Shown: positions 1-64,000 of the stretch, piece by piece
Layout: each line of letters starts with the position of its first letter
Numbering within the stretch: position 1 is the first letter of the stretch
DNA from: Pseudovibrio sp. Alg231-02
GTDB lineage: Bacteria; Pseudomonadota; Alphaproteobacteria; Rhizobiales; Stappiaceae
Assembly: GCF_900143565.1 (NCBI RefSeq)
Contig: NZ_FREX01000001.1
Coordinates: 759,068-823,067, forward strand
Reading direction: 5' to 3'
DNA: 64,000 bases
Notes under the pieces: model-generated
The model's database searches: none
What the model was told of the DNA's origin: nothing
What the model saw: the letters and a program-made list of their open reading frames with translations, nothing else
Made by a program: the position numbers and the translations under genes

Positions 1-857
1 TCATTGTCCGTTGCTGTGAAGATCAGTTCAGCAGCTGTTTCAACTGGCTGGTTTGGCATTGGCATCAGCTTTGGCGAGCCACCACGGCTGCCCGTGACAA
101 CTTCGCCAATCACCACCTTTTGCGGTCGGCGGGTCATTGCCGGGCCGAGGGAGATGAACTGTCCGCGCTCAAGGTTACGGAACTGCTCTGCCTGACGCCG
201 GTCCATGCCGAGCAAGTCGGAGGCGCGGGCCATGTCAATATCAAGGAAGGTACGGCCCATCAGGAAGTTGGAGGCTTCCGCAGCCACGTTCTTGGCAAGC
301 TTTGCCAGACGCTGGGTGGCGATGATGCCTGCCAGACCACGCTTACGACCACGACACATGAGGTTGGTCATGGCCATCAGGGAAAGGCGGCGGGCTTCTT
401 CGCCGTAATCACCAGAGGCGGAAGGCGCAAACAGCTGGGCTTCATCCACGACGACCAGAACCGGATACCAGTATTGGCGATCGGAATCGAACAAGCCGTT
501 CAGGAAGGCAGCTGCGGCTTTGAGCTGCTTGTCCGGCTCCAGATGTTCCAGGTTGAGAATGACGGAAATGCGGTGCTGGCGCACGCGGGCGGCGATCATG
601 GTGAGTTCGCGATCATTCATGGTCGCCTCAATCACCACATGCCCAAACTCATCTGCCAGCGAGACAAAGTCGCCTTCCGGGTCAATCACCACCTGTTGCA
701 CCCATGGCGCGCTTTGCTCCATCAGGCGGCGTAGCAGGTGCGATTTGCCCGAGCCGGAGTTTCCCTGCACGAGTAGTCGCGTTGCAAGCAATTCTTCAAG
801 ATCGACAACAGAGGAGGTGCCATTAGGTTTGACACCCATTTCGATGCTGACCGTCAT
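1..857 (-). CDS. HerA/DUF87-type ATP-binding protein (3' end cut by window edge)
   Basis: Reading from ATG at 857 the frame stays open to base 1, giving the first 285 residues of a P-loop ATPase. Walker A is GNSGSGKS at residues 32-39, and a Walker B with VVVDEAQLF lies near residue 137. The segment around residues 155-175 has the MCRGRKRGLAGIIATQRL pattern of HerA/VirD4-like ATPases, in which an arginine-rich motif is followed by a sensor-like TQR. Such proteins are hexameric DNA-pumping or helicase-like ATPases; many single-gene members have no assigned role. No NurA nuclease partner is visible because the downstream side is outside the window. The family call is confident, the specific function unknown. 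Confidence 0.8.
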   Translation of the reverse strand, partial: MTVSIEMGVKPNGTSSVVDLEELLATRLLVQGNSGSGKSHLLRRLMEQSAPWVQQVVIDPEGDFVSLADEFGHVVIEATMNDRELTMIAARVRQHRISVILNLEHLEPDKQLKAAAAFLNGLFDSDRQYWYPVLVVVDEAQLFAPSASGDYGEEARRLSLMAMTNLMCRGRKRGLAGIIATQRLAKLAKNVAAEASNFLMGRTFLDIDMARASDLLGMDRRQAEQFRNLERGQFISLGPAMTRRPQKVVIGEVVTGSRGGSPKLMPMPNQPVETAAELIFTATDN

Positions 858-1319
858 TCAAAATCTCTTGTTGCGCCTCGCAAGAGGCAGGTGATTAACC
901 GGGTATCGGCAATAAACGTTTTTTAAAGTGCGCTTCGGTTCGCTTCTCAGATTTTGACGCTGGCAAGAACCAACGCTTACAAACCCGAAAATGGCATCGA
1001 CTGCTGCTTGGGAAGTCAGCGCAAAATCTCCGATTCTAGGGAAAATTGCAAAGAAGCTGTTTCGCTTTCGCGGTCTTTCCCACAGAGCCCAAAGGGTCCT
1101 TCAAACCAGAGCAGCTTCTTTTGGGAAGCCGAGAGAGGCAATGCCACATCTGGGCGAGACTGGCAATTGGATATGCCCGATTTCCAAGGGCATGACCTTC
1201 AGAATTGAGAATTGCCCAGTAAATGACCAGATTGCAACTTAGTTACAGTTGAGTTTACGAGCTTGGACCTGCATTATGGAAGAGGGTATATATTGGATTA
1301 ATTGGGGGATTGTCCGCGG
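858..1319. other. Intergenic region, no supported gene
   Basis: Short plus-strand frames here (for example 954-1208) have no ribosome binding site and low-complexity, unconvincing translations. The stretch must contain the divergent promoters of the ATPase (minus) and the HlyIII gene (plus). I see no clear palindrome or RNA gene. Confidence 0.5.
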
Positions 1320-1964
1320 ATGAGGGAAGAAACCTACGCAGAACGAGTGGTTGACGGCGTCATCCACGTTGCGGGCATTGCGTTTGGAGCTGCTGCGACA
1401 ACAGCCTTTGTTATGGTCTTGTGGGCAGCGGATGATTATGCTCGGCAAATCAGCATCTACATATATGCTGGTACGCTGTTGGCGATGCTTGTCTGCTCTG
1501 CGACCTACAATATTTTGCAGAAAGATAACAAGATTGGCATCCTGCGCCGTCTGGACCATTCCGCAATCTATTTCCTTATTGCCGGTACCTACACTCCCCT
1601 ATGCCTGATGGTTCTTGGCGGGTGGCTTGGGATTTCCATGCTCGTCGGGATCTGGATTTGTGCGGTGGCGGGTGCGGCCATCAAGATCTTGCACATTACT
1701 TCCATGGATAAGCTGGCTGTGCCTATTTATCTGGCGATGGGCTGGGTGAGCTTCTTTGCAATCGTTCCTATTTACAATGAGCTATCCCTGGCAGGCTTCA
1801 CGCTGCTTGCGACCGGTGGTGGCCTCTATACGGTTGGCACCCTGTTTTACATCTGGAAGAACCTGCCATTCCAAAACGCAATCTGGCACGGTTTTGTGTT
1901 GTCAGCAGCGGCCTGTCATTTTGCGATGATCATGGTAGATGTGGCCTTGCCCGGCTTGGCCTGA
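1320..1964 (+). CDS. Hemolysin III (HlyIII/PAQR) family membrane protein
   Basis: A 214-residue polytopic inner-membrane protein with about seven hydrophobic segments. It carries the family's conserved polar positions: His16 in VIHVAG, Asp79-His80-Ser in LDHSAIYFLIAGTYTP, and His190 and His200 in the last helix (WHGF...CHF). In PAQR/HlyIII proteins these residues form a metal-bound, hydrolase-like site. Bacterial members (YqfA-like) have been linked to membrane homeostasis and are not proven hemolysins. A TTG at 1302 is in frame, but GGGGGA at 1304-1309 is a good Shine-Dalgarno for ATG 1320, so the shorter start is preferred. Transcribed alone. Confidence 0.85.
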   Translation: MREETYAERVVDGVIHVAGIAFGAAATTAFVMVLWAADDYARQISIYIYAGTLLAMLVCSATYNILQKDNKIGILRRLDHSAIYFLIAGTYTPLCLMVLGGWLGISMLVGIWICAVAGAAIKILHITSMDKLAVPIYLAMGWVSFFAIVPIYNELSLAGFTLLATGGGLYTVGTLFYIWKNLPFQNAIWHGFVLSAAACHFAMIMVDVALPGLA

Positions 1965-2022
1965 CCTACTCGCTCAAGACCGAGGATGGGGACAGCAGTC
2001 CCCTTCCCCAAATCGCCTGGTA

Positions 2023-2337
2023 TCAGACACTGCCCTCAGTCTCAACGACCAGCACACGCGCCTCACCATGAGGCTGTGCTATATGTTCAGTGCCGATTGA
2101 AGCATAGAAAATATCGCCTGTGTTCAATAGAGCGGAGAGTTCCTCGCCGTTTTGGCGATACTTCATCTCCACGCATCCAGACAGTACGACAAACACTTCC
2201 TCCCCCTCATTCACGTGCCATTTGTAGGGCTGATCCGTCCAATGCAGCCGTGTGGTAATGTCATTCATGTTGGCAATCTGCTGTGCACCCCAGGCTTTGT
2301 CTGCCGTAAAGTCAGAGCTTCTGATCACTGTCGCCAT
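2023..2337 (-). CDS. Cupin-domain protein
   Basis: A 104-residue single-domain cupin. The first cupin motif is present as WHVNEGEEVFVVLSG, and the second as GDIFYASIGTEHIAQP with a His in the expected place. The protein would form a small beta-barrel with a possible metal site, but the first motif has one His and two Glu rather than the classic H-x-H pair. Such small cupins act as isomerases, ligand sensors or sugar-binding proteins, and nothing next to this gene identifies the substrate. A GGGAA Shine-Dalgarno sits just before ATG 2337. It is convergent with the HlyIII gene. Confidence 0.8.
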   Translation of the reverse strand: MATVIRSSDFTADKAWGAQQIANMNDITTRLHWTDQPYKWHVNEGEEVFVVLSGCVEMKYRQNGEELSALLNTGDIFYASIGTEHIAQPHGEARVLVVETEGSV

Positions 2338-2533
2338 TGCGCTGTTCCCTCATAAAACCATCCAGAAATATCCGCTGATCCTATTGATTTTAAGGGTTTA
2401 ATATTTAACAGTGTAGTTTCAAATTCCGCCAATGTGACCTAGCTTTGTGCCAGTGGCCTTGGGCTTTGCGTAGATCCCTTTTGCTTTTCACATTTGGTTT
2501 TTCTCATAGCATTTTTCATTTTCGGAGTTCTTC

Positions 2534-3601
2534 ATGACAGATACTGCCTCCAACCTGGTTCCGGTTTTTGACGGCCATAACGATACGCTGCTCTCGTTGG
2601 AGCGTCGGTCAAATACTCCCAAGGAACGCAGTTTCTTTGAGGAGGCTGGTCACGATCACATCGATCTGCCACGCGCCCGCAAAGGCGGTTTTGCTGGTGG
2701 GCTGTTTGCCATGTTTACCCCTTCTGTGCGAGCCAAACCGAAGGAAGGTAAAGAGGTTGACTTCAAAAGCCCTGAGCATTTCAAAGGCGTGTCCCAACAG
2801 GAAGCGCTGGATTATACTCTGAAGCTTCTTGATATTGCAGAGGACCTTGAAGCCGAGGGGAATGGTGAGGTGAAGATCTGCCGTTCAACTGTTGCAATCA
2901 AGGAGGCAATGGCAGCTGAGCAACTGGCGATGATGCTGCATGTTGAAGGCGCCGAGTGCATCGATAAGGACTTTGAAGCGCTGGAGCTGCTGTATAATCG
3001 CGGTTTGCGCTCTATCGGTCCTGTATGGAGCCGTGAGACTATCTTCGGATATGGCGTGCCGATGGAGTTTGAGCACAGCCCAGACATTGGTCCGGGTCTT
3101 ACTGATGTGGGTAAAGAGCTGGTGCGCCAGTGTAATCACCGTAAGATCCAGCTGGACGTGTCTCACTTGAATGAGAAAGGCTTTTGGGATCTGGCCAAGA
3201 TCACCGACAAGCCGATCGTGGCGAGCCATTCCAACGTGTTCAAGATCTGTCCAATGAGCCGGAACCTGACAGATAAGCAACTTGATGCGATTGCTGAATC
3301 CAAGGGACTGGTGGGTATCAACTTTGCGGTCTTCTTCCTGCGTCCTGATGGACAGCTGAACTCTGACATGCCTTTAGACGTGATCCTGCGCCATGCGGAC
3401 TATCTGATCAACAAACTGGGTGAAGATGGTGTTGCGCTTGGGTCAGACTACGACGGCTGTCTGGTTGCCAACGACATCAAGGATGTGGCTGGTTTGCCAA
3501 ACCTGATCGAAGCCTTCCGCAAAGCAGACTTCGGTGAGGACCTGATCGCCAAGATCGCGCACAAGAACTGGATCAGCGTTTTGGAGCGAGCGGGGATTTA
3601 A
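2534..3601 (+). CDS. Membrane-dipeptidase-type peptidase (M19, renal dipeptidase family)
   Basis: A 355-residue amidohydrolase-fold enzyme of the M19 family, which hydrolyses dipeptides (often with D-residues) using a binuclear zinc site. The zinc ligands expected in the family are visible: His15 and Asp17 in DGHNDT, the bridging Glu at about 138 in HVEGAE, His in LDVSHLN (about 213) and in VASHSN (about 232). The conserved GSDYDG near residue 304 is also present. There is no signal peptide, so it is probably cytoplasmic. It lies close to a peptide ABC importer, an Lrp regulator and a DUF2000 gene, which fits a role in peptide or amino acid use, though it is not in their operons. Confidence 0.88.
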   Translation: MTDTASNLVPVFDGHNDTLLSLERRSNTPKERSFFEEAGHDHIDLPRARKGGFAGGLFAMFTPSVRAKPKEGKEVDFKSPEHFKGVSQQEALDYTLKLLDIAEDLEAEGNGEVKICRSTVAIKEAMAAEQLAMMLHVEGAECIDKDFEALELLYNRGLRSIGPVWSRETIFGYGVPMEFEHSPDIGPGLTDVGKELVRQCNHRKIQLDVSHLNEKGFWDLAKITDKPIVASHSNVFKICPMSRNLTDKQLDAIAESKGLVGINFAVFFLRPDGQLNSDMPLDVILRHADYLINKLGEDGVALGSDYDGCLVANDIKDVAGLPNLIEAFRKADFGEDLIAKIAHKNWISVLERAGI

Positions 3602-3648
3602 TTCCCCTTCCTTGCCGCGAAGATGTGAAAAATGGGTTGGCATGTCAG

Positions 3649-4143
3649 TCAAACAGGCCAGCCCGTGAGCGGCTTTAGCTCCTTGAGCACAAAGTTGCTT
3701 TCCATAGCTTTAATGCCCGGAAGGCGCCGTAGGATGTTCATCGAGAATTCGGCATACGCATCAAGATCTTCGCAAACCACTTGCAGCACGAAATCAACTC
3801 CCCCTCCGACTGAGTAGCAGGCAATGACCTGCTCAAGCTTCAGCACAGCCTTTTCAAACTCCACGGCCTGTTCTGCATTGTGCGCGTCAATCTGGATCAT
3901 CACGACAACGAACACACCAAGGCCCAGAGTTTTTCGATCCAGACGAGCGGCGTAATTACTGATCACCCCTTCCTGCTCTAACCGTCTGACGCGCCGCCAG
4001 CATGGCGAGGTGGACATACCCACCTTTTCGGCAAGCTCAGTATTTGAAAGGCGTCCCTCCTTCTGCAAAACCTGAAGGATTTTCCTATCTGCGGCATCCA
4101 GCTGAACAGCTTTCTTTTGTTGCCCACTACTTTCAAGAGACAT
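3649..4143 (-). CDS. Lrp/AsnC family transcriptional regulator
   Basis: A 164-residue regulator. The N-terminal helix-turn-helix (about residues 15-70) shows LDAADRKILQVLQKEGRLSN and TSPCWRRVRRLEQEGVI. The C-terminal RAM/AsnC_trans_reg effector domain (about 75-160) contains the family-typical VGGGVDFVLQVVCEDLDAY. These proteins sense amino acids and form octamers on DNA. It is divergent from the DUF2000-like gene at 4281, and the 137-bp gap holds GGTA-type palindromes that are good candidates for its own sites, so it probably regulates itself and that neighbour. Confidence 0.92.
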   Translation of the reverse strand: MSLESSGQQKKAVQLDAADRKILQVLQKEGRLSNTELAEKVGMSTSPCWRRVRRLEQEGVISNYAARLDRKTLGLGVFVVVMIQIDAHNAEQAVEFEKAVLKLEQVIACYSVGGGVDFVLQVVCEDLDAYAEFSMNILRRLPGIKAMESNFVLKELKPLTGWPV

Positions 4144-4157
4144 TTTGCACTCCTATT

Positions 4158-4202
4158 GGTAGACTATACCTAACTTTGGCTATTTTCAGGTAGCACCTAC
4201 CT
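4158..4202. promoter_or_regulatory. Palindromic operator candidates for the Lrp-type regulator
   Basis: Two palindromes share a GGTA...TACC core: GGTAGACTATACC at 4158-4170 and AGGTAGCACCTACCT at 4188-4202 (6-bp arms, 3-bp spacer). A 15-bp palindrome is the usual size of an Lrp/AsnC site, and the position between the divergent lrp-like and DUF2000-like genes supports this reading. The assignment to this regulator is inference. Confidence 0.55.
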
Positions 4203-4280
4203 ATATATCGCTCATTTTAGGGTAAGATAGATCAACCTTCTCTTCTGCATCCAGATATTGTCCCCATAAAGGAGACAAGG

Positions 4281-4733
4281 ATGCTTACTAATCAAATCAA
4301 GAAACAACCACTTCGAGGTGAACAGGATTTCCGGCTTGCGATTGTGGCAGACCCGGATCTACCTACGGGTCTGCTCGCAAATACGGTCGGGGCTATATCA
4401 ATTGGGATTGGAACAGAAAACACCGGGTTGGCCGGAGTAACTTTAACGGACCGTGAGGGTGTATCCTTCAAATGCAGTGCGGATCGTCCCGTCCCTATCC
4501 TGCAGGCCAATATCGATCAAATGCAGAACTTATTGACGAAGTCCTCCGCACACCTTGACGAAATTACTCTGGTTGTCTTTCCCGCCTTTGCCAGATCAAT
4601 CCATTCTTTCGCTGAGTATGACGCTCTGGTGCCTACGCAGGCTCTGAAGACAGAGAAGATAGACGGGATCGGGATTTGTGGTCCAAGCAAACTGGTGCGC
4701 TCACTTGTGGGAGCGCTCAAGCTGTTAAGATAG
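4281..4733 (+). CDS. DUF2000-like small protein
   Basis: A 150-residue soluble protein. The pattern FRLAIVADPDLPTGLLANTV near the start, followed by a GIGTEN...PVPILQA segment and a C-terminal GIGICGP, resembles the DUF2000 family, whose fold is related to peptidyl-tRNA hydrolase II. No enzymatic role is established for these proteins. A GGAGA Shine-Dalgarno precedes ATG 4281. It is divergently transcribed from an Lrp/AsnC regulator, an arrangement often seen for amino-acid-responsive gene pairs, and ends at a bidirectional terminator. The family assignment is from memory of the pattern and is moderately sure. Confidence 0.6.
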   Translation: MLTNQIKKQPLRGEQDFRLAIVADPDLPTGLLANTVGAISIGIGTENTGLAGVTLTDREGVSFKCSADRPVPILQANIDQMQNLLTKSSAHLDEITLVVFPAFARSIHSFAEYDALVPTQALKTEKIDGIGICGPSKLVRSLVGALKLLR

Positions 4734-4788
4734 TTTGAGTGCAAACGATGCGGTGCACTTTGACAGTGAACCTCTCACGCCTCATGCA

Positions 4789-4817
4789 AAAACCCCGGCG
4801 CGTTGCACCGGGGTTTT
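4789..4817. terminator. Bidirectional rho-independent terminator
   Basis: AAAACCCCGG (4789-4798) pairs with CCGGGGTTTT (4808-4817) around a short loop, with T-runs on both strands. It lies between the convergent DUF2000-like gene and the peptide ABC ATPase gene, so it serves both. Confidence 0.85.
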
Positions 4818-4845
4818 CAATTTTAAAAGCTTTGATCGCTTAGCT

Positions 4846-6456
4846 TCAAGCTGGCTTCAACGCAGCAGCTTCGAGCAGTTCTTTGGTGTAGTCTTCTTTC
4901 GGGTTGGAGAAGATTTCTTCTGCCAGTCCCTTTTCAACCACTTCACCCTTCTGCATCACCATCACAGTATCGGACATGGCGCGAACCACGGCCAGATCGT
5001 GAGAGATGAAGAGATAGGTCAGGCCATGCTCTTTTTGCAGGTTGCGCAGAAGCTCAACCACCTGCTTTTGCACGGTACGGTCCAACGCGGAGGTTGGTTC
5101 GTCCAGCACAACAAGCTTTGGATTGAGGATCATGGTGCGTGCAATCGCGATACGCTGACGCTGACCACCAGAGAACTCGTGTGGGTAGCGGTTGCGCATG
5201 GCTGGGTCCATGGACACTTCTTCAAGCGCCTGGATAGCCCGCAGATCACGTTCCTTGGCTGAAAGCTGAGGCTCATGCACCAACAGACCTTCGGTGATGA
5301 TCTGGCCCACGGTCATACGCGGAGACAGAGACCCGAACGGATCCTGGAAGATGAGCTGCATTTCTTTACGAAGCGGCTGCATCTTCTTTTTGGCTGCACC
5401 GGTGATGTCGTTTCCGAGGTAAACAACACGGCCACCTGCTGTTGGCAGAAGCTGAAGCACAGCACGGCCCAGAGTGGATTTACCGGAGCCGGACTCGCCT
5501 ACGATGCCGAGTGTCTGGCCTTCACGCACTTCCATGGAAATGTCGTTTACAGCGCGCAGGACGTGATTTGGTTTGAGGAAACCAGTTTCGGTTTCAAACT
5601 CAACGCGCACGTCCTTTGCATCCAGAACAATCGGGTTGGTGTCAGGTACAACGGCTTTAGAACCGGTTGGCTCTGCATCCAGCAGCATCTTGGTGTAGTC
5701 GTGCTGAGGATTACCAAAGATTTCTTTGGTGTTGCCCTCTTCAACAACTTCACCGGACTTCATCACATACACACGGTCGGAGATGCGCTCAACGATACCC
5801 AGATCGTGGGTGATGAACACAACTGCCATGCCGAGGCGTTTTTGAAGATCTGCCATCAACTCAAGAATCTGAGCCTGAGTGGTCACGTCCAACGCAGTGG
5901 TTGGCTCATCCGCGATCAGGATATCCGGATCGTTTGCGAGCGCCATCGCGATCATGACACGCTGGCGCTGACCGCCAGACATCTCATAGGGGAACGCCTT
6001 CACTTTACGTGCCGGCTCAGGAATACCCACGAGTTCCAGAAGCTCTACAGCGCGCTTTTTAGCTGTTGCCCAGGTGTATTCCCCGTGCTCAACCATTGGC
6101 TCACAGAGCTGGCGCTCAATGGAGTAGAGCGGATCCAGAGAGGTCATCGGCTCCTGGAAGATCATGGTCACTTTCGCACCACGGATCTTGTTGAGCTGAC
6201 GAATGGAAGACCCAAGGATGTTCGTGCCGCGGTAACGGACTTCACCATGGGTGATGCCGTTGCCTGCCAGAAGCCCCATGGCTGCCATCATGGTCTGGGA
6301 TTTACCAGAGCCAGACTCGCCCACAATCGCGACAGTCTCGCCGGAGTCCACATGGATGTTCACGCCTTTTACTGCGTGAACCATGCCGGTGTTGGTTTCG
6401 AAATCAACTTTAAGAGTGTCGATCTCAAGAACAGTGTTTTCGTTAATCTTGCTCAT
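4846..6456 (-). CDS. Peptide/nickel-type ABC transporter, fused double ATP-binding protein
   Basis: A 536-residue protein with two complete ABC ATPase domains in one chain (equivalent to DppD plus DppF; the same architecture as YejF and GsiA). Walker A GESGSGKS occurs near residues 46-53 and again near 320. Each half has its own signature ([18 protein letters not shown]), Walker B ([24 protein letters not shown]) and H-loop. It energises import through the two permeases encoded just upstream. It is the last gene of the operon, 9 bp after the permease gene at 6466-7593, and ends near a bidirectional terminator. Confidence 0.93.
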
Positions 6457-6465
6457 TCTGTCCTC

Positions 6466-7593
6466 TTATCGATCCTTAGGGTCCAGCGCATCGCGCAGAC
6501 CGTCGCCGATGAAGTTCAGCGCGAACAATGTGGAGGTGAGGAAGATTGCCGGGAACACCAGCATCCATGCAGCACCTTGCAGGTTACGCGCACCTTCGGA
6601 GATCAACACACCCCAAGAGGTCATTGGCTCCTGAACACCAAGGCCCAGGAAGGACAGGAAGCTTTCCAGCAGGATCACTTTTGGTACCAGCAGGGTCATG
6701 TAAATCACAACCGGACCAAGGGTGTTTGGAATGATGTGGCGCTTCAGAATTCCGCCACCTTCAACACCCATAGCTTCCGCAGCCTGTACGTATTCCTGGC
6801 GTTTGATGGACAAGGTCTGACCGCGCACAATACGCGCCATATCCAGCCACTCAACAGCACCCACGGCAATAAACATCAGGACGAAGTTACGGCCAAAGAA
6901 CACAACAAGCATGATCACGAAGAAGATGAATGGCAGTGAGTAGAGGATGTCTACAACACGCATCATCACCAGATCGACCCTGCCACCGAAGTAACCGGAG
7001 GCAGCCCCCCAGAACACACCGATGCTGATTGCAACGAAGGTTGCCAGCAGACCGATGGTCAAGGAAACACGACCTGCAATCAGTGTACGGGTGAGCATGT
7101 CGCGGCCGTTTGCATCCGTACCGAAGTAGAAGTGCATATACTGAATGTCAGCGGTTACAGTCGCGCTCTTTTTATCTGAAGAGATGTTGCTGATTGCAGC
7201 ACTCTCAAACAGATCAGAACGATCGAAGTAACGCGCATAACGCTCATCCAGTTTACGACGGGATGTTACTGTTGCAGTCACCTTGCCATCGTTCAGCTCG
7301 TAGCTGTCGACGGTCATACGAGCACGCTTTGCAATTTTTGCAAAGGCTGGCTGGATCTCATCCTGCTTCGGATAAGCTTCCAGGCTCGCAGGCTGCTTCA
7401 CGTAATCGCGATAAACCTGATCGTATGGGTGCGGTGTCAGCATTGGCCCAACGACGGACAGCAGTGTGATCACTGCCAGCACGATCAGAGAGGTCACTGC
7501 TGCTTTGTTTGCGAGAAGACGATCACGGGCGTCATCCCACAGCGAGCGGCCCATTTTCGGGGCTTCTTTCAGCTGGTCGGAGGTAACACTCAT
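6466..7593 (-). CDS. Peptide ABC transporter permease (DppC/YejE-like)
   Basis: A 375-residue inner-membrane permease. After a first transmembrane helix (about residues 33-52) there is an unusually long extracytoplasmic segment (about 55-160), then the BPD_transp_1 core with five helices. The coupling EAA-loop is visible as EYVQAAEAMGVEGGGILKRH. DppC proteins are usually near 300 residues; the extra length lies in the first periplasmic loop and is reminiscent of YejE. It pairs with the permease at 7606-8529, from which it is separated by 12 bp. Confidence 0.92.
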   Translation of the reverse strand: MSVTSDQLKEAPKMGRSLWDDARDRLLANKAAVTSLIVLAVITLLSVVGPMLTPHPYDQVYRDYVKQPASLEAYPKQDEIQPAFAKIAKRARMTVDSYELNDGKVTATVTSRRKLDERYARYFDRSDLFESAAISNISSDKKSATVTADIQYMHFYFGTDANGRDMLTRTLIAGRVSLTIGLLATFVAISIGVFWGAASGYFGGRVDLVMMRVVDILYSLPFIFFVIMLVVFFGRNFVLMFIAVGAVEWLDMARIVRGQTLSIKRQEYVQAAEAMGVEGGGILKRHIIPNTLGPVVIYMTLLVPKVILLESFLSFLGLGVQEPMTSWGVLISEGARNLQGAAWMLVFPAIFLTSTLFALNFIGDGLRDALDPKDR

Positions 7594-7605
7594 AAATTCG
7601 AGTCC

Positions 7606-8529
7606 TCAGTCAAAACGCACACGAGGATCAAGCATTGCATAGAGCAGATCCACGATGAGGTTGAAGATAATGACGAAACAAGCGACGACCACGACAGTAC
7701 CCATTACGAGTGTGTAGTCACGGTTCAGAGCGCCTTGTACGAAGTAGCGGCCAATACCCGGGATACCGAAGATGGTTTCGATAACAACGGAACCGGTCAG
7801 CAATGCAGCAGCTGCAGGGCCGAGGTAGGACACAACCGGTAGGATGGCACCACGCAGAGCGTGAATGACAACGACGGTGTATCCGGACAGGCCATAAGCG
7901 CGTGCTGTGCGGACATGGTTGGAACGCAGTGCTTCAATCATTGAACCACGGGTCAAACGGGCAACAACTGCAATCTGCGGAAGAGCCAGCGTTACGACAG
8001 GCAGAACCATGTTGACAAAGGCGCCACCGCCCCAGCCCCCGACAGGGAGCCAACCAAAATGCACACCCAGTATGAGTGTCAGAATTGGTGCCACAACAAA
8101 ATTCGGGATGGTCACCCCGAGTGTCGCAACGGCCATCACAGAATAGTCGACGCCTTTATTCTGGCGCAGCGCTGCGATAACCCCCAAAAACCCACCAACA
8201 GCCAGGGCAAGAGCCAGTGCAGAAAGACCGAGCTGCATGGAGATTGGAAGACTTTGGGCGAAAAGTTCATTGATCGAGAAATCTCGGAAGAAGAAACTTG
8301 GACCAAAATCACCGGACAATACGCTCTTGAGATAAATGAGGTACTGCTCCCAAAGAGATTTGTCCAAATTGTAGATCTTGTTCAGATTCTCCATAACCTT
8401 TGCTTCCAATGGACGTTCCAGATCGAACGGACCACCTGGCGCTACGCGCATAAGGAAGAAGGAAATCGTAATGATCAAGAACAAGGTCGGTATCGCGCTG
8501 AGCAATCTGCTCAGGACATAGCGTAACAT
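7606..8529 (-). CDS. Peptide ABC transporter permease (DppB-like)
   Basis: A 307-residue inner-membrane permease with the typical DppB/OppB start (MLRYVLSRLLSAIPTLFLI) in which a first helix is followed by RVAPGGPFD. The BPD_transp_1 core (about residues 95-305) has the EAA-type segment HVRTARAYGLSGYTVVVIH. It forms the heterodimeric pore with the permease encoded downstream. It lies 105 bp after the binding-protein gene, and that gap holds a stem-loop that can lower readthrough into the permease genes. Confidence 0.93.
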   Translation of the reverse strand: MLRYVLSRLLSAIPTLFLIITISFFLMRVAPGGPFDLERPLEAKVMENLNKIYNLDKSLWEQYLIYLKSVLSGDFGPSFFFRDFSINELFAQSLPISMQLGLSALALALAVGGFLGVIAALRQNKGVDYSVMAVATLGVTIPNFVVAPILTLILGVHFGWLPVGGWGGGAFVNMVLPVVTLALPQIAVVARLTRGSMIEALRSNHVRTARAYGLSGYTVVVIHALRGAILPVVSYLGPAAAALLTGSVVIETIFGIPGIGRYFVQGALNRDYTLVMGTVVVVACFVIIFNLIVDLLYAMLDPRVRFD

Positions 8530-8579
8530 GGGCCTTGCTTCTCCAGTTGTTTATCGTTTTTATTTACCGATAGTTCACA

Positions 8580-8619
8580 AAAATGCCAGCCATGAGCTAT
8601 CCTGCATGACTGGCATTTT
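8580..8619 (-). terminator. Intercistronic stem-loop between binding protein and permease genes
   Basis: On the minus strand CTGGCATTTT at 8580-8589 and AAAATGCCAG at 8610-8619 form a 10-bp perfect stem followed by T residues. It sits between the binding-protein gene and the permease gene. Such partial terminators or mRNA-stabilising stems are the usual way an ABC operon makes more binding protein than permease. Confidence 0.7.
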
Positions 8620-8634
8620 CTGTCGCGTTAAAGA

Positions 8635-10221
8635 TTACTTGTTAATCTTGACGAAGCGGCTTGGATGCACGTCCAACAGGTTGGTTTCGAAACCGGAAAC
8701 CTTATCAGAAACGAGGTTTTTAGAGCCGTAGTACATCAAAGGCAGGAATGGCAGATCACGCATGAAGATAGTTTCTGCTTTCTTCAGGATCGCTGCACGC
8801 TTTTCTAGGTCAACAGTTACAGCTGCTTCATCCATGAGTGCATCGTACTCAGGGTTTTCATAGCGAGCGTAGTTGAAGCCTGTGTTGTCGCTTTCAGTCA
8901 TGAACAGGAAGTTCTGCGGGTCGGAGTAGTCACCGATCCAGCCTGCACGAGCAACATCGAAATCACCACGGTCACGCAGGTGTGCGTAGTGGGTCTTGGT
9001 GTCAGTGTTCAACATGGACACTTCAACGCCAAGAGGCTTCCACATGTCTGCAATTGCAACAGCAGTGTTCTTGTGGTTCTCAGAGGTGTTGTAACGGATT
9101 TCAACCTTCAGAGGGTTGCTCTGGTTATAACCTTTGGATTCAAGAATCTTCTTAGCTTCTTCCTCACGGTCGAGCAGGTCAGTTTCTGCCCAAGGAGCGT
9201 AAGCTGGTTCGCCGTAGTTGTCGATTCCAGGAGGCACGAGGGAGTAAGCAGCAACCATAGTGCCGCCCCAAATGTCTTCTGCAAGGAATTCACGGTCGAT
9301 TGCCATGGACAGAGCCTGACGAATATCAGGGTCTTTCATAGCTTCAGATTCATGGTTCAGCGCGTAGTAGTAGTTGCCGAGATATGGTGCGACTTTAAAC
9401 TGATTGCCCAAAGTGCCACGAATGAAGTCGATCTGCTCCAGTGGGGCATCGTTGTTGGTGTCCAGTTCGCCAGCCTGGAAGCGGCGAAGAGCAGCACCAC
9501 GGTCTTCAGTCGGGTAGAACTTAACTGAATCCAGAGCAACGTTTGCTGCGTCATGGAAGTAAGGGTTCTTAACTGCGGTCACAGCATCGTTCGGTACGAA
9601 GCTGGACAGTACAAACGCGCCGTTGGTTACGATGTTGGCTGGCTTTACGAAGTCAGAACCAAACTTTTCAACGGATGCAGGGTGTACCGGAAGACCGGAC
9701 TGGTGCGCCAGAAGCTGGATGAAGTAAGGGGTTGGAGCGTGCAGCTTGATTTCAAGGGTCTTGTCATCAATTGCTTTAACGCCGAGCTTCTCACCTTCCA
9801 TGTCGCCTTTGTTAACGGCTTCGGAATTCAGGATAGGGTAGAGAACGTTTGCGTATTTCGCACCGGTCATTGGGTTCATGATGCGGCGCAGGGAGTAAAC
9901 GAAGTCACCAGCCAGAACCGGATCGCCGTTTGACCACTTTGCGTCGTCACGCATCTTGAATGTGTATGTCAGACCATCGTCAGAAACAGTCCAGCTTGCG
10001 GCCGCGCCGGGGATGATTTCACCCTTCGCGTTGTAAGCAACAAGACCCTCATAAAGATCACGCAGAATGTGAGCTTCATAAGTTGTAGATGTCTTGTGCT
10101 GGTCAAGTGTTTCTGGGTCAGCGGAATTACCACGGTTGTATACGGTTTCAGCCGTGGCAGATAGCGAAGTAGCAGCAATAAGGGCTGCAGCTAGCGCTGA
10201 CATACGAATGGACTTGATCAT
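8635..10221 (-). CDS. Periplasmic peptide-binding protein (SBP_bac_5 family)
   Basis: A 528-residue periplasmic binding protein of the DppA/OppA class. A Sec signal peptide is clear (MIKSIRMSALAAALIAATSL, then SATAETV with cleavage near residue 25). The mature protein begins with the family pattern NRGNSADPETLDQHKTS and contains the RDLYEGLVAYN segment. It binds oligopeptides, dipeptides or murein peptides for the permeases downstream; the sequence alone does not tell which. A TTG start at 10242 is possible, but AGGGGAG just before ATG 10221 makes the shorter form the likely one. First gene of the operon. Confidence 0.93.
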   Translation of the reverse strand: MIKSIRMSALAAALIAATSLSATAETVYNRGNSADPETLDQHKTSTTYEAHILRDLYEGLVAYNAKGEIIPGAAASWTVSDDGLTYTFKMRDDAKWSNGDPVLAGDFVYSLRRIMNPMTGAKYANVLYPILNSEAVNKGDMEGEKLGVKAIDDKTLEIKLHAPTPYFIQLLAHQSGLPVHPASVEKFGSDFVKPANIVTNGAFVLSSFVPNDAVTAVKNPYFHDAANVALDSVKFYPTEDRGAALRRFQAGELDTNNDAPLEQIDFIRGTLGNQFKVAPYLGNYYYALNHESEAMKDPDIRQALSMAIDREFLAEDIWGGTMVAAYSLVPPGIDNYGEPAYAPWAETDLLDREEEAKKILESKGYNQSNPLKVEIRYNTSENHKNTAVAIADMWKPLGVEVSMLNTDTKTHYAHLRDRGDFDVARAGWIGDYSDPQNFLFMTESDNTGFNYARYENPEYDALMDEAAVTVDLEKRAAILKKAETIFMRDLPFLPLMYYGSKNLVSDKVSGFETNLLDVHPSRFVKINK

Positions 10222-10606
10222 GCAGATCTCCCCTCTCCTCAAGTTACATTCCGCCAGATTTGGAGACTGGCAGTTCGCAGCAACATTTCACTGTTGCGTT
10301 ATTATAGCAAGTGTCGGAGGATCAAAATTTCCTCGTAATCGGAGATTATTTTAATCTCTTATTTACATTATGAACGATTACGGAAGCATTATTTCCAATA
10401 TAGACTAAATTTGGAACAATTATTTCAAATTACGTTACTGAATCTTTTGCAATCGCGTCACTATGACGCCCAGCATTTGTGCTCCCCGTTTTTTCACAGG
10501 GGCGGCAAAAAACTTTCACCTTGGCTCATTTGTGGTAGAGCACTACCAACAAATCTACTCCTAGCGTTGAAATGCGCTGTTTTGGGAATCTGGAAAGACA
10601 AGCTTA
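10222..10606. other. Divergent control region between peptide importer and ABC-F gene
   Basis: This 385-bp gap is AT-rich in 10310-10440 and must hold the promoter of the peptide importer on the minus strand. An interrupted palindrome TGGTAG-AGCA-CTACCA lies at 10533-10548, 59 bp before the ABC-F start, and may be an operator or a small leader hairpin. No gene is supported. Confidence 0.5.
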
Positions 10607-12427
10607 ATGGCACCACCGCTTCTTCATGTGCGAGACATACACCTTAACTTTGGAACCACACCTCTTCTGACTGGTGCAGAGCTGCAAGTCGGGGAAGGCG
10701 AGCGGATCTGCTTAGTTGGTCGAAACGGGTCTGGCAAGTCGACATTGCTGAAAATCGCTGCGGGATTAACAGAGCCGGATAAGGGCGAGTATTTTTTGCA
10801 GCCGGGGCGGACGATCCGGTACTTGCCTCAGGAGCCGGATCTTTCGGGGTATGCGACAGTGCTTGCCTATGCTGAAGGTGGGCTGGCTCCTGGTGATGAT
10901 CAATATCGGGCCAAATACCTATTAGAAATCCTAGGCTTAACGGGTGAGGAAGATCCGGATACGCTTTCGGGCGGGGAGGCCAAGCGCGCGGCGATTGCGC
11001 GGGCTTTGGCCCCGGAGCCGGACATTTTGTTGCTGGACGAGCCGACCAACCATCTGGACCTTCCGGTGATTGAGTGGCTGGAATCTGAACTGAAGCAGAT
11101 GAAGTCTGCCATTGTTTTGATCTCGCATGACCGCCGCTTTTTAGAGAACCTATCCCGCGTAACCTACTGGATTGACAGAGGTATCTCCCGCCGTATGGAT
11201 CAGGGCTTTGCCAAGTTTGAAGAGTGGCGGGACAAGGTTTTTGAAGAGGAAGAAAAAGAGCAAGCAAGGCTGAATGAGAAGATTCGGCAGGAAGAGCATT
11301 GGATGGTTTATGGCGTGACTGCGCGTCGTAAGCGGAATATGCGGCGGGTGCGGGAGCTGGCTGATCTGCGTCAGCAGCGCAAGGAGCATAAAGGACCGCA
11401 GGGCAGCGTGAAGATGGCTGCCACTGAGGGGGATATCTCCGGTAAGCTCGTCTCTGAAGCCAAGCACATCGGCAAGACCTACGAAGAGCGCCCAATCGTC
11501 AAGGATTTCTCCACCCGCATTTTGCGTGGGGACCGGATTGGCTTTGTGGGGCCGAACGGGGCTGGCAAGACCACCTTGCTGAAGATGCTCACCGGCGAGC
11601 TTGCACCGGATGCCGGCACGATCCGTCTTGGCGCCAACTTGCAGATGATCACGCTGGACCAGAAGCGCGAGAAGCTGGACCCCAATGACACACTCGTCAA
11701 TGCTATGACGGGTGGCAGCGGGGACATGGTTATTCTGGGTGACACTTCCAAGCATGTCATGAGTTATCTCAAGGACTTCCTGTTTAAGCCGGAACAAGCG
11801 CGCACCCCTGTGCGTGTGCTTTCGGGCGGGGAACGGGGACGTTTGCTGCTGGCGCGTGCGCTGGCTGCGCCTTCCAATTTGATGGTGCTTGATGAGCCGA
11901 CCAACGATCTGGACCTTGAGACACTGGACCTGTTGCAGGAGCTGATTTCTGATTATCCCGGCACCGTCCTGCTTGTGAGCCATGATCGTGACTTCCTTGA
12001 CCGCATCTGCACCAGCATCATTACGATGGAAGATGAGAGCGGCAATTGGGGTGAGTATGCTGGTGGTTACACCGACATGGTGCGCCAGCGCGGTGAAGGT
12101 GTGCAGGCGCGTAAAGTTGCCAAGGCGGACAAGGCTTCCGGTGCTGCGAAGGAGGATAAGTCCTCTACTGCTGCGCCGAAGAAGGAGACCAAGAAGTCCG
12201 GCCTCAACTTTACTCAGCAGCACCGCCTGAAGGACATTCCGGGTGAGATTGAAAAACTGGAAGCGAAAATCACTAAGGGCCAGAAGGAGTTAGAGGATCC
12301 GAACCTGTTCAGCTCCAATCCGGACCGTTTTCACAAAGTGATGACCGCTGTTGGGAAGCTGCACGAGGACCTTGCTGCGCTTGAAGAAGAGTGGCTGGAG
12401 CTGGAGATGCTTGCCGATGAGGGCTAA
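10607..12427 (+). CDS. ABC-F family ATPase (Uup-like)
   Basis: A 606-residue cytoplasmic protein with two ABC domains and no membrane segment. Walker A motifs are GRNGSGKS (38-45) and GPNGAGKT (about 315); each half has an LSGGE signature and Walker B with DEPTNHLD or DEPTNDLD. The linker between the halves is long and charged, as in ABC-F ribosome-associated factors. The C-terminus (about 500-606) is a Lys/Ala-rich stretch followed by a coiled coil (LKDIPGEIEKLEAKITKG), which is the Uup-type C-terminal domain. ABC-F proteins act on ribosomes or, for Uup, also affect DNA transposition and ribosome assembly. Confidence 0.9.
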   Translation: MAPPLLHVRDIHLNFGTTPLLTGAELQVGEGERICLVGRNGSGKSTLLKIAAGLTEPDKGEYFLQPGRTIRYLPQEPDLSGYATVLAYAEGGLAPGDDQYRAKYLLEILGLTGEEDPDTLSGGEAKRAAIARALAPEPDILLLDEPTNHLDLPVIEWLESELKQMKSAIVLISHDRRFLENLSRVTYWIDRGISRRMDQGFAKFEEWRDKVFEEEEKEQARLNEKIRQEEHWMVYGVTARRKRNMRRVRELADLRQQRKEHKGPQGSVKMAATEGDISGKLVSEAKHIGKTYEERPIVKDFSTRILRGDRIGFVGPNGAGKTTLLKMLTGELAPDAGTIRLGANLQMITLDQKREKLDPNDTLVNAMTGGSGDMVILGDTSKHVMSYLKDFLFKPEQARTPVRVLSGGERGRLLLARALAAPSNLMVLDEPTNDLDLETLDLLQELISDYPGTVLLVSHDRDFLDRICTSIITMEDESGNWGEYAGGYTDMVRQRGEGVQARKVAKADKASGAAKEDKSSTAAPKKETKKSGLNFTQQHRLKDIPGEIEKLEAKITKGQKELEDPNLFSSNPDRFHKVMTAVGKLHEDLAALEEEWLELEMLADEG

Positions 12428-12452
12428 GCACCTCATATCCCTATGATTTTAG

Positions 12453-12484
12453 AAAAGGCTTCGGAGGTTTCCGGAGCCTTTTTT
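12453..12484 (+). terminator. Rho-independent terminator after the ABC-F gene
   Basis: AAAAGGCTTCGG pairs with CCGGAGCCTTTT (one G-U) across a short loop and is followed by a T-run. It begins 26 bp after the ABC-F stop codon. Confidence 0.85.
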
Positions 12485-12601
12485 GTTTGCGTTATTTTGT
12501 GCGTTCATTTGCGTTACTTGCGAGATACCAGCGTTTTTTATGAAACTGGTCGCGTGGTAGCACTGGTGCTCAGAGGCTGGCTTATCCCCCTGCCCGCAGT
12601 G

Positions 12602-12922
12602 TTATTCATCATGCTCTATCATGTGGGTGCCGTGGGTGATGGCGCTGCTGGCGCGGATGGCGGCGGCGATGAAGACGACTTCGGCGAGCTCTTCATCTGT
12701 TGCGCCGCAGACCTTGGCGTTCTCGCGGTGGATCTCGATACAGTATGGGCATTGAGTGGTGAGTGCGGCGGCCAGTGAAATGAGCTGCTTGTTCTTTTTG
12801 GAGATCACGCCGTCGGACATGGCCTCTGCATTGAAGGCGATGAACATCTTCCAGGTTTTACCGGTTGCCAAAGAACTGAACTTCTTCAGCTTGCGCATAT
12901 TGTCCATGGAGAACATTGGCAT
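12602..12922 (-). CDS. AhpD-like carboxymuconolactone-decarboxylase-family protein
   Basis: A 106-residue all-helical protein with the AhpD core motif: Cys58-Pro-Tyr-Cys61 followed by His65 (CPYCIEIH), preceded by the KKNKQLISLAAALT helix. In AhpD-type proteins the two cysteines and the histidine form a thiol relay that reduces peroxides or disulphides; carboxymuconolactone decarboxylases share the fold but lack the cysteine pair. The function here is therefore more likely redox than aromatic degradation. No operon partner; the nearest gene on the same strand is the K+ channel upstream. Confidence 0.88.
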   Translation of the reverse strand: MPMFSMDNMRKLKKFSSLATGKTWKMFIAFNAEAMSDGVISKKNKQLISLAAALTTQCPYCIEIHRENAKVCGATDEELAEVVFIAAAIRASSAITHGTHMIEHDE

Positions 12923-13041
12923 GGGCGACCTTCCGGTTGGCTCAGGTTTTTCCGGGCAATTAAAACAGGCTGCGCTTAATAACCACCAATGAAACCCGTT
13001 CAGCTTTAATCAGGATCAGACGGGTCGCTTTCATTCTTTAT

Positions 13042-13115
13042 TTTGGAAAAGCCGCAGGCGCTATTTTTTAAAAGGGCTGCAGGCGCCATTTTGGAAAAAG
13101 CCGCAGGCGCGGTTT
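13042..13115. repeat. Three tandem copies of a 24-25 bp GCCGCAGGCGC-containing unit
   Basis: The core GC(C/T)GCAGGCGC occurs at 13051-13061, 13076-13086 and 13100-13110, each preceded by a T-run plus TTGGAAAA-like sequence. The period is 25 then 24 bp. The array lies just beyond the 3' end of the K+ channel gene. Confidence 0.8.
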
Positions 13116-13132
13116 TGCAGCTATCGCGCACA

Positions 13133-13819
13133 TCAGTCCTTCTTTTTCGGCTGCCTGTATTTGAGGAATTTGCCGACGATGATGGCGGTGAGCACCACCA
13201 TGTAGAACTGGCCAGCCAGCCCAACAATGATTGCGGCCTTTCGGGCGATGGGTGTCAGTGGAACGATGTCGCCGTAGCCGATTGTCATCAGCGTGATGAA
13301 GGCGGCGTACATGAGGGCTTCTTCCTGTGAGTGGGTCTCTACATTTTCTATGGGCAGGCCTTTGAAGGAGCCCGGGTGCACGTGCTCTATAAGTATAAAG
13401 AGAAAGAACGAGACCATGCCGATTGAAATGTAGCCGCTGAGCACGCCCAGCACCACGCGGTAGTTTTCTTCAAACGTCCTGAGCATCTCATCAATCAGCA
13501 CGACGGCCACCACAGCATGGAAGGCAAAGAAGATCACAATTTGCGGGACCAGCGGGTCAATTGTCGGAAAGATTGGCGTGTCAAGAAACGACAGGATCAG
13601 CGAGCAGGCAAGCAACACGGCGACCAACCTGAAAAACTGCCTCCTTTTTAACGTGATGAGCATGCCGGTTGCGATGTTGAAGCTATAAAACGCGTTGAAA
13701 ACAGGCGTGTCCAGTGTCTGGCCCGGCAAGATCAAAGCGCCGAACATGAGCATCATCTGACTGAAGAGAAACACCTCAATCCGATAATCAAACAGACTCT
13801 TTAGAGATTGCGACCGCAC
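13133..13819 (-). CDS. Potassium channel-like protein (Ion_trans_2)
   Basis: A 228-residue membrane protein with a K+ selectivity filter, TIGYGD, near residue 178 between the last two helices (pore loop MYAAFITLMTIGYGDIVPL, then helix AAIIVGLAGQFYMVVLTAI). The N-terminal 130 residues contain four further hydrophobic segments, so the topology resembles a six-helix voltage-gated-type subunit, but I see no arginine-rich S4 helix. No cytoplasmic RCK/TrkA domain follows; the chain ends KFLKYRQPKKKD. The start is GTG with a GGGG box about 7 bp upstream. It probably tetramerises as a K+-permeable channel. Confidence 0.85.
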   Translation of the reverse strand: MRSQSLKSLFDYRIEVFLFSQMMLMFGALILPGQTLDTPVFNAFYSFNIATGMLITLKRRQFFRLVAVLLACSLILSFLDTPIFPTIDPLVPQIVIFFAFHAVVAVVLIDEMLRTFEENYRVVLGVLSGYISIGMVSFFLFILIEHVHPGSFKGLPIENVETHSQEEALMYAAFITLMTIGYGDIVPLTPIARKAAIIVGLAGQFYMVVLTAIIVGKFLKYRQPKKKD

Positions 13820-14247
13820 CGGGGACCCCAGTTTTCTTTGTTATTTTGCGCTAATTTTCGCAAAAGAAGGCTAAAGAATGGGAAATCTGGCGAGTGGGTT
13901 TGCCCATGAAATTTGGGAGCGTGTCAGTGCGTAGCAATCTTGCCTCATGCCTTTCTGTCTCACTCCCCGCATGCGACGTTGAGCCGAGTTATGTGTTTGG
14001 AAAAACACACGTTATGCATGTCTACATTTAAGAGTCTCAAGTTCACTTATGTATTATTGACTCAGATCAACAATAAATTACTAGAAACACACCTTATTTT
14101 CGACAAGCCTGAAGCAAGTTTGACTATAATATTCTCAAAAAAGACACATACTAAACTACATTGCGTCACTTTTTCCTACAACAACTTACCATATCGATAA
14201 TATGCAGGACAAATTTAAAAGTTTAACTTACTCATGTTTTCGGGCAG
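13820..14247. other. AT-rich intergenic leader region
   Basis: About 430 bp of markedly AT-rich sequence, unlike its surroundings, between the K+ channel (minus) and the repeat-protein gene (plus). A 95-codon frame at 13913-14200 lacks a ribosome binding site and looks accidental. The composition suggests a long regulatory leader or transferred DNA. Confidence 0.5.
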
Positions 14248-14269
14248 TGCGAAATTACTAAATTTCGCA
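14248..14269 (+). promoter_or_regulatory. Perfect 9-bp hairpin in the leader of the repeat protein
   Basis: TGCGAAATT and AATTTCGCA form a perfect 9-bp stem around an ACTA loop. It ends 29 bp before the start codon at 14299 and 15-18 bp before the AAAGGAA Shine-Dalgarno (about 14284-14290). It could be a terminator of an upstream transcript, an mRNA 5' stabiliser or an operator. Confidence 0.7.
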
Positions 14270-14298
14270 TTTCTAATAAAGTAAAAGGAAAATTTTAT

Positions 14299-14766
14299 AT
14301 GCGGTACAACTTCAATCCTGATTACTTCAATTTCGGCGGTGCTCCTAATCCTGGCACCAACAGCATTTCATCTGGCAACAACTCGGTTGCACCAGGGAAC
14401 ACAGTCAACACCACTGGAAACACGATCACGACGCCGAGTGGAACCATCACAGATGGCCCTGCTCCAATTTCCTATGACAATCCATATGATGATTTTGACT
14501 TCGGCAACCTTGGCGGCAACAGCATCAACACCGGCGGCAATGTTGTAACCGGATCCGGCAACTCCGTCACAACCGGTGGCCACCATGTCACTGGTTCCGG
14601 TGTTAATCTTGATACTGGAGGTCACACGGTCGTTGGCTCTGGCATTACTTTAGATACCGGTGGCCATAGCGTTGGCAATCCAATGGATTACGATGGCGCT
14701 GATTATGGCGGCTATGACGCGGCCTCAGATTACAGCAGCTTTGATTACGGCGACTTCTTCCTCTAA
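14299..14766 (+). CDS. Small Gly/Asn/Thr-rich protein with 7/14-residue repeats, possible beta-solenoid
   Basis: I do not recognise the family. The 155-residue protein has an aromatic/acidic head (1-18), a first repeat block (21-52), an acidic Tyr/Phe linker (57-71) and a second, very regular block (74-127). In the second block hydrophobic residues fall at 76, 83, 90, 97, 104, 111, 118 and 125, exactly every seven. GG pairs at 79, 93, 107 and 121 alternate with GSG at 85, 99 and 113, giving a 14-residue period. This is what a two-sided beta-solenoid or beta-roll would show. The tail (129-155) is Asp/Tyr-rich and ends DFFL. There is no signal peptide and no cysteine. The final acidic-plus-three-hydrophobic residues resemble type I secretion signals, but no secretion genes are nearby. 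A strong AAAGGAA box precedes ATG. Confidence 0.75.
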   Translation: MRYNFNPDYFNFGGAPNPGTNSISSGNNSVAPGNTVNTTGNTITTPSGTITDGPAPISYDNPYDDFDFGNLGGNSINTGGNVVTGSGNSVTTGGHHVTGSGVNLDTGGHTVVGSGITLDTGGHSVGNPMDYDGADYGGYDAASDYSSFDYGDFFL

Positions 14767-14940
14767 GCAGCCCCCACGCTCCAGTCTGAGCCCCTTTTCT
14801 AACTGGAGCGTACCCACTTTTGTTGCAGCTGATTAGCTGTGCCTCCGGTGCCTATTTCGAGGCTGCGATCAAGAGTTGCAAACACTCAGGAGATGACGGC
14901 ACAGGTTTAAGCGCCACCACCTCACCTCTTCGCCACCTCA

Positions 14941-15420
14941 CCTCCCCACCGACGTCATCCCGGCCCCCGAGCCGGGACCTAGGGCCGCATGCGCTGAGGC
15001 TGGTTTGGAGACTACACAAAGTCGCTTCCAATCTGATGCGTCATTACAAGGCGAAGATACCGAGAGGCTTGACCTCGCCGCTCTAGGTCCCGCATCGCGC
15101 TGCGCTTGTGCGGGATGACGGCATGAGGGGATCTGCCATCGCCCCATCATCTCACCTCCCCACCGACGTCTTCCCGGCCCCCGAGCCGGGACCTAGGGCG
15201 GCATGTGCTGAGGCTGGTTTGGAAACAACACAAAGCCGCTTTCAATCTGATGCGTCATTTCAAGGCGAAGATACCGAGAGGCTCTACCTCACCCCTCTGG
15301 GTCCCGCATCGCGCTGCGCTTGTGCGGGATGACGGCATGAGGGAGCTGCCATCACTCCATCACCTCGCCTCCCCACCGACGTCTTCCCGGCCCCCGAGCC
15401 GGGATCTGATCTCGAAATTG
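14941..15420. repeat. Tandem 214-bp repeats, two full copies and a partial third
   Basis: The unit begins CCTCCCCACCGACGTC at 14941, 15155 and 15368 (periods 214 and 213 bp); the third copy stops after the CCCGGCCCCCGAGCCGGG palindrome. Each full unit also carries a second palindromic piece, CCCGCA...TGCGGG (near 15088-15115 and 15302-15330). The pieces are the GTCATCCCG-type repeat found between genes of many alphaproteobacteria. Open frames crossing the array are artefacts of its high GC. No transposase is present. Confidence 0.85.
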
Positions 15421-15485
15421 CGACTTACACAGTGCGCAACTTATGCTATTAACTTCACAATTATTAACTAGTCACAGAACTCATC

Positions 15486-16409
15486 ATGACAATACCAATT
15501 GTAAGAAAACGTCGATGGTTAGTAGCATTTCTACTGCAATTCTTCGGCGCATCAGGCTACTTGTATGTTGGGCGACCAAAGCGCTTTTTCTTTTTTATTG
15601 TTTTGCTCTGGCTTGCTCTAATATTCATGCTGGTTCCAATGCCGAACTTCATAGATAGCAGAGTCTATTTGGGCATTTTCTTTCTTGTTTGGCTGGCCCT
15701 GTATCTGACTACATACATTGACTTATTTATGCTGTCGCGGAGCCAGAAAGAATATACTCTTAAGCGCTATAATCGGTGGTGGGTTTACTTAGTCGTCTGG
15801 CTTTTGTTCCCGTTTCCACTCCAAATCGTAAATGCCGTACTTCTCCCACAGCGGCAAATTCGGACATTCTTTGTAGCATCTGGCAGTGACCAGCCAAACC
15901 TACTCAGAGGCGAATACATCGTTACGGATGCAGGAGGCTTTAGTGGCTTTGCTCCGAAACGTGGCGATATTGTTGTCTTTAAACTACCTAGTGATGGTCA
16001 AAGCGATTACATAAAACGTGTAATTGGTTTGCCGGGAGACACCGTGCGCTTGGATGATGGCAAAGTCATCTTGAATGGAAAAGCACTTGAACTAACCCCC
16101 TTGCCTGTATTTGAAACAACAGATGTGTACGGTGAAACCGTGCAAATCCCGCAAATGCTCGAACATTTACCAAATGGGAAAAGCTATCCAATTCTGAATC
16201 TCGTTCCAAACAGCTTCTTTGATAATACACCTGAGTATATTGTACCTAAAGGACATTACTTCATGCTAGGTGACCATCGGGATAATTCGCAAGACAGCCG
16301 TGTTCTTGCGGAGGTCGGATATGTTCCAGCGGAAAACATTTTTGGAAGAGCCGCGTTTATCTACTGGTCGGATGATCTGAGCAGGGTCGGAACGCTGATT
16401 AATCCATAG
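15486..16409 (+). CDS. lepB: Signal peptidase I with polytopic N-terminal domain
   Basis: A 307-residue membrane protease of the S26 family that cleaves signal peptides at the outer face of the inner membrane. The first 120 residues hold three or four hydrophobic segments, more than the two usual anchors. The catalytic region follows: Ser134 in SGSDQPNLLRGEY, Lys177 in YIKRVIGLPGD, and the conserved box GDHRDNSQDSR at 262-272. The segment after the nucleophile is S-D-Q-P-N-L where canonical enzymes have S-M-x-P-T-L, so the substrate-facing Met is replaced by Asp. It is probably an accessory signal peptidase. The gene is bracketed by copies of an intergenic repeat in opposite orientations, and its leader is AT-rich. 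Confidence 0.88.
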   Translation: MTIPIVRKRRWLVAFLLQFFGASGYLYVGRPKRFFFFIVLLWLALIFMLVPMPNFIDSRVYLGIFFLVWLALYLTTYIDLFMLSRSQKEYTLKRYNRWWVYLVVWLLFPFPLQIVNAVLLPQRQIRTFFVASGSDQPNLLRGEYIVTDAGGFSGFAPKRGDIVVFKLPSDGQSDYIKRVIGLPGDTVRLDDGKVILNGKALELTPLPVFETTDVYGETVQIPQMLEHLPNGKSYPILNLVPNSFFDNTPEYIVPKGHYFMLGDHRDNSQDSRVLAEVGYVPAENIFGRAAFIYWSDDLSRVGTLINP

Positions 16410-16424
16410 GTCGTTGTGGGTATA

Positions 16425-16595
16425 GATCCCAGCTCGGGGGCCGGGAAGACACCGGTGGGGGGGAGGCTTGTGCTAGTGCCTCTCTTCGCCGTCATGCCGG
16501 ACGGAGCGGAGTGGAGATCCGGTATCCAGTACTGAGATGGTGAGTTGTGGTGGGGTGGCTCTGGGTCCCGCATCGAGTGCGGGATGACGGATGGT
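16425..16595. repeat. Inverted copy of the intergenic repeat downstream of lepB
   Basis: GATCCCAGCTCGGGGGCCGG followed by GAAGACACCGGTGGGGGGG (16427-16464) is the reverse complement of the repeat unit seen at 15368-15410. A further piece CCCGCATCGAGTGCGGGATG lies at 16567-16586. Together with the array at 14941-15420 these flank the signal peptidase gene. Confidence 0.75.
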
Positions 16596-16740
16596 GGGGG
16601 TCGATATCTGATGACAGATAGCAATCTGTCTCCCCAATCTCCGGTTGAAATACTTCCTCCATTTCCACCAATCCACACCCCTTGCCTAAATTACCAATTT
16701 GACAAGGGCGGTGTTTCATTCCACATTCATGTGTGAGGCT

Positions 16741-16908
16741 TCACAACCTCAATACAAGCGGCTACCGCTCCCGTAACTGGCGGATTTTTTGTGCCTTTTT
16801 TTTGAAGGGTGCAAACCCTTTGCTATGAGCGGGAGGACGGTGAATACAACACTTCCTTCGGGAAGGAATAAACCTGCCTGCCTTGTATCAGGTTGTGAAC
16901 CTCCCGCT
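16741..16908 (+). ncRNA. Structured non-coding segment with alternative pairings, possible cis-acting RNA
   Basis: Several helices can form. AGCGGGAGG (16828-16836) pairs with CCTCCCGCT (16900-16908); inside it TACAA (16845-16849) can pair with TTGTA (16883-16887) and CTTCC-TTCG-GGAAG (16852-16865) forms a UUCG tetraloop hairpin. Alternatively TCACAACCTCAATACAAG (16741-16758) pairs almost fully with CTTGTATCAGGTTGTGA (16882-16898), which excludes the inner pairings. A CCGC...GCGG stem followed by six T residues (about 16765-16790) resembles an attenuator. It lies 68 bp before the orphan gene at 16977. I recognise no known riboswitch; a small mobile or repeat element is the alternative. Confidence 0.45.
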
Positions 16909-16976
16909 CGCCAGTGGGTCATCACAAACTTGACTGCCGCGCGGTCCTTCAACTGCCAAATACAAGGGGCATTGAA

Positions 16977-17315
16977 ATGACCAGTTCCGCATGTGCCTGT
17001 GGCACCACAAATACTTTCCAAAATGAAATAGACGAAGTGCTCGTCGCTGCATCTGATTTGCAGAACCTTGCTTATATGCAGCAGCTGTTGCTGAGCGAGA
17101 GGATGCAGGACAGCAGTGAGCGGGATGCTTTGTTCACTTTGCATTATGCCTTTCGCGACCGCTTGGAAGCTCTTCAAAAAAGCTGCGGACAGATTATTGA
17201 CGCGTATTCCTCTCCCATGCCCAAAAGCAGGTTTCGGGAATACGGCCTGGAGCAGGTCGACCAGCCGCAGCCCATAACCAAAACAGTGCTGTTTCCAGAC
17301 AAAGCCGGTTCCTGA
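16977..17315 (+). CDS. Small hypothetical protein
   Basis: A 112-residue soluble, mostly helical protein that I do not recognise. It starts with a short Cys-containing stretch (CACGTT) and has a helical middle, QNEIDEVLVAASDLQNLAYM then SERDALFTLHYAFRDRLEAL, and ends in a polar tail. The frame extends upstream to 16914, but ATG 16977 has AGGGGC at a suitable distance, and the upstream part overlaps the structured leader. Evidence that it is real: a ribosome binding site, an upstream structured leader and a terminator overlapping its stop codon. No functional partner is evident. Confidence 0.6.
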   Translation: MTSSACACGTTNTFQNEIDEVLVAASDLQNLAYMQQLLLSERMQDSSERDALFTLHYAFRDRLEALQKSCGQIIDAYSSPMPKSRFREYGLEQVDQPQPITKTVLFPDKAGS

Positions 17316-17339
17316 TCATCTCAGGCAATCGGCTTTTTT
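17301..17339 (+). terminator. Rho-independent terminator of the small orphan gene
   Basis: AAAGCCG (17301-17307) pairs with CGGCTTT, with an inner CCTGA/TCAGG stem, and is followed by a T-run. The stop codon TGA lies inside the structure. Confidence 0.75.
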
Positions 17340-17724
17340 GATGGCCGCATGGGTGCCCTTGGCAGGTGTTTTGCCACGATGTGCCTGTGCAGACCGACTG
17401 TGCTTGAGCGTTTGGCGCCGTGCGTGCCAGCCGCTGTGGTGCCGGAGGCGGAACGCGCTTACACCCCGCATTGCCGCCAAGGGTGCCCTGCTGGTCTGCG
17501 GAGCTGTCATCCCTTCGCAGGCCAGCGCCTTTTCAGGCTGTGGCATGTGGGATGCAAACATAGCAAGAATTGCAAAGAATGGCGCACGATGACCGCTTAA
17601 GCTTGGGCGGTGTTTCGTTTTAACAGAGCTGTGCCCTTGATGTTTTGCCCCTTCCCCTCCCTAAATTCCGGCTCCTCTTTTGCGCGGGATGTTGTAAGCT
17701 TCTGCCGAGTATGGGAGGCTGACG
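17340..17724. other. Intergenic region, no supported gene
   Basis: Frames of about 80 codons exist on both strands (for example 17338-17592), but their Cys/Arg-rich translations and missing ribosome binding sites argue against coding. The AraC gene promoter should lie near the right end. Confidence 0.45.
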
Positions 17725-18615
17725 ATGCGGCATGAAGCTTTGCAGAAGAACATCTATACGCAGCGGATTAACCGGGCGATGGATTATATTGAGCAGAACA
17801 TCTGCGAGGATCTCTCCCTTGCCCAGATTGCCGATGCGGCGTGTTTTTCTCCCTATCACTTTCACCGTATCTTCAAGGCCATGACCGGAGAGACGGTCAA
17901 TCAGTTCACCAGCCGGTTGCGGGTTGAAAAGGCCGCGCGGCGGCTGAAGCAGAATGCCAGCATCTCCATTACCGATGCGGCGCTGGACATGGGCTTTGCC
18001 TCGCCCTCTACCTTTGCGCGCTCGTTTCAGGCGCGGTTTGGCATGTCCGCCAGCCAGTGGCGGCGGGATGCGACTGCGTCCGTTGAGGCGTTTGCTGGTG
18101 AGACCATGGTGCTGGAACGGCCTGCGAGCGGGCTGGTGGCGGACAAGGTGGAGGTGTGCAAACTGGAGCCGCGCACGGTGGCTTATGTGCGCCGGACGGG
18201 CAACTTTCAGGAACGGCCCGAGATTTTTGGCGAGGCGTTTGGCACGCTGATGGCATGGGCCGGACCGCGCGGGCTTATGCATAGAGCGGAGATGATGTGC
18301 CTGTTTCACGACGATCCGCAGGTGACCGATGTGGAGCAGATGCGTTTCAGCTCCTGCCTGACGCTGCGCGGGCCAGCGGATGTTGAGGGCGAAGTGGGCA
18401 AGATGGTGGTTGGCGGCGGGCGCTATGCCTGCGGGTACTTTGTGATCACCCATGATCAGTCACAGGCGGCATGGGAATATATGTATGGCACGTGGTTGCC
18501 TTTGAGCGGGTACGAGCCGGAGAACATCCCCTGCTTCCAGCTGTATCCTTCCATGACCGGTGAGACGGGGCCACAGCCCGCGGTGATCTGCATTCCGGTG
18601 CGGCCTCTTTCTTAA
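17725..18615 (+). CDS. AraC-family regulator with GyrI-like effector-binding domain
   Basis: A 296-residue transcription factor. An N-terminal AraC-type double helix-turn-helix (about residues 10-112) contains DLSLAQIADAACFSPYHFHR and ITDAALDMGFASPSTFARSF. The C-terminal half (about 135-295) is a GyrI-like small-molecule-binding domain (VCKLEPRTVAYVRRTGNF ... GGGRYACGYFVITHDQ ... ENIPCFQLYPS). The order matches the Rob/SoxS-like multidrug regulators of the Rob type, where the C-terminal domain senses ligands. No target gene is next to it in an obvious way; the downstream small membrane protein gene is 109 bp away. Confidence 0.9.
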   Translation: MRHEALQKNIYTQRINRAMDYIEQNICEDLSLAQIADAACFSPYHFHRIFKAMTGETVNQFTSRLRVEKAARRLKQNASISITDAALDMGFASPSTFARSFQARFGMSASQWRRDATASVEAFAGETMVLERPASGLVADKVEVCKLEPRTVAYVRRTGNFQERPEIFGEAFGTLMAWAGPRGLMHRAEMMCLFHDDPQVTDVEQMRFSSCLTLRGPADVEGEVGKMVVGGGRYACGYFVITHDQSQAAWEYMYGTWLPLSGYEPENIPCFQLYPSMTGETGPQPAVICIPVRPLS

Positions 18616-18724
18616 GCCCCTGTGATTGGTAAGCGGGGTGCGCGCAAGTTGCGCCTGCGGTTTATCGCGGGGTTAAGAGGCGTGGTCTTAGGGTTTGGCG
18701 GTGTTGGCTGTTTGCGAGCGGTTC

Positions 18725-19129
18725 ATGGTCTTCGGCTGGATATTCAGGCGCCTGTTCTTCTATCACCTCCTGACCGTGTTCAGGATGTGGGGGCTCTACC
18801 TGTCTTTGCTGCTGTGGGCACGCAAGGGGCTTTATTGGGGGCTGCTTGCGGGTGTTTTGATGAGCGCGTTGACGATCATCTATGCCATCGGGATTTACTG
18901 GGTAACAAACTGGGTCATTGTGCAGTCCGGCGGCTACGTGCTGGCTGAGGTGGCCTGCTGGTCGCTGTGGGTTCCGCTGGTGTGGATGGCGGCGTTGGAC
19001 ACCCAGCTTTACATGGTCTGCCTTCGCACACCCAACCAAAAACTGCTCGGCAACCTGCTCTCCACATGGGCGTACGAGGAGAAGATCCGGGCTCATCTGG
19101 AGATGGTGCGGGAGAAGGCGGAGCGGTGA
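18725..19129 (+). CDS. Small membrane protein of unknown function
   Basis: About 134 residues with an N-terminal amphipathic stretch (MVFGWIFRRLFFYHLLTVF), two strong transmembrane segments (around LYWGLLAGVLMSALTIIYAI and VLAEVACWSLWVPLVWMAAL) and a charged C-terminal helix (EEKIRAHLEMVREKAER). In-frame TTG 18695 and GTG 18701 are alternative starts; ATG 18725 is chosen because the hydrophobic protein begins there, but its ribosome binding site is weak. I do not recognise the family. Confidence 0.6.
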   Translation: MVFGWIFRRLFFYHLLTVFRMWGLYLSLLLWARKGLYWGLLAGVLMSALTIIYAIGIYWVTNWVIVQSGGYVLAEVACWSLWVPLVWMAALDTQLYMVCLRTPNQKLLGNLLSTWAYEEKIRAHLEMVREKAER

Positions 19130-19149
19130 TGTTGTTTGCTTGAGGCAAT

Positions 19150-19176
19150 GAGCGCTGAAGAACGGCGTCAGCGCTC
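19150..19176. terminator. Stem-loop between convergent genes
   Basis: GAGCGCTGA (19150-19158) and TCAGCGCTC (19168-19176) form a perfect 9-bp stem between the ends of the small membrane protein gene (plus) and the lipoprotein gene (minus). The flanking T-content is modest. Confidence 0.65.
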
Positions 19177-19192
19177 TATCTTATCTTTCGCT

Positions 19193-19582
19193 CTATCGAG
19201 TTTTACAGGACAGCAGGATCCTTGAGGTCTGTGTGCTCTCATCCACGAGCGGTTTCTTGCTCAGAATACCGAATTTGTTGGGATCGGCATTTGGCAGGCG
19301 GGAGTTACACATGGGTGTGACCGTCTCGAAGATCGCCGCCAGCACTTCCTGATTCCGGAATGGATTGGTGGTTGGGGTGATACTGAGCAGGAATTGCCAG
19401 TTCCGCGCTTTGTCTGGCTTGCCATAGGACAAGGTGTATTTGCCAACCTTCTTCGTATAGGTCAGTGGGTATTTGCCAGACTTGATATTCTCATGAATGA
19501 GTTTTTGGTTGGGGCTTTGGCAAGCTGCAAGAGCAACACCGCTGAGCACAAGAGCTGCAGCCAGTTTCAGTTTCGGGTGCAT
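19193..19582 (-). CDS. Predicted outer-membrane or periplasmic lipoprotein
   Basis: A 129-residue protein with a lipoprotein signal peptide: basic start MHPKLK, hydrophobic core, and lipobox Leu18-Ala-Ala-Cys21. The mature part has two Cys (about positions 92 and 126) that may pair. It has Ser rather than Asp at +2, so outer-membrane sorting by the Lol system would be expected. The sequence (KVGKYTLSYGKPDKARNW, ILSKKPLVDESTQTSRILLSC) matches no family I can name. It is transcribed alone. Confidence 0.75.
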   Translation of the reverse strand: MHPKLKLAAALVLSGVALAACQSPNQKLIHENIKSGKYPLTYTKKVGKYTLSYGKPDKARNWQFLLSITPTTNPFRNQEVLAAIFETVTPMCNSRLPNADPNKFGILSKKPLVDESTQTSRILLSCKTR

Positions 19583-19706
19583 TTATGGACCTCATTTAAG
19601 AAGGCCATATCCTGCAAAGCTTGAAGTGTTGCTAGCATGGCCTTAAGCAATAAAGGTCTCATGTCTCATTTGGAGCCGGAGCGAGGCTGAATGCTCTTTT
19701 CAGCGA

Positions 19707-20405
19707 TCACCCAAAGATCTTGTCGATGTCGTCTTGTGAGAGCAGTTTCCAGCTCCCCTCTTCCACGCCGTCAAGGGTCAGATTGCCGAGCTGGGCGCGG
19801 TGGAGTTTGGTGACGTGGTTGCCGGTGGCGGCGAACATGCGGCGGACCTGGTGGTAGCGGCCTTCGTGGAGTGTGAGGCGGGCTGTTGTCTCGCTCAGGA
19901 CTTCCAGTTCTGCTGGTTTGAGCGGCTTGGTTTCGTTTTCCAGCATCATTTCACCGGATGCAAACTGATCCGCTTCCCCGCCTGTCATCGGGCGGTCGAG
20001 CTCGACCTCATAGATCTTTGCGGCATCTGCCTTGGGTGAGATGATCTGGTGCAGGAGTTTGCCGTCATCAGTGAACAGCAGCAGGCCTGTGGTGTCCTTG
20101 TCCAGTCTGCCTACAAAGGACAGAGCTGGTTTGCGGACGCGGTAGCGGTCTGGCAGCAAATCAAACACCAGTCGTCCGCGATCTTTCATCGAACAGGTGT
20201 AGCCAAGCGGTTTGTTGAGCAGGATGACGGAGCCCTCTGGCGGGTCCAGCGGCTCGTCATCAAACAGGATGTCTTCATGAGGCAGCTTGCTATCGGCTTT
20301 GATTGGGTTGCCGTCTTTATCAGTGACCCAACCATTGCGGATGGCGGCCTGCATTTCTTTGCGGCTGCCGTATCCCAGATTTGCCAATAGCTTTACAAGT
20401 CTCAT
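19707..20405 (-). CDS. rsuA: 16S rRNA pseudouridine synthase (RsuA family)
   Basis: A 232-residue RNA-modifying enzyme. An N-terminal S4 RNA-binding domain (about residues 1-55) is followed by the RsuA/RluB/E/F catalytic domain. The catalytic motif is GRLDKDTTGLLLFTDDG with Asp102 as nucleophile; VILLNKPLGYTCS (59-72) and EGRYHQVRRMFAATGNHV are the other family boxes. RsuA makes pseudouridine 516 in 16S rRNA. RluE/RluF-like activity cannot be excluded. It is 28 bp downstream of an RsmC-like methyltransferase gene on the same strand, so both are probably co-transcribed as an rRNA modification pair. Confidence 0.87.
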   Translation of the reverse strand: MRLVKLLANLGYGSRKEMQAAIRNGWVTDKDGNPIKADSKLPHEDILFDDEPLDPPEGSVILLNKPLGYTCSMKDRGRLVFDLLPDRYRVRKPALSFVGRLDKDTTGLLLFTDDGKLLHQIISPKADAAKIYEVELDRPMTGGEADQFASGEMMLENETKPLKPAELEVLSETTARLTLHEGRYHQVRRMFAATGNHVTKLHRAQLGNLTLDGVEEGSWKLLSQDDIDKIFG

Positions 20406-20433
20406 GCCTAGTTCCTAACTCAAAGCCGCAAGT

Positions 20434-21477
20434 TTATTTATTCGCCTTGATGGCACGAATGACTTTGTAGCCGTTCTGGTCTGCCATGATCTCGTAGGAG
20501 GCGAACACCTTATCCAGCGTTGCTTCATATGGCAGGTGTCGGTTGGCGACCAGCCACAGATGGCCGGATGGACGCAAGCCGCGGGCGGCGGACTTGATGA
20601 ACTCCTGCCCGATATCTGCACGGTCCTGCTTACCACCTGCGTGAAATGGCGGGTTGGTGAAGATGAAGTCGTAGGTGCGTGCCAGCTTTTTGGTGGCATC
20701 CTGCCAGATGAAGTCCAGCGCGACCTCTCCGGTCTTGCCCTTCAGGTTCTGCTCTGCAAGATCCAGCGCGCGCTTTTCAGCCTCATAAAGATCAATCGCT
20801 TTCACCTTTTCGCGTTTGGCAACTTCACGGGTCAGGTAGCCAAAACCACAGCCCAGATCAGCGCCGCGGCCCGCCAGTTTCTCTGGCAGTGTCGCGACAA
20901 GAAGCTGAGAGGCTTTGTCCAGATGGTCCCATGCGAACACGCCCGGACGGCTGACGAACTCGCCCTCCATGATTTCGCGTGGCGCATCCAGTTTGGACCA
21001 TTCTTCCACCAGCTCGTGGTTCACATTTTCTGGTGTAATTTCTGCCCAGAACACACGACATTTGTTTTTGGAGACTTTGCCAGTGTTGCCTGCCAGTTTG
21101 GTGAGATCGCTTTCAGCGGTCTTGGCACCTTCAGTGTTGGAGGCGCTGACGACAACGAGGCCGCCCTCACCTGCGGACTTTACAGCTTTTGCCATGAGGG
21201 CGCGGGCTTCATCACGCTGGCGCGGTGGCAGCAGCATGACGAGCGGATACTGGCCGTCAACTTCCGGTGCAACTGTGAAGCCTGCGCGTTCCAGATTGTC
21301 TCTGTCCGGTGCAAAGGTCTGCTGGCAGATCAGGCGATCTTTGGCGATGCCATTCATGGCAAAACCCATGCGTGCACGCAGGAAGAGCGCTTTTTGATCA
21401 GCAGCACCTTCTTCAAAAAAGTTGAGCAGGCCATCTTCAAATGGCAGCAGCAATGTATCGAGAGCTGGATCTTTCAT
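20434..21477 (-). CDS. rsmC: RsmC-like 16S rRNA (guanine-N2) methyltransferase
   Basis: A 347-residue protein with two tandem methyltransferase-like halves, as in RsmC, which methylates G1207 of 16S rRNA. The C-terminal catalytic half has the SAM-binding loop ADLGCGFGYLTREV and the N-methyltransferase motif FTNPPFHAGG. The N-terminal half is degenerate. The frame could begin at 21540, but the extra 21 residues (rich in Arg, Glu, Ser) do not look like protein, and AAGGA lies upstream of ATG 21477. It is followed by rsuA. Confidence 0.83.
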   Translation of the reverse strand: MKDPALDTLLLPFEDGLLNFFEEGAADQKALFLRARMGFAMNGIAKDRLICQQTFAPDRDNLERAGFTVAPEVDGQYPLVMLLPPRQRDEARALMAKAVKSAGEGGLVVVSASNTEGAKTAESDLTKLAGNTGKVSKNKCRVFWAEITPENVNHELVEEWSKLDAPREIMEGEFVSRPGVFAWDHLDKASQLLVATLPEKLAGRGADLGCGFGYLTREVAKREKVKAIDLYEAEKRALDLAEQNLKGKTGEVALDFIWQDATKKLARTYDFIFTNPPFHAGGKQDRADIGQEFIKSAARGLRPSGHLWLVANRHLPYEATLDKVFASYEIMADQNGYKVIRAIKANK

Positions 21478-21590
21478 CTTATTCTTATCCTTGCTGCCCT
21501 GGAGGCTGTCGCGTTCACAAGGTTCACGCGCCGAGCCCAAGGCTTTGTATGTAGGCGTATTCTAGTCCAAACCGCTTTTCGGAGATAAGC

Positions 21591-23192
21591 TTAAGACGTA
21601 TGCACGATTTCGCGGGTTTCGCGGAAGCCGATATCAGGGTTCTTTTCACCGATGTAGCTTACTTCCCAAGCGTTTTTGAAGAGGTAAACAGGCTTGTCGT
21701 CCCGGTCCAGTGCCACATGGGCGCGGTTGGTCTCAAGGAACTTATCAAGCTTGAGCTTGTCTTCACACTCGATCCAGCGTGCGGTGTTGTACATGGCGGT
21801 CTCGAAGCCGATTTCTGTCTGGTATTCCGCTTTCAAGCGATCCACCACAACGTCCAGCTGAAGCACACCCACAACACCGACAATCCAGTTGGTGCCAATG
21901 GCTGGTTTGAAGATCTGCACCAGACCTTCTTCTGCCAGATCTTCCAAGCCACGGCGCATCTGCTTGACGCGCATGGTGTCTGTCAGGCGTACGCGGCGCA
22001 GAATTTCAGGTGCGAATGCTGGCAGGCCAGTGACGTGGATTTCTTCGCCTTCTGACAGGGTATCGCCCACACGCAGCTGGCCATGGTTTGGCACGCCGAT
22101 CACATCGCCCGGATAGGCTTTTTCTGCGATCTCACGTTCTTCTGCAAAGAAGAAGATTGGAGCGGACACGGTGATTGGCTTGCCTGCACGCACATGCTTG
22201 AGCTTCATGCCGCGTTTGAATGTACCGGAACACAGACGCACGAACGCGATGCGGTCACGGTGTTTGGGGTCCATGTTTGCCTGAACCTTAAACACGAAGC
22301 CTGTTACCTTTTTCTCTTCCGGCTTGATGGTGCGGCCACCCGTTGCTGGCTGAGAATGTGGAGGTGGTGCATAGGCTGCGATGAAATCGAGGATCTGGTC
22401 GATACCGTAATCGCGCAGAGCAGAACCGAAGAAGACTGGGGTCAGATGCCCTTCTAGGAAACTTTCGTGATCGAACTCAGGGTAACCTGCGCCGCCCAGT
22501 TCTACGTTTTCTTCCAGTTCTTCGCGGATGTTGTCGAACAGTTCACCAACCAACTCAGGGTCTTCCAGACCTTTAACATTTTTGATGGTATCCAGAGCAC
22601 CACCACGGCCCTCAGTGGAGGTGAAGAAGCGGTTGCCGATATGATCGTAAACACCAAAGAAGTCAGAGCCCATACCAACAGGCCAGCTCATTGGCGTTAC
22701 ATCCAGAGCAAGTGCCTCTTGAATCTCGTCAATGACTTCCATTGGGTGGCGACCTTCACGGTCGATTTTGTTGACGAAAGTGATGATTGGAATATCGCGC
22801 AGCCGGCAAACTTCAAACAGCTTGCGGGTCTGGGTTTCAATACCCTTTGCAGCGTCAATCACCATGATGGCTGCGTCAACAGCGGTCAGCGTACGGTAGG
22901 TGTCTTCAGAAAAGTCTTCGTGGCCCGGCGTATCAAGCAGGTTGAAGAGAATGCCATCGCGCTCAAACGTCATCACGGAGGATGATACGGAGATACCGCG
23001 TTCCTGCTCAATCTTCATCCAGTCAGAGCGGGCGCGGCGGCGCTCACCACGCGCACGCACCTGTCCCGCAGCACGGATCGCACCACCACCCAGAAGCAGC
23101 TTCTCGGTGAGTGTGGTTTTACCGGCATCCGGGTGAGAGATGATCGCGAATGTGCGGCGTGCCTTATAGGCCTGCGTGCCTGCTGTGCTCAT
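21591..23192 (-). CDS. prfC: Peptide chain release factor 3
   Basis: A 533-residue translational GTPase that recycles RF1/RF2 after termination. G-domain motifs are clear: G1 SHPDAGKTTLTEK, switch I QERGISVSSSV, G3 DTPGHEDF, G4 NKID. The length and the C-terminal domain (VVGVLQLDVVVDRLKAEY) match RF3 and not EF-G. The frame extends to 23213, but AAAGGAGG lies 6 bp before ATG 23192, so this is the start. It is independent of the rsmC-rsuA pair, whose first start lies about 115 bp downstream on the same strand. Confidence 0.95.
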   Translation of the reverse strand: MSTAGTQAYKARRTFAIISHPDAGKTTLTEKLLLGGGAIRAAGQVRARGERRRARSDWMKIEQERGISVSSSVMTFERDGILFNLLDTPGHEDFSEDTYRTLTAVDAAIMVIDAAKGIETQTRKLFEVCRLRDIPIITFVNKIDREGRHPMEVIDEIQEALALDVTPMSWPVGMGSDFFGVYDHIGNRFFTSTEGRGGALDTIKNVKGLEDPELVGELFDNIREELEENVELGGAGYPEFDHESFLEGHLTPVFFGSALRDYGIDQILDFIAAYAPPPHSQPATGGRTIKPEEKKVTGFVFKVQANMDPKHRDRIAFVRLCSGTFKRGMKLKHVRAGKPITVSAPIFFFAEEREIAEKAYPGDVIGVPNHGQLRVGDTLSEGEEIHVTGLPAFAPEILRRVRLTDTMRVKQMRRGLEDLAEEGLVQIFKPAIGTNWIVGVVGVLQLDVVVDRLKAEYQTEIGFETAMYNTARWIECEDKLKLDKFLETNRAHVALDRDDKPVYLFKNAWEVSYIGEKNPDIGFRETREIVHTS

Positions 23193-23595
23193 AGAGCCTC
23201 CTTTTGCAGGCAAACTCCTGCGTATTCTAATAGGGCAGATTTGAGGGTATCCATCTGGCGCAAAGTTCTAAGGTGTTCTTTCCGGCTTATGGCCGTCCGC
23301 AGCAAGGAACACCTGACACGCGCAAAATCTGCTGAAACTTTTGTCGGATTGGGTCTTACAGAATGTAATGAAGCAATGCCAGCCCTTCGCTGAACTTTTT
23401 CCGCAGGGCATGACAGTGCTGCAAAATTCAAAAGTAATACTGAAAATATTTTAATTAACCCAAACCTCCTACATCTTTACGTTGCATTAACTGGAGGCTG
23501 AAAAAACGATTTTGCGTGAATTTAGTGATTCCACATTTAAAATCAGAAGGTTCATGCAACTGTTATTTATTTTTCATATTTGACGAGATCAAATT
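23193..23595. other. Intergenic control region between prfC and the chemoreceptor gene
   Basis: The left half is GC-rich; the right half (23430-23590) is strongly AT-rich and must contain the promoter of the chemoreceptor. No gene, strong hairpin or clear sigma-28 box is evident. Confidence 0.4.
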
Positions 23596-25278
23596 ATGTT
23601 GCGCAATTTATCTGTTTCCAGCAAGGGCTTTGCCGCCTTTGGTATCCTTGCGGTTGTAGGACTGCTCATCAGCAGCCTCTCTTATTTCTCCTCCGTGCGT
23701 GTAAGCCACGATGCGATTGAAGTTGCCCACTTCAACGAGATCCAGACCGAGCTGGAAGAGCTGGAAATTCTGGTTCTTGATCAGGCCATTTCATTAAAGA
23801 ACTATTTGCTGACGGGTCAGGATCACTGGGCTGAAAAGCTGGAGCATGATGCAGTCGCCATTCCAAGAATCTTCCAGAGCGTTGGGTCGGACGTGGATGC
23901 CTTGCAGCTGGAGGCGACCTCCATGGCAGAACTGCTCAGCGCATGGCAATCGTGGATGGATGCTTACACCAACACGCAGATGCTGCTGATGGCCGATGAA
24001 GCCACTCATGATGTCGCCCGCGACATGGAGATGGACGGCACAAGTGCCTTGTTGCTGGAAGAGATTGAGCTTGGGTTTGAGGCAATCGCCAAAGAGTTGA
24101 AAGTACGCCGTGACGTGCTGATTGGCTCGCAGGCCCATGATCTGCAGATCCTGCAAACAGTTTCGCTGGTAGGCGCCGTGGTGGTAGCTCTGGCCGCAAC
24201 CCTGCTTGGCTATTTGAATTACACAATTGTTTCCAAACCGATGGTACGGCTGACGGATACCACCCGTGCCCTTGCTCATGGGCAACTGGATGTAAAGATT
24301 GAATATTGCCAGCGCGGGGATGAGATTGGCGCTCTTTCCAAGGCTCTGGAGGTGTTTAAGGGCGAGTTGCAGAAGTCTCAGGATTTTGAGGCTCAACGCA
24401 CACAAGCCCGGGAAGCTGCAGAAGCACAGCGCCGTGCTGAGTTAGACCGACTGGCCTGCGATCTGGAGGGCTCTGTGCTGGAGATCTCAACAGACATTCG
24501 CAGCTCCACCACTCAGCTGGATGCAACGGCCAGCAGCCTTGCTGAAATTGCTGCGCAGACGACAGAAGAATCCGAGATAGCCTCAGCTTCCTCGGAAGAA
24601 GCGAGCCGGAATATGCAGGGTGTGGCAGGTGCAACGGAAGAGCTTTCTGCGTCCATCAACGAGATTAACGCTCAGGTCTCCACCAGCTCAGCGGTGGCGC
24701 AAAGTGCAGCTTCACAGGTTGAGCAAACAAACGTCGCAGTTGGACGCTTGCAAGGGGTTGTTGAGCGCATTGGCGAAGTGACCAACCTGATCAATGCGAT
24801 CTCTAACCAGACCAACCTGCTGGCGCTGAACGCCACCATTGAGGCGGCCCGTGCAGGGGATGCTGGCAAAGGCTTTGCGGTGGTTGCCTCTGAGGTGAAG
24901 GCTCTGGCCCAACAGACCGGCTCCGCTACAGAAGAGATCGAAACGCAGATACAGGAAATGCGGAGTGTTGTGAGTGCGTCCATCTCAGCAACCGATGAGC
25001 TGACGACGCTGGTGAATTCTTTCCGCGAGCACACCACCGCTATGGCGTCTGCTGCTGACCAACAGGCAACGGCGACCAACAGCATTGCAGAGAACATTTC
25101 CAGCGCAGCAGATGGGACTGCAGAGATTGCCCGGGCGATCAACACGGTGAAGGGCTCCGCTGGCAAGACGGGTGAGCTTTCCGAGGAGATCCATCACTCT
25201 ATCGCCAGCCTCTCCCAGCGCTCTGACCAGATGCAAGATGCGATGCAGGCGTTTTTGAGCCAGGTGCGCGCAGGTTAG
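23596..25278 (+). CDS. Methyl-accepting chemotaxis protein
   Basis: A 560-residue transmembrane chemoreceptor. TM1 lies at about residues 11-30; a periplasmic sensor of about 160 residues, helical and acidic, follows; TM2 is near 188-208; then HAMP (about 210-262) and the cytoplasmic signalling hairpin. The hairpin tip is intact and diagnostic: [20 protein letters not shown] then [20 protein letters not shown]. Sensor type looks like a four-helix bundle (4HB-like), ligand unknown. No C-terminal CheR-binding pentapeptide is seen. No che genes are nearby. Confidence 0.92.
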
Positions 25279-25365
25279 CTTAGTTCGATCCGTATCGAAA
25301 CATTCCATGAATGAAGTGGGTTAGAGCTTGAGGTGGTTTTCCATCTCTTGCTTTAGGAGCGTATC

Positions 25366-26034
25366 TTGCTGCTCAACTATCTTTATTCGGAGTTTTATGA
25401 GGAACAGGTGTTTCTGGATCTGCTTGGCCTTTCCTCCGCAGACTGGCAGAGCCTGCTGGAGCGGCGGGTGATGCCAGCGGCCTCCTACCTGTTCACCAAC
25501 AGCTCGCTGTGTGTCTCGTTCCTTGGTCAGCATCAGGAGCGGGAGCTTTATCGCTTCCACCTGAAGAGCCATCGCCGCTGGTTTGAGGATCTGCAGTGTT
25601 TTGGCCTGACACAGGAACAGGCCGCCAAAGCGTTCTTCCTCTCCCGTTTTCGTAATGCCAAGGAGACTTTTCTTTCCGGAGAGCTGGGATCTCGCTTGCA
25701 TGCGTCCTATCCTGAGGTGCTGAGTGCTTTCGACGGGGATCTGGAGGAGCGCGCATGGGGGCACTTTCTCAACGGCACCTATGGCATCTGCACCCGTGAC
25801 GGCCAGCCGGACACGATCTTCCAGAAACAGGTTGGTGTGCGGTACGTTGAAAAGATGACGGAGACTGAGCCTCACCGGTTCTCAGGCGAGCAGCTCGCAC
25901 TACTGCGGCAGACTGTTGATTTTCTGGATGGAGTAGAATCCGAGTTCGCTCCACACGAGGTAAGTCAGTCGTCGAGACAACGCTGTATCATTGATGTTCG
26001 GGCGCGGTATTTGGCAAAGCGTGTTGCTGCTTAA
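25366..26034 (+). CDS. Hypothetical protein, DUF6058-like
   Basis: A 222-residue soluble protein. The start YLYSEFYEEQVFLDLLGLSS then QSLLERRVMPAASYLF resembles the N-terminus of DUF6058-type proteins found in many proteobacteria, but I hold that only weakly. The rest is helical with several aromatic/Arg pairs (YRFHLKSHRRWFEDLQCF). The start is TTG at 25366 with a well-placed AGGAG (about 25355-25360); there is no ATG in a suitable position. It lies 87 bp after the chemoreceptor gene and ends at a strong hairpin. Function unknown. Confidence 0.65.
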   Translation: MLLNYLYSEFYEEQVFLDLLGLSSADWQSLLERRVMPAASYLFTNSSLCVSFLGQHQERELYRFHLKSHRRWFEDLQCFGLTQEQAAKAFFLSRFRNAKETFLSGELGSRLHASYPEVLSAFDGDLEERAWGHFLNGTYGICTRDGQPDTIFQKQVGVRYVEKMTETEPHRFSGEQLALLRQTVDFLDGVESEFAPHEVSQSSRQRCIIDVRARYLAKRVAA

Positions 26035-26052
26035 GGCGTCGCCATGGTGGAA

Positions 26053-26073
26053 GGCGCAGCGTGGTGCTGCGCC
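26053..26073. terminator. Strong stem-loop between convergent genes
   Basis: GGCGCAGC (26053-26060) and GCTGCGCC (26066-26073) form a perfect 8-bp GC-rich stem with a 5-nt loop between the ends of the gene at 25366-26034 and the minus-strand gene at 26083-26616. No long T-run follows, so termination strength is uncertain. Confidence 0.6.
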
Positions 26074-26082
26074 CAACTCATT

Positions 26083-26616
26083 TTAAGGCATCGGAAATGC
26101 CGTTCGAATTACCCAATTTCCATCCACCCATTTCATGACAAACCGGATTTGTGATGGTGTGAAAGATGTCCCTTCCTGGCCACAATACACCCGTGGACCA
26201 GCAGCAAATGGATTATTATCAGTGAGGATTGAGCCAGCTTTACAATTGTATCCAATAAATGCAGCCGGTTTAGTTGCAAAATCTGCCTGTACAAGGTCGA
26301 TCTCTACATTTGCAGCAGAACCCGTTGTTTCACAATTACCAGCGCCTCTTGCAAGGAAAATGGCAGCAACGCTTTCATATTGATCTTCATCCAGGAAAAA
26401 TGTGTCTGTTTGCTTTGCTTGTGCATCTGCATCACTGCTGTAGATGCCTTCATTGATCACATGCTTTGCGATATGTCCGCCTTGGTCTCGATTTGTGTCC
26501 AGCTCAGATGAAGCAATTACGCTGTCAATGGTTCGGCATTGTTGAAGGGCAGCATTTGCCTCGACCGAAATCGATAGGAAAGCAGCAATTGCTGCAAGGA
26601 TACTCAGAAATTTCAT
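26083..26616 (-). CDS. Secreted hypothetical protein
   Basis: A 177-residue protein with a clear Sec signal peptide (MKFLSILAAIAAFLSISVEA, cleavage after ANA near residue 22). The mature protein has four cysteines, in QCRTID, GNCETTG, YNCKAG and VYCGQEG, likely two disulphides for a periplasmic location. The C-terminus VMKWVDGNWVIRTAFPMP resembles the last strands of NTF2-like or similar alpha/beta folds. I do not recognise the family. The gene lies 101 bp downstream of a secreted trypsin-like protease on the same strand, so it may be co-expressed with it. Confidence 0.7.
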   Translation of the reverse strand: MKFLSILAAIAAFLSISVEANAALQQCRTIDSVIASSELDTNRDQGGHIAKHVINEGIYSSDADAQAKQTDTFFLDEDQYESVAAIFLARGAGNCETTGSAANVEIDLVQADFATKPAAFIGYNCKAGSILTDNNPFAAGPRVYCGQEGTSFTPSQIRFVMKWVDGNWVIRTAFPMP

Positions 26617-26717
26617 GGGTTTGTCCCTTGTTGTTTTTCGTTGGCAACAAGAGACAGGACGGGCTGGATCGGTGTGTGTGAGGCTGTGTTGGGCTTAAGG
26701 TAAAGGCAGGCTTAAGC

Positions 26718-27503
26718 TTATTTACCTTCGCAGGTCGTTTTGTCGAGAAGGTGGGACCAGACATTCTTTGGCACTGCGATGGAGAATTTGTTTTGGGCGG
26801 AGGCGACCATGATGGCGGTGAGTTTGAGTTTTCCGCCTTCGTCCACCATCACCGGACCACCGGAGCCGCCGTAGTTGGTGTCGCAGCTGGTGAGCCAGAG
26901 GTTGCCGCGGTCTTTCAGCAGTTTGCAGTTTTTATCGGCGGCTAGCAAAAACGGACGATCACGAGCATATCCGGCGCTGGTGATGTCGAGGTTTTGGGTG
27001 ACTTCCTGCGATTTGCTGATCACTGACATCGGTGGCACATCCAGCGGCTTTGAGAGTATGATTACGCCAACATCGGTTGCGGCATGCTTCAACGTCGGGC
27101 GGGTGGTGAAGGTGTAGCCATCCAGCAAGTAGGTGCAGGCAGCTGTGGTGTGGGCGATGAATTTGTCCCGGCGCACCCCGGCCACGAAGTTGATTTTGGA
27201 GGGAACGTGCGCTTTACCGGTGCGGGCGTTGTACAGGCAATGGGCGGCGGTGATGACCATGCGATCTGAGATCAATGTACCGGAGCACATGGAGCGGGAG
27301 CGGAACCCGGCGACGTTGACGCGGCCAATGGCGCTCCATGGTTTGTCCCAGCTGTCGATGATTTCGCGGTTATCTTCGCCAATGATGCCGGGAAAGAACT
27401 TTTCCGATTTACTGGGCTTATCCTGCGCCTGTGTTGCGGCTGCGCCCAGCGCGATGAGGAGAGCAGCCCCTAAGGTGCATTTGGAAAGCAAGTTCAACAG
27501 CAT
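26718..27503 (-). CDS. Secreted trypsin-like serine protease (S1 family)
   Basis: A 261-residue secreted protease. A signal peptide (about residues 1-26, ending ATQA) precedes a chymotrypsin-fold domain. The catalytic triad is visible: His88 in VITAAHCL, Asp144 in AATDVGVIIL, Ser214 in NYGGSGGPVMV. The residue before the active-site Ser is Gly where most S1 enzymes have Asp (GDSGGP), as in several bacterial glutamyl-endopeptidase-like proteins. Cys73/Cys89 could form the classic disulphide by the His. The short segment between the signal and the domain (27-60) may be a propeptide. Specificity cannot be read. Confidence 0.9.
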   Translation of the reverse strand: MLLNLLSKCTLGAALLIALGAAATQAQDKPSKSEKFFPGIIGEDNREIIDSWDKPWSAIGRVNVAGFRSRSMCSGTLISDRMVITAAHCLYNARTGKAHVPSKINFVAGVRRDKFIAHTTAACTYLLDGYTFTTRPTLKHAATDVGVIILSKPLDVPPMSVISKSQEVTQNLDITSAGYARDRPFLLAADKNCKLLKDRGNLWLTSCDTNYGGSGGPVMVDEGGKLKLTAIMVASAQNKFSIAVPKNVWSHLLDKTTCEGK

Positions 27504-27596
27504 AAGCAGGTCCTATCACGCCAGTTACGGCAGTATCGCACCTGCTGTTATATGCGGCCTGCGGGCATTCGCCCAGAATAAAAATGCTATTGCTGG

Positions 27597-28058
27597 TTAC
27601 TCAGCTTTTTCATCCGCACGGGCCTGCGCGATCACCGGCAGATCCATATTGCCATCCTGGAACTTGAAGTTGAACTGGATGCTGCTGATTTTCCAAGCCC
27701 CGCCCTCATGCACTAATGCGATGTGGTAGGTGCCATAGACCACCCATATGTCGCCGCCTTCTGCTCCATCAATAAAGTGGGTGGCAGTGGCATGGACTTT
27801 GACTGTGGCTTTTTGCTCTTTGGATTCAACAAGTGCATTGCCGATCTGGTGATGGGTCTGATCAAAACCGGGCAGCAGCTCTTTCCATGCGGTTGTGATC
27901 GCTTCCGGCGTCAGGTCAACGGGTTCCCCTGCCCCGAAGGAGGAATAGTCCAGATGAACAAGGCCAGTCATCGCAGCTTCGACAGACGCCCAATTTCGGT
28001 CATCGACATCAATAAAGAAACGACTTATGCGATTTTGGATTGGCCCAATAGTATCCAT
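27597..28058 (-). CDS. SnoaL/NTF2-like domain protein
   Basis: A 153-residue protein with the SnoaL-like pattern: N-terminal helix IQNRISRFFIDVDDRNWASV followed by MTGLVHLDYSSFG, a middle helix (TPEAITTAWKELLPGFDQTHH), and C-terminal beta strands (IWVVYGTYHIALVHEGGAWKISSIQF). This cone-shaped fold serves polyketide cyclases, isomerases and many proteins without known activity. No neighbouring gene shows a substrate. It is cytoplasmic. Confidence 0.8.
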   Translation of the reverse strand: MDTIGPIQNRISRFFIDVDDRNWASVEAAMTGLVHLDYSSFGAGEPVDLTPEAITTAWKELLPGFDQTHHQIGNALVESKEQKATVKVHATATHFIDGAEGGDIWVVYGTYHIALVHEGGAWKISSIQFNFKFQDGNMDLPVIAQARADEKAE

Positions 28059-28327
28059 CTACATGCTCCCAGCTGGTCAGGGCATCCGGCAATGCTCTAA
28101 CTATTTGTTTTCGCGCGTATCCATCTGTCGAAATCCGGTGTGCATTTCAGGGATAAGCCCGAGTTCGTCTCCAAAGAGTACCATAGCCGCAGACAGACTA
28201 GCGCATTTGCCTGCACTACATACCTAAGGAATATAACGGTTACGCAGCGGAATGAGCACCTTCTTCCGGTTCTATGGTTTTCAGAGGTATAATTCTCTGC
28301 CGTATTTCCGCCACAAATAGTGACGGA

Positions 28328-29323
28328 TTACTGATCTTTGGGCCGGTGGATCAGGCGGGTCGCAATGGTTTTGCTGTGTGGTTGCTCACTGCTCATGGTC
28401 TGGGTCATGGCCTGCAATGCAGCTTCGGCCCATTCAGGTTCCTGCTGCTTGATTGACCAGATCTCATTAGGCAGGAAGGACAGCATCTTGTCGTCATCAA
28501 AGGTGGCAAGGCGTAGCTGGGCCGGGATGTGCCCGAGCCTCTCGCGCAGGACTGCTAAAGCTCCCTCCAGAACCGGCAAAGAGGATGCCATCAGGTTTTG
28601 TGGGGCAGTGCCGAGCTTGTCCCAAAGGGTCTGCATCATCTGCTCGCCATCCTGCGTGCGGTTGCGGGCCGACCGGAGTGTCCAGTCTTCGCCTGCGTTT
28701 TCCGGCATAACATCCAGATATCCGCGTGCACGCTCGATGATGGTGGGTTGATTGCTGCCGCCGATCAGGAAGTAGACCGGTTCATTCCCCGCGGCCTTTG
28801 CAATGGCTGCAGTCAGATCTTTTGCACCCTCAAAGTTGCTTGAGGTGATGACGGGGGCATCGGTGTTGCCGTAGTCGCGATCCAGAAACACCATTGGCTT
28901 GGTGATGGTGTTGCCCAAATGTTGCTGGCTGCCGGAGGTGGACGAGACCACAAACAGGCCATCCACATTGCGCTGAACAAGACCGTTTGCCAGCTCCTTC
29001 TCCGTCTCCTCATCTGAGTTGGAGCAACTGATGATGAGCTGATAGCCGGTTTCGCGGCACCGGTGTTCCAGCTCTTCAGAGAGTTTGGCGAAGAATGGAT
29101 TGGCTAGGCGCGGAATGATCAGGCCAAAGGTGTTGGTGCGTTTGAGCTTGAGGCTTCGGGCGGTCAGGTCGAACTTAACGCCATGCTCTTCCACATATTC
29201 ACGAATGCGGGCCTGGGTGGCTTTGCTGATGCGGTACTTCTCTGCCTTGCCGCCCAGCACCAGTCGCACTGTGGTGATGGAGACGCCGAGCGCCTTTGCA
29301 ATTTCATCCGGCTTTTTGGCCAT
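28328..29323 (-). CDS. LacI-family transcriptional regulator
   Basis: A 331-residue regulator. The N-terminal helix-turn-helix reads DEIAKALGVSITTVRLVLGG (about residues 5-25) and the hinge helix RSLKLKRTNTFGLIIP lies near 58-74. The rest is a periplasmic-binding-protein-like sugar sensor domain (FFAKLSEELEHRCRETGYQL, DGLFVVSS). It lies on the same strand 265 bp downstream of the isomerase gene and is the obvious candidate to bind the palindrome upstream of the kinase gene. Confidence 0.92.
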   Translation of the reverse strand: MAKKPDEIAKALGVSITTVRLVLGGKAEKYRISKATQARIREYVEEHGVKFDLTARSLKLKRTNTFGLIIPRLANPFFAKLSEELEHRCRETGYQLIISCSNSDEETEKELANGLVQRNVDGLFVVSSTSGSQQHLGNTITKPMVFLDRDYGNTDAPVITSSNFEGAKDLTAAIAKAAGNEPVYFLIGGSNQPTIIERARGYLDVMPENAGEDWTLRSARNRTQDGEQMMQTLWDKLGTAPQNLMASSLPVLEGALAVLRERLGHIPAQLRLATFDDDKMLSFLPNEIWSIKQQEPEWAEAALQAMTQTMSSEQPHSKTIATRLIHRPKDQ

Positions 29324-29588
29324 TGCGTCGTTTCTCGCCCTGATTTCTTCAGAGCCCCTCCTCGCTTGCTTGCGGTCGCAGAGTACGCTCTAACCCATTG
29401 CTCCGGCGTATATCCTTTTGCGAAGTGCATTCAGCATGCCTCACAAATACGCTTGAATGTCGAGTGGTAGTCAGCCTTCCTCAAATTGCCAAGTAGAATA
29501 TGGCAGGTGCGGGCTGGTGTCCGTGGATATCCCGCGGCATTTGCGTGAGTTTGAGCACCACGCGATGCTCAAACTCATTTTCAAAGCC

Positions 29589-31229
29589 TCAGAGCATGTC
29601 CTTCGCAGAACCTGCGATTTTGACATTAATGCCCTGTGTGAGTGCCTGAGCCACGAATGCCTGCAGCACATCGCGCAGCTTGTCTTCCGGCACATAAGCC
29701 ACTGTGATGTGGTTGGACTGGTGCCCTGCCATCAGATCGTCACGGCCAACACCATCGAGTGTGCAGTTCATCAATGGCCACTCATAGGTGGTGGCTTTGC
29801 GGCGACGCTCGAACTCGTCTTCCGGCAATTCAACCGCATGGCCTGTGCCGATGTGCATGATGACCTGTGTGCCCTCATAATGCGCCCGCGCCCAGAAGAA
29901 TGCTCCCGCCTTACACTGGCCCGCAATGCTGGAACCGCCTTTGGGGAAGTACATGGCTGGCTGGCGATAGCCTGTCGCGCCTGCAACACCGCCTTTGAGA
30001 TGTTCAAAGGGAACGGAGCCAGAGATTTCGAAGTCCCAATAGAAGGTGCCTTCATACTCACTGCCCCAGCGCACATCATGTAGCGTGGTTTCTGCTGGCA
30101 GGCCCATGGCATCCAGCAGGCGCCACATCATGGTTTGCGGAATAGCAGTGCCCATGTCCACTTCGTTGATGCATGGGATTGGTTTGCCTTCCCAGATGAT
30201 GGAGCCGTCTTCGTCCGGGATCGGGAAGCGCACTGTTGAGCCGATTGCCCCCTCGGCGAAGTCAGAAGCCGCGCAGCTGTCTTTCAGGCCTTGCTGATAC
30301 TGCACACCAACGGCAGAGAGACCGAAGCGCGTGGTGAAGCGGGCCATGGCGATCATCATGGCGCATTGTTCCAGCACCTGCTCGCGGGTCAGCTCAGTTG
30401 CATCATCGCTGCCGAACTGGAAGGTCATGCCCCGGTCCTCGTAGAACTTCAGGCATTCTTCACGCAGTGACTGAGGCACTTTCTCCATTTCGACCAGAAG
30501 CGCAGATTGCGAGAGGCTTTCCAGCGGCATGCCGATATCTGTGAGAGCTTTGACCGGGAAGTAGCCGTTTATCATGCCCATGCAGAAGGTATCGAACAGA
30601 CCAAGGATGGCTTTGTTCTTGAGGATGTACTCGCCTACCTGTTGCCCTGCCTGACCAGCTGGGGTTTGCAAAACCGCATGGTTTGCGGAGACATCTTGCA
30701 GATAGGAGGTGTCATGGCTGAGTTTGCCATCCTTCAGCCATGTGGTGAGGCTTGAGTTGAAGAACTCGTCCTCAAACGACTGGGACCACAGACGGGAATA
30801 GTCTACGCCAAGGCTTGTCAAAGACCCTGCCATACAGAGCATGCCGACGAGACCCGGCCATGTGCCATCAAAGTTGGCAAGCAGCAGGATTGGTCCTTTG
30901 TGTTTTGCAAGGGATGGCGCGATGTGGTGTGAGTACTGCCATGCAGTGAGCAACACGATGAGCGGGGCCTCCGGATCAATCCGCGCAAACAGCTCCGAGC
31001 CTTCTTTTTGCGAAGAAATGAAACCGTGGCCGCGCACTGCATCATACTCATGGGCACGCTTCATCTTGAAGCCCTGTGCGGTCAGCGCAGTTTCCAACCG
31101 CTGCGCGTAATCCTCAAAGGTTGGCCAACAAGCGACGTTGGCGCTTTCACGAAGGTCGGCATTGGTGACAACAAGGATTTCCTTGTCCGCTACACAGATA
31201 GGCGCTGGGGCCTGTGGCAGGTTGAGCAC
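29589..31229 (-). CDS. L-fucose isomerase-family ketol isomerase
   Basis: A 546-residue enzyme of the fucose/arabinose isomerase superfamily, which interconverts aldoses and ketoses at a Mn2+ site. Family-like segments include GLFDTFCMGMINGYFPVKAL and, near the end, a His-rich stretch (MHIGTGHAVELPEDE). The open frame continues 67 codons further, but those overlap the kinase gene; AGGAGG lies 8 bp before GTG 31229, which is the likely start. It follows the FGGY kinase gene by 29 bp. FucI-type enzymes also accept D-arabinose, which they convert to D-ribulose; with the kinase this would give ribulose 5-phosphate. The substrate is inferred. Confidence 0.82.
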   Translation of the reverse strand: MLNLPQAPAPICVADKEILVVTNADLRESANVACWPTFEDYAQRLETALTAQGFKMKRAHEYDAVRGHGFISSQKEGSELFARIDPEAPLIVLLTAWQYSHHIAPSLAKHKGPILLLANFDGTWPGLVGMLCMAGSLTSLGVDYSRLWSQSFEDEFFNSSLTTWLKDGKLSHDTSYLQDVSANHAVLQTPAGQAGQQVGEYILKNKAILGLFDTFCMGMINGYFPVKALTDIGMPLESLSQSALLVEMEKVPQSLREECLKFYEDRGMTFQFGSDDATELTREQVLEQCAMMIAMARFTTRFGLSAVGVQYQQGLKDSCAASDFAEGAIGSTVRFPIPDEDGSIIWEGKPIPCINEVDMGTAIPQTMMWRLLDAMGLPAETTLHDVRWGSEYEGTFYWDFEISGSVPFEHLKGGVAGATGYRQPAMYFPKGGSSIAGQCKAGAFFWARAHYEGTQVIMHIGTGHAVELPEDEFERRRKATTYEWPLMNCTLDGVGRDDLMAGHQSNHITVAYVPEDKLRDVLQAFVAQALTQGINVKIAGSAKDML

Positions 31230-31258
31230 GTGGTGTCCTCCTGAACTTGTTTTGATAT

Positions 31259-32848
31259 TTAAATGGCTGTTTCCATGAGCGCCTTGTGGTGCTGATGGTT
31301 GTCGTAAAGATTGAGGTAGACCTGATATTTGGCAGTGTGGAACTCTGCGGTGCTGCGCACCGGCTTGATGAGACCACCAACACGCACCAGCTTTGCGCTG
31401 GCTGATGGAATGTCCCTGAAGTCTCCGCAAGCCACGGCCCCCAGAATGGCCGCGCCCAGCGTGACGGCATCTTCTTCTTCCGCCAGCTGAATTTCACGGC
31501 CCGTGATGTTGGCATATTCTCTGAGCCAGAGCGGATTTTTGGTGGCTCCACCGCACATGAACAGCTTGGTGATGCTGTGTCCGGCCTTCGTCATTTCCTC
31601 GATGATATGGCGCGTGCCATAAGCGATGGATTGCAGAGTTGCCAGATAAAGGCGGGCCAGTGCATCCCGACCCGTTTCCAGCGTCAGGCCGGAGACAACG
31701 CCCTTTGCATGCGGATTGGCACGCGGCGAGCGGTTGCCGTGATGGTCAGAGAGGACATGAAGGCCGCGGGTCGGGTTCGCTTCCCGCGCCTCCAGATCCA
31801 GCACCCAGTTGTTGAGGAGTGCGATCTCGTGCATGTCCTGTTTGGCAGCTTCGGCTTTGAGCTCGTCATAGGCGTCAGATTGCTGGATGGTCCATTCCAC
31901 CAGAGAGCCAGCTGCGCTCTGTCCGCCCTCGCCCAGCCAGTAACCCGGCAGCATGGCGCCCCAGTACGGGCCCCAGACGCCCGGCACCATGACTGGTTTC
32001 TCGTTGACGATCATGTGGCAGTTTGAAGTGCCGCTGATGATGGCAAGACCGCCGTCCGGTTCAGCCCCAATAAGCGCTAGACCGCCTGCGTGCGCATCAA
32101 TGATGCCAGCAGCAACCGATGTTCCTGCATTGAGGCCGAGGTCCTTTGCAGCTTGCTCTGACAGACCGCCTGCGGCTTGCCCCAGATCCAGTACCTTTTC
32201 CGGTACTTTTTCCGGCAGATCATGCAGGCCAACGGCTTGCAGCATATCCTCCGCAAAGCGGCCTTCGTGGGCCAGATAGTTCCATTTACAGGTCAGCGTA
32301 CAGGTGCTGGCGGCATCCGCTCCTGTTGCTCTCCAGACCAGATAGTCGGCCAGATCAAAGAAGCGGACTGTGTTGGTGTAACGATCTGGATAATGGGTCT
32401 TGAGCCAAAGGATTTTCGGCAGTTCCATCTCAATGGAGACTTCACCGCCCACATACTTGAGTGCCTCATCGCCCGTGGCGTTGATCAGCGCCGTTTCCTC
32501 GGCAGCTCGATGGTCCATCCACATGATGATATCCTGATCAGTGTCACCATTTTCAGCGACTGAGACAGGTTTGCCCCCCTGCGCGACAGCCACAAGTGAA
32601 CAGGTGGCGTCCACACCCAACGAGCGGATCTCGTCTGCGGACACGCTTGCCTTGACCATCGCTTCTTTCATAGCCTCGCAAATCTGCTGCCAGATGTCTG
32701 CGGAGGACTGTTCTACGAAGTTGGTACGTCCATGGAACTGCTTGATGGGCCGGACTGCGAAGGCCAGCCGCTCTCCATTTTCATTGAACAGTCCTACACG
32801 TGCACTTGCAGAACCGACATCAATGCCAGCGTAACATGTCTGTTTCAT
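31259..32848 (-). CDS. FGGY-family carbohydrate kinase (ribulokinase-like)
   Basis: A 529-residue sugar kinase with two actin-like domains. The ATP-binding start CYAGIDVGSASARVGLFN and the conserved Asp-containing IIMWMDHRAAEE box (residues about 105-116) are present, as are the FFDLADYLVWRATG and AAGIIDAHAGGLALIG family segments. The latter resembles D-ribulokinase/ribitol kinase-type members more than xylulokinase or glycerol kinase. It heads an operon with the isomerase and is preceded by a LacI-type operator. Together they suggest a pathway from an aldopentose or 6-deoxyhexose to a ketose phosphate. An aldolase is not in the window, which favours a pentose. Confidence 0.85.
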   Translation of the reverse strand: MKQTCYAGIDVGSASARVGLFNENGERLAFAVRPIKQFHGRTNFVEQSSADIWQQICEAMKEAMVKASVSADEIRSLGVDATCSLVAVAQGGKPVSVAENGDTDQDIIMWMDHRAAEETALINATGDEALKYVGGEVSIEMELPKILWLKTHYPDRYTNTVRFFDLADYLVWRATGADAASTCTLTCKWNYLAHEGRFAEDMLQAVGLHDLPEKVPEKVLDLGQAAGGLSEQAAKDLGLNAGTSVAAGIIDAHAGGLALIGAEPDGGLAIISGTSNCHMIVNEKPVMVPGVWGPYWGAMLPGYWLGEGGQSAAGSLVEWTIQQSDAYDELKAEAAKQDMHEIALLNNWVLDLEAREANPTRGLHVLSDHHGNRSPRANPHAKGVVSGLTLETGRDALARLYLATLQSIAYGTRHIIEEMTKAGHSITKLFMCGGATKNPLWLREYANITGREIQLAEEEDAVTLGAAILGAVACGDFRDIPSASAKLVRVGGLIKPVRSTAEFHTAKYQVYLNLYDNHQHHKALMETAI

Positions 32849-32887
32849 ACGCGGCCTCCCCTTTCGACTCGCGATTGTTCTTCTCTC

Positions 32888-32919
32888 CTGCTAACTACAC
32901 CTGCTAACTCGTGTTAGCA
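32888..32919. promoter_or_regulatory. LacI-type operator upstream of the kinase gene
   Basis: TGCTAACTCGTGTTAGCA at 32902-32919 is a palindrome with 7-bp perfect arms and a 4-bp centre. A third half-site, CTGCTAAC, lies at 32889-32896. The site is 54-71 bp before the kinase start and is placed to block its promoter; the LacI gene at the end of the cluster is the natural ligand. Confidence 0.75.
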
Positions 32920-33134
32920 AGTGCAAAGCAAATGACATTTATGCAAAAATTCTCATAATGCAGCGTCTCTTAGCGTCAGGATCACCAAGCAGCTTCAGGC
33001 TTTTCCCAGGCCTGTTCTGCCTCCAACGACCGCAGGTTCTTTTTCGGGAACACGCAGTGGATGCAGACAGCAAAGCAGGCCGGAGGATGGTTCCGCCAGC
33101 CACTGATTTTCAGGATTTGTGTGGTTCAGGAGAG

Positions 33135-33584
33135 TTACTTCGGCTCTTTCGAGCGGTTTTGTGCATCACACAGCAGACGGGCGAAGAACCCGTAACCGAT
33201 GCCAAACGCAAGTGCGCGGACTACCAGGTCAATGATGAAGAAGAGCCCCATCTCATCTCCGGTAAAGGATGGGACCGGGCTGAGCGCACCAGCATAATCA
33301 CTGCCGGACAGCAGATAGCTGCGCACCATCATGGAAATGGGAATGCTGACTGTGAGAGAGCCGACAAACAGGCCCCAGTACACAGAGCCGGTTGGTGCTT
33401 TATGTTCGCGGCGCACAAAGATCAGGCTGACCAAAACCACAGGCAAACCGAGCTCAATGAACAGATTGCCCGCTTCTTTGATGCCATAGTGATAGACCAG
33501 TACGGTCACAGCCACCTGCACCATCGTATAGATCACGATGAACGAGCTGAGATAGAACCAGAGAGAGCGGCGCAGTTGTGTCAT
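33135..33584 (-). CDS. Four-helix membrane protein, ABZJ_00895-like
   Basis: A 149-residue inner-membrane protein with four hydrophobic segments (about 8-28, 40-56, 68-84, 112-134). The cytoplasmic loop VRREHKAPTGSVYWGLFVG resembles the FVxxHxRxPT motif of the ABZJ_00895 family, a group without known function. It lies 12 bp downstream of the GNAT gene stop on the same strand, so the two may be co-transcribed. The family call is from pattern memory. Confidence 0.6.
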   Translation of the reverse strand: MTQLRRSLWFYLSSFIVIYTMVQVAVTVLVYHYGIKEAGNLFIELGLPVVLVSLIFVRREHKAPTGSVYWGLFVGSLTVSIPISMMVRSYLLSGSDYAGALSPVPSFTGDEMGLFFIIDLVVRALAFGIGYGFFARLLCDAQNRSKEPK

Positions 33585-33596
33585 GAGAATTGCCAG

Positions 33597-34508
33597 TTAG
33601 GGGGTGGTTAGCATGCTCTCTTGACCATGAGCTGTGTTTGTTTGCAATGCTCTATGCATCTCATATTGCTGCAGTGTTTTTGTTGCCCCCAGTTTTGACA
33701 GGGCCTGCATGATGGTCTCTTCCCCTTCATCCACATTAATGAACGTGAGCGCATCTTTGTTCACACTGTCAAACGCTGCTTTGAGCAACGCAGAGGCATG
33801 GCCCTGACGGCGATATTCCGAAGCCACAGCGATTTGCATGACTGCGCCGGTTTTGCGAGTAAACGCGATATAGGCCGCCAGCTGACCATCCTGCTCAATC
33901 TTGTAGGTAGCGACACCCTCTGCCAATGCCCGGATTGCGAACGCAGTGTTCTGCCAACTGGGTGCACATTCCCACAGTTCAGCGGCATTCGTTTCGATCT
34001 CAGCCCAGTCAGCAGATACTGGTGTGCGCTCAAAGCCTCGTTCAGCAAATGCTGATTTGTGCAAGCTGAAGCACTGAAAGTCGCGCTGCGTTTGGAAGCC
34101 GAGCTTTTCGTAGGCCTTTACAGCTGCCGTGTTGCTGGTGATCACCTCCAGCTGGACGCGATGATAGCCTTGGCGAGCTGCGTGTTCTTCCACTTTGGCA
34201 AAGAGCTTGCTCGCAATACCCTTGCCTCGAGCCTGTGGCACAGTTCCGGTGGAGACTGCGTAGATGGTGCCAGGATAAGCGCCTTGCTTGCCGATGAACC
34301 AGAAGCCAACCAGCTGCTCATTCTCCACGGCTAGCCAGGACAACTCCGCGTCAAAGCCTCGAGCCATAATCATCCGCTCAAAATCGGCGAGCGGCATATC
34401 CATCTGGATGACATAATCGGAGAACGCCAAAACCATAACCTGATGCAGCTGACTTATCGCAAATTCTGAAGCCCGACGAAATAAAACCACACCCAACCCT
34501 CTCACCAC
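33597..34508 (-). CDS. Tandem GNAT-domain acetyltransferase
   Basis: A 303-residue protein with two GNAT folds. The first (about 10-150) has the acetyl-CoA pyrophosphate loop VPQARGKGIASKLF and a YEKLGF end; the second (about 165-300) has ASEYRRQGHASALL and ends SKLGA. Tandem GNATs usually keep one active half and use the other for structure. The substrate is unknown. The start is uncertain: GTG 34508 begins the frame but carries no clear ribosome binding site; GTG 34505 and 34490 are alternatives before the first strand. Confidence 0.78.
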   Translation of the reverse strand: MVRGLGVVLFRRASEFAISQLHQVMVLAFSDYVIQMDMPLADFERMIMARGFDAELSWLAVENEQLVGFWFIGKQGAYPGTIYAVSTGTVPQARGKGIASKLFAKVEEHAARQGYHRVQLEVITSNTAAVKAYEKLGFQTQRDFQCFSLHKSAFAERGFERTPVSADWAEIETNAAELWECAPSWQNTAFAIRALAEGVATYKIEQDGQLAAYIAFTRKTGAVMQIAVASEYRRQGHASALLKAAFDSVNKDALTFINVDEGEETIMQALSKLGATKTLQQYEMHRALQTNTAHGQESMLTTP

Positions 34509-34626
34509 ACTGAATCACTCAAAGTGATGCCAACACCACCTGAATACCCTAAACAGGGGCTAATGCTCAATGCGTTGGCGTGAGGATTTGGGTCGCAAGC
34601 TGTACCTCGCCCCTTCGTAGCAATTG

Positions 34627-35403
34627 TTATCGCGTTGCTCCCGACAGGACACGCATTTCGCGTTCGCGTGATTGGGCAATTGGATCTGGAGTACTTGAGT
34701 TAGAATGCGCGACCCCTGGGTGGCACATGCAAACACTATCCTGAGACGCAGTCTGCTGCCATGTTTCCAGCAAGCCGCTAAAATCACTTTTCATCGAAAA
34801 ATCGTAGATGCCTGCAAAATCCCTGTTATAGCGAATGTCATAACGATCAGCTTGTTTCTTAAACAACCAACTTAGGTAGTTCAGGAACAATGACTTAAAA
34901 CGATGAGGTCGCTTCAGAACACCCTTTAGCGGCCCCCCGCACTGCCGCACCCAACCTTTAAACCCAGCAGCATGCAATGCCTTGACGCATGCATTTCGGA
35001 TTTGGGGGAACAGATGTACATGCTCATGACCATCTACAAAATCGGGAAGACGGCCGAAATCGCGTTGAAAATTCTCAATCTGCGATGCAATCTCTTTCTC
35101 GATTTGACAGGTATTCAACTTGCGTAAGTGCGATTTGAGCAAGAGCTGCGGCATTGTTGGGAACGCAGCCCATTCTAAAGCTGAGGATGATGGCTTAAGC
35201 CAGTCCCCTGTCAACGTGATATGAAGCCCGATCTGGATATCGGGCCTCTGCTCACTCAGCGCCTTTAAGGCTGTCACGTCCTGTGGCCATGCATCTGTGA
35301 CCACCATGCACGAGGTGCCTTGAATCTTGTCGTTCTCCAGCAACCACAGAATGCTTTTGCTGATTTCCGAAGTGTAGGCGTAATCATCAGCCACCAAGCG
35401 CAT
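34627..35403 (-). CDS. YdjC/ChbG-family carbohydrate deacetylase (NaxD-like)
   Basis: A 258-residue hydrolase of the ChbG/HpnK family. Metal ligands are visible: Asp-Asp in LVADDYAY at the very start, and the DGHEHVH motif near residue 128. The frame is open further upstream, but ATG 35403 directly precedes the conserved RLVADDY strand, so the gene starts there and overlaps the glycosyltransferase gene by 17 bp. In Francisella and Bordetella, YdjC-family NaxD/LgmC removes the acetyl group from a polyprenyl-phosphate-linked N-acetyl-hexosamine before transfer to lipid A. The operon context here is the same. ChbG chitooligosaccharide or HpnK hopanoid deacetylation are the alternatives. Confidence 0.8.
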   Translation of the reverse strand: MRLVADDYAYTSEISKSILWLLENDKIQGTSCMVVTDAWPQDVTALKALSEQRPDIQIGLHITLTGDWLKPSSSALEWAAFPTMPQLLLKSHLRKLNTCQIEKEIASQIENFQRDFGRLPDFVDGHEHVHLFPQIRNACVKALHAAGFKGWVRQCGGPLKGVLKRPHRFKSLFLNYLSWLFKKQADRYDIRYNRDFAGIYDFSMKSDFSGLLETWQQTASQDSVCMCHPGVAHSNSSTPDPIAQSREREMRVLSGATR

Positions 35404-36370
35404 TTGCCACCTCGGTTGTTTTGGCGCTTTGGCTATGTTCTTCTGCGACGATGTAAATCGGGCGCTGCTTAATTTCACGCAGCATATGCCCGACATATTC
35501 TCCAACCACTCCTAGCAAAATCAGCTGTAGTCCGCCTAGAAAGACTGTTGCGGTGAATAGTGATGAGTATCCAGGTACATTATTGCCAAGCAGCAGTGAC
35601 GACAACACGATCCAAAAACCATATATCGACGATGGAATAGCAATAGCCACCCCTAAGAACATCGTTGCCCGCAAAGGGACCGTTGAGAACGAGATAACAC
35701 CTTCGGACGACAAACTAAGCAGTTTCAAGAAGTTCCACTTGGTCGTGCCAGAGATACGCGCTTCTGGCTCATACTCAATCGCACTCTGCTTGAAGCCAAT
35801 CCAAGTAGAAAGACCTTTAAAGAAACGTATGCGTTCCTGACAAGCTTTCAATGCTTCCAAAGCACGAGGAGATAGCAGTTTGTAGTCAGCAGCATTTGCA
35901 GGAATCTCGAACCTGCTCCCTGCATTTATCAAGCGATAAAAGATCCCAACCAGCTTCTGTTTGATCGGATGATCTTGCCGTTTATTGTGAACCGCATAGA
36001 CAACATCATTGCCTTCCTCTTTCCAGCGGCGAACAAACTCAGGCAACATTTCAGGTGGATGTTGACCATCACTATCAAGAAAAACAATCGCACCTTTTTG
36101 ACAGCGTTCTATTGCCGCCACCAGCGCAGCTTCCTTGCCGAAGTTGCGACTAAAGCAAACGGTTTTCACACTGAACCGGCCACTCGAAAGCTGGTTCATA
36201 ATCGTGGGACTGCCGTCAAAGCTGCCGTCGTCTACGTAGAGAATTTCGATATTTAACGCGAACTGATCAATGAGCTGCTCAGCAACTTTTCCAAGACGTT
36301 GGTGAAAGACCTCCAAAGACTCAGATTCGTTAAATACTGGCACTGCAAGTGTGAGGGTGTTTTCACTCAT
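35387..36370 (-). CDS. Polyprenyl-phosphate glycosyltransferase (GT2, ArnC/FlmF2-like)
   Basis: A 327-residue GT2 enzyme that loads a sugar onto undecaprenyl phosphate. The start TLTLAVPVFNESESLEVFHQ is typical, the DxD metal site is LDSDGQHPPEM near residue 95, and ISGTTKWNFLKLL lies near 210-222. Two C-terminal transmembrane helices (about 230-255 and 265-290) place it at the membrane. ATG 36376 overlaps the stop of the upstream gene (ATGA), but GGGAG fits ATG 36370 better, so the start is uncertain by two codons. It is translationally coupled on both sides. Confidence 0.88.
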   Translation of the reverse strand: MSENTLTLAVPVFNESESLEVFHQRLGKVAEQLIDQFALNIEILYVDDGSFDGSPTIMNQLSSGRFSVKTVCFSRNFGKEAALVAAIERCQKGAIVFLDSDGQHPPEMLPEFVRRWKEEGNDVVYAVHNKRQDHPIKQKLVGIFYRLINAGSRFEIPANAADYKLLSPRALEALKACQERIRFFKGLSTWIGFKQSAIEYEPEARISGTTKWNFLKLLSLSSEGVISFSTVPLRATMFLGVAIAIPSSIYGFWIVLSSLLLGNNVPGYSSLFTATVFLGGLQLILLGVVGEYVGHMLREIKQRPIYIVAEEHSQSAKTTEVANALGG

Positions 36371-36372
36371 AG

Positions 36373-37941
36373 TCATTCTCCCTCACATGTCACAGCATTT
36401 GGACCTAATGCAGGTTTCAAAACAGCAATCCAAACTTCAGGATGTTTTTTGTAAACTCTTCCGCCAGGAGCAGGCCAATGTACTTTTTGAGGAGCAATCA
36501 CACACATTCCAGCAACCTTGGCTTTAGGTTCTTTATAGTCAACGTAGACCGCGCCTTTGGTTTGTAGATCTTTCTCGTCAATCCACGGGGAATACTTAAG
36601 ACTTGCCTTTTCAAAGAGTGATGCCCGTTGAGACGCATACCAAGCCACAGTTCCTCCTGGCCAACGACTACCAATGGTGTACTCAAAAGGCTCAGACTCG
36701 TGGTTGTACCAATACTTTTCCACGATCTGAGTTAATGCCGGACCATCATGCTGCATGCGAGCAGGCTTGCTTTTCACCATTGGAGAAAACACGAATATGC
36801 CGACATAAATCAGTACCAGCAGGCCGTACAGGATAGTCCACGAAGCTATGAAGCGCTGTTTGAAAGAACCTAGACTGACATCCAATGAATTGGCTGCAGC
36901 ACCAATAAGGCCTGCAAACACAACACCAAGTGGGATTGACCATGCAGTCTTGATGTCTGCACCAAGTCCCAGAGAGATTGCAGCAATTACAACGACAGGG
37001 CCGATAACAGCAAACAAGAACGGATCTGACCATACGTCGTTGATGAGATCACCAACCCGAGCAAACGACGCTAACTTCATCCGTTGCCACCCTGCAGCAA
37101 TTGCAAGCGCAAGCAACATTGGAGCAACTGAATAAATGAACTCAATTAGATACTTGATCGGCATCGCAAAATGCAGATACCACGCTGTGCCTTCACTACC
37201 AGAACGGTTCATCGCATATTTAATTGGGAGAAAATCAGTATCCACTAGCCAGAGTACGTGGGGTGTAACTGCTATCAGAAACATAGCTACAGCGAGGTAA
37301 GGCCCTGGCCGTAAGAGTAGATCTCGACGTCTAAGCAAGACCCATAATGTTGCGCTGATTAGAAACACACCAGCAATGTACTTACCGTACATACCACCAG
37401 CACTCACCACCCCAAACATGCCCCACCAGAAAAGGCTATCTTTTTCTTCGGCCTTCAAAAAAGTGAATACCATCCAGCTCCAAAATGGCAGGAAGCCCAT
37501 ATTCACGTTGTATTCGATAGAAGTTAGTGTCGTGAAGTGCGTCAGGAAAACAGCAAGAACAGTATATCCGCAGGCTTTTGCTCCATATCGCTCATGTACG
37601 ATGAAAAGGACCGGAATAATCGCCAGGATGGTGCAGAGTTGAGAGCTGGCGAATACAATCCAATCCGAGCGCCCAAAGAACCTTACAACAATGTCAATCA
37701 TCCAAGCTGACATTGGCGGGTGCTTAAAGTACCCCAGTTGCCATTCTCTACCCCAATACAAAGACTCGATTGAATCTAAAGGCAGGTTGCTAGCAAATAT
37801 CGCTGATATCGCTGTGTAGAGCACCAGATGCACAGTTAGTACTGCCAAAACGAGCCAAACTGATCCGATGTTAACCCGAGCAAAAACACTTTTGTCCGAA
37901 GCGAACTCTGACTTGATGTAATCCGTGTCCATAACCACCAA
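36373..37941 (-). CDS. ArnT/FlmK-like membrane glycosyltransferase (GT39/GT83)
   Basis: A 522-residue polytopic enzyme with about ten or more transmembrane helices. The first periplasmic loop carries the PMT/ArnT pattern LDSIESLYWGREWQLGYFKHPP, where the acidic residue (Asp or Glu) is the catalytic base of this class. The C-terminal region (about 400-520) is a soluble periplasmic domain, as in ArnT. ArnT-like enzymes move a sugar from undecaprenyl phosphate onto lipid A or other acceptors. First gene of the three-gene operon; a long AT-rich region lies upstream. Confidence 0.88.
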   Translation of the reverse strand: MVVMDTDYIKSEFASDKSVFARVNIGSVWLVLAVLTVHLVLYTAISAIFASNLPLDSIESLYWGREWQLGYFKHPPMSAWMIDIVVRFFGRSDWIVFASSQLCTILAIIPVLFIVHERYGAKACGYTVLAVFLTHFTTLTSIEYNVNMGFLPFWSWMVFTFLKAEEKDSLFWWGMFGVVSAGGMYGKYIAGVFLISATLWVLLRRRDLLLRPGPYLAVAMFLIAVTPHVLWLVDTDFLPIKYAMNRSGSEGTAWYLHFAMPIKYLIEFIYSVAPMLLALAIAAGWQRMKLASFARVGDLINDVWSDPFLFAVIGPVVVIAAISLGLGADIKTAWSIPLGVVFAGLIGAAANSLDVSLGSFKQRFIASWTILYGLLVLIYVGIFVFSPMVKSKPARMQHDGPALTQIVEKYWYNHESEPFEYTIGSRWPGGTVAWYASQRASLFEKASLKYSPWIDEKDLQTKGAVYVDYKEPKAKVAGMCVIAPQKVHWPAPGGRVYKKHPEVWIAVLKPALGPNAVTCEGE

Positions 37942-38490
37942 AAAGGTTCAGCCCCGTAGCAGCAGCCCGAGGCATCCCTAAATTCTCTTAAAAATAGCAA
38001 TTTCAGTGGGTACAACTAACAAATATTTTTTCGAATCTCCACGTTCAATTCGATATCTGGTTGGATTGTCAGGCAAGTCGCAGTACCCTGTGTTCTTTCG
38101 GTATCAGCTCCCGCAAATAGATTAATTTTACTCACAAAAAACAGCCAATTACGTCCCTCTTATTGAGAAATATTAATTAATTAAAATGCCACCATTTCTA
38201 TACATCCCTCACAGATACATGATGTTTAACTAAGACGTTATTCAAGCCAAACATAATCAGAACACTTCCATTTCCTTCCTTGCTTCAGAGTTTTAGAAGG
38301 CAGTCGTTTCCTTCCAGCTTTCCATTACTAGTTTCCGTGATTGTTCTCGCTGTTTCGTGAAAAGGTGTTCTCAAGCAGGGGAGTAAGTATAAAGCTGTCG
38401 CGTTTTTGGGGGAGTTGTGCTCTTATCCTCCCTGGTGTTTTTCGGGGTAAGTATTTTCGGGGATACTTGCCCAGCTTCCGGGTCGTTGTC
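37942..38490. other. AT-rich divergent control region
   Basis: About 550 bp between the ArnT-like gene (minus) and the MFS gene (plus). The left 350 bp are AT-rich; the right part (from 38341) has an open frame upstream of the MFS start that does not look coding. No strong palindrome was found. Confidence 0.4.
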
Positions 38491-39768
38491 ATGCGTCAGT
38501 TTCTGCTTCCTATCGCCTCTTTGCTTTTGGGCTCTGCCTTCCTGTTTTTTGCCGGTGGTGTTACCGGTATGCATTTGCCGCTTAGAGGTACGTTTGAGGG
38601 CTTCTCCTCTCTTTCTCTCGGTCTGTTGGGGACTGGCTGGGCAATTGGGTATGTGACTGGCTGCCTGAGTGTGCCGAAGATCGTGCAGCGGGCGGGGCAT
38701 ATTCGGGCCTTTGGTGTGATGGCGTCTTTGGCGTGCTTGTCAGTTCTGGCCTCTTCCCTCATGGTTGATCCCATTGCATGGATTGCCTTTCGCTCCGTGG
38801 CAGGGTTTGCTTTTGCCGGGGCGGCCATGATCGTGGAAAGCTGGTTGACGGAACGCTCTGACCCAAGCAATCGCGGGGTTGTTTTTGGCACTTACACCAT
38901 GGTGAACCTTGCTGCGACCACGGGTGGGCAGGTGGTTCTTTCCATGGGTCCGATTGATGGGTTCGAGTTCTTTGTGATTGCCTCCATGTTTTATGTGGTG
39001 GCGCTTATCCCGACAGCTGTCACGCGCACCCCTGCTCCGGCTCCCCTTGCACAGGTCAAACTGGATATACGGCGGCTGTGGCGTAACTCTCCCGTTGCCG
39101 TGGTTGCTGTTGTTCTGACTGGCGTTTCCAACGGCAGTTTTGGAACGTTGGCGGCGGTATATGGCGGGAAAGTTGGACTGCCGATTGCCAGCATCACGTT
39201 GTTTGTGAGTTCATCCATTTTGGCTGGCGCCTTTGCGCAGGTCCCAATCGGCATGATCTCAGACCGCACGGACCGCCGCTACGTCGTCATTGCGATTGCG
39301 GTGGTTGCCTTGGCTGCGGACTCCATCTTCCTGTTTGCGGATACCAGCAGTGCCAACATCGCCATTGCCTCAGCGGTAATTTTTGGCGCTGCGATTTACA
39401 CGTTCTACCCGGTGCTGGTTGCCCACGCGAATGACCATGCAGATGCGGGGGATGCGATGCAGACCAGCGGTGGTTTGTTGCTGATGCTTGGCGTGGGGTC
39501 CATGATCGGGCCATTTTTGGGCGGCGTGTTGATGAGCGTTTTCGGGTCTATCGGCCTGTTCATGTCCACGTTTGCAGCCCATGCGCTTATTCTTGCCTTT
39601 ACCTTATGGCGCCTCACACAGCGTTCTGCTGTTGCAGAGAGCGAGAAGAGTGTGTTTGTGCCTTCTGCGCCAACACGCACGGCCACACCGCAAACGATTA
39701 TTCTTGCTGATGAAGAAGTTGCCAAGGAGATGGAAGTGGACGAGCTGTCAGAACAACCTTCGTCTTAA
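38491..39768 (+). CDS. MFS transporter (YcaD-like)
   Basis: A 425-residue transporter with twelve expected transmembrane helices. Typical features include the first helix SLLLGSAFLFFAGG, the conserved short acidic/basic loop RSVAGFAFAGAAMIVESWLTER and, in the second half, GMISDRTDRRYVV, the motif-A counterpart. The pattern resembles YcaD/UMF2-like drug or metabolite efflux proteins. The open frame begins at TTG 38341, but the 50 upstream residues are unlike an MFS start and ATG 38491 begins the helix. The C-terminal 40 residues are polar and acidic. Substrate unknown; it is next to an iron-uptake operon but separated by 149 bp. Confidence 0.85.
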   Translation: MRQFLLPIASLLLGSAFLFFAGGVTGMHLPLRGTFEGFSSLSLGLLGTGWAIGYVTGCLSVPKIVQRAGHIRAFGVMASLACLSVLASSLMVDPIAWIAFRSVAGFAFAGAAMIVESWLTERSDPSNRGVVFGTYTMVNLAATTGGQVVLSMGPIDGFEFFVIASMFYVVALIPTAVTRTPAPAPLAQVKLDIRRLWRNSPVAVVAVVLTGVSNGSFGTLAAVYGGKVGLPIASITLFVSSSILAGAFAQVPIGMISDRTDRRYVVIAIAVVALAADSIFLFADTSSANIAIASAVIFGAAIYTFYPVLVAHANDHADAGDAMQTSGGLLLMLGVGSMIGPFLGGVLMSVFGSIGLFMSTFAAHALILAFTLWRLTQRSAVAESEKSVFVPSAPTRTATPQTIILADEEVAKEMEVDELSEQPSS

Positions 39769-39841
39769 GTGGTTATGCGCAGGCATTTGCAGGATGTCTG
39801 CGTTATCGAATAAATATGAGGTAAAAACTCTTATTTAAACT

Positions 39842-39856
39842 TGACTATAATTATCA
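39842..39856. promoter_or_regulatory. TGA-N9-TCA iron-responsive box upstream of the iron ABC operon
   Basis: TGACTATAATTATCA at 39842-39856, 62-76 bp before the FecB-like start, fits both the TGA-N9-TCA iron-responsive operator of RirA in alphaproteobacteria and 13 of 15 positions of the 7-1-7 Fur palindrome. It overlaps a TTGACT -35-like hexamer. The match was judged by eye. Confidence 0.6.
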
Positions 39857-39917
39857 GGTATACAATAGCTCACCCTACAACCTTTGCTATTGCCCGTCCT
39901 TATGAGAAGTCAAGCCG

Positions 39918-40841
39918 ATGAAAACCAATCTTTTCGCAGCCGCCTTCGCTGGTGCCCTTTCAACTCTTGTTGCCTTTGGAGCGTCCGCGCGTGATGTAAA
40001 ACACGAGCTGGGAACCACCACTGTTCCTGATCAACCTCAGCGTATTGTTGTGCTGGAATATAGCTTTGTTGATGCGCTGGCTGCCGTTGGCGTTGCTCCT
40101 GTGGGTGTGGCGGATGATAAGAAACGTGAGCGCATCATCAGCGCCTATACGGATAAGATTGGGCAGGACTGGGTTTCTGTTGGCACCCGTAAGACACCAA
40201 GTCTTGAAGTGATTGCATCCTTGGGTCCAGACCTGATCATTGCCGACAAGACCCGGCATACAGCCGCTTATGACACGCTTTCTGAAATTGCACCGACGGT
40301 TGTCTTTGACAGTCTGGGTGGTGACTACCCTTCTGCAATTGCGCAGCTGGAAGCGATTGGCGCTGCCGTTGGCAAGGCAGATGAGATGAAAGCCCGCGTT
40401 GAAGCGCATAAAGCCAAAATGGCTGAGATTGGCGCGCAGTTTGAAAAGGCTGGCGACTACAAGATCCAGTTTGGTGTGACCAACGCAAAGGGTCTGTGGT
40501 TGCATTCCCCAGTTTCCTACAATGGCTCAGTGTTGAAAGGTTTTGGTTTTGCCAGCGGCATGAAGCCAACCAAGGGTGCGGTTTACGAATCCAACTACGT
40601 GAAGACCTCTCTGGAGCAGCTTTCTGCTGTGAACCCGGACATTCTCATTCTGGGCCGCTACGCAAACCCAGCCTTTGCGGATGGCTGGAAGGGCGAAGCG
40701 CTTTACGAAAACATCAGCGCTGTGAAAAACGACCGCGTGTTTTACGTGGAAGCGCATGTGTGGTCTCGTCTGCGCGGCATGGTGGCAGCAGAAATGACCG
40801 CCAATGATCTGCAAGACATTATGAAGCAAGTTCAGAACTAA
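39918..40841 (+). CDS. Iron-complex periplasmic binding protein (FecB-like)
   Basis: A 307-residue class III binding protein. The signal peptide runs to about residue 24 (LVAFGASA). The mature domain begins with TTTVPDQPQRIVVLEYSFVDAL, diagnostic for FecB-type ferric-siderophore or ferric-citrate binding proteins, and has EVIASLGPDLIIADKTRH and the C-terminal NPDILILGRY. It brings an Fe3+-chelate to the permeases encoded after it. A TonB-dependent receptor is not in the window. Confidence 0.92.
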   Translation: MKTNLFAAAFAGALSTLVAFGASARDVKHELGTTTVPDQPQRIVVLEYSFVDALAAVGVAPVGVADDKKRERIISAYTDKIGQDWVSVGTRKTPSLEVIASLGPDLIIADKTRHTAAYDTLSEIAPTVVFDSLGGDYPSAIAQLEAIGAAVGKADEMKARVEAHKAKMAEIGAQFEKAGDYKIQFGVTNAKGLWLHSPVSYNGSVLKGFGFASGMKPTKGAVYESNYVKTSLEQLSAVNPDILILGRYANPAFADGWKGEALYENISAVKNDRVFYVEAHVWSRLRGMVAAEMTANDLQDIMKQVQN

Positions 40842-40850
40842 GCCACGCAC

Positions 40851-41840
40851 ATGCCACTCACTGCCATGTACTGGAGCCTTATGGGGATGGCGCTGCTCGG
40901 TGGAGCGGCGCTGTCCCTTGCCACAGGTGGCCGACAAGATATCGGGTTTCTCCAAATCCTGAACTCGGTCTTTGCTCAGCTTGATGAGCAGAGCCTTTCC
41001 ATTGTGCGAGACATCCGTGCTCCGCGCACTCTCATTGCCGCTTTGATTGGCGCAAACCTAGGCCTTGCCGGGCTTTTGCTGCAAGCCACAACGCGCAATC
41101 CACTTTCCTCTCCGTCTATCCTTGGCATCAATCAGGGCGCAGCTCTGGGCATCGCCATCGGGCTGGTGTTCCCCTCGCTCGTTCTCTTCAACATCGACAC
41201 CATGGCGGTGCTGGGTGCTGCCTTTGCCGGTGGTCTAACTCTAACGCTTGCAGGTGGCCTCAAGGGCACGTTAAGTGCGCTGCGCCTGATTCTTTCTGGT
41301 GTGGCAGTCAGCGCTTTTGCGTTTGCATTGGTGCGGTTCACTTTTACGCTGGATGATGAACTTGCCCTCTCCGTGATCCAGTGGACCACAGGTGACATTG
41401 CAGATGTGCGCTGGAAACAGGCAACGCCGCTGCTTGTCTGGTGTCTGGCAGGTGGCCTCCTGACGTTCTTCATGTCGCATAAGCTTAACTTGATGGCGCT
41501 TGGTGAAGCAGCCTCAAAAGGGCTTGGCTCTGATCCACGGCTTACGTTGCTTTTCGGCATTTTGCTCGCGGCAATCCTGACCGGTGTTTCCGTTTCCGTT
41601 GCCGGGCCTGTGATGTTTGTTGGCCTCATCATTCCGCATGTGTGCCGCGCTGCCTTTGGCACAGACCATCGTGTACTGGTGCCCGCGGTTATGCTGTGTG
41701 GTGCCACCTTGATGCTTGTTGCTGATGGCGCTTCCAAGCTGATCAACTTCCCGGAGGAAACTGCGGTGGGTGTGGTTTCAGCCCTGATTGGCGCGCCCTA
41801 CTTTTTGTACCTGACCATCACGGCCAAGGAGATTGACTGA
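40851..41840 (+). CDS. Iron-complex ABC permease (FecCD family), first subunit
   Basis: A 329-residue BtuC-type permease with nine or ten helices. The family boxes RAPRTLIAALIGANLGLAG, LLLQATTRNPLSSPSILGIN and VGLIIPHVCRAAFGTDHRVL are present. It starts 9 bp after the binding-protein stop; ATG 40866 is an alternative start. It overlaps the next permease gene by one base (TGATG). Confidence 0.92.
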   Translation: MPLTAMYWSLMGMALLGGAALSLATGGRQDIGFLQILNSVFAQLDEQSLSIVRDIRAPRTLIAALIGANLGLAGLLLQATTRNPLSSPSILGINQGAALGIAIGLVFPSLVLFNIDTMAVLGAAFAGGLTLTLAGGLKGTLSALRLILSGVAVSAFAFALVRFTFTLDDELALSVIQWTTGDIADVRWKQATPLLVWCLAGGLLTFFMSHKLNLMALGEAASKGLGSDPRLTLLFGILLAAILTGVSVSVAGPVMFVGLIIPHVCRAAFGTDHRVLVPAVMLCGATLMLVADGASKLINFPEETAVGVVSALIGAPYFLYLTITAKEID

Positions 41841-42892
41841 TGAGCATGCTCTCTGAGGCCTCCGGCGCACAGTGGCGTACAGATTTTAAAAGCCACCGGA
41901 GCACCAAAGCCTTTCGCGTCCAAATGCTGCTGTTGTTTGCCTGCGTCTTTGTCAGCATGCTCAGTCTGGGTGTGGGCGCAGTTAACATCCCGCTGGATGT
42001 GATTTTGAACAGCCTGTTTGATCTTGATGGCCAAAAGCAGACCTATATTATCTGGAAGTCACGGCTCCCCCGTGTGTTGATTGCCTTGCTGGCCGGGGCA
42101 AGCCTTGCTGTTTCCGGTGTTATTGTCCAGGCTATCATTCGTAACCCGCTGGCCAGCCCCAAGATCATGGGCATTAACTCAGGTGCTGCACTGGCTGCTT
42201 TGGGTACAGTGATGTTCCTGCCCAATGTGCCCGTTACTTATCTTCCTTTTGCTGCGGCCCTTGGCGGCATTGTTGCTGCGGTGGTGGTGCTGTTTGCAGC
42301 TCATCTGCGCCAAGTCTCCCCTGCCCGTCTGGCTCTGGTTGGTATAGCCGTTGGCATGGTGTGCGATGCAGGTGTTGATTATCTGCTGGTGACAGCCGCA
42401 ACGCTGGAAATCTCAAACCCGCTTGTCTGGCTCACCGGCTCTCTATGGGCTCGTACGTGGGTGCATGTGCAATCGATATGGATGCCACTTGTCATCCTTT
42501 TGGGTCTGACTATGGTGCTCTCCTATCAACTGGACCTGCAGCAACTGGGAGACCAGACCGCCCGCGGACTAGGCCAAAGCACGAATAAGATGCGCCTTTT
42601 ATTGTTGGGCGTTGCAACCCTGCTTGCCAGTATCTCCGTTGGCGTGGTTGGTGTGATTGGCTTTATCGGCTTGATGTCACCGCATATCAGCCGCTCTCTT
42701 GTGGGGGGACGACATCGCCTTTTGCTGCCAACTGCTGCACTGGTGGGGGCACTTCTGGTTGTTCTGGCAGACGCGGTTGGACGGGCTATTGCGCCGCCGC
42801 TTGAAGTTTCCGCAGGCATTTTGAGTGCAATGCTGGGCGCTCCTTACTTCATCTGGATCATGAGCCGCTCACAAAAAGGACAAAGCACATGA
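41840..42892 (+). CDS. Iron-complex ABC permease (FecCD family), second subunit
   Basis: A 350-residue BtuC-type permease. A cytoplasmic N-terminal stretch (about 1-28) is followed by the core with RLPRVLIALLAGASLAVSG, VQAIIRNPLASPKIMGIN and IGLMSPHISRSLVGGRHRLL. It pairs with the preceding permease. Its end overlaps the ATPase gene by four bases (ATGA), indicating coupling. Confidence 0.92.
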   Translation: MSMLSEASGAQWRTDFKSHRSTKAFRVQMLLLFACVFVSMLSLGVGAVNIPLDVILNSLFDLDGQKQTYIIWKSRLPRVLIALLAGASLAVSGVIVQAIIRNPLASPKIMGINSGAALAALGTVMFLPNVPVTYLPFAAALGGIVAAVVVLFAAHLRQVSPARLALVGIAVGMVCDAGVDYLLVTAATLEISNPLVWLTGSLWARTWVHVQSIWMPLVILLGLTMVLSYQLDLQQLGDQTARGLGQSTNKMRLLLLGVATLLASISVGVVGVIGFIGLMSPHISRSLVGGRHRLLLPTAALVGALLVVLADAVGRAIAPPLEVSAGILSAMLGAPYFIWIMSRSQKGQST

Positions 42893-43653
42893 GCATCGTT
42901 CTTTCAAACGTCACCTCCGGTTACGAAGAGTTCATGCTCAAGGGCATCAATCTCACCATTCAAAAGGGCAGCTATGCCGCTTTGATCGGCCCCAACGGCT
43001 GCGGCAAGTCAACATTGCTGAAAACCATCGGCCAGATCAACAAGTTAAAGAGCGGCACTATCACCGTTGATGGTGAAGCAATCCATCGCCTGCCTGCCAA
43101 AACGGTTGCACGGCAAATTGCATTTTTGCCGCAAAGCCCTGTGGTTCCAACTGGCATCAATGTTGAGCAACTTGTCGGGTATGGCCGTGCGCCGCATCAA
43201 TCACTCCTGGGTATTCGCAGCCGGCGGGATGTTGAGATTGTTGAGGAGGCCTTGCACACCTCAGGGCTCTACACGTTCAAGGACCGGGCGTTAAAAGACC
43301 TTTCCGGCGGTCAGCGCCAACGTGCCTTCATCGCTATGTGTCTGGCTCAGGATACGCCCTACATTATGCTGGATGAGCCAACCAGCTATCTGGATATCCG
43401 CTATCAGTATGAGACACTGGATCTCCTCCAACACCTCAACAGTCAGGGCCGCACGGTGGTGGTCGTCCTCCACGACATCGCCCAGGCCTCCCGCTACGCA
43501 GACCACCTCGTCGTCATGCGTGATGGAACGATCTTTGCCGAGGGAACACCACACGAGGTGGTCAGCCCGTCTCTGGTGAGCTCCGTCTACGAAATCGACA
43601 CAAGCGTTTACGCTGATCCGGTGTCTCAAACACCGGTGGTAACGCCTGTTTGA
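42889..43653 (+). CDS. Iron-complex ABC ATP-binding protein (FecE family)
   Basis: A 254-residue single ABC ATPase. Walker A is GPNGCGKST near residue 36; signature LSGGQRQRAFIAMCLAQ; Walker B YIMLDEPTSYLD; the H-loop follows in VVVLHDIAQASRY. It energises the FecCD-type permeases. Last gene of the operon; the coding end contains an inverted repeat CCGGTGT...ACACCGG (about 43619-43637) without a T-run. Confidence 0.94.
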   Translation: MSIVLSNVTSGYEEFMLKGINLTIQKGSYAALIGPNGCGKSTLLKTIGQINKLKSGTITVDGEAIHRLPAKTVARQIAFLPQSPVVPTGINVEQLVGYGRAPHQSLLGIRSRRDVEIVEEALHTSGLYTFKDRALKDLSGGQRQRAFIAMCLAQDTPYIMLDEPTSYLDIRYQYETLDLLQHLNSQGRTVVVVLHDIAQASRYADHLVVMRDGTIFAEGTPHEVVSPSLVSSVYEIDTSVYADPVSQTPVVTPV

Positions 43654-44206
43654 GATGAAGGCCAGCGTGCGTTCGGGTGAAAGCTGCGCATTAAGTGCTA
43701 GGGACAAAACCTGTTTGTCCAGACCTAACGTTATTCGGATTTTGATGCCTTTAACGATGACTTTCCAGAAAATCCTCAGTGTGAATATTTATCTCATGGA
43801 CAATGGCTGAGACATCGAACCACTTCTATTGGAGACAATCCCTCTTTAATTTGGCGGAGAGTGCCAAGACTTAGAGCTACTAAAACTCACTTTAAGTCGC
43901 AGAGCTGGCCAGAGCCTCGGGCGCAGATAATTTAGCTCCAAAGAGCGTGTCTTAAACCGTCGATAAACTGAGCGTTAAAAGGGTACGCTTTGAGACTTCT
44001 CTAACGTTCAAAGCTTGTAGGGAAAGAGAAAAGGCCGCTGTGCACGTCATATCACCCACCTATGCAAAACCTCACGCCGCGCCACATTGAAAAGGAAATC
44101 ACGCTGCGAGGGGAAGAGTTCAGCAAGCGGATAGAGCAAAAGTGTCAAACCTTTGGAAAGCTGAGCGAATGCTCGGTTTATTATCTAGTAATTTCAAGGA
44201 GATAAG
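43654..44206. other. Intergenic region, no supported gene
   Basis: About 550 bp between the iron operon and the tRNA gene with no convincing coding frame, hairpin with T-run or repeat. Confidence 0.5.
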
Positions 44207-44282
44207 TGGTGCCCGGAGGCGGATTCGAACCACCGACACGCGGATTTTCAATCCGCTGCTCTACCAACTGAGCTATCCGGGC
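44207..44282 (-). tRNA. tRNA-Phe (GAA)
   Basis: On the minus strand the 76-nt sequence starts GCCCGGATAGCTCAGTTGG and closes with TCCGGGC-A-CCA. The acceptor stem is 7 bp, the D-loop AGCTCAGTTGGTAGAGC is standard, the anticodon loop is TTGAAAA giving anticodon GAA, and the T-loop is GTTCGAATC. The CCA end is encoded. It is a single gene without tRNA neighbours; no integrase or duplicated tRNA end marks it as an island insertion site here. Confidence 0.97.
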
Positions 44283-44433
44283 ATTTCGCGTTGGGCAGTG
44301 TGCCCCGCTGAGGTGAGGGTCTTATAGGGCGCCTGATTTCCTCTGTCCAGCACCTCAATGAGTTTTCCCAAAGGCTTTTAGGGGGTTAAATCTTTTTTTC
44401 TCAGAACGTATTGCAAGGAAGGGGCTGGCTCAC

Positions 44434-44463
44434 AAAAAAGGGCGCTGTTCATGCGCCCTTAGT
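44434..44463 (-). terminator. Terminator of the Gfo/Idh/MocA gene
   Basis: On the minus strand AAGGGCGC and GCGCCCTT form an 8-bp stem around ATGAACA, followed by a T-run. It lies about 25 bp after the dehydrogenase stop. Confidence 0.85.
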
Positions 44464-44484
44464 TTTCTTCTACTCTCAATAGAC

Positions 44485-45597
44485 TTAGACGCTGACCCAA
44501 CTGGCCTGTTCGTGAGATTTGGCCATGGTCTGGACGAGGCCTTCAATGAAGATGCCGCGTTCGAAGTCGATCAGGTGACTGTCTTCACCCTGCAGGCTTT
44601 TCAGGATCTCGTTGACCTCAATGATCTTCAGATCGTTGAAGCCGAGACCGTGGCCCGGGGCCGGGATGAAGCGGTCGTATGGCGCATGGGCTGGCCCTGC
44701 CAGAACTGTGGTGTAGCCCTGCCCTGCGACATCGCCTTCAGCTTTGTAGACGTGCATCTCGTTCATGCGTTCCTGATCATAAACGATAGAGCCTTTGGAG
44801 CCGAAGATCTGTACGGCGATGCGGCCTTTACGTCCCCATGCGGAGCGGTTGAGCTGGAGGGTGCCGTTGCCGCCATTTTCCAGTTCAAACAGCACGGTGG
44901 CTGCATCAAAGGTTTCAACGGCTTTGTCGTTGCCAGCAGCGTCCTTGCGGGTCGCGTACGGCTTGGTCATGTGACACATGACTTTGGCAATGCGCAGATC
45001 CAGCGCCATGAGCAAGGACATGGTGTGCACGCCGAAGTCATCCAGTGCGCCAAAGCCGGAGGCCAATCCGCTTTTCATGCCCCATTCATCATCCGGGTTG
45101 GCCATGAAGTCTTCGTCCATCTCAAGACGGATCTGAAGTACATCGCCGATTTCGCCTGAGTTCAGCAGGTCGCGGATGCGGCGCATCATGGGGTTCTGGA
45201 TGTAGTTATAACCAAGGAAGGTCTTCTTACCGGATTTGCGGGAGGCTTCCAGCATTTTCTGCGCATCCGCATAGGACGGAGCCATTGGCTTTTCGCAGTA
45301 GACGTGCTTGCCCGCTTCCAGAGCTGCGATTGCCATTTCCGGGTGGAACTCATTCGGCGTGGTAATCGAGATAATGTGAATATCCGGATCGGCCAGCATA
45401 TCGCGCCAGTTGCCCGTAGACTTGGCAAAGCCAAAGTCTTTTGCGCGTGCTGCTGCCAGTTCTTCATTCACCTCAGCAAGCGTCACCAACTCTGGCTTCA
45501 GCTCACCACCAAACACACCGGATACAGCATTCCATGCCAGAGCATGACATTTGCCCATGTATCCGGTTCCAATCAGACCTACGCCGATTTTTTCCAT
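44485..45597 (-). CDS. Gfo/Idh/MocA-family NAD(P)-dependent dehydrogenase
   Basis: A 370-residue oxidoreductase. The Rossmann fold begins VGLIGTGYMGKCHALAW, and the family's catalytic Lys sits in YCEKPMAP near residue 98. The second domain carries the DDFGVHTMSLLMAL segment with the usual Asp...His. Members oxidise inositols, sugars or related polyols. It lies just beyond a sugar ABC importer and near the iol genes, so a stereoisomer of inositol (for example scyllo-inositol) is a likely substrate, by context only. Confidence 0.87.
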   Translation of the reverse strand: MEKIGVGLIGTGYMGKCHALAWNAVSGVFGGELKPELVTLAEVNEELAAARAKDFGFAKSTGNWRDMLADPDIHIISITTPNEFHPEMAIAALEAGKHVYCEKPMAPSYADAQKMLEASRKSGKKTFLGYNYIQNPMMRRIRDLLNSGEIGDVLQIRLEMDEDFMANPDDEWGMKSGLASGFGALDDFGVHTMSLLMALDLRIAKVMCHMTKPYATRKDAAGNDKAVETFDAATVLFELENGGNGTLQLNRSAWGRKGRIAVQIFGSKGSIVYDQERMNEMHVYKAEGDVAGQGYTTVLAGPAHAPYDRFIPAPGHGLGFNDLKIIEVNEILKSLQGEDSHLIDFERGIFIEGLVQTMAKSHEQASWVSV

Positions 45598-45781
45598 CTC
45601 AGTAATCCTGGAAGTGCCCCTAGAATAGAGTTCATTGGAATAGAACGCGTTATGAACGGGGCATTGATAAAATGAAGGAGCGGCACGATCGGGTAATGCC
45701 GCTCCTCAGTGTCTCACTGAACATTCTGAATGTTGCGTATGCCTGACCCGAAAACCGACAGAGGATTTTCAGGAATACACA

Positions 45782-46561
45782 TCACACAGTGCCGCCCAAT
45801 GATGCCTCCAAACTGGCAAGCTCTTGCCCGCCAGCCATGAGATCTTGAAGTTCTTCAGCGGTGATTTCGCCTTTCTTCGCAGTACCGAGGGTTTGCCCCC
45901 TGTTCAGCACTGTGAAGCGGTCTCCCACTGCCATGGCGTGGCGTACGTTGTGCGAAATGAACACGACGCCAACACCTTTTTTGCGGACCTTATCCATAGT
46001 CGAGAGCACGTTTGACGTCTGGCGTACACCCAGAGCAGAGGTCGGCTCGTCGAGGATGAGGACTTTCGCGCCGAAATACACGGCGCGCGAGATTGCGACT
46101 GTCTGACGTTCGCCGCCGGACAGTGTGCCCACAGCCTGATCCGGTTCGCGCAGATTAATGCCCATCTTGGACATTTCTTCCATAGTGACTTCGTTTGCGT
46201 ACTTATGGTCGAAATAAGAGATCGGGCCGAACTTTTTGACCGGCTCACGGCCAAGCCAGAAGTTGCGGGTGATGGACATGAGCGGGATCATCGCAAGGTC
46301 CTGGTGCACCGTTGCAATACCTGCATTCATTGCATCACGCGGGCTTTCAAAGACCTGCTTTTGACCATCAACGACGATCTCGCCTTTGCTTGGCTTGTGC
46401 ACGCCGGACATGGTTTTGATGAAGGTGGATTTACCTGCACCATTGTCACCAAGCAGACAATGCACTTCGCCGGGCATGACGGAGAACGAAACACCAGCCA
46501 AAGCAATGACAGAGCCAAAATGCTTTTCGATGTTCTTCATCTCAACAATAGGTGTCGTCAT
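45782..46561 (-). CDS. Sugar ABC importer ATP-binding protein, single-domain (FrcA-like)
   Basis: A 259-residue ABC ATPase with Walker [10 protein letters not shown] (about 38-46), signature [14 protein letters not shown], and Walker [13 protein letters not shown]. Most carbohydrate importers of the CUT2 class use a double-length ATPase of about 500 residues; this one has a single domain, as in the rhizobial fructose system FrcBCA. It would act as a homodimer. It follows the permease gene by 2 bp. Confidence 0.9.
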
Positions 46562-46563
46562 GA

Positions 46564-47670
46564 TCAGCGCTCCCCTGTGACGCGCTTGCGGATCATGTTG
46601 TTAAACAACACCGCGATCAGCAGCATGGAACCGAGGAAGACCAGATACCAGTCCTGATCGATATTGGTGTAGCTGAGGCCGATAAGCACCATTCCGAAGA
46701 TGATGGAGCCGAAGAAGGCACCGATTGCGGAGCCGTAACCGCCTGTCAGCAAACAGCCGCCGATCACCGCTGCAATGATTGCCTCAAACTCCTTCTGGAA
46801 ACCACGGCGGGCGTCCGTTGAGCCTGCATCCATAACAGTCAGGATTGCGACAAGAGCTGCACAGCATGCAGTGAACATGAACAGGTACATCTTGACCTTG
46901 CGCACTGGCACGCCGGAATTACTTGCTGCGTTGCTGTCACCACCTGCTGCAAAGATCCAGCTGCCAAATGGGGAGCGAAGCAGAACCCAAGTTGCCAGAA
47001 GAGCCAGCAAGACAAACCAGAGAATATCAACCGGAATGCCGTCTACTTTTGGCTTGCCGGACTTGAAGGTGTCGATCCAGCCCGCTTCGGCCAGCCAGTA
47101 GAAGAATGGTGTGAACGCTTCTCCGCTAAAGAAGTCAGCAAGCCAGCTGCCTTCAAATTCTGCACGGATACCGCGCAGCTGAGTTGAGCCGCCGGTTGCC
47201 GCTTTGAGGCCAACCAGAGACAGGCCGCGCAGGATAAACAGGAACGCAAGCGTTACAATGAAAGACGGTAAGCCCGTACGGATGACGATCTGTCCGTTGA
47301 TGGCACCCATTGCAGCTGCCACGATGAAAGTGACAATAATCGCTGCATAGAGTGGCAGGTCGAAGGTGACCATTGCCGCGCCGAAAATCAGGCCTGTGAA
47401 CGCAACCATAGAGCCAACGGAGAGATCAAACTCACCGCCGATCATGAGAAGTGCTGCCCCAATAGCCAGAATGCCGAGTTGGGCAGCAGGCGTCATGAAG
47501 TTCAGGATCCCCGCGAGGGTGAACATCTTAGGGTCAGCAGTAAAAAGAAAAAAGATTGTTACGAGAGCAAGGCCAGCAATGGCGCCGAGTTCAGGACGCT
47601 TCATGAGCCGGGAGATGAGCGAGACGTTTTTTACTCTTTCGTCCGCGCTCTCAACAGCAAGATCGGACAT
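46564..47670 (-). CDS. Sugar ABC importer permease (CUT2 class)
   Basis: A 368-residue permease of the BPD_transp_2 family with about ten helices. Typical segments include [14 protein letters not shown] (the GGxDLSVG box) and [20 protein letters not shown]. The loop [20 protein letters not shown] (about 168-188) is periplasmic. It is the middle gene of the binding protein-permease-ATPase operon. Confidence 0.92.
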
Positions 47671-47734
47671 TTTATTTCCCTCAGTTTTGCATGAAGTGAG
47701 AGGGATGCATGCACCCCTCCCACAGCAAAGCTCC

Positions 47735-48661
47735 TTAACGGATGCCTTGAGCGGACAGCTCTACAACCTGACCGGCTTTATCAGCGGTGATCAGGTTTGG
47801 ACCAGATGGAACGTTGCCACCAGGGATAAGTCCGTACTCTGCATTGAGAGCGAGGAAGATAACAGGCAGGTAGCCCTGAAGGAACTGCTGCTGGTCGATT
47901 GCAAATGCTGCTTTACCGTCAGCAACTGACTGCAGGAAGCCTGCGGACATGTCGAAGGTTGCAACGTTTACTTCGCCAGTGCGTCCAACTGCTTCAACAG
48001 CTGCCACTGCTGGCTCACCCACGAGAGATGCACCAAGACCCATGATGGTGTCGATGTCTTCGTTGGATTCCAGAGTTGCCTTGATCTTCGCTTCAACTTC
48101 AGCTGGATCGTTGTTTGTTGGAACAACAGTTACTTTGCCGCCAAAGCCAGCTGCAAAACCGTCACAGCGCAGATCGAGGGACACGTTGCCCACTTCCTGG
48201 TTGACGCAGATGCCGACTTTGCCGCCCATGTCAGCAAGCTTTTGGCCTGCTGCTTTACCGGCGTCATACTCGTCCTGGCCCACGTGCAACAAAGCACCAA
48301 AGCTTGCAGACACATCACTACCGGAGTTCATGGAGATAACTGGAATGCCAGCTTCCACTGCTTTGGTAATGGATGGGCCGAGCGCGTCACCATCAGGAAT
48401 GGACACAACAATTCCGTCCGGCTCCTGAACGATTGCTGCATCAATCAGCTGGCTCATGGCCACCATGTCAAAAGTTTCTGGAGCACGGTAAGAAACGTTA
48501 GCGCCGCTGTCTTTTGCTGCTTTGTCTACACCGTTCTTAACAACAGACCAAAATGGGTCGTTTGCCTGGCCATGGCTCACAACAATGATGTCAGCAGCCA
48601 TTACAGCAGGTGCAGTCATGATCGCAGCAGCAGCTACGAACGCGCGTAAAGTCTTTTTCAT
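47735..48661 (-). CDS. Sugar ABC importer substrate-binding protein (Peripla_BP_4)
   Basis: A 308-residue periplasmic binding protein with a signal peptide (MKKTLRAFVAAAAIMTAPAV, cleavage after MAA or ADI near 22). The mature protein reads IIVVSHGQANDPFWSVVKNG, the ribose/inositol-binding type pattern, and QEPDGIVVSIPDGDAL in the first lobe. By context it binds inositol or an isomer, but the fructose- and ribose-binding families look similar. Its promoter faces the RpiR gene across a 342-bp divergent region. Confidence 0.9.
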   Translation of the reverse strand: MKKTLRAFVAAAAIMTAPAVMAADIIVVSHGQANDPFWSVVKNGVDKAAKDSGANVSYRAPETFDMVAMSQLIDAAIVQEPDGIVVSIPDGDALGPSITKAVEAGIPVISMNSGSDVSASFGALLHVGQDEYDAGKAAGQKLADMGGKVGICVNQEVGNVSLDLRCDGFAAGFGGKVTVVPTNNDPAEVEAKIKATLESNEDIDTIMGLGASLVGEPAVAAVEAVGRTGEVNVATFDMSAGFLQSVADGKAAFAIDQQQFLQGYLPVIFLALNAEYGLIPGGNVPSGPNLITADKAGQVVELSAQGIR

Positions 48662-48749
48662 ATAAACCTCCCAAGATTGGCGGATGCCAATTTTAAGTCA
48701 GGGTTTCCCCTAGAAATCCGGTGTTTATCTCGTCCACAAACACTGGAGT

Positions 48750-48950
48750 TCGAATGCGTTTCCGCACGAATTGTAGTGCTCAGCCGTCCCACGGGCAAAA
48801 GCACCCATCACCCCATTATATCAACGCAAGCCTGATTGCGGCAAATCCGTGCTGAAACAGCACTTTAAAAGGGTGATGGACAGAGCACGTGTTACCGGCC
48901 CTACAATCGTAGAATTCATCCAAATTTGAGCAATTCGGAAAATTCATTCC
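48750..48950. promoter_or_regulatory. GGAA-N6-TTCC site(s) in the divergent inositol control region
   Basis: GGAAAATTCATTCC at 48937-48950 is an exact GGAA-N6-TTCC palindrome of the kind bound by the RpiR-type inositol regulator IolR in rhizobia. A weaker site TCGA-ATGCGT-TTCC is at 48750-48763, nearer to the binding-protein gene. The region (48662-49003) separates the importer operon from the RpiR gene and holds no coding frame. Confidence 0.65.
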
Positions 48951-49003
48951 AAATTTATAGAACGTACATTGCGGTTTTTCAAGTTTTGGAATAGATTTTT
49001 TTC

Positions 49004-49855
49004 ATGACACAGAATTTAGACGCAATTAGCCCAGACATTCCCTCGGATTACGAGAGCCTGAAAGCTCGAATAAGTACTCTTTCGGACAGCATGCCCAAGC
49101 GCCTTTTGCAGTGCGCAAGATATGCTTTGGCGAATCCGGACAGAATCGCTCTTGGCACCACAGCCGAGATTGCCAGCGCTGCAGGCGTGCAGCCTTCTAC
49201 TCTTGTTCGCTTTGCCCAAACGCTGGGATTTGACGGTTTCTCGCAGATGCAGCAGATTTTTCAGGGGCAGCTGGTTGGCCGCAACTCTGAATATACGGAG
49301 CGCCTGACGAAGATCCGCGAGAGTGGAACAAACACTCCAGGCAGCATTCTTGGCAACTTTGTAGAACGGTCCAAACAGTCGCTTGATGATCTTCTGCGCC
49401 AGGTCGACACGGTCGCTCTTGAGCGCTCCATTGAAGCGCTGTCAGCTGCAGAAAACATACACTTATTAGGCTTGCGGCGTGCATATCCGGTCGTCAGCTA
49501 CCTACACTATACATTGGGCAAGATGGGCGTGAGAACAAACCTGCTGGAATACACGGGTGGCATTCTGGAGGAACGCGTTCAGTTCATCAACGAGAACGAC
49601 GCATTGTTTGTGGCGACCTTCAGCCCCTACTCTCCTGAGGTGGTTGAGTTTGCAAGCAAGGCCTTTGGCCGGGGTGTCTCTGTTATCTCCTTGACCGACA
49701 GCGTTCTGTCTCCAATTGCCCGCGTTTCTTCAACCGTTCTGGAGGTTAATGAGGCGGAGCATGGCGCGTTCAGATCACTCTCCACAACCATGTGTCTTGC
49801 CACTTCTATCGCTGTTGCGGTTGGCGATGCACGAAAGTGGACGTCCCTCTCCTAG
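49004..49855 (+). CDS. RpiR/MurR-family regulator (IolR-like)
   Basis: A 283-residue regulator. An N-terminal RpiR helix-turn-helix (about residues 15-90) contains ALGTTAEIASAAGVQPSTLVR and FAQTLGFDGFSQMQ; a SIS sugar-phosphate-binding domain (about 130-275) contains NIHLLGLRRAYPVVSYL and NDALFVATFSPYSPEV. In Sinorhizobium and relatives the RpiR-type IolR represses inositol genes. Placement between the importer and iolCDEBG supports the same role. No clear Shine-Dalgarno precedes ATG 49004. Confidence 0.9.
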   Translation: MTQNLDAISPDIPSDYESLKARISTLSDSMPKRLLQCARYALANPDRIALGTTAEIASAAGVQPSTLVRFAQTLGFDGFSQMQQIFQGQLVGRNSEYTERLTKIRESGTNTPGSILGNFVERSKQSLDDLLRQVDTVALERSIEALSAAENIHLLGLRRAYPVVSYLHYTLGKMGVRTNLLEYTGGILEERVQFINENDALFVATFSPYSPEVVEFASKAFGRGVSVISLTDSVLSPIARVSSTVLEVNEAEHGAFRSLSTTMCLATSIAVAVGDARKWTSLS

Positions 49856-49945
49856 AGTATCTCTAAGGAATCAATAGGAAGCCGGCAAAGGACTGAATTT
49901 GGAAGTGAGCTTGTTTAAAATTTTGGAACAAAGCTCATTCTATTT

Positions 49946-49959
49946 TGAACAGATATTCC
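49946..49959. promoter_or_regulatory. GGAA-N6-TTCC-like site upstream of iolC
   Basis: TGAACAGATATTCC at 49946-49959 matches GGAA-N6-TTCC at seven of eight positions and lies between the regulator gene and iolC. Single GGAA half-sites occur at 49925 and 49976. Confidence 0.5.
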
Positions 49960-50024
49960 ACTTGTGATTATTTTTGGAATATGTAATCTTTCAGGAAATG
50001 CTATTACCTGATTGGGAGAATCCG

Positions 50025-51938
50025 TTGAAATCACTTGATGTCATCACAATCGGCCGGTCATCGGTCGACCTGTATGGAACGCAGGTTGGCAGCCGACTGG
50101 AAGACATGTCTTCATTCAATAAGTATGTCGGCGGCTCACCAACCAATATGTCAGTCGGAACAGCCCGTCTTGGGCTGAAATCTGCCCTAATCTCCCGCGT
50201 AGGGGATGAGCACATGGGCCGTTTCATCCGCGAGCAACTGGTTAAAGAAGGCGTTTGCGTTGATGGTCTTGTTACTGACAAGGATCGCCTGACCGCCCTT
50301 GTTATTCTTGGCATTCGCGACAAAGAGCAGTTTCCGCTGATTTTCTATCGCGAAAACTGTGCCGACATGGCGCTGTGCGAAGATGATATTGATCCTGAAT
50401 TCATCGCCTCAGCTGGTTGTGTGACTGTTACCGGTACCCATCTCTCGCACCCACGCACGGAAGCTGCTGTTCTAAAAGCGCTGCGTCTTGCAAAAGAGAA
50501 CGGCTCCCGCACTGCTCTGGACATTGACTATCGCCCGAACCTTTGGGGTCTTGCAGGTCATGGTGATGGCGAAGAGCGTTTCATCGCCTCTGAAAAGGTG
50601 ACCACTGAGCTGCAAAAGCACTTGCACCTGTTTGATCTGATCGTGGGCACGGAAGAAGAGTTCCATATCGCAGGCGGTTCCACCAACACTCTTGAAGCAC
50701 TGAATGCTGTGCGCATGGTCAGCAAGGCTGCTCTGGTTTGCAAGCGTGGCCCAATGGGCGCTGTGGTGTTTGAAGACGAGATTGGTGCGAGCCTTGATGA
50801 TGGCAAGTCCGGTCCGGGTTTCCCGATTGAAGTGTTCAACGTGCTTGGTGCGGGCGATGGCTTTATGTCTGGTCTGCTGCGCGGCTGGCTGAAGGATGAG
50901 ACCTGGGAAACCACACTCACCTATGCCAATGCATGTGGTGCGTTTGCGGTCTCCCGTCACGGCTGTGCCCCTGCTTACCCAAGCTGGGAAGAGCTGCAGT
51001 GGTTCCTTGATAACGGTTCCTCCGAGCATGCTCTGCGCAAAGACAAGAAGCTGGAGCAGATCCACTGGTCTACCAACCGCAAGGGTGAATGGTCCAACAT
51101 GAAGGTGTTTGCCTTCGATCACCGCTCTCAGCTGGAAGACATGGCAGCCAAAGTTGGCGCATCCGAAGACAAGATCCCTGAGTTTAAAGAGCTTTGCCTT
51201 AAAGCTGCTCAGCAGGTTCGTGCTGGTGGTGACGACTACGGCATTCTGTGTGATGGCCGCCTTGGTGAGGAAGCTCTGTTCAAAGCAACGGGTTCTGGTC
51301 TTTGGATTGGCCGTCCGGTTGAACTGCCAGGCTCTCGCCCACTGGAGCTGGAGATCGGCCCAGACCTTGGTTCGCAGCTGGCGGAATGGCCGGTTGAGCA
51401 TGTGGTCAAGGTGCTGTGCTTCTACCATCCGGATGACAGCGCTGAGATGAAGGCCCGTCAGGAAGAGACCATTTTACGCCTTGCGCATGCATGCCGCGAA
51501 AATAATCTGGAATTTTTGCTGGAAGTCATCCCGTCCAAGGTTGGACCGGTTGATGATGATACCACCGCGACCATCATTCAGCGCTTCTATGATCTGGGTG
51601 TTTACCCTGACTGGTGGAAGCTGGAGCCTTTGAAGACCGATGCAGGCTGGCAGAAAGCGTGTGACGCGATCAAGGCGAATGATCCCTGGTGTCGCGGTAT
51701 TGTTGTTCTTGGCCTTGATGCACCAGCTGAAGAGCTTAGCGCGAGCTTTAAGGTTGCAGGCAAGTATGACCTTGTGAAAGGTTTTGCTGTGGGCCGCACT
51801 ATTTTTGCTGAGGCTGCTGAGAAGTGGCTTGGCGGAAACATATCTGACGCAGAAGCCATCGCTAACATGGTTGCAAAATTTGAAGGCCTCGGATCTGTCT
51901 GGGAGCAGGCCCGAATGGATAAGAAAGAAGTTGCATGA
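50025..51938 (+). CDS. iolC: 5-dehydro-2-deoxygluconokinase fused to a DUF2090 domain
   Basis: A 637-residue fusion. Residues 1-330 are a PfkB-family kinase (DVITIGRSSVDLYGTQVG, NVLGAGDGFMSGLLRGWL with the catalytic Asp) that phosphorylates 5-dehydro-2-deoxy-D-gluconate. Residues about 345-635 are a DUF2090 domain with an aldolase-like TIM-barrel pattern (MKVFAFDHRSQLEDMAAK, ... GRTIFAEAAEKW). IolJ, the aldolase of the next step, is not encoded separately nearby, so the fused domain may supply that reaction; this is inference. The frame runs up to 49974, but GGGAG is 6 bp before TTG 50025 and the kinase domain starts there. Its stop overlaps iolD. Confidence 0.9.
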   Translation: MKSLDVITIGRSSVDLYGTQVGSRLEDMSSFNKYVGGSPTNMSVGTARLGLKSALISRVGDEHMGRFIREQLVKEGVCVDGLVTDKDRLTALVILGIRDKEQFPLIFYRENCADMALCEDDIDPEFIASAGCVTVTGTHLSHPRTEAAVLKALRLAKENGSRTALDIDYRPNLWGLAGHGDGEERFIASEKVTTELQKHLHLFDLIVGTEEEFHIAGGSTNTLEALNAVRMVSKAALVCKRGPMGAVVFEDEIGASLDDGKSGPGFPIEVFNVLGAGDGFMSGLLRGWLKDETWETTLTYANACGAFAVSRHGCAPAYPSWEELQWFLDNGSSEHALRKDKKLEQIHWSTNRKGEWSNMKVFAFDHRSQLEDMAAKVGASEDKIPEFKELCLKAAQQVRAGGDDYGILCDGRLGEEALFKATGSGLWIGRPVELPGSRPLELEIGPDLGSQLAEWPVEHVVKVLCFYHPDDSAEMKARQEETILRLAHACRENNLEFLLEVIPSKVGPVDDDTTATIIQRFYDLGVYPDWWKLEPLKTDAGWQKACDAIKANDPWCRGIVVLGLDAPAEELSASFKVAGKYDLVKGFAVGRTIFAEAAEKWLGGNISDAEAIANMVAKFEGLGSVWEQARMDKKEVA

Positions 51939-53767
51939 GCACGATCAGATTAACAGCCGCGCAGGCTCTGGTTCGCTATCTAGCAGCCCAGAAAACGCCT
52001 GAGGGAGACAGCTTTATCGCTGGGGTCTGGGCTATTTTCGGTCACGGCAACGTGGCGGGTCTTGGTGAAGCGCTTTATCACACGCAGGACACGCTGCCGA
52101 CCTATCGCGGTCACAACGAGCAAGGTATGGCCCATGCGGCTATCTCCTATGCCAAGGCATCCAACCGTCGCCGTGCGATGGCTGTGACGACCTCCATTGG
52201 TCCGGGCGCGACCAACATGGTGACTGCTGCTGCGCTGGCTCACGTGAACCGCCTGCCGGTTCTGCTGTTGCCAGGTGATGTGTTTGCAAACCGTGCACCG
52301 GATCCAGTGCTTCAGCAGATTGAAGACTTTCAGGATGGCACTGTCAGCGCAAATGATTGTTTCCGCCCTGTAAGCCGTTACTATGACCGTATCCAGCGCC
52401 CTGAGCAGCTTTTGACAGCTCTGCCACGCGCCATGGCGGTTATGACTGATCCGGTCGAGTGCGGTCCTGTTACACTGGCCATGTGTCAGGACGTACAGGC
52501 TGAAGCTTATGACTGGCCTGTGAGCTTCTTTGAAGAGCGCACCTTGCACTTCCGCCGCCCTGCACCTGATGCAGCTGAGCTGGAAACTGCGGTTGCTGCC
52601 ATCCGCGCTGCGAAAAAGCCGATGATCATTGCTGGTGGTGGTGTGCACTACTCTCTGGCAACGGATGATCTGAAGAGCTTTGCCGAGACGCACAACGTAC
52701 CCGTTGCGGAAACGCAGGCTGGCAAGTCCGCTCTGCCATGGGATCATGAGCTGAATCTGGGCAGCGTTGGTGTGACCGGTTCTTCTGCTGCAAACGCTGT
52801 TGCTGAAGATGCTGATCTGATCATCGCAGTTGGCACACGCCTGCAGGACTTCACGACAGGGTCCTGGGCACTGTTTAAGAACCCGGATCGCCGTATTTTG
52901 CAGCTGAACGCAGCTTCTTATGACACTGGCAAACACAATGCGCTGCCGCTGGTGTGCGACGCGCGTGTTGGCCTGCAGGCTCTCAGCCAAAACCTGGGTA
53001 GCTGGAAGGCCGAGACCGAGACTGCGTCTCACCTTGCGACCTGGCTCTCAGCTGTTGAAAATGCAACGGCAGCCCCTGAGGGTGGCAATGAGCTGCCAAC
53101 TGATGCGCAGGTGATTGGCGCTGTTCAGCGTGCGTCCAATGCAGACACCACTGTTGTGTGTGCTGCTGGCGGTCTGCCGGGCGAGCTGCACAAGATTTGG
53201 AAGACCGACAAGCCGGGTGGTTACCATCTGGAATACGGCTTCTCCTGCATGGGCTATGAGATTGCAGGTGGTCTTGGCGTGAAGATGGCCAAGCCAGAGA
53301 ACGAAGTGGTCGTCATGGTTGGCGATGGCAGCTACATGATGATGAACTCCGAGCTGGCGACCTCCGTCATGCTGGGTCACAAGATCATTCTGGTTCTGCT
53401 GGACAACCGCGGTTACGGCTGCATCAACCGTTTGCAGATGGCAACCGGTGGTGACAACTTCAACAACCTGCTGGATGATGCCTACCACGTTGAGCCATCC
53501 AACATTGATTTTGCTGCACATGCGGGTGCAATGGGGGCAACCTCTGAGCACGTGAAGAGCATTGAAGAGCTGAGTGAAGCTCTGGAGCGCGCAAAAGCCA
53601 GCACCAAGTCCTACTGCATTGTGATCGACACGGATCCGCTGCCAACCATGCCGGAAGGTGGCCACTGGTGGGATGTAGCTGTGCCAGAAGTATCAAAAAG
53701 AAAAGAAGTTAATGAAGCTCGTAAGGGCTATGAGCATGCGCTGACCAATCAGCGTTTGGGGGACTAA
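51935..53767 (+). CDS. iolD: 3D-(3,5/4)-trihydroxycyclohexane-1,2-dione hydrolase
   Basis: A 610-residue thiamine-diphosphate enzyme that opens the ring of trihydroxycyclohexane-dione. The TPP-binding motif is GDGSYMMMN with [11 protein letters not shown], near residues 462-495. The N-terminal Pyr domain has the catalytic Glu region [15 protein letters not shown]. Length and layout match IolD and not acetolactate synthases. It overlaps iolC by four bases and is followed by iolE after 5 bp. Confidence 0.95.
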
Positions 53768-53772
53768 GGCCA

Positions 53773-54681
53773 ATGATCCGTTACGGAACCAACCCAATTG
53801 CGTGGAGCAATGACGACGACCGTACTCTTGGTGCGCACATTTCTCTGGAGCAGTGCCTCAAAGAAGCCGGTGAAATCGGCTTCGACGGCATTGAAAAGGG
53901 CCACAAGATGCCAACCGAGCCAGCTGCTTTGAAAGCTGCGCTCGACCCGCATGGTCTTGCCTTTGTTTCTGGCTGGCATTCCCTGAACCTGTTGGCTCAC
54001 AGCGTTGAAGAGGAAAAGAAGGCGATCCAGCCGCACCTCGATCTGCTCAAAGCCATGGGCTGCAAGGTTTGCATCACCTGTGAGACCTCCAACGCGATCC
54101 ACGGCGCTGATGATACCCCGCTGGCAGACAAGCCTGTGCTGGCTGATGACCAGTGGGCGAAGTTTGGCGCTGATGTTGAAGCAGTTGCTGCCTATTGTGC
54201 TGAACAGGGTATCTCGCTCGTTTACCATCACCACATGGGTACTGTGGTACAGAGCGGTGAAGAGATTGATCGCTTTATGGACGTGACCGGACCGAACACC
54301 TACCTGCTGCTGGACATTGGCCATGCATGGTTTGGTGGAGCAGATCCGGTTGAAGTTGCCAAGAAGCATATGGCGCGTGTACGCCATTTGCATGCGAAGA
54401 ACGTTCGCCCGACTGTCCGCGCACAGGTTGAAGGCGAGCGCCTGAGCTTCCTGGAAGGCGTCCGCCGCGGTGTGTTCACCGTTCCTGGCGATAAAGAAGG
54501 CGGCGTTGATTTTGAACCTGTGCTGAAGGTTGCAGCCGAGCATGGCTATGAAGGCTGGCTGGTGATTGAAGCAGAGCAGGACCCTGATCAGCGCAATCCG
54601 TTCACATACCAGAGCATGGGCCTGAAAGCACTGCGTGAGATGGCTATCAGCGCTGGTCTTGATAAAAAGGTAGTCGCATGA
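53773..54681 (+). CDS. iolE: myo-inosose-2 dehydratase
   Basis: A 302-residue xylose-isomerase-like TIM barrel that dehydrates 2-keto-myo-inositol. The typical IolE start [16 protein letters not shown] is present; [31 protein letters not shown] and VIEAEQDP carry the metal-binding His, Asp and Glu. It overlaps iolB by four bases. Confidence 0.95.
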
Positions 54682-55502
54682 GCAAGCTTCTCGTAAAACC
54701 CAATGGTACAGAGGGCAAGGTGCATGACATCACGCCTGAATCTGCCGGTTGGGGCTACGTTGGTTTTGGCCTTTATCATCTGGAACCGGGCGCAAACGCC
54801 AAGGAGCTGATGAAGGGCCGCGAGGCCATTCTGGTTATCGTGGAAGGCAAAGCCTCAATCACTTCTGATGGTCAGGACTTTGGTGTGCTTGGTGAGCGCA
54901 AGAACGTGTTTGAACGCATCAAGCCATGGTGTGTGTACGTTCCTGCCGGAGCTGAGTGGAGCGCAACTGCTGTTACCAAGCTGACACTGGCTGTGTGTAC
55001 TGCTCCTGCAAAAGACGGCAGCTACCCTGCCCGCGTGATTGGCCCGGATGACATCCCTAGCGTTGAGCGCGGCGTTGGTGCCAACACCCGCTACATCCAC
55101 CCGATTGCCATGGAAGACCAGGACTTTGCAGAGAGCCTGCTGGTGACTGAGGTTTACACCCCTCAGGGCAACTGGTCATCTTATCCTCCGCATCGTCATG
55201 ATGAAGATAACTTCCCGGAAATGACCTATCTGGAAGAGACGTACTACCACCGTCTCAACCCGGACCAGGGTTTCGGCTTCCAGCGTGTGTTCACTGAAGA
55301 TGGTGAGCTGGATGAGGCGATTGCTATGTCCAGCGGGGATGTTGTGCTGGTTCCAAAAGGGCACCACCCTTGCGGCTCTCCGTATGGCTACGAAATGTAC
55401 TACCTGAATGTGATGGCTGGCCCGATGCGCAAATGGCGCTTCCAGAACCACCCTGACCACGACTGGATTGCACAGCGCGACGCAAAACCTGCGGACGCCT
55501 AA
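54678..55502 (+). CDS. iolB: 5-deoxy-glucuronate isomerase
   Basis: A 274-residue bicupin enzyme that converts 5-deoxy-D-glucuronate to 5-dehydro-2-deoxy-D-gluconate. The second cupin holds the metal-binding [20 protein letters not shown] and ETYYHRLNP segments. It supplies the substrate of IolC. A stem-loop follows the gene. Confidence 0.95.
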
Positions 55503-55515
55503 GGCACCTGATATC

Positions 55516-55551
55516 CGCGTGTTCCCACTGATATGTCCTTGGGAGCACGCG
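55516..55551 (+). terminator. Stem-loop between iolB and iolG
   Basis: CGCGTGTTCCC (55516-55526) pairs with GGGAGCACGCG (55541-55551), 11 bp with one G-U, followed by a short T-rich stretch. It may partly separate iolG from the coupled iolCDEB block. Confidence 0.6.
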
Positions 55552-55634
55552 TTTAATAAGCGCGTAGGTTCTGCGGAAACCACCAGGCATTCGTTGGAGA
55601 TGCGCGATATAAACGCTGTTGTGAAAGATAAGCT

Positions 55635-56627
55635 ATGACTGTTTCAATTGGCCTGTTGGGAGCTGGCCGTATTGGCAAGACCCACGCAAAAGCTGTAAGC
55701 CAGCTTGAAAATGCCAAGCTGGCTGCTGTGTTCGACCCGTTTGAAGATGCTGCAAAAGAGATTGCAGCTCAGACAGGTGCACGCGTTGACGGCCTTGACG
55801 CCATCATGAATGACCCGGCTATTGATGCTGTGATCATCGCGACCCCAACTGATCTGCATGCTGAGCAGATTGAGCAGGCTGCGCGTGCTGGTAAGGCAAT
55901 CTTCTGCGAAAAGCCAATCCATCTGGACGGCGACCGTGTGCGCGAATGCCTCAAGGTTGTTGAAGAGACTGGCGCAAAACTGATGGTTGGCTTCAACCGT
56001 CGTTTTGACCCGAACTTCGCTGAAGTGAAGCGCCAGATTGAAGCTGGAGTGATTGGTGACGTTGAGATGGTTCAGATCACCTCTCGTGACCCTTCCCCGC
56101 CACCAGTCGATTACGTGAAGCGCTCCGGCGGTCTGTTCAAAGACATGATGATCCATGACTTTGACATGGCTCGCTTCCTGCTTGGCGAAGAAGTTGTTGA
56201 AGTGAACGCCATGGGCAGCGCAATCGTATCTGAGGAGATCGGTGCTGCTGGTGACGTGGACACGGCAACTGCAACGCTGAAGACAGCAAGCGGCAAGATC
56301 TGCACCATCACCAACTCCCGCCGCGCCACTTATGGCTACGACCAGCGCGTGGAAGTGCACGGTTCCAAGGGTATGGTGTCTGCAGAAAACATGCGCACCA
56401 CCACAGTAACTGTTGCAAATGGTGACGGCTACACTGCTGAGCCACTCATGGACTTCTTCATGGAGCGTTATGAAGCAGCTTATCGCATTGAGCTTGCTGC
56501 CTTCGTTGATGCCTTGACCAGTGGTTCCGAGATCTCTCCAAACGGCTTTGATGGCCTGAAGGCTCTCGAACTTGCTGAAGCTGCAACTGAAGAAGTTGCC
56601 AAAGCACGCGATCTGGCAAACGCTTAA
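55635..56627 (+). CDS. iolG: myo-inositol 2-dehydrogenase
   Basis: A 330-residue Gfo/Idh/MocA enzyme that oxidises myo-inositol to 2-keto-myo-inositol with NAD+, the first catabolic step. The Rossmann start GLLGAGRIGKTHAKAV and the IFCEKPIHLDG segment with the catalytic Lys (about residue 96) are clear, as is GGLFKDMMIHDFDMARFLLG with the Asp/His pair. It is separated from iolB by 132 bp and ends near a terminator. Confidence 0.93.
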   Translation: MTVSIGLLGAGRIGKTHAKAVSQLENAKLAAVFDPFEDAAKEIAAQTGARVDGLDAIMNDPAIDAVIIATPTDLHAEQIEQAARAGKAIFCEKPIHLDGDRVRECLKVVEETGAKLMVGFNRRFDPNFAEVKRQIEAGVIGDVEMVQITSRDPSPPPVDYVKRSGGLFKDMMIHDFDMARFLLGEEVVEVNAMGSAIVSEEIGAAGDVDTATATLKTASGKICTITNSRRATYGYDQRVEVHGSKGMVSAENMRTTTVTVANGDGYTAEPLMDFFMERYEAAYRIELAAFVDALTSGSEISPNGFDGLKALELAEAATEEVAKARDLANA

Positions 56628-56648
56628 GCTGCTTTAAAAACTGAATAT

Positions 56649-56684
56649 GAAAAGGGCCGATGCATTGCAACGGCCCTTTTTTAT
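56649..56684. terminator. Bidirectional terminator between iolG and paaN
   Basis: AAAAGGGCCG pairs with CGGCCCTTTT around ATGCATTGCAA, with T-runs on both strands. It lies between convergent iolG and paaN. Confidence 0.88.
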
Positions 56685-56702
56685 TGGTCTAAAGCCTTCG
56701 CT

Positions 56703-58367
56703 TTACGCCATGGCTGCCTGACGGCGGACGGTGGCGATGCGGAAGCGGTTGGCGACGTAGGCGCCGTCTGTGAGGCTGGCGTTGCCTGCCGGGTTAGCGC
56801 CGGTGACGTGGAAGTCAGAGTACGCTGCTGACTGGTTCACGTAGATGTTTCCAGTCAGGTTCACAGAAAGCGGTGCGCCTGCCCATGCGTAGGCATCAGT
56901 GGCCTTGTCGATCACATCTTCATTGGTTGAATACAGCGCTGCGGTGATTGCACCGTGGCTCTTGGCTGAGCCTGCTGCGCGGGCGATGGCATCGTCGATG
57001 TCATCACAGGCGATGATGAAGGAGATCGGGCCGAAGCGCTCCTGCATGTAAGCTTCTTCTTCTTTGGAATCGACCGCCACAACGGTAGGCGTTGCAGAGC
57101 GAGCACCGTTCATGCCTTCCACTGGCTCAGAAGAGCGGATCACTTTGCCTAGTTTTCCGGCTGCAAAAATGCGTTCCAGTGTGGATGGGTTCTGCACGGC
57201 GCCGAGGATGGCAGCGGCACGAGCCGGATCGCCGAGGAGCTTGTCCAGTGAGATCTTGATGGCTTGCGCCACTTCCTCAAAGCTCTTCTTGCCGTCGTTG
57301 GTTTCAATGCCGTCACGGGGAACGAAGATGTTCTGCGGAGTGGTGCACATTTGACCGGAATAAAGCGACAAGGAAAACGCGATGTTGCTGGCCATGCCGC
57401 GCAGGTTGTCAGTCGATTCAATGGTGATCGCGTTGACGCCAGCTTCCTCGGTGTAGACCAATGCATCACCTGCGTTTTCACGCACCCATGCACCAAAGGC
57501 ATTGGAGCCGGTGAAGTCGATGATCTTCACAGCATCATTGGTGACCAGCTCCTTGGTTTTTGGCGCTTCTGCGGTATCAGCAGCCAGCATCAGTACGTTT
57601 GGATCAAAGCCAGCGTCTTTGAGCACCTCACGGCCAATCTGAATGGAGATAGCCATTGGCAGGATCGCCATTGGGTGCGGTTTGATGATGACCGGATTGC
57701 CAGTGACGAAGCTTGCGAACATGCCTGGATAGGTGTTCCAGGTTGGGAAGGTCGCACAGCCGATGACCAGCGCAACACCGCGTGGCACAACGCGGAATTT
57801 CTTGTCGAGCACGATCGGATCGTGCTTGCCCTGCGGCTTGGTCCAGGTCACCTCGGTTGGAGTCTGGGTCATCGCGTCATAGGCATAAGCGACGGCTTCC
57901 AGTCCTCTGTCCTGCGCGTGCGGGCCACCTGCCTGAAACGCCATCATGAACGCCTGACCGGAGGTGTGCATCACTGCATTGGCGATGAGGAAGGACTTTT
58001 TGTTGATGCGGTTCAGCATTTCCAGCGCAACGCCAACGCGTTCTTCAACGGTTGCTTTCGCCCAGCTCTTGCCAGCTTCTGAGGCTGCTTTGACCAGCTC
58101 TGCCGGGTCGGCATCTTCATAGGTGACGCCCAGCTCTTTGCCATAGGGAGACGATTCTGCGCCTGTCCAGTTGCCGTTGGTTGGCTGGCCCAGTGCGAAT
58201 GGCTTACTGAGAATCCCCTCAAATTCTGCAAGCTGATCGTCTTTTGCTGTTTCACCATAGATCTTACCGGATGCGATCTCAGGATAAGCGGACCAGTAAT
58301 CTCTTGATTTACTTGTCTTTACTGCTTGAAAGAGCGTGTCTTTATGCGTTTCAAAAAAGTTACTCAT
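56703..58367 (-). CDS. paaN: Phenylacetate degradation aldehyde dehydrogenase PaaN
   Basis: A 554-residue ALDH-superfamily protein of the PaaN type, which lacks the hotdog hydratase domain of PaaZ. The cofactor-site sequence VNAITIES (Glu) and the catalytic Cys in LYSGQMCTTPQNIFVP are visible. In organisms with PaaN plus a separate enoyl-CoA hydratase, this protein oxidises the ring-opening semialdehyde. It is divergent from the paaGIK operon, with an operator between them. Confidence 0.9.
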   Translation of the reverse strand: MSNFFETHKDTLFQAVKTSKSRDYWSAYPEIASGKIYGETAKDDQLAEFEGILSKPFALGQPTNGNWTGAESSPYGKELGVTYEDADPAELVKAASEAGKSWAKATVEERVGVALEMLNRINKKSFLIANAVMHTSGQAFMMAFQAGGPHAQDRGLEAVAYAYDAMTQTPTEVTWTKPQGKHDPIVLDKKFRVVPRGVALVIGCATFPTWNTYPGMFASFVTGNPVIIKPHPMAILPMAISIQIGREVLKDAGFDPNVLMLAADTAEAPKTKELVTNDAVKIIDFTGSNAFGAWVRENAGDALVYTEEAGVNAITIESTDNLRGMASNIAFSLSLYSGQMCTTPQNIFVPRDGIETNDGKKSFEEVAQAIKISLDKLLGDPARAAAILGAVQNPSTLERIFAAGKLGKVIRSSEPVEGMNGARSATPTVVAVDSKEEEAYMQERFGPISFIIACDDIDDAIARAAGSAKSHGAITAALYSTNEDVIDKATDAYAWAGAPLSVNLTGNIYVNQSAAYSDFHVTGANPAGNASLTDGAYVANRFRIATVRRQAAMA

Positions 58368-58571
58368 TGTTCCTCCTCGAAAAACCTGCGCCTACCGCAG
58401 TGCTTCTTCGACCAATGTGTGACCTTAAAGCGCTCCACAATTACTCCAGATCGCGCGAACACTTTAAGGTCTCTTGTTTCCTGCGTATTCTCTTCCCAAA
58501 ACCGGATTCCACTTTTGGCGAATACGCTCTGAATTCCAATTGACAGCGGTTTCACTTCCAGACAATAATTT

Positions 58572-58585
58572 ACCGACCGGTCAGT
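58572..58585. promoter_or_regulatory. TetR-type (PaaR) operator between paaN and paaG
   Basis: ACCGACCGGTCAGT, around the perfect palindrome GACCGGTC, lies in the 367-bp gap between paaN and paaG. ACCGACCGGTCGGT-like sequences are the described sites of TetR-type PaaR regulators, and a TetR gene ends the adjacent operon. Confidence 0.75.
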
Positions 58586-58734
58586 CATTTCAAGCAAAAA
58601 GTGCTGAAACCATCGCCCAGCCTACGAAATGATTAGGTTTTCCAGAGGGCTCTCCTCATGAATTTGGAAGTTCATTGGGAGCAAATTGGTGGTTCACTGG
58701 TGAGTGATGATTGATCTATTTGGAGGGAGAGACC

Positions 58735-59550
58735 ATGAGCGAGACCACAGTCATTTCCGAGCAGAGCATTTTGGTGGATGTGAATGACACCTACCACGTG
58801 ATTACGCTGAACCGCCCTGACAAGCTGAACTCGTTCAACGACGAGATGCACCGTGCGCTCTATGCGGCGCTGGAAGCTGCGGACGCAGATGACAACTGCC
58901 GCGCCATTTTGCTGACGGCTGCAGGCAAAGGCTTCTGCGCTGGTCAGGATCTTGGTGACCGCGTGAAGCCGACACCAGACTCCCCTCCACCGGACCTGAC
59001 CCAGACCATCGGTGATTTTTATAATCCTCTCATCCGCAAGCTGAAATCGATCAACATACCGATCGTGTGTGCGGTCAATGGCGTGGCAGCTGGCGCAGGC
59101 GCCAACATTGCCATGGCGTGCGATATTGTGATTGCCTCTGAGAAAGCCAAGTTTATTCAGGCGTTTGCCAAGATCGGGCTGGTGCCGGATTCTGGCGGCA
59201 CCTACTTCCTGCCGCGTCTCGTGGGTTCTGCCCGTGCACGTGGCCTTGCCATGCTGGGCACGCCGATCACCGCTGCGCAGGCCGCGGAATGGGGCATGAT
59301 CTGGAAGTGCTCTTCTGCCGAGACCTTTCTGGAAGAAGCCACTGCTATGGTGCAAGAGTTTTCTGTTGGGCCAACCATCGGCCTTGGTCTGATCAAGCAA
59401 GCGCTGAATGCGTCTGAAGGCAACACACTGGATGAACAGCTTGATCTGGAGCGGGATTATCAGGGTGAAGCGGGCCGTACGCCGGATTATCTGGAGGGCG
59501 TGACGGCCTTCATGGATAAGCGGGCTCCAAAGTATTCAGGCAAGCGCTGA
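58735..59550 (+). CDS. paaG: 2-(1,2-epoxy-1,2-dihydrophenyl)acetyl-CoA isomerase
   Basis: A 271-residue crotonase-fold enzyme that isomerises the ring epoxide to the oxepin in phenylacetate degradation. The oxyanion-hole segments are LTAAGKGFCAGQDLGDR and VAAGAGANIAMACDIV, and PaaG-typical VPDSGGTYFLPRLVG follows. GGAGGGAG fits ATG 58735 (not the earlier ATG 58711). Its stop overlaps the paaI start. Confidence 0.92.
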   Translation: MSETTVISEQSILVDVNDTYHVITLNRPDKLNSFNDEMHRALYAALEAADADDNCRAILLTAAGKGFCAGQDLGDRVKPTPDSPPPDLTQTIGDFYNPLIRKLKSINIPIVCAVNGVAAGAGANIAMACDIVIASEKAKFIQAFAKIGLVPDSGGTYFLPRLVGSARARGLAMLGTPITAAQAAEWGMIWKCSSAETFLEEATAMVQEFSVGPTIGLGLIKQALNASEGNTLDEQLDLERDYQGEAGRTPDYLEGVTAFMDKRAPKYSGKR

Positions 59551-59981
59551 TGAACAAGCAGGAATTAGCGGAGGCCGTTGCGGCCTCCATGTGGGACGAA
59601 GACGAGGCGACACAAGCGCTTGGGATGACGCTGGACGAGATTGCACCCGGACGGGCTGTGATTTCCATGAAGGTGATGGAGCGCATGACCAACGGGCATA
59701 AGACCTGTCATGGCGGGTACATTTTTACCCTTGCAGACAGTGCCTTTGCGTTTGCATGCAACAGCCATAACCAACGTGTTGTCGCCTTCCAGTGTTCCAT
59801 CACGTATCTCGCCCCTGCTTTTGAAGATGATGTTTTAACGGCAACAGCCGAGGAACTTACCGTGCAAGGCCGATCCGGCATTTACGACATTCATGTGCGC
59901 AATCAGGACGGCGCGCATATTGCAGAATTTCGCGGAAACTCGAGGACCATCAAAGGGACGCATATCGAGTTAAGCACCTAG
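59550..59981 (+). CDS. paaI: Phenylacetyl-CoA-type thioesterase PaaI
   Basis: A 143-residue hotdog thioesterase that rescues CoA from dead-end ring-hydroxylated intermediates. The family signature NGHKTCHGGYIFTLADSAFA (about residues 50-69) is complete, followed by FACNSHN with the catalytic residues. Starts within the paaG stop codon. Confidence 0.94.
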   Translation: MNKQELAEAVAASMWDEDEATQALGMTLDEIAPGRAVISMKVMERMTNGHKTCHGGYIFTLADSAFAFACNSHNQRVVAFQCSITYLAPAFEDDVLTATAEELTVQGRSGIYDIHVRNQDGAHIAEFRGNSRTIKGTHIELST

Positions 59982-60015
59982 TTTTTATGGATGACCAGCA
60001 TTTGAGGAGGAGAAA

Positions 60016-61329
60016 ATGTTGGAGGTTGAAGAACGCAGGCCCGATCTGGAGCCTATTGAAACGGCAGGACGGGAAGACCTGGCAGCGCTGCAATTGGAGC
60101 GCATGCGCTGGTCAGTGCGGCACGCCTATGAGAACGTAAAGTTCTACAAAGACAGTTTTGATGCAGCTGGCGTGCATCCTGATGATCTGCAAAGTCTTGC
60201 TGATCTGGCGAAGTTTCCATTTACCACCAAGCAGGATTTGCGCGACAATTATCCGTTCGGGATGTTTGCTGTTCCGGAAGAGGATATCTGCCGTATACAT
60301 GCATCCTCTGGCACCACAGGCAAGCCAACCGTTGTTGGCTACACCAAGAAGGATATTGAAACCTGGGCTGGTGTGGTTGCGCGTTCCATTCGTGCAGCAG
60401 GTGGCAAGCCGGGTGACAAAGTGCACATCGCTTATGGTTATGGGCTGTTTACAGGCGGTTTAGGCGCGCACTACGGGGCGGAAGCGCTTGGCTGTACTGT
60501 TATTCCAATGTCTGGCGGTATGACAGAGCGGCAGGTGCGGCTCATTGAGGACTTCAAGCCTGAGATCATCATGGTCACCCCGTCTTACATGCTCTCCATT
60601 CTGGATGAGTACCGCAAAGAAGGGCTGGACCCGCGCAAGAGCTCCATCAAGATCGGCATCTTTGGAGCTGAGCCATGGACCAACTCCATGCGCGAGGAGA
60701 TTGAACAAGCCTTCGACATGCATGCGGTTGATATTTATGGCCTTTCAGAGGTGATGGGTCCAGGTGTGGCGCAGGAGTGTGTGGAGACCAAAGACGGTCT
60801 GCACATCTGGGAGGATCACTTCTATCCGGAGATCATTGATCCGGTAACTGGTGAGGTTCTGCCGGATGGATCTGAAGGTGAGCTGGTGTTTACCACGCTG
60901 ACCAAGGAAGGTCTGCCGATCATCCGCTATCGCACCCGCGACCTAACCCGCTTGATGCCGGGCACAGCCCGCAAGATGCGGCGTATGGAAAAGATCACCG
61001 GTCGGTCTGACGACATGATGATCGTACGCGGTGTGAATGTGTTCCCGACCCAGATTGAGGAACAGATGCTGCGCTGTGACGGGCTCTCCCCTCACTACCA
61101 GATCCAGATTGCCCGTAAGGGACGCATGGACCAGCTGACCGTCAACGTGGAAGCCGCTGCACATGCAACATCTGACGCTGATCGTCTGGCAAGTGCCAAG
61201 GAACTGGCGGTTCATGTGAAAAACAACATCGGAATTTCGGTTGGGGTAGACGTGGGCCTGCCAAATTCCATAGAACGAAGCCAAGGCAAGGCCACGCGGG
61301 TTATCGACCTGCGGCCTAAAGAAGATTAA
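60016..61329 (+). CDS. paaK: Phenylacetate-CoA ligase
   Basis: A 437-residue adenylate-forming enzyme that activates phenylacetate with ATP and CoA. The P-loop motif is HASSGTTGKPTVVGYT near residue 95-110; the adenylation signature GLSEVMGPGVAQEC and the hinge RTRDLTRLMPG follow; the C-terminal MRRMEKITGRSDDMMIVRG segment is typical. AGGAGGAG lies before ATG 60016. Confidence 0.95.
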   Translation: MLEVEERRPDLEPIETAGREDLAALQLERMRWSVRHAYENVKFYKDSFDAAGVHPDDLQSLADLAKFPFTTKQDLRDNYPFGMFAVPEEDICRIHASSGTTGKPTVVGYTKKDIETWAGVVARSIRAAGGKPGDKVHIAYGYGLFTGGLGAHYGAEALGCTVIPMSGGMTERQVRLIEDFKPEIIMVTPSYMLSILDEYRKEGLDPRKSSIKIGIFGAEPWTNSMREEIEQAFDMHAVDIYGLSEVMGPGVAQECVETKDGLHIWEDHFYPEIIDPVTGEVLPDGSEGELVFTTLTKEGLPIIRYRTRDLTRLMPGTARKMRRMEKITGRSDDMMIVRGVNVFPTQIEEQMLRCDGLSPHYQIQIARKGRMDQLTVNVEAAAHATSDADRLASAKELAVHVKNNIGISVGVDVGLPNSIERSQGKATRVIDLRPKED

Positions 61330-61343
61330 CGGAATTAAAAAGC

Positions 61344-61955
61344 ATGGCGCGCACCAGAGCAGCGGATTATGACGACAAACGCAAATCCATATTGAAACTA
61401 TCGGCGCGCGCCTTTGCGCAGCAAGGTTATGACAAAACCTCGATGGCGCAGCTCGCCAAAATCTGTGGGTTCTCCAAGGCTTTGCTCTATCACTACTACG
61501 AGAACAAGGAGACGCTGCTGATCGACATCATCAGCGCTCACCTTGAAGAGCTGGTTGATGCGGTGGAAAGTGTTGCTCAGGCAGAGCAGGACCCGTTGGA
61601 GCGCTTACGCGGCCTGTGCCGTGCTTTACTGCTGGCTTATGAGGACGCAGATTCTGAGCATAAGCTGCAGATCAACGAGCTGTCCTTTCTTCCAACAGAG
61701 AAAAAGCAGGACATCATTGAACTGGAGCGCAAACTTGTTGCCATCTTCGCCAAGGCAGTTGCGGCCACAAACCCGCAGTTTGGCGATGGAAGTGCCCTGA
61801 TCAAGCCCGTCACCATGAGCCTGTTTGGCATGCTCAACTGGTCTTATCTATGGTTTAAACCGGGCGGCGACCTGACCCGCGAAGGTTACGCGGATCTGGT
61901 GGTGCAGTTGTTGCTGAACGGCTCGCAATCCATACAAGGTACGGCGGCGAGCTAA
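61344..61955 (+). CDS. TetR-family regulator of phenylacetate genes (PaaR-like)
   Basis: A 203-residue TetR regulator with the N-terminal helix-turn-helix (FAQQGYDKTSMAQLAKICGF, SKALLYHYYENKETLL). It is the last gene of paaG-paaI-paaK, 14 bp after paaK, so it is likely the PaaR repressor that releases the operator between paaN and paaG when phenylacetyl-CoA binds. That ligand is inferred from described PaaR proteins. Confidence 0.88.
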   Translation: MARTRAADYDDKRKSILKLSARAFAQQGYDKTSMAQLAKICGFSKALLYHYYENKETLLIDIISAHLEELVDAVESVAQAEQDPLERLRGLCRALLLAYEDADSEHKLQINELSFLPTEKKQDIIELERKLVAIFAKAVAATNPQFGDGSALIKPVTMSLFGMLNWSYLWFKPGGDLTREGYADLVVQLLLNGSQSIQGTAAS

Positions 61956-61971
61956 GCCTCGCCTGCCGCTC

Positions 61972-62559
61972 TTACGATTTCACCAGTGCCTGCGCTGCAA
62001 GTTGCTGCATCATGTCTATGTAGCGGGCTTGCGTCCAGTTGCAGTCGATACGCAACTGTTCCCAATTGCGGACGGAGAGTATTGTGAGGAGTATATCAGT
62101 TGCTTCCACCTCGCTCATGCTGTCTGTCAGTGCGCCATCTGCCTTGAGCGCCTGAACCGCTTTTTCGCAGCCGTCACGGATGGCGCAGATTCGGTCATTC
62201 CAAGCAGCAGCTGCCTCTTCATCGGTCTCCTGCATGGCCATCAAAGCTTTGGCCACACCAAAAATCGTCGGGATGTAATTGCCCCAGGTTTCGACCCAGG
62301 CCTCCAGCCTTTGCGTACCGGATGCAGCGCTTCGGCTTTTAGCCAGCTTTGCGTCTATGTCGTGCACCTCATCCAGATAACGCGTTGTAGCGGTGAGCAA
62401 ATCTGCCCGATTGGGAAAGTGCAGATAGAGCGCTTGGCGGCTGATTTTTGCCGCCTTTGCGATGTCTGACATGCGCACAGCACTGCCATTTCCGGCCTCC
62501 AGTAACTGCCATGTGGATTTTAGGATGCGATCACGAGTGGGAATATTCTGACTTGACAC
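61972..62559 (-). CDS. TetR-family regulator
   Basis: A 195-residue TetR regulator, with the helix-turn-helix KAAKISRQALYLHFPNRADLL near residues 33-53. The start is GTG 62559 with no ribosome binding site, and it lies inside operator 62553-62567. It is divergent from an NAD(P)-binding protein gene, so it probably represses itself and that neighbour. It is convergent with the paa operon regulator. Confidence 0.88.
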   Translation of the reverse strand: MSSQNIPTRDRILKSTWQLLEAGNGSAVRMSDIAKAAKISRQALYLHFPNRADLLTATTRYLDEVHDIDAKLAKSRSAASGTQRLEAWVETWGNYIPTIFGVAKALMAMQETDEEAAAAWNDRICAIRDGCEKAVQALKADGALTDSMSEVEATDILLTILSVRNWEQLRIDCNWTQARYIDMMQQLAAQALVKS

Positions 62560-62593
62560 GATGTCAATATAGATGCGATTGACACGATGTCAA
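62553..62593. promoter_or_regulatory. Two identical TetR-type operators TTGACACGATGTCAA
   Basis: TTGACACGATGTCAA occurs at 62553-62567 and again at 62579-62593, centre spacing 26 bp. Each is a palindrome with 6-bp arms (TTGACA/TGTCAA). A related half-site TTTACACCATGTAAA lies at 62594-62608. They sit in the 68-bp divergent gap; the first overlaps the regulator's start codon. Confidence 0.85.
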
Positions 62594-62627
62594 CTTTACA
62601 CCATGTAAAGCAGGAAAGGATAGAGCC

Positions 62628-63257
62628 ATGAAAGTTATCGTATTTGGTGCAACGGGCACTGTTGGCAGGCTTGCCACGGAGAAGATGCTGGCAGATGGGC
62701 ATGAGGTGACGGCCTTTGCCCGCAGCCCGAACAAGCTGCAGATTGAGCATGAAAGCCTGACGCTCCGAGCTGGTGATGCAACGTCCCGCGATGCTGTCGC
62801 AGCCGCAATTCAGGGCCATGATGCCGTGGTGATTACGCTTGGCGCCGGCATGTCGCGCAACAGCACCATCCGGTCTGTTGGTACGCGCAATGTCATTTTG
62901 GGGATGCAACAACATGGGGTGAAGCGGCTGGTCTGTCAGTCTACACTTGGAGCACATGAGAGCTGGTCCAACCTCAACTTCTTCTGGAAGCGGATCATGT
63001 TTGGCGCGTTGTTGCGACCTGTGTTCAAGGACCATGAACTGCAGGAAGAGCTGGTGCGGGTGAGCGGTCTGGACTGGACTATCGTGCGGCCCAGCGCGTT
63101 TGCTCCAGAGCTTGCAACTGGCAGCTATAAAGAGGACTTCCCAGCTACAGACCACCGTCTTTCTTTGAAGATTGCGCCTTCAGACATTGCCGGATTTCTC
63201 AGCCGTCAGCTCTCAGAGGCGCAGTACCTTCACCGTGCTGTGGGGATCTCCACTTGA
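62628..63257 (+). CDS. NAD(P)-binding atypical SDR (NmrA-like)
   Basis: A 209-residue Rossmann-fold protein with the dinucleotide motif VFGATGTVGRLATEKM at residues 4-19. It matches the NAD(P)H-binding atypical short-chain dehydrogenase group, which includes quinone reductases, flavin reductases and redox sensors. The catalytic YxxxK is not in the usual place. It is controlled with the divergent TetR gene; TetR/SDR pairs of this form often respond to quinone or electrophile stress, which is only a suggestion here. AGGAAAGGA precedes ATG. Confidence 0.85.
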   Translation: MKVIVFGATGTVGRLATEKMLADGHEVTAFARSPNKLQIEHESLTLRAGDATSRDAVAAAIQGHDAVVITLGAGMSRNSTIRSVGTRNVILGMQQHGVKRLVCQSTLGAHESWSNLNFFWKRIMFGALLRPVFKDHELQEELVRVSGLDWTIVRPSAFAPELATGSYKEDFPATDHRLSLKIAPSDIAGFLSRQLSEAQYLHRAVGIST

Positions 63258-63283
63258 GGTCTTATAGCGGGGTGCAATCGGAA

Positions 63284-63913
63284 TTAAATCAGAGATTTCT
63301 TGCATAAGCCGCTGCTTGCGTAGACCTCTTCAGCTGCCAAAACAGCTTCTTCTTTGCTGGCGCGCTGTCCATCCTCGATGAACTCTGAGCCATCACTTAC
63401 AAGGAAGTACCAGACAATCTGACCTCCCTCCTCTGTGTATCTGTTCACCTGCATGAGTGCTTTGGGGTCGTCTGGTACACGGCCCACGCCTTTCCCGTCC
63501 CCAACCTTTGCTCCTTCGGCGGGACCCCAGATGTATTTCAGTTTTCCCACTTTCTCTCCCTCTGATACCTTTGCCATGAGAGCACCAACATAACGAGAAT
63601 AAGCAATCTGAGAGGCTATTGTGCCAAGCGCCTTTGTTGCTTCCCCTCCGGATGCTCTCACAAGAGCTTCATGCAAAATCTGCCATTGCCACATAAGGGA
63701 TGGGGGCATCGCCAACTCTTCCCAAAGCAAGATTGCCACTTCAAGGGACTGAAAGGAGCCGCCGATGAAAGTGTTTCTTTTGCCGTCTTTCTCTTTCCAG
63801 TAGAAGCCAGGTAGCCATTGCATGCTTCCGCTCCATATGTTCACTTTATGTTCTACATCAGCAAATACGTTTAAACAAGCCAGTAGAATGTACTGAGCGA
63901 GGGAAGGTTTCAC
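63284..63913 (-). CDS. Unrecognised hypothetical protein, start uncertain
   Basis: About 209 residues from GTG 63913. The helical first part (QYILLACLNVFADVEHKVNI, then LPGFYWKEKDGKRNTFIGG) is followed by a glycine-rich segment and an alpha/beta C-terminus (GGQIVWYFLVSDGSEFIEDG, a cysteine near the end). I do not recognise the family. No good ribosome binding site precedes GTG 63913, and the frame remains open upstream to a stop at 63980-63982 with plausible amino acids, so the true start may be further upstream with an unusual codon or the gene may be broken. Confidence 0.5.
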   Translation of the reverse strand: MKPSLAQYILLACLNVFADVEHKVNIWSGSMQWLPGFYWKEKDGKRNTFIGGSFQSLEVAILLWEELAMPPSLMWQWQILHEALVRASGGEATKALGTIASQIAYSRYVGALMAKVSEGEKVGKLKYIWGPAEGAKVGDGKGVGRVPDDPKALMQVNRYTEEGGQIVWYFLVSDGSEFIEDGQRASKEEAVLAAEEVYASSGLCKKSLI

Positions 63914-64000
63914 CCTGTACGATGCCTGTGTGTTGCCCGGATTGAGCTCTGCAGTAAAAATGCAGCTTGCAAGACTCTTCTATTTTTCCGAGAGTTACGG
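63914..64000. other. Right edge, no supported gene
   Basis: Short stretch upstream of the hypothetical gene; the open reading frame continues into it without a usual start codon. Confidence 0.4.

Follow-up and report, generated by a model that had tools for sequence, protein, structure and literature searches.

The window, that is, the whole stretch of 64,000 nucleotides of a marine Pseudovibrio that was analyzed, contains on its forward strand an open reading frame for a protein of 155 residues, P0001, the position of which is as given in the initial annotation (14299-14766). The features of the locus are listed below.

13920..16661, no strand: species-specific accessory insert of ~2.7 kb, with an approximate right edge, delimited by blastn against L032, L033, and L034
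14246..14271, forward strand: hairpin of 11 bp within the 5' leader, shortly ahead of the ribosome-binding site of P0001, from RNA folding
14284..14289, forward strand: ribosome-binding site AAAGGA, 9 nt 5' of the ATG of P0001, read directly from the sequence
14299..14766, forward strand: open reading frame of P0001, 155 aa, with ATG at 14299 and stop codon at 14764-14766
14299..14352, forward strand: N-terminal aromatic segment of P0001, residues 1-18, read from the sequence
14353..14466, forward strand: first heptad block of P0001, residues 19-56, defined by hydrophobic spacing
14467..14514, forward strand: linker of P0001 rich in Tyr, Asp, and Phe, residues 57-72, defined by composition
14515..14682, forward strand: second heptad block of P0001, residues 73-128, eight heptads equal to four 14-residue coils, defined by repeat counts
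14683..14763, forward strand: Tyr/Asp-rich tail of P0001, residues 129-155, with the end D-F-F-L, a putative signal for type I export at the C terminus
15486-16409: lepB2, a second signal peptidase I (TIGR02227) that carries additional hydrophobic sequence in its N-terminal part

P0001 is strongly acidic (pI ~4.05, net charge ~-14), contains no Cys, Glu, Lys, Gln, or Trp, and exhibits, by eye, no obvious export signal peptide in its residues 1-18. The AT-rich setting ascribed to the gene is found in the 449 bases upstream of the frame, with 36.7% G+C, but neither in the frame itself (51%) nor in the stretch downstream of it (59%). The G+C content of codon positions 1-3 (0.50, 0.51, and 0.53) is flat compared to that of the neighboring genes, which we attribute to the abundance of Gly, Asn, and Thr in the protein. 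The leader hairpin, found upon folding of the region 14220-14330, has a z value of -2.2, with 4 of 200 shuffled sequences folding equally well; candidate roles for it are those of an operator, an mRNA stabilizer, or a terminator. Within 13800-17800 no RNA was found by Rfam at gathering scores, and a scan for promoters and terminators gave results no better than those for shuffled sequence.

The second block of P0001 consists of eight consecutive heptads (GNSINTG, GNVVTGS, GNSVTTG, GHHVTGS, GVNLDTG, GHTVVGS, GITLDTG, and GHSVGNP, residues 73-128), each of which starts with Gly and carries Val, Ile, or Leu in position 4 (8/8), with Asn or His in position 2 of six of the eight and Val or Ile in the other two. 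A run of eight heptads with Gly in position 1 and Val, Ile, or Leu in position 4 was not encountered in any of 100,000 shuffles of the protein, the best of which contained four, and the strict 7/14-residue periodicity reported initially is thus borne out. The same is true of the alternation of GG and GSG turns, since TG terminates each of the four odd heptads and GS all but one of the four even heptads, and the true unit of the repeat therefore comprises 14 residues. Identity within this block is 26/42 at a lag of 14 and 14/49 at a lag of 7. The other block, previously described as looser, is indeed present, but it is nearly as regular as the main one, with hydrophobic residues at 23, 30, 36, 43, 50, and 57, that is, with the same heptad minus one residue. 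In the whole of P0001, there are 11 pairs of Val, Ile, Leu, or Met at a lag of 7, a number matched by none of 5,000 shuffles, and the PSSM score of the protein, which mostly re-measures this periodicity, was also reached by none of 5,000. Of the 3,344 distinct stop-to-stop frames of the loci sampled up to that point and of the window, P0001 has a chain of four strict G[NH]x[VIL] heptads, one RTX frame has a chain of two, and no other frame has even two.

The repeat is maintained at the level of the protein. Comparison of the 14-residue units reveals 44 position pairs with identical residues, 15 of which use the same codon and 29 different ones, and this extent of codon sharing (34%) is close to the 36% expected for independent draws from the P0001 gene. 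As Tandem Repeats Finder also detected no DNA tandem array inside the frame, the repeat is not the product of a recent DNA expansion; either the residues persisted through codon drift, or the units converged. This conservation of residues despite the divergence of codons is the main evidence that the orphan frame encodes a real protein under selection.

No relative of P0001 was found. Searches of Pfam and NCBIfam yielded only chance scores to aminopeptidases (E 0.25-1.6), with an aminopeptidase at E 1.6 as the sole match in Pfam at a threshold of E 10, and neither PHROGs nor PADLOC-DB gave a match at the same threshold. The matches to solved structures were also at chance level, the best of them (E 0.15) being to an aminopeptidase and to galactoside acetyltransferase, which we take to be a left-handed β-helix. 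Protein searches were negative in 60 other relatives, 15 of them from the same genus, as well as in 384 other members of the class, and a profile of the coil, A1, gave no match at E 0.001 in 396 other members of the order or 397 other members of the phylum; these memberships overlap, and their totals are not numbers of distinct genomes. One genome per species was used, so this species is represented by a single strain. Within the genus, A1 did match in 5 of the 15 other genomes, weakly (E 0.009-0.77) and never in a comparable protein. The matches were considered as homologues and rejected, as they are short, fall in unrelated frames, and look like the products of chance; the best of them runs antisense to a gene that we read as phage-capsid-like. 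Plasmids, phages, viral contigs, and contigs of one genome per species contained no homologue either, although the plasmid and phage searches, which were filtered for low complexity, constitute a weak negative, and the contig scans were based on a few short peptide patterns. In particular, no homologue with a different number of repeats was present in the genomes and contigs searched. The initial remark that the layout of P0001 is that of no familiar family thus stands for the collections and genomes searched, and our verdict is that it is a real, if strange, orphan.

The surroundings of the gene had been described as a repeat-rich stretch between housekeeping genes. A REP-like tandem repeat of 214 bp (2.2 copies with 92% matches) is indeed present at 14934-15404, outside the frame, but the region from ~13920 to 16661 is an accessory insert rather than an ordinary intergenic one. 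DNA identity of 83-94% to the three closest relatives, L032, L033, and L034, breaks off in blastn at 13919-13923 and is restored from 16662-16663 onward. A second match to L034 begins already at 16482, and pieces of the repeat also match inside the insert. Of the leader (13850-14298), only the first ~70 bases are found in 4 of the 15 other members of the genus, and a fifth has a match of 29 bases. The gene order opp - ABC-F - channel - AraC - rsuA is kept in eight relatives, with rsuA of one of them (G006) lying outside the stretch examined. The region 13920-16661 is a variable cargo spot between the channel gene and the AraC/GyrI-like regulator. In the window it contains the gene of P0001, the 214-bp repeat, and lepB2, while the same gap is occupied by an AHJR-type nuclease and RusA in L033 and by a Schlafen/AlbA_2 protein in L037; of the gap proteins of L032 and L034, the one tested in each case finds no match in Pfam. 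An inverted partial copy of the repeat is located beyond the signal peptidase gene (16423-16463), and pieces related to it are present in L034, L037, and L038. Full-length relatives of lepB2 (48-50% identity) occur in 2 of the 15 other members of the genus, and an N-terminal fragment in a third. The signal peptidase was considered as a functional partner of P0001, but linkage between the two is not supported, since within the stretches examined neither inspection by eye nor a heptad scan revealed such a frame beside its relatives in two members of the genus. In one relative (L009 and L038, G005:C4:276690-277369), the match to the channel gene is split in two, the first piece contains stops, and the gene looks broken there.

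The C-terminal tail is rich in Tyr and Asp and ends with an acidic residue followed by three hydrophobic ones (DFFL), as was originally noted. P0001 is the only one of the 59 non-overlapping frames of at least 100 residues in the window to end in this manner. In a mechanically compiled set of 231 frames, drawn from 28 loci of the same genome and from the window and including some spurious open frames, such an end is found in 3 of 208 non-RTX frames and in 2 of 23 RTX ones, proportions that do not represent a fair genome-wide rate, as the loci had been selected by the presence of HlyD or RTX and the neighbors of type I secretion systems are over-represented. The set omits the RTX place C15:169043, located at a contig end, and covers in part the surroundings of the HlyD gene of C18. 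A wider pattern, with an acidic residue followed by 3-5 hydrophobic ones or Ala, is present in 16/23 RTX and 4/208 other frames, and a D-F-type pattern in 18/23 and 4/208, respectively.

In addition to P0001, the three non-RTX frames include a 124-aa protein of contig C7 (DDMLM) and a 654-aa protein of contig C14 (SDILV), which end 25 and 28 bases, respectively, ahead of PrtD-class ABC frames (TIGR01842, 690 and 699 bits) that are followed by HlyD genes. The former (end DYGSDDMLM; L125:9341-11519 and the HlyD gene that follows, C7:85031-88518) is an orphan without a match in NCBIfam or Pfam and is a probable small non-RTX type I substrate. The latter (end SDMVSDILV; L123:3581-8844, C14:82580-87843) also has no match in either collection and, by eye, includes internal repeats of the form G.YY..N.I.Q.N.L. 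The type I secretion genes that the initial annotation proposed to look for elsewhere in the genome are present there, with 10 HlyD-type adaptors and 5 PrtD-type exporters above curated cut-offs, three of the 15 lying at the ends of contigs; none of the exporter genes or operons adjoins the gene of P0001.

Ghigo and Wandersman reportedly devoted a paper in 1994 to a four-residue motif. According to the available text of PMC2642768, proteases of the AprA type end with three hydrophobic residues after Asp, and in the tail of a Serratia lipase the acidic residue could be removed or moved with no detectable effect on secretion; the available part of PMC3034196 contains nothing on the rule. HasA is described in the accessible portion of PMC8277102 as having no RTX domain, and its exporter HasD as having no extra N-terminal domain. 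P0001 resembles such non-RTX substrates of PrtD/HasD-class exporters in being small and acidic, with no evident N-terminal signal, and its end of Asp and three hydrophobic residues is that of AprA and PrtG, although it has no linked exporter and no sequence relation to them was found. The resemblance to the C termini of type I secreted proteins that had been suggested is thus upheld by the fit of the tail to the AprA-type rule, which is shared with the two frames located beside PrtD-class exporters, and these features together make it reasonably probable that P0001 is exported. In the main text of two Pseudovibrio genome papers, as far as available, 'RTX' appears three times each and 'type I secretion' does not appear.

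The period and the repeat grammar of P0001 make 14-residue β-rolls the nearest solved structures, and we predict with good confidence that its repeats form a β-roll with 14-residue coils. On our best reading, it resembles the domain of grasses that inhibits ice recrystallization (IRI) and the heads of autotransporters in architecture and grammar, a likeness that implies neither membership in these families nor homology. According to the portions of PMC5744647 and PMC7383708 that were available, the coils of the grass domain comprise 14-15 residues and carry NxVxG motifs, with ladders of Asn/His inside the roll, and the former describes the helix as right-handed. In turn, the heads of the BpaC type are built of 14-residue layers of a left-handed roll with a conserved Gly and, in BpaC, Asn (PMC9543794, available in part). 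Since these two rolls are of opposite handedness, that of P0001 may be either. An invented query of the form xxNxVxG matches the grass structure 3ult (E 4e-28) and the BpaC head 7o23 (E 4e-16), and weakly the heads 3ntn (E 0.15) and 3s6l (E 6). At E 10, neither P0001 itself nor the profile A1 matches 3ult, and neither has a sequence match to 7o23 among the solved structures. Upon permutation of the heptad columns, P0001 ranks 122/720 against the grass repeat and 489/720 against BpaC, neither of which is significant, and the grass repeat ranks 30/720 against BpaC.

We tentatively favor, with somewhat less than even confidence in the complete model, P0001 being a non-RTX substrate of PrtD-class type I secretion that forms a 14-residue β-roll and binds a regular surface or polymer. 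The protein would leave the cell unfolded through one of its PrtD-class systems, with the exporter reading the uncleaved C-terminal tail (an acidic residue and FFL). Outside, the ~13 heptads of the two blocks would wind into a flat β-roll of 14 residues per coil, each coil contributing two short strands, with Val, Ile, or Leu, as well as Asn or His in position 2, directed inward and Ser, Thr, and Asp outward, and with the Tyr/Asp-rich linker and tail flanking the roll. In our reading, the outward positions are S/N, S/T, N/D, and T/D on one face and V/T, H/T, T/V, and S/G on the other. We can speculate, with still greater reserve, that P0001 binds a host or matrix glycan or self-associates in the biofilm matrix.

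The alternative of a cytosolic protein, an accessory cargo with a role in defense, against phages, or in regulation that resembles a secreted one in its tail by chance, draws on the Schlafen/AlbA_2 protein and the nuclease with RusA found in the same gap, as well as on the lack of exporter genes nearby. We regard it as rather unlikely in view of the negative PADLOC-DB and PHROGs searches, the acidic composition devoid of five amino acids, and the rarity of the tail among the 208 sampled non-RTX frames. If the model of a secreted roll is followed further, P0001 would be the founder of a new secreted class, a lineage-specific bacterial roll that originated independently of the grass IRI domains and the heads of autotransporters and is exported by PrtD-class systems in the absence of RTX, with its flat face of Ser, Thr, and Asp binding an ordered surface, for instance ice, mineral, or host polysaccharide; we consider this extended form improbable.

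By analogy with the grass protein LpAFP of Lolium perenne (3ULT), P0001 might be an ice-binding roll that inhibits recrystallization with a Ser/Thr-rich face lying on ice. Both have the grammar x-[NH]-x-V-x-G-S, with seven-residue half-coils similar to xxNxVxG, which in P0001 would likewise add up to coils of 14-15 residues, Asn or His in position 2, Val in position 4, and turns of Gly, Ser, or Thr, and P0001 is similar in size to the 118-aa grass domain, the ice-binding site of which is the Ser/Thr-rich flat side of the coils (available text of PMC5744647 and PMC7383708). However, P0001 is bacterial, consists of two blocks with a Tyr/Asp linker and an acidic-hydrophobic tail, and has no counterpart of the LRR portion that the grass proteins contain. 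Moreover, its outward positions are mixed rather than arranged in two regular rows of Thr, its match to the column order of the grass repeat is the nonsignificant one given above, and Pseudovibrio, in the sources available in part, was described from marine invertebrates, and nothing here points to freezing habitats, which renders binding to ice quite improbable.

That the frame is no gene but a low-complexity open frame would agree with its skewed composition and with the searches that returned no homologue, but it is very improbable given the ribosome-binding site and the eight exact heptads in which residues are conserved while codons diverge. Little credence can be given to P0001 being a diverged calcium-binding protein of the RTX set of this genome. 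That set is large, the 150 candidates scored out of 207 having yielded at least 125 RTX stretches, and P0001 shares with the RTX proteins, built as β-rolls of nonapeptides, its richness in Gly and Asp, its acidity, and a similar tail, but its period is 7/14 rather than 9/18, neither the GGxGxD nor the GxGxD motif is present, and HemolysinCabind of Pfam gives no match even at E 10. Least credible of all is that P0001 is the head of a trimeric autotransporter (YadA, BpaC, Hep_Hag), whether detached or relic, for although 14-residue layers, a conserved Gly, and, in the case of BpaC, an Asn are points of similarity and the invented consensus matches heads, 7o23 strongly and the two others weakly, the frame stops at residue 155 with no space for a stalk and a membrane anchor, no anchor or coiled coil is present, Pfam finds neither Hep_Hag nor YadA, and the column order is not alike (489/720).

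If the preferred model of a type I secreted roll is true, one heptad grammar would have led to a 14-residue roll in grasses, in the heads of autotransporters, and in a bacterial orphan with type-I-like secretion, and P0001 would be a clean case of the convergent or de novo origin of a repeat protein. The model would further suggest that Pseudovibrio has a group of non-RTX type I substrates, of which the proteins of C7 (124 aa) and C14 (654 aa), sharing the tail rule, may serve as direct comparators for it.
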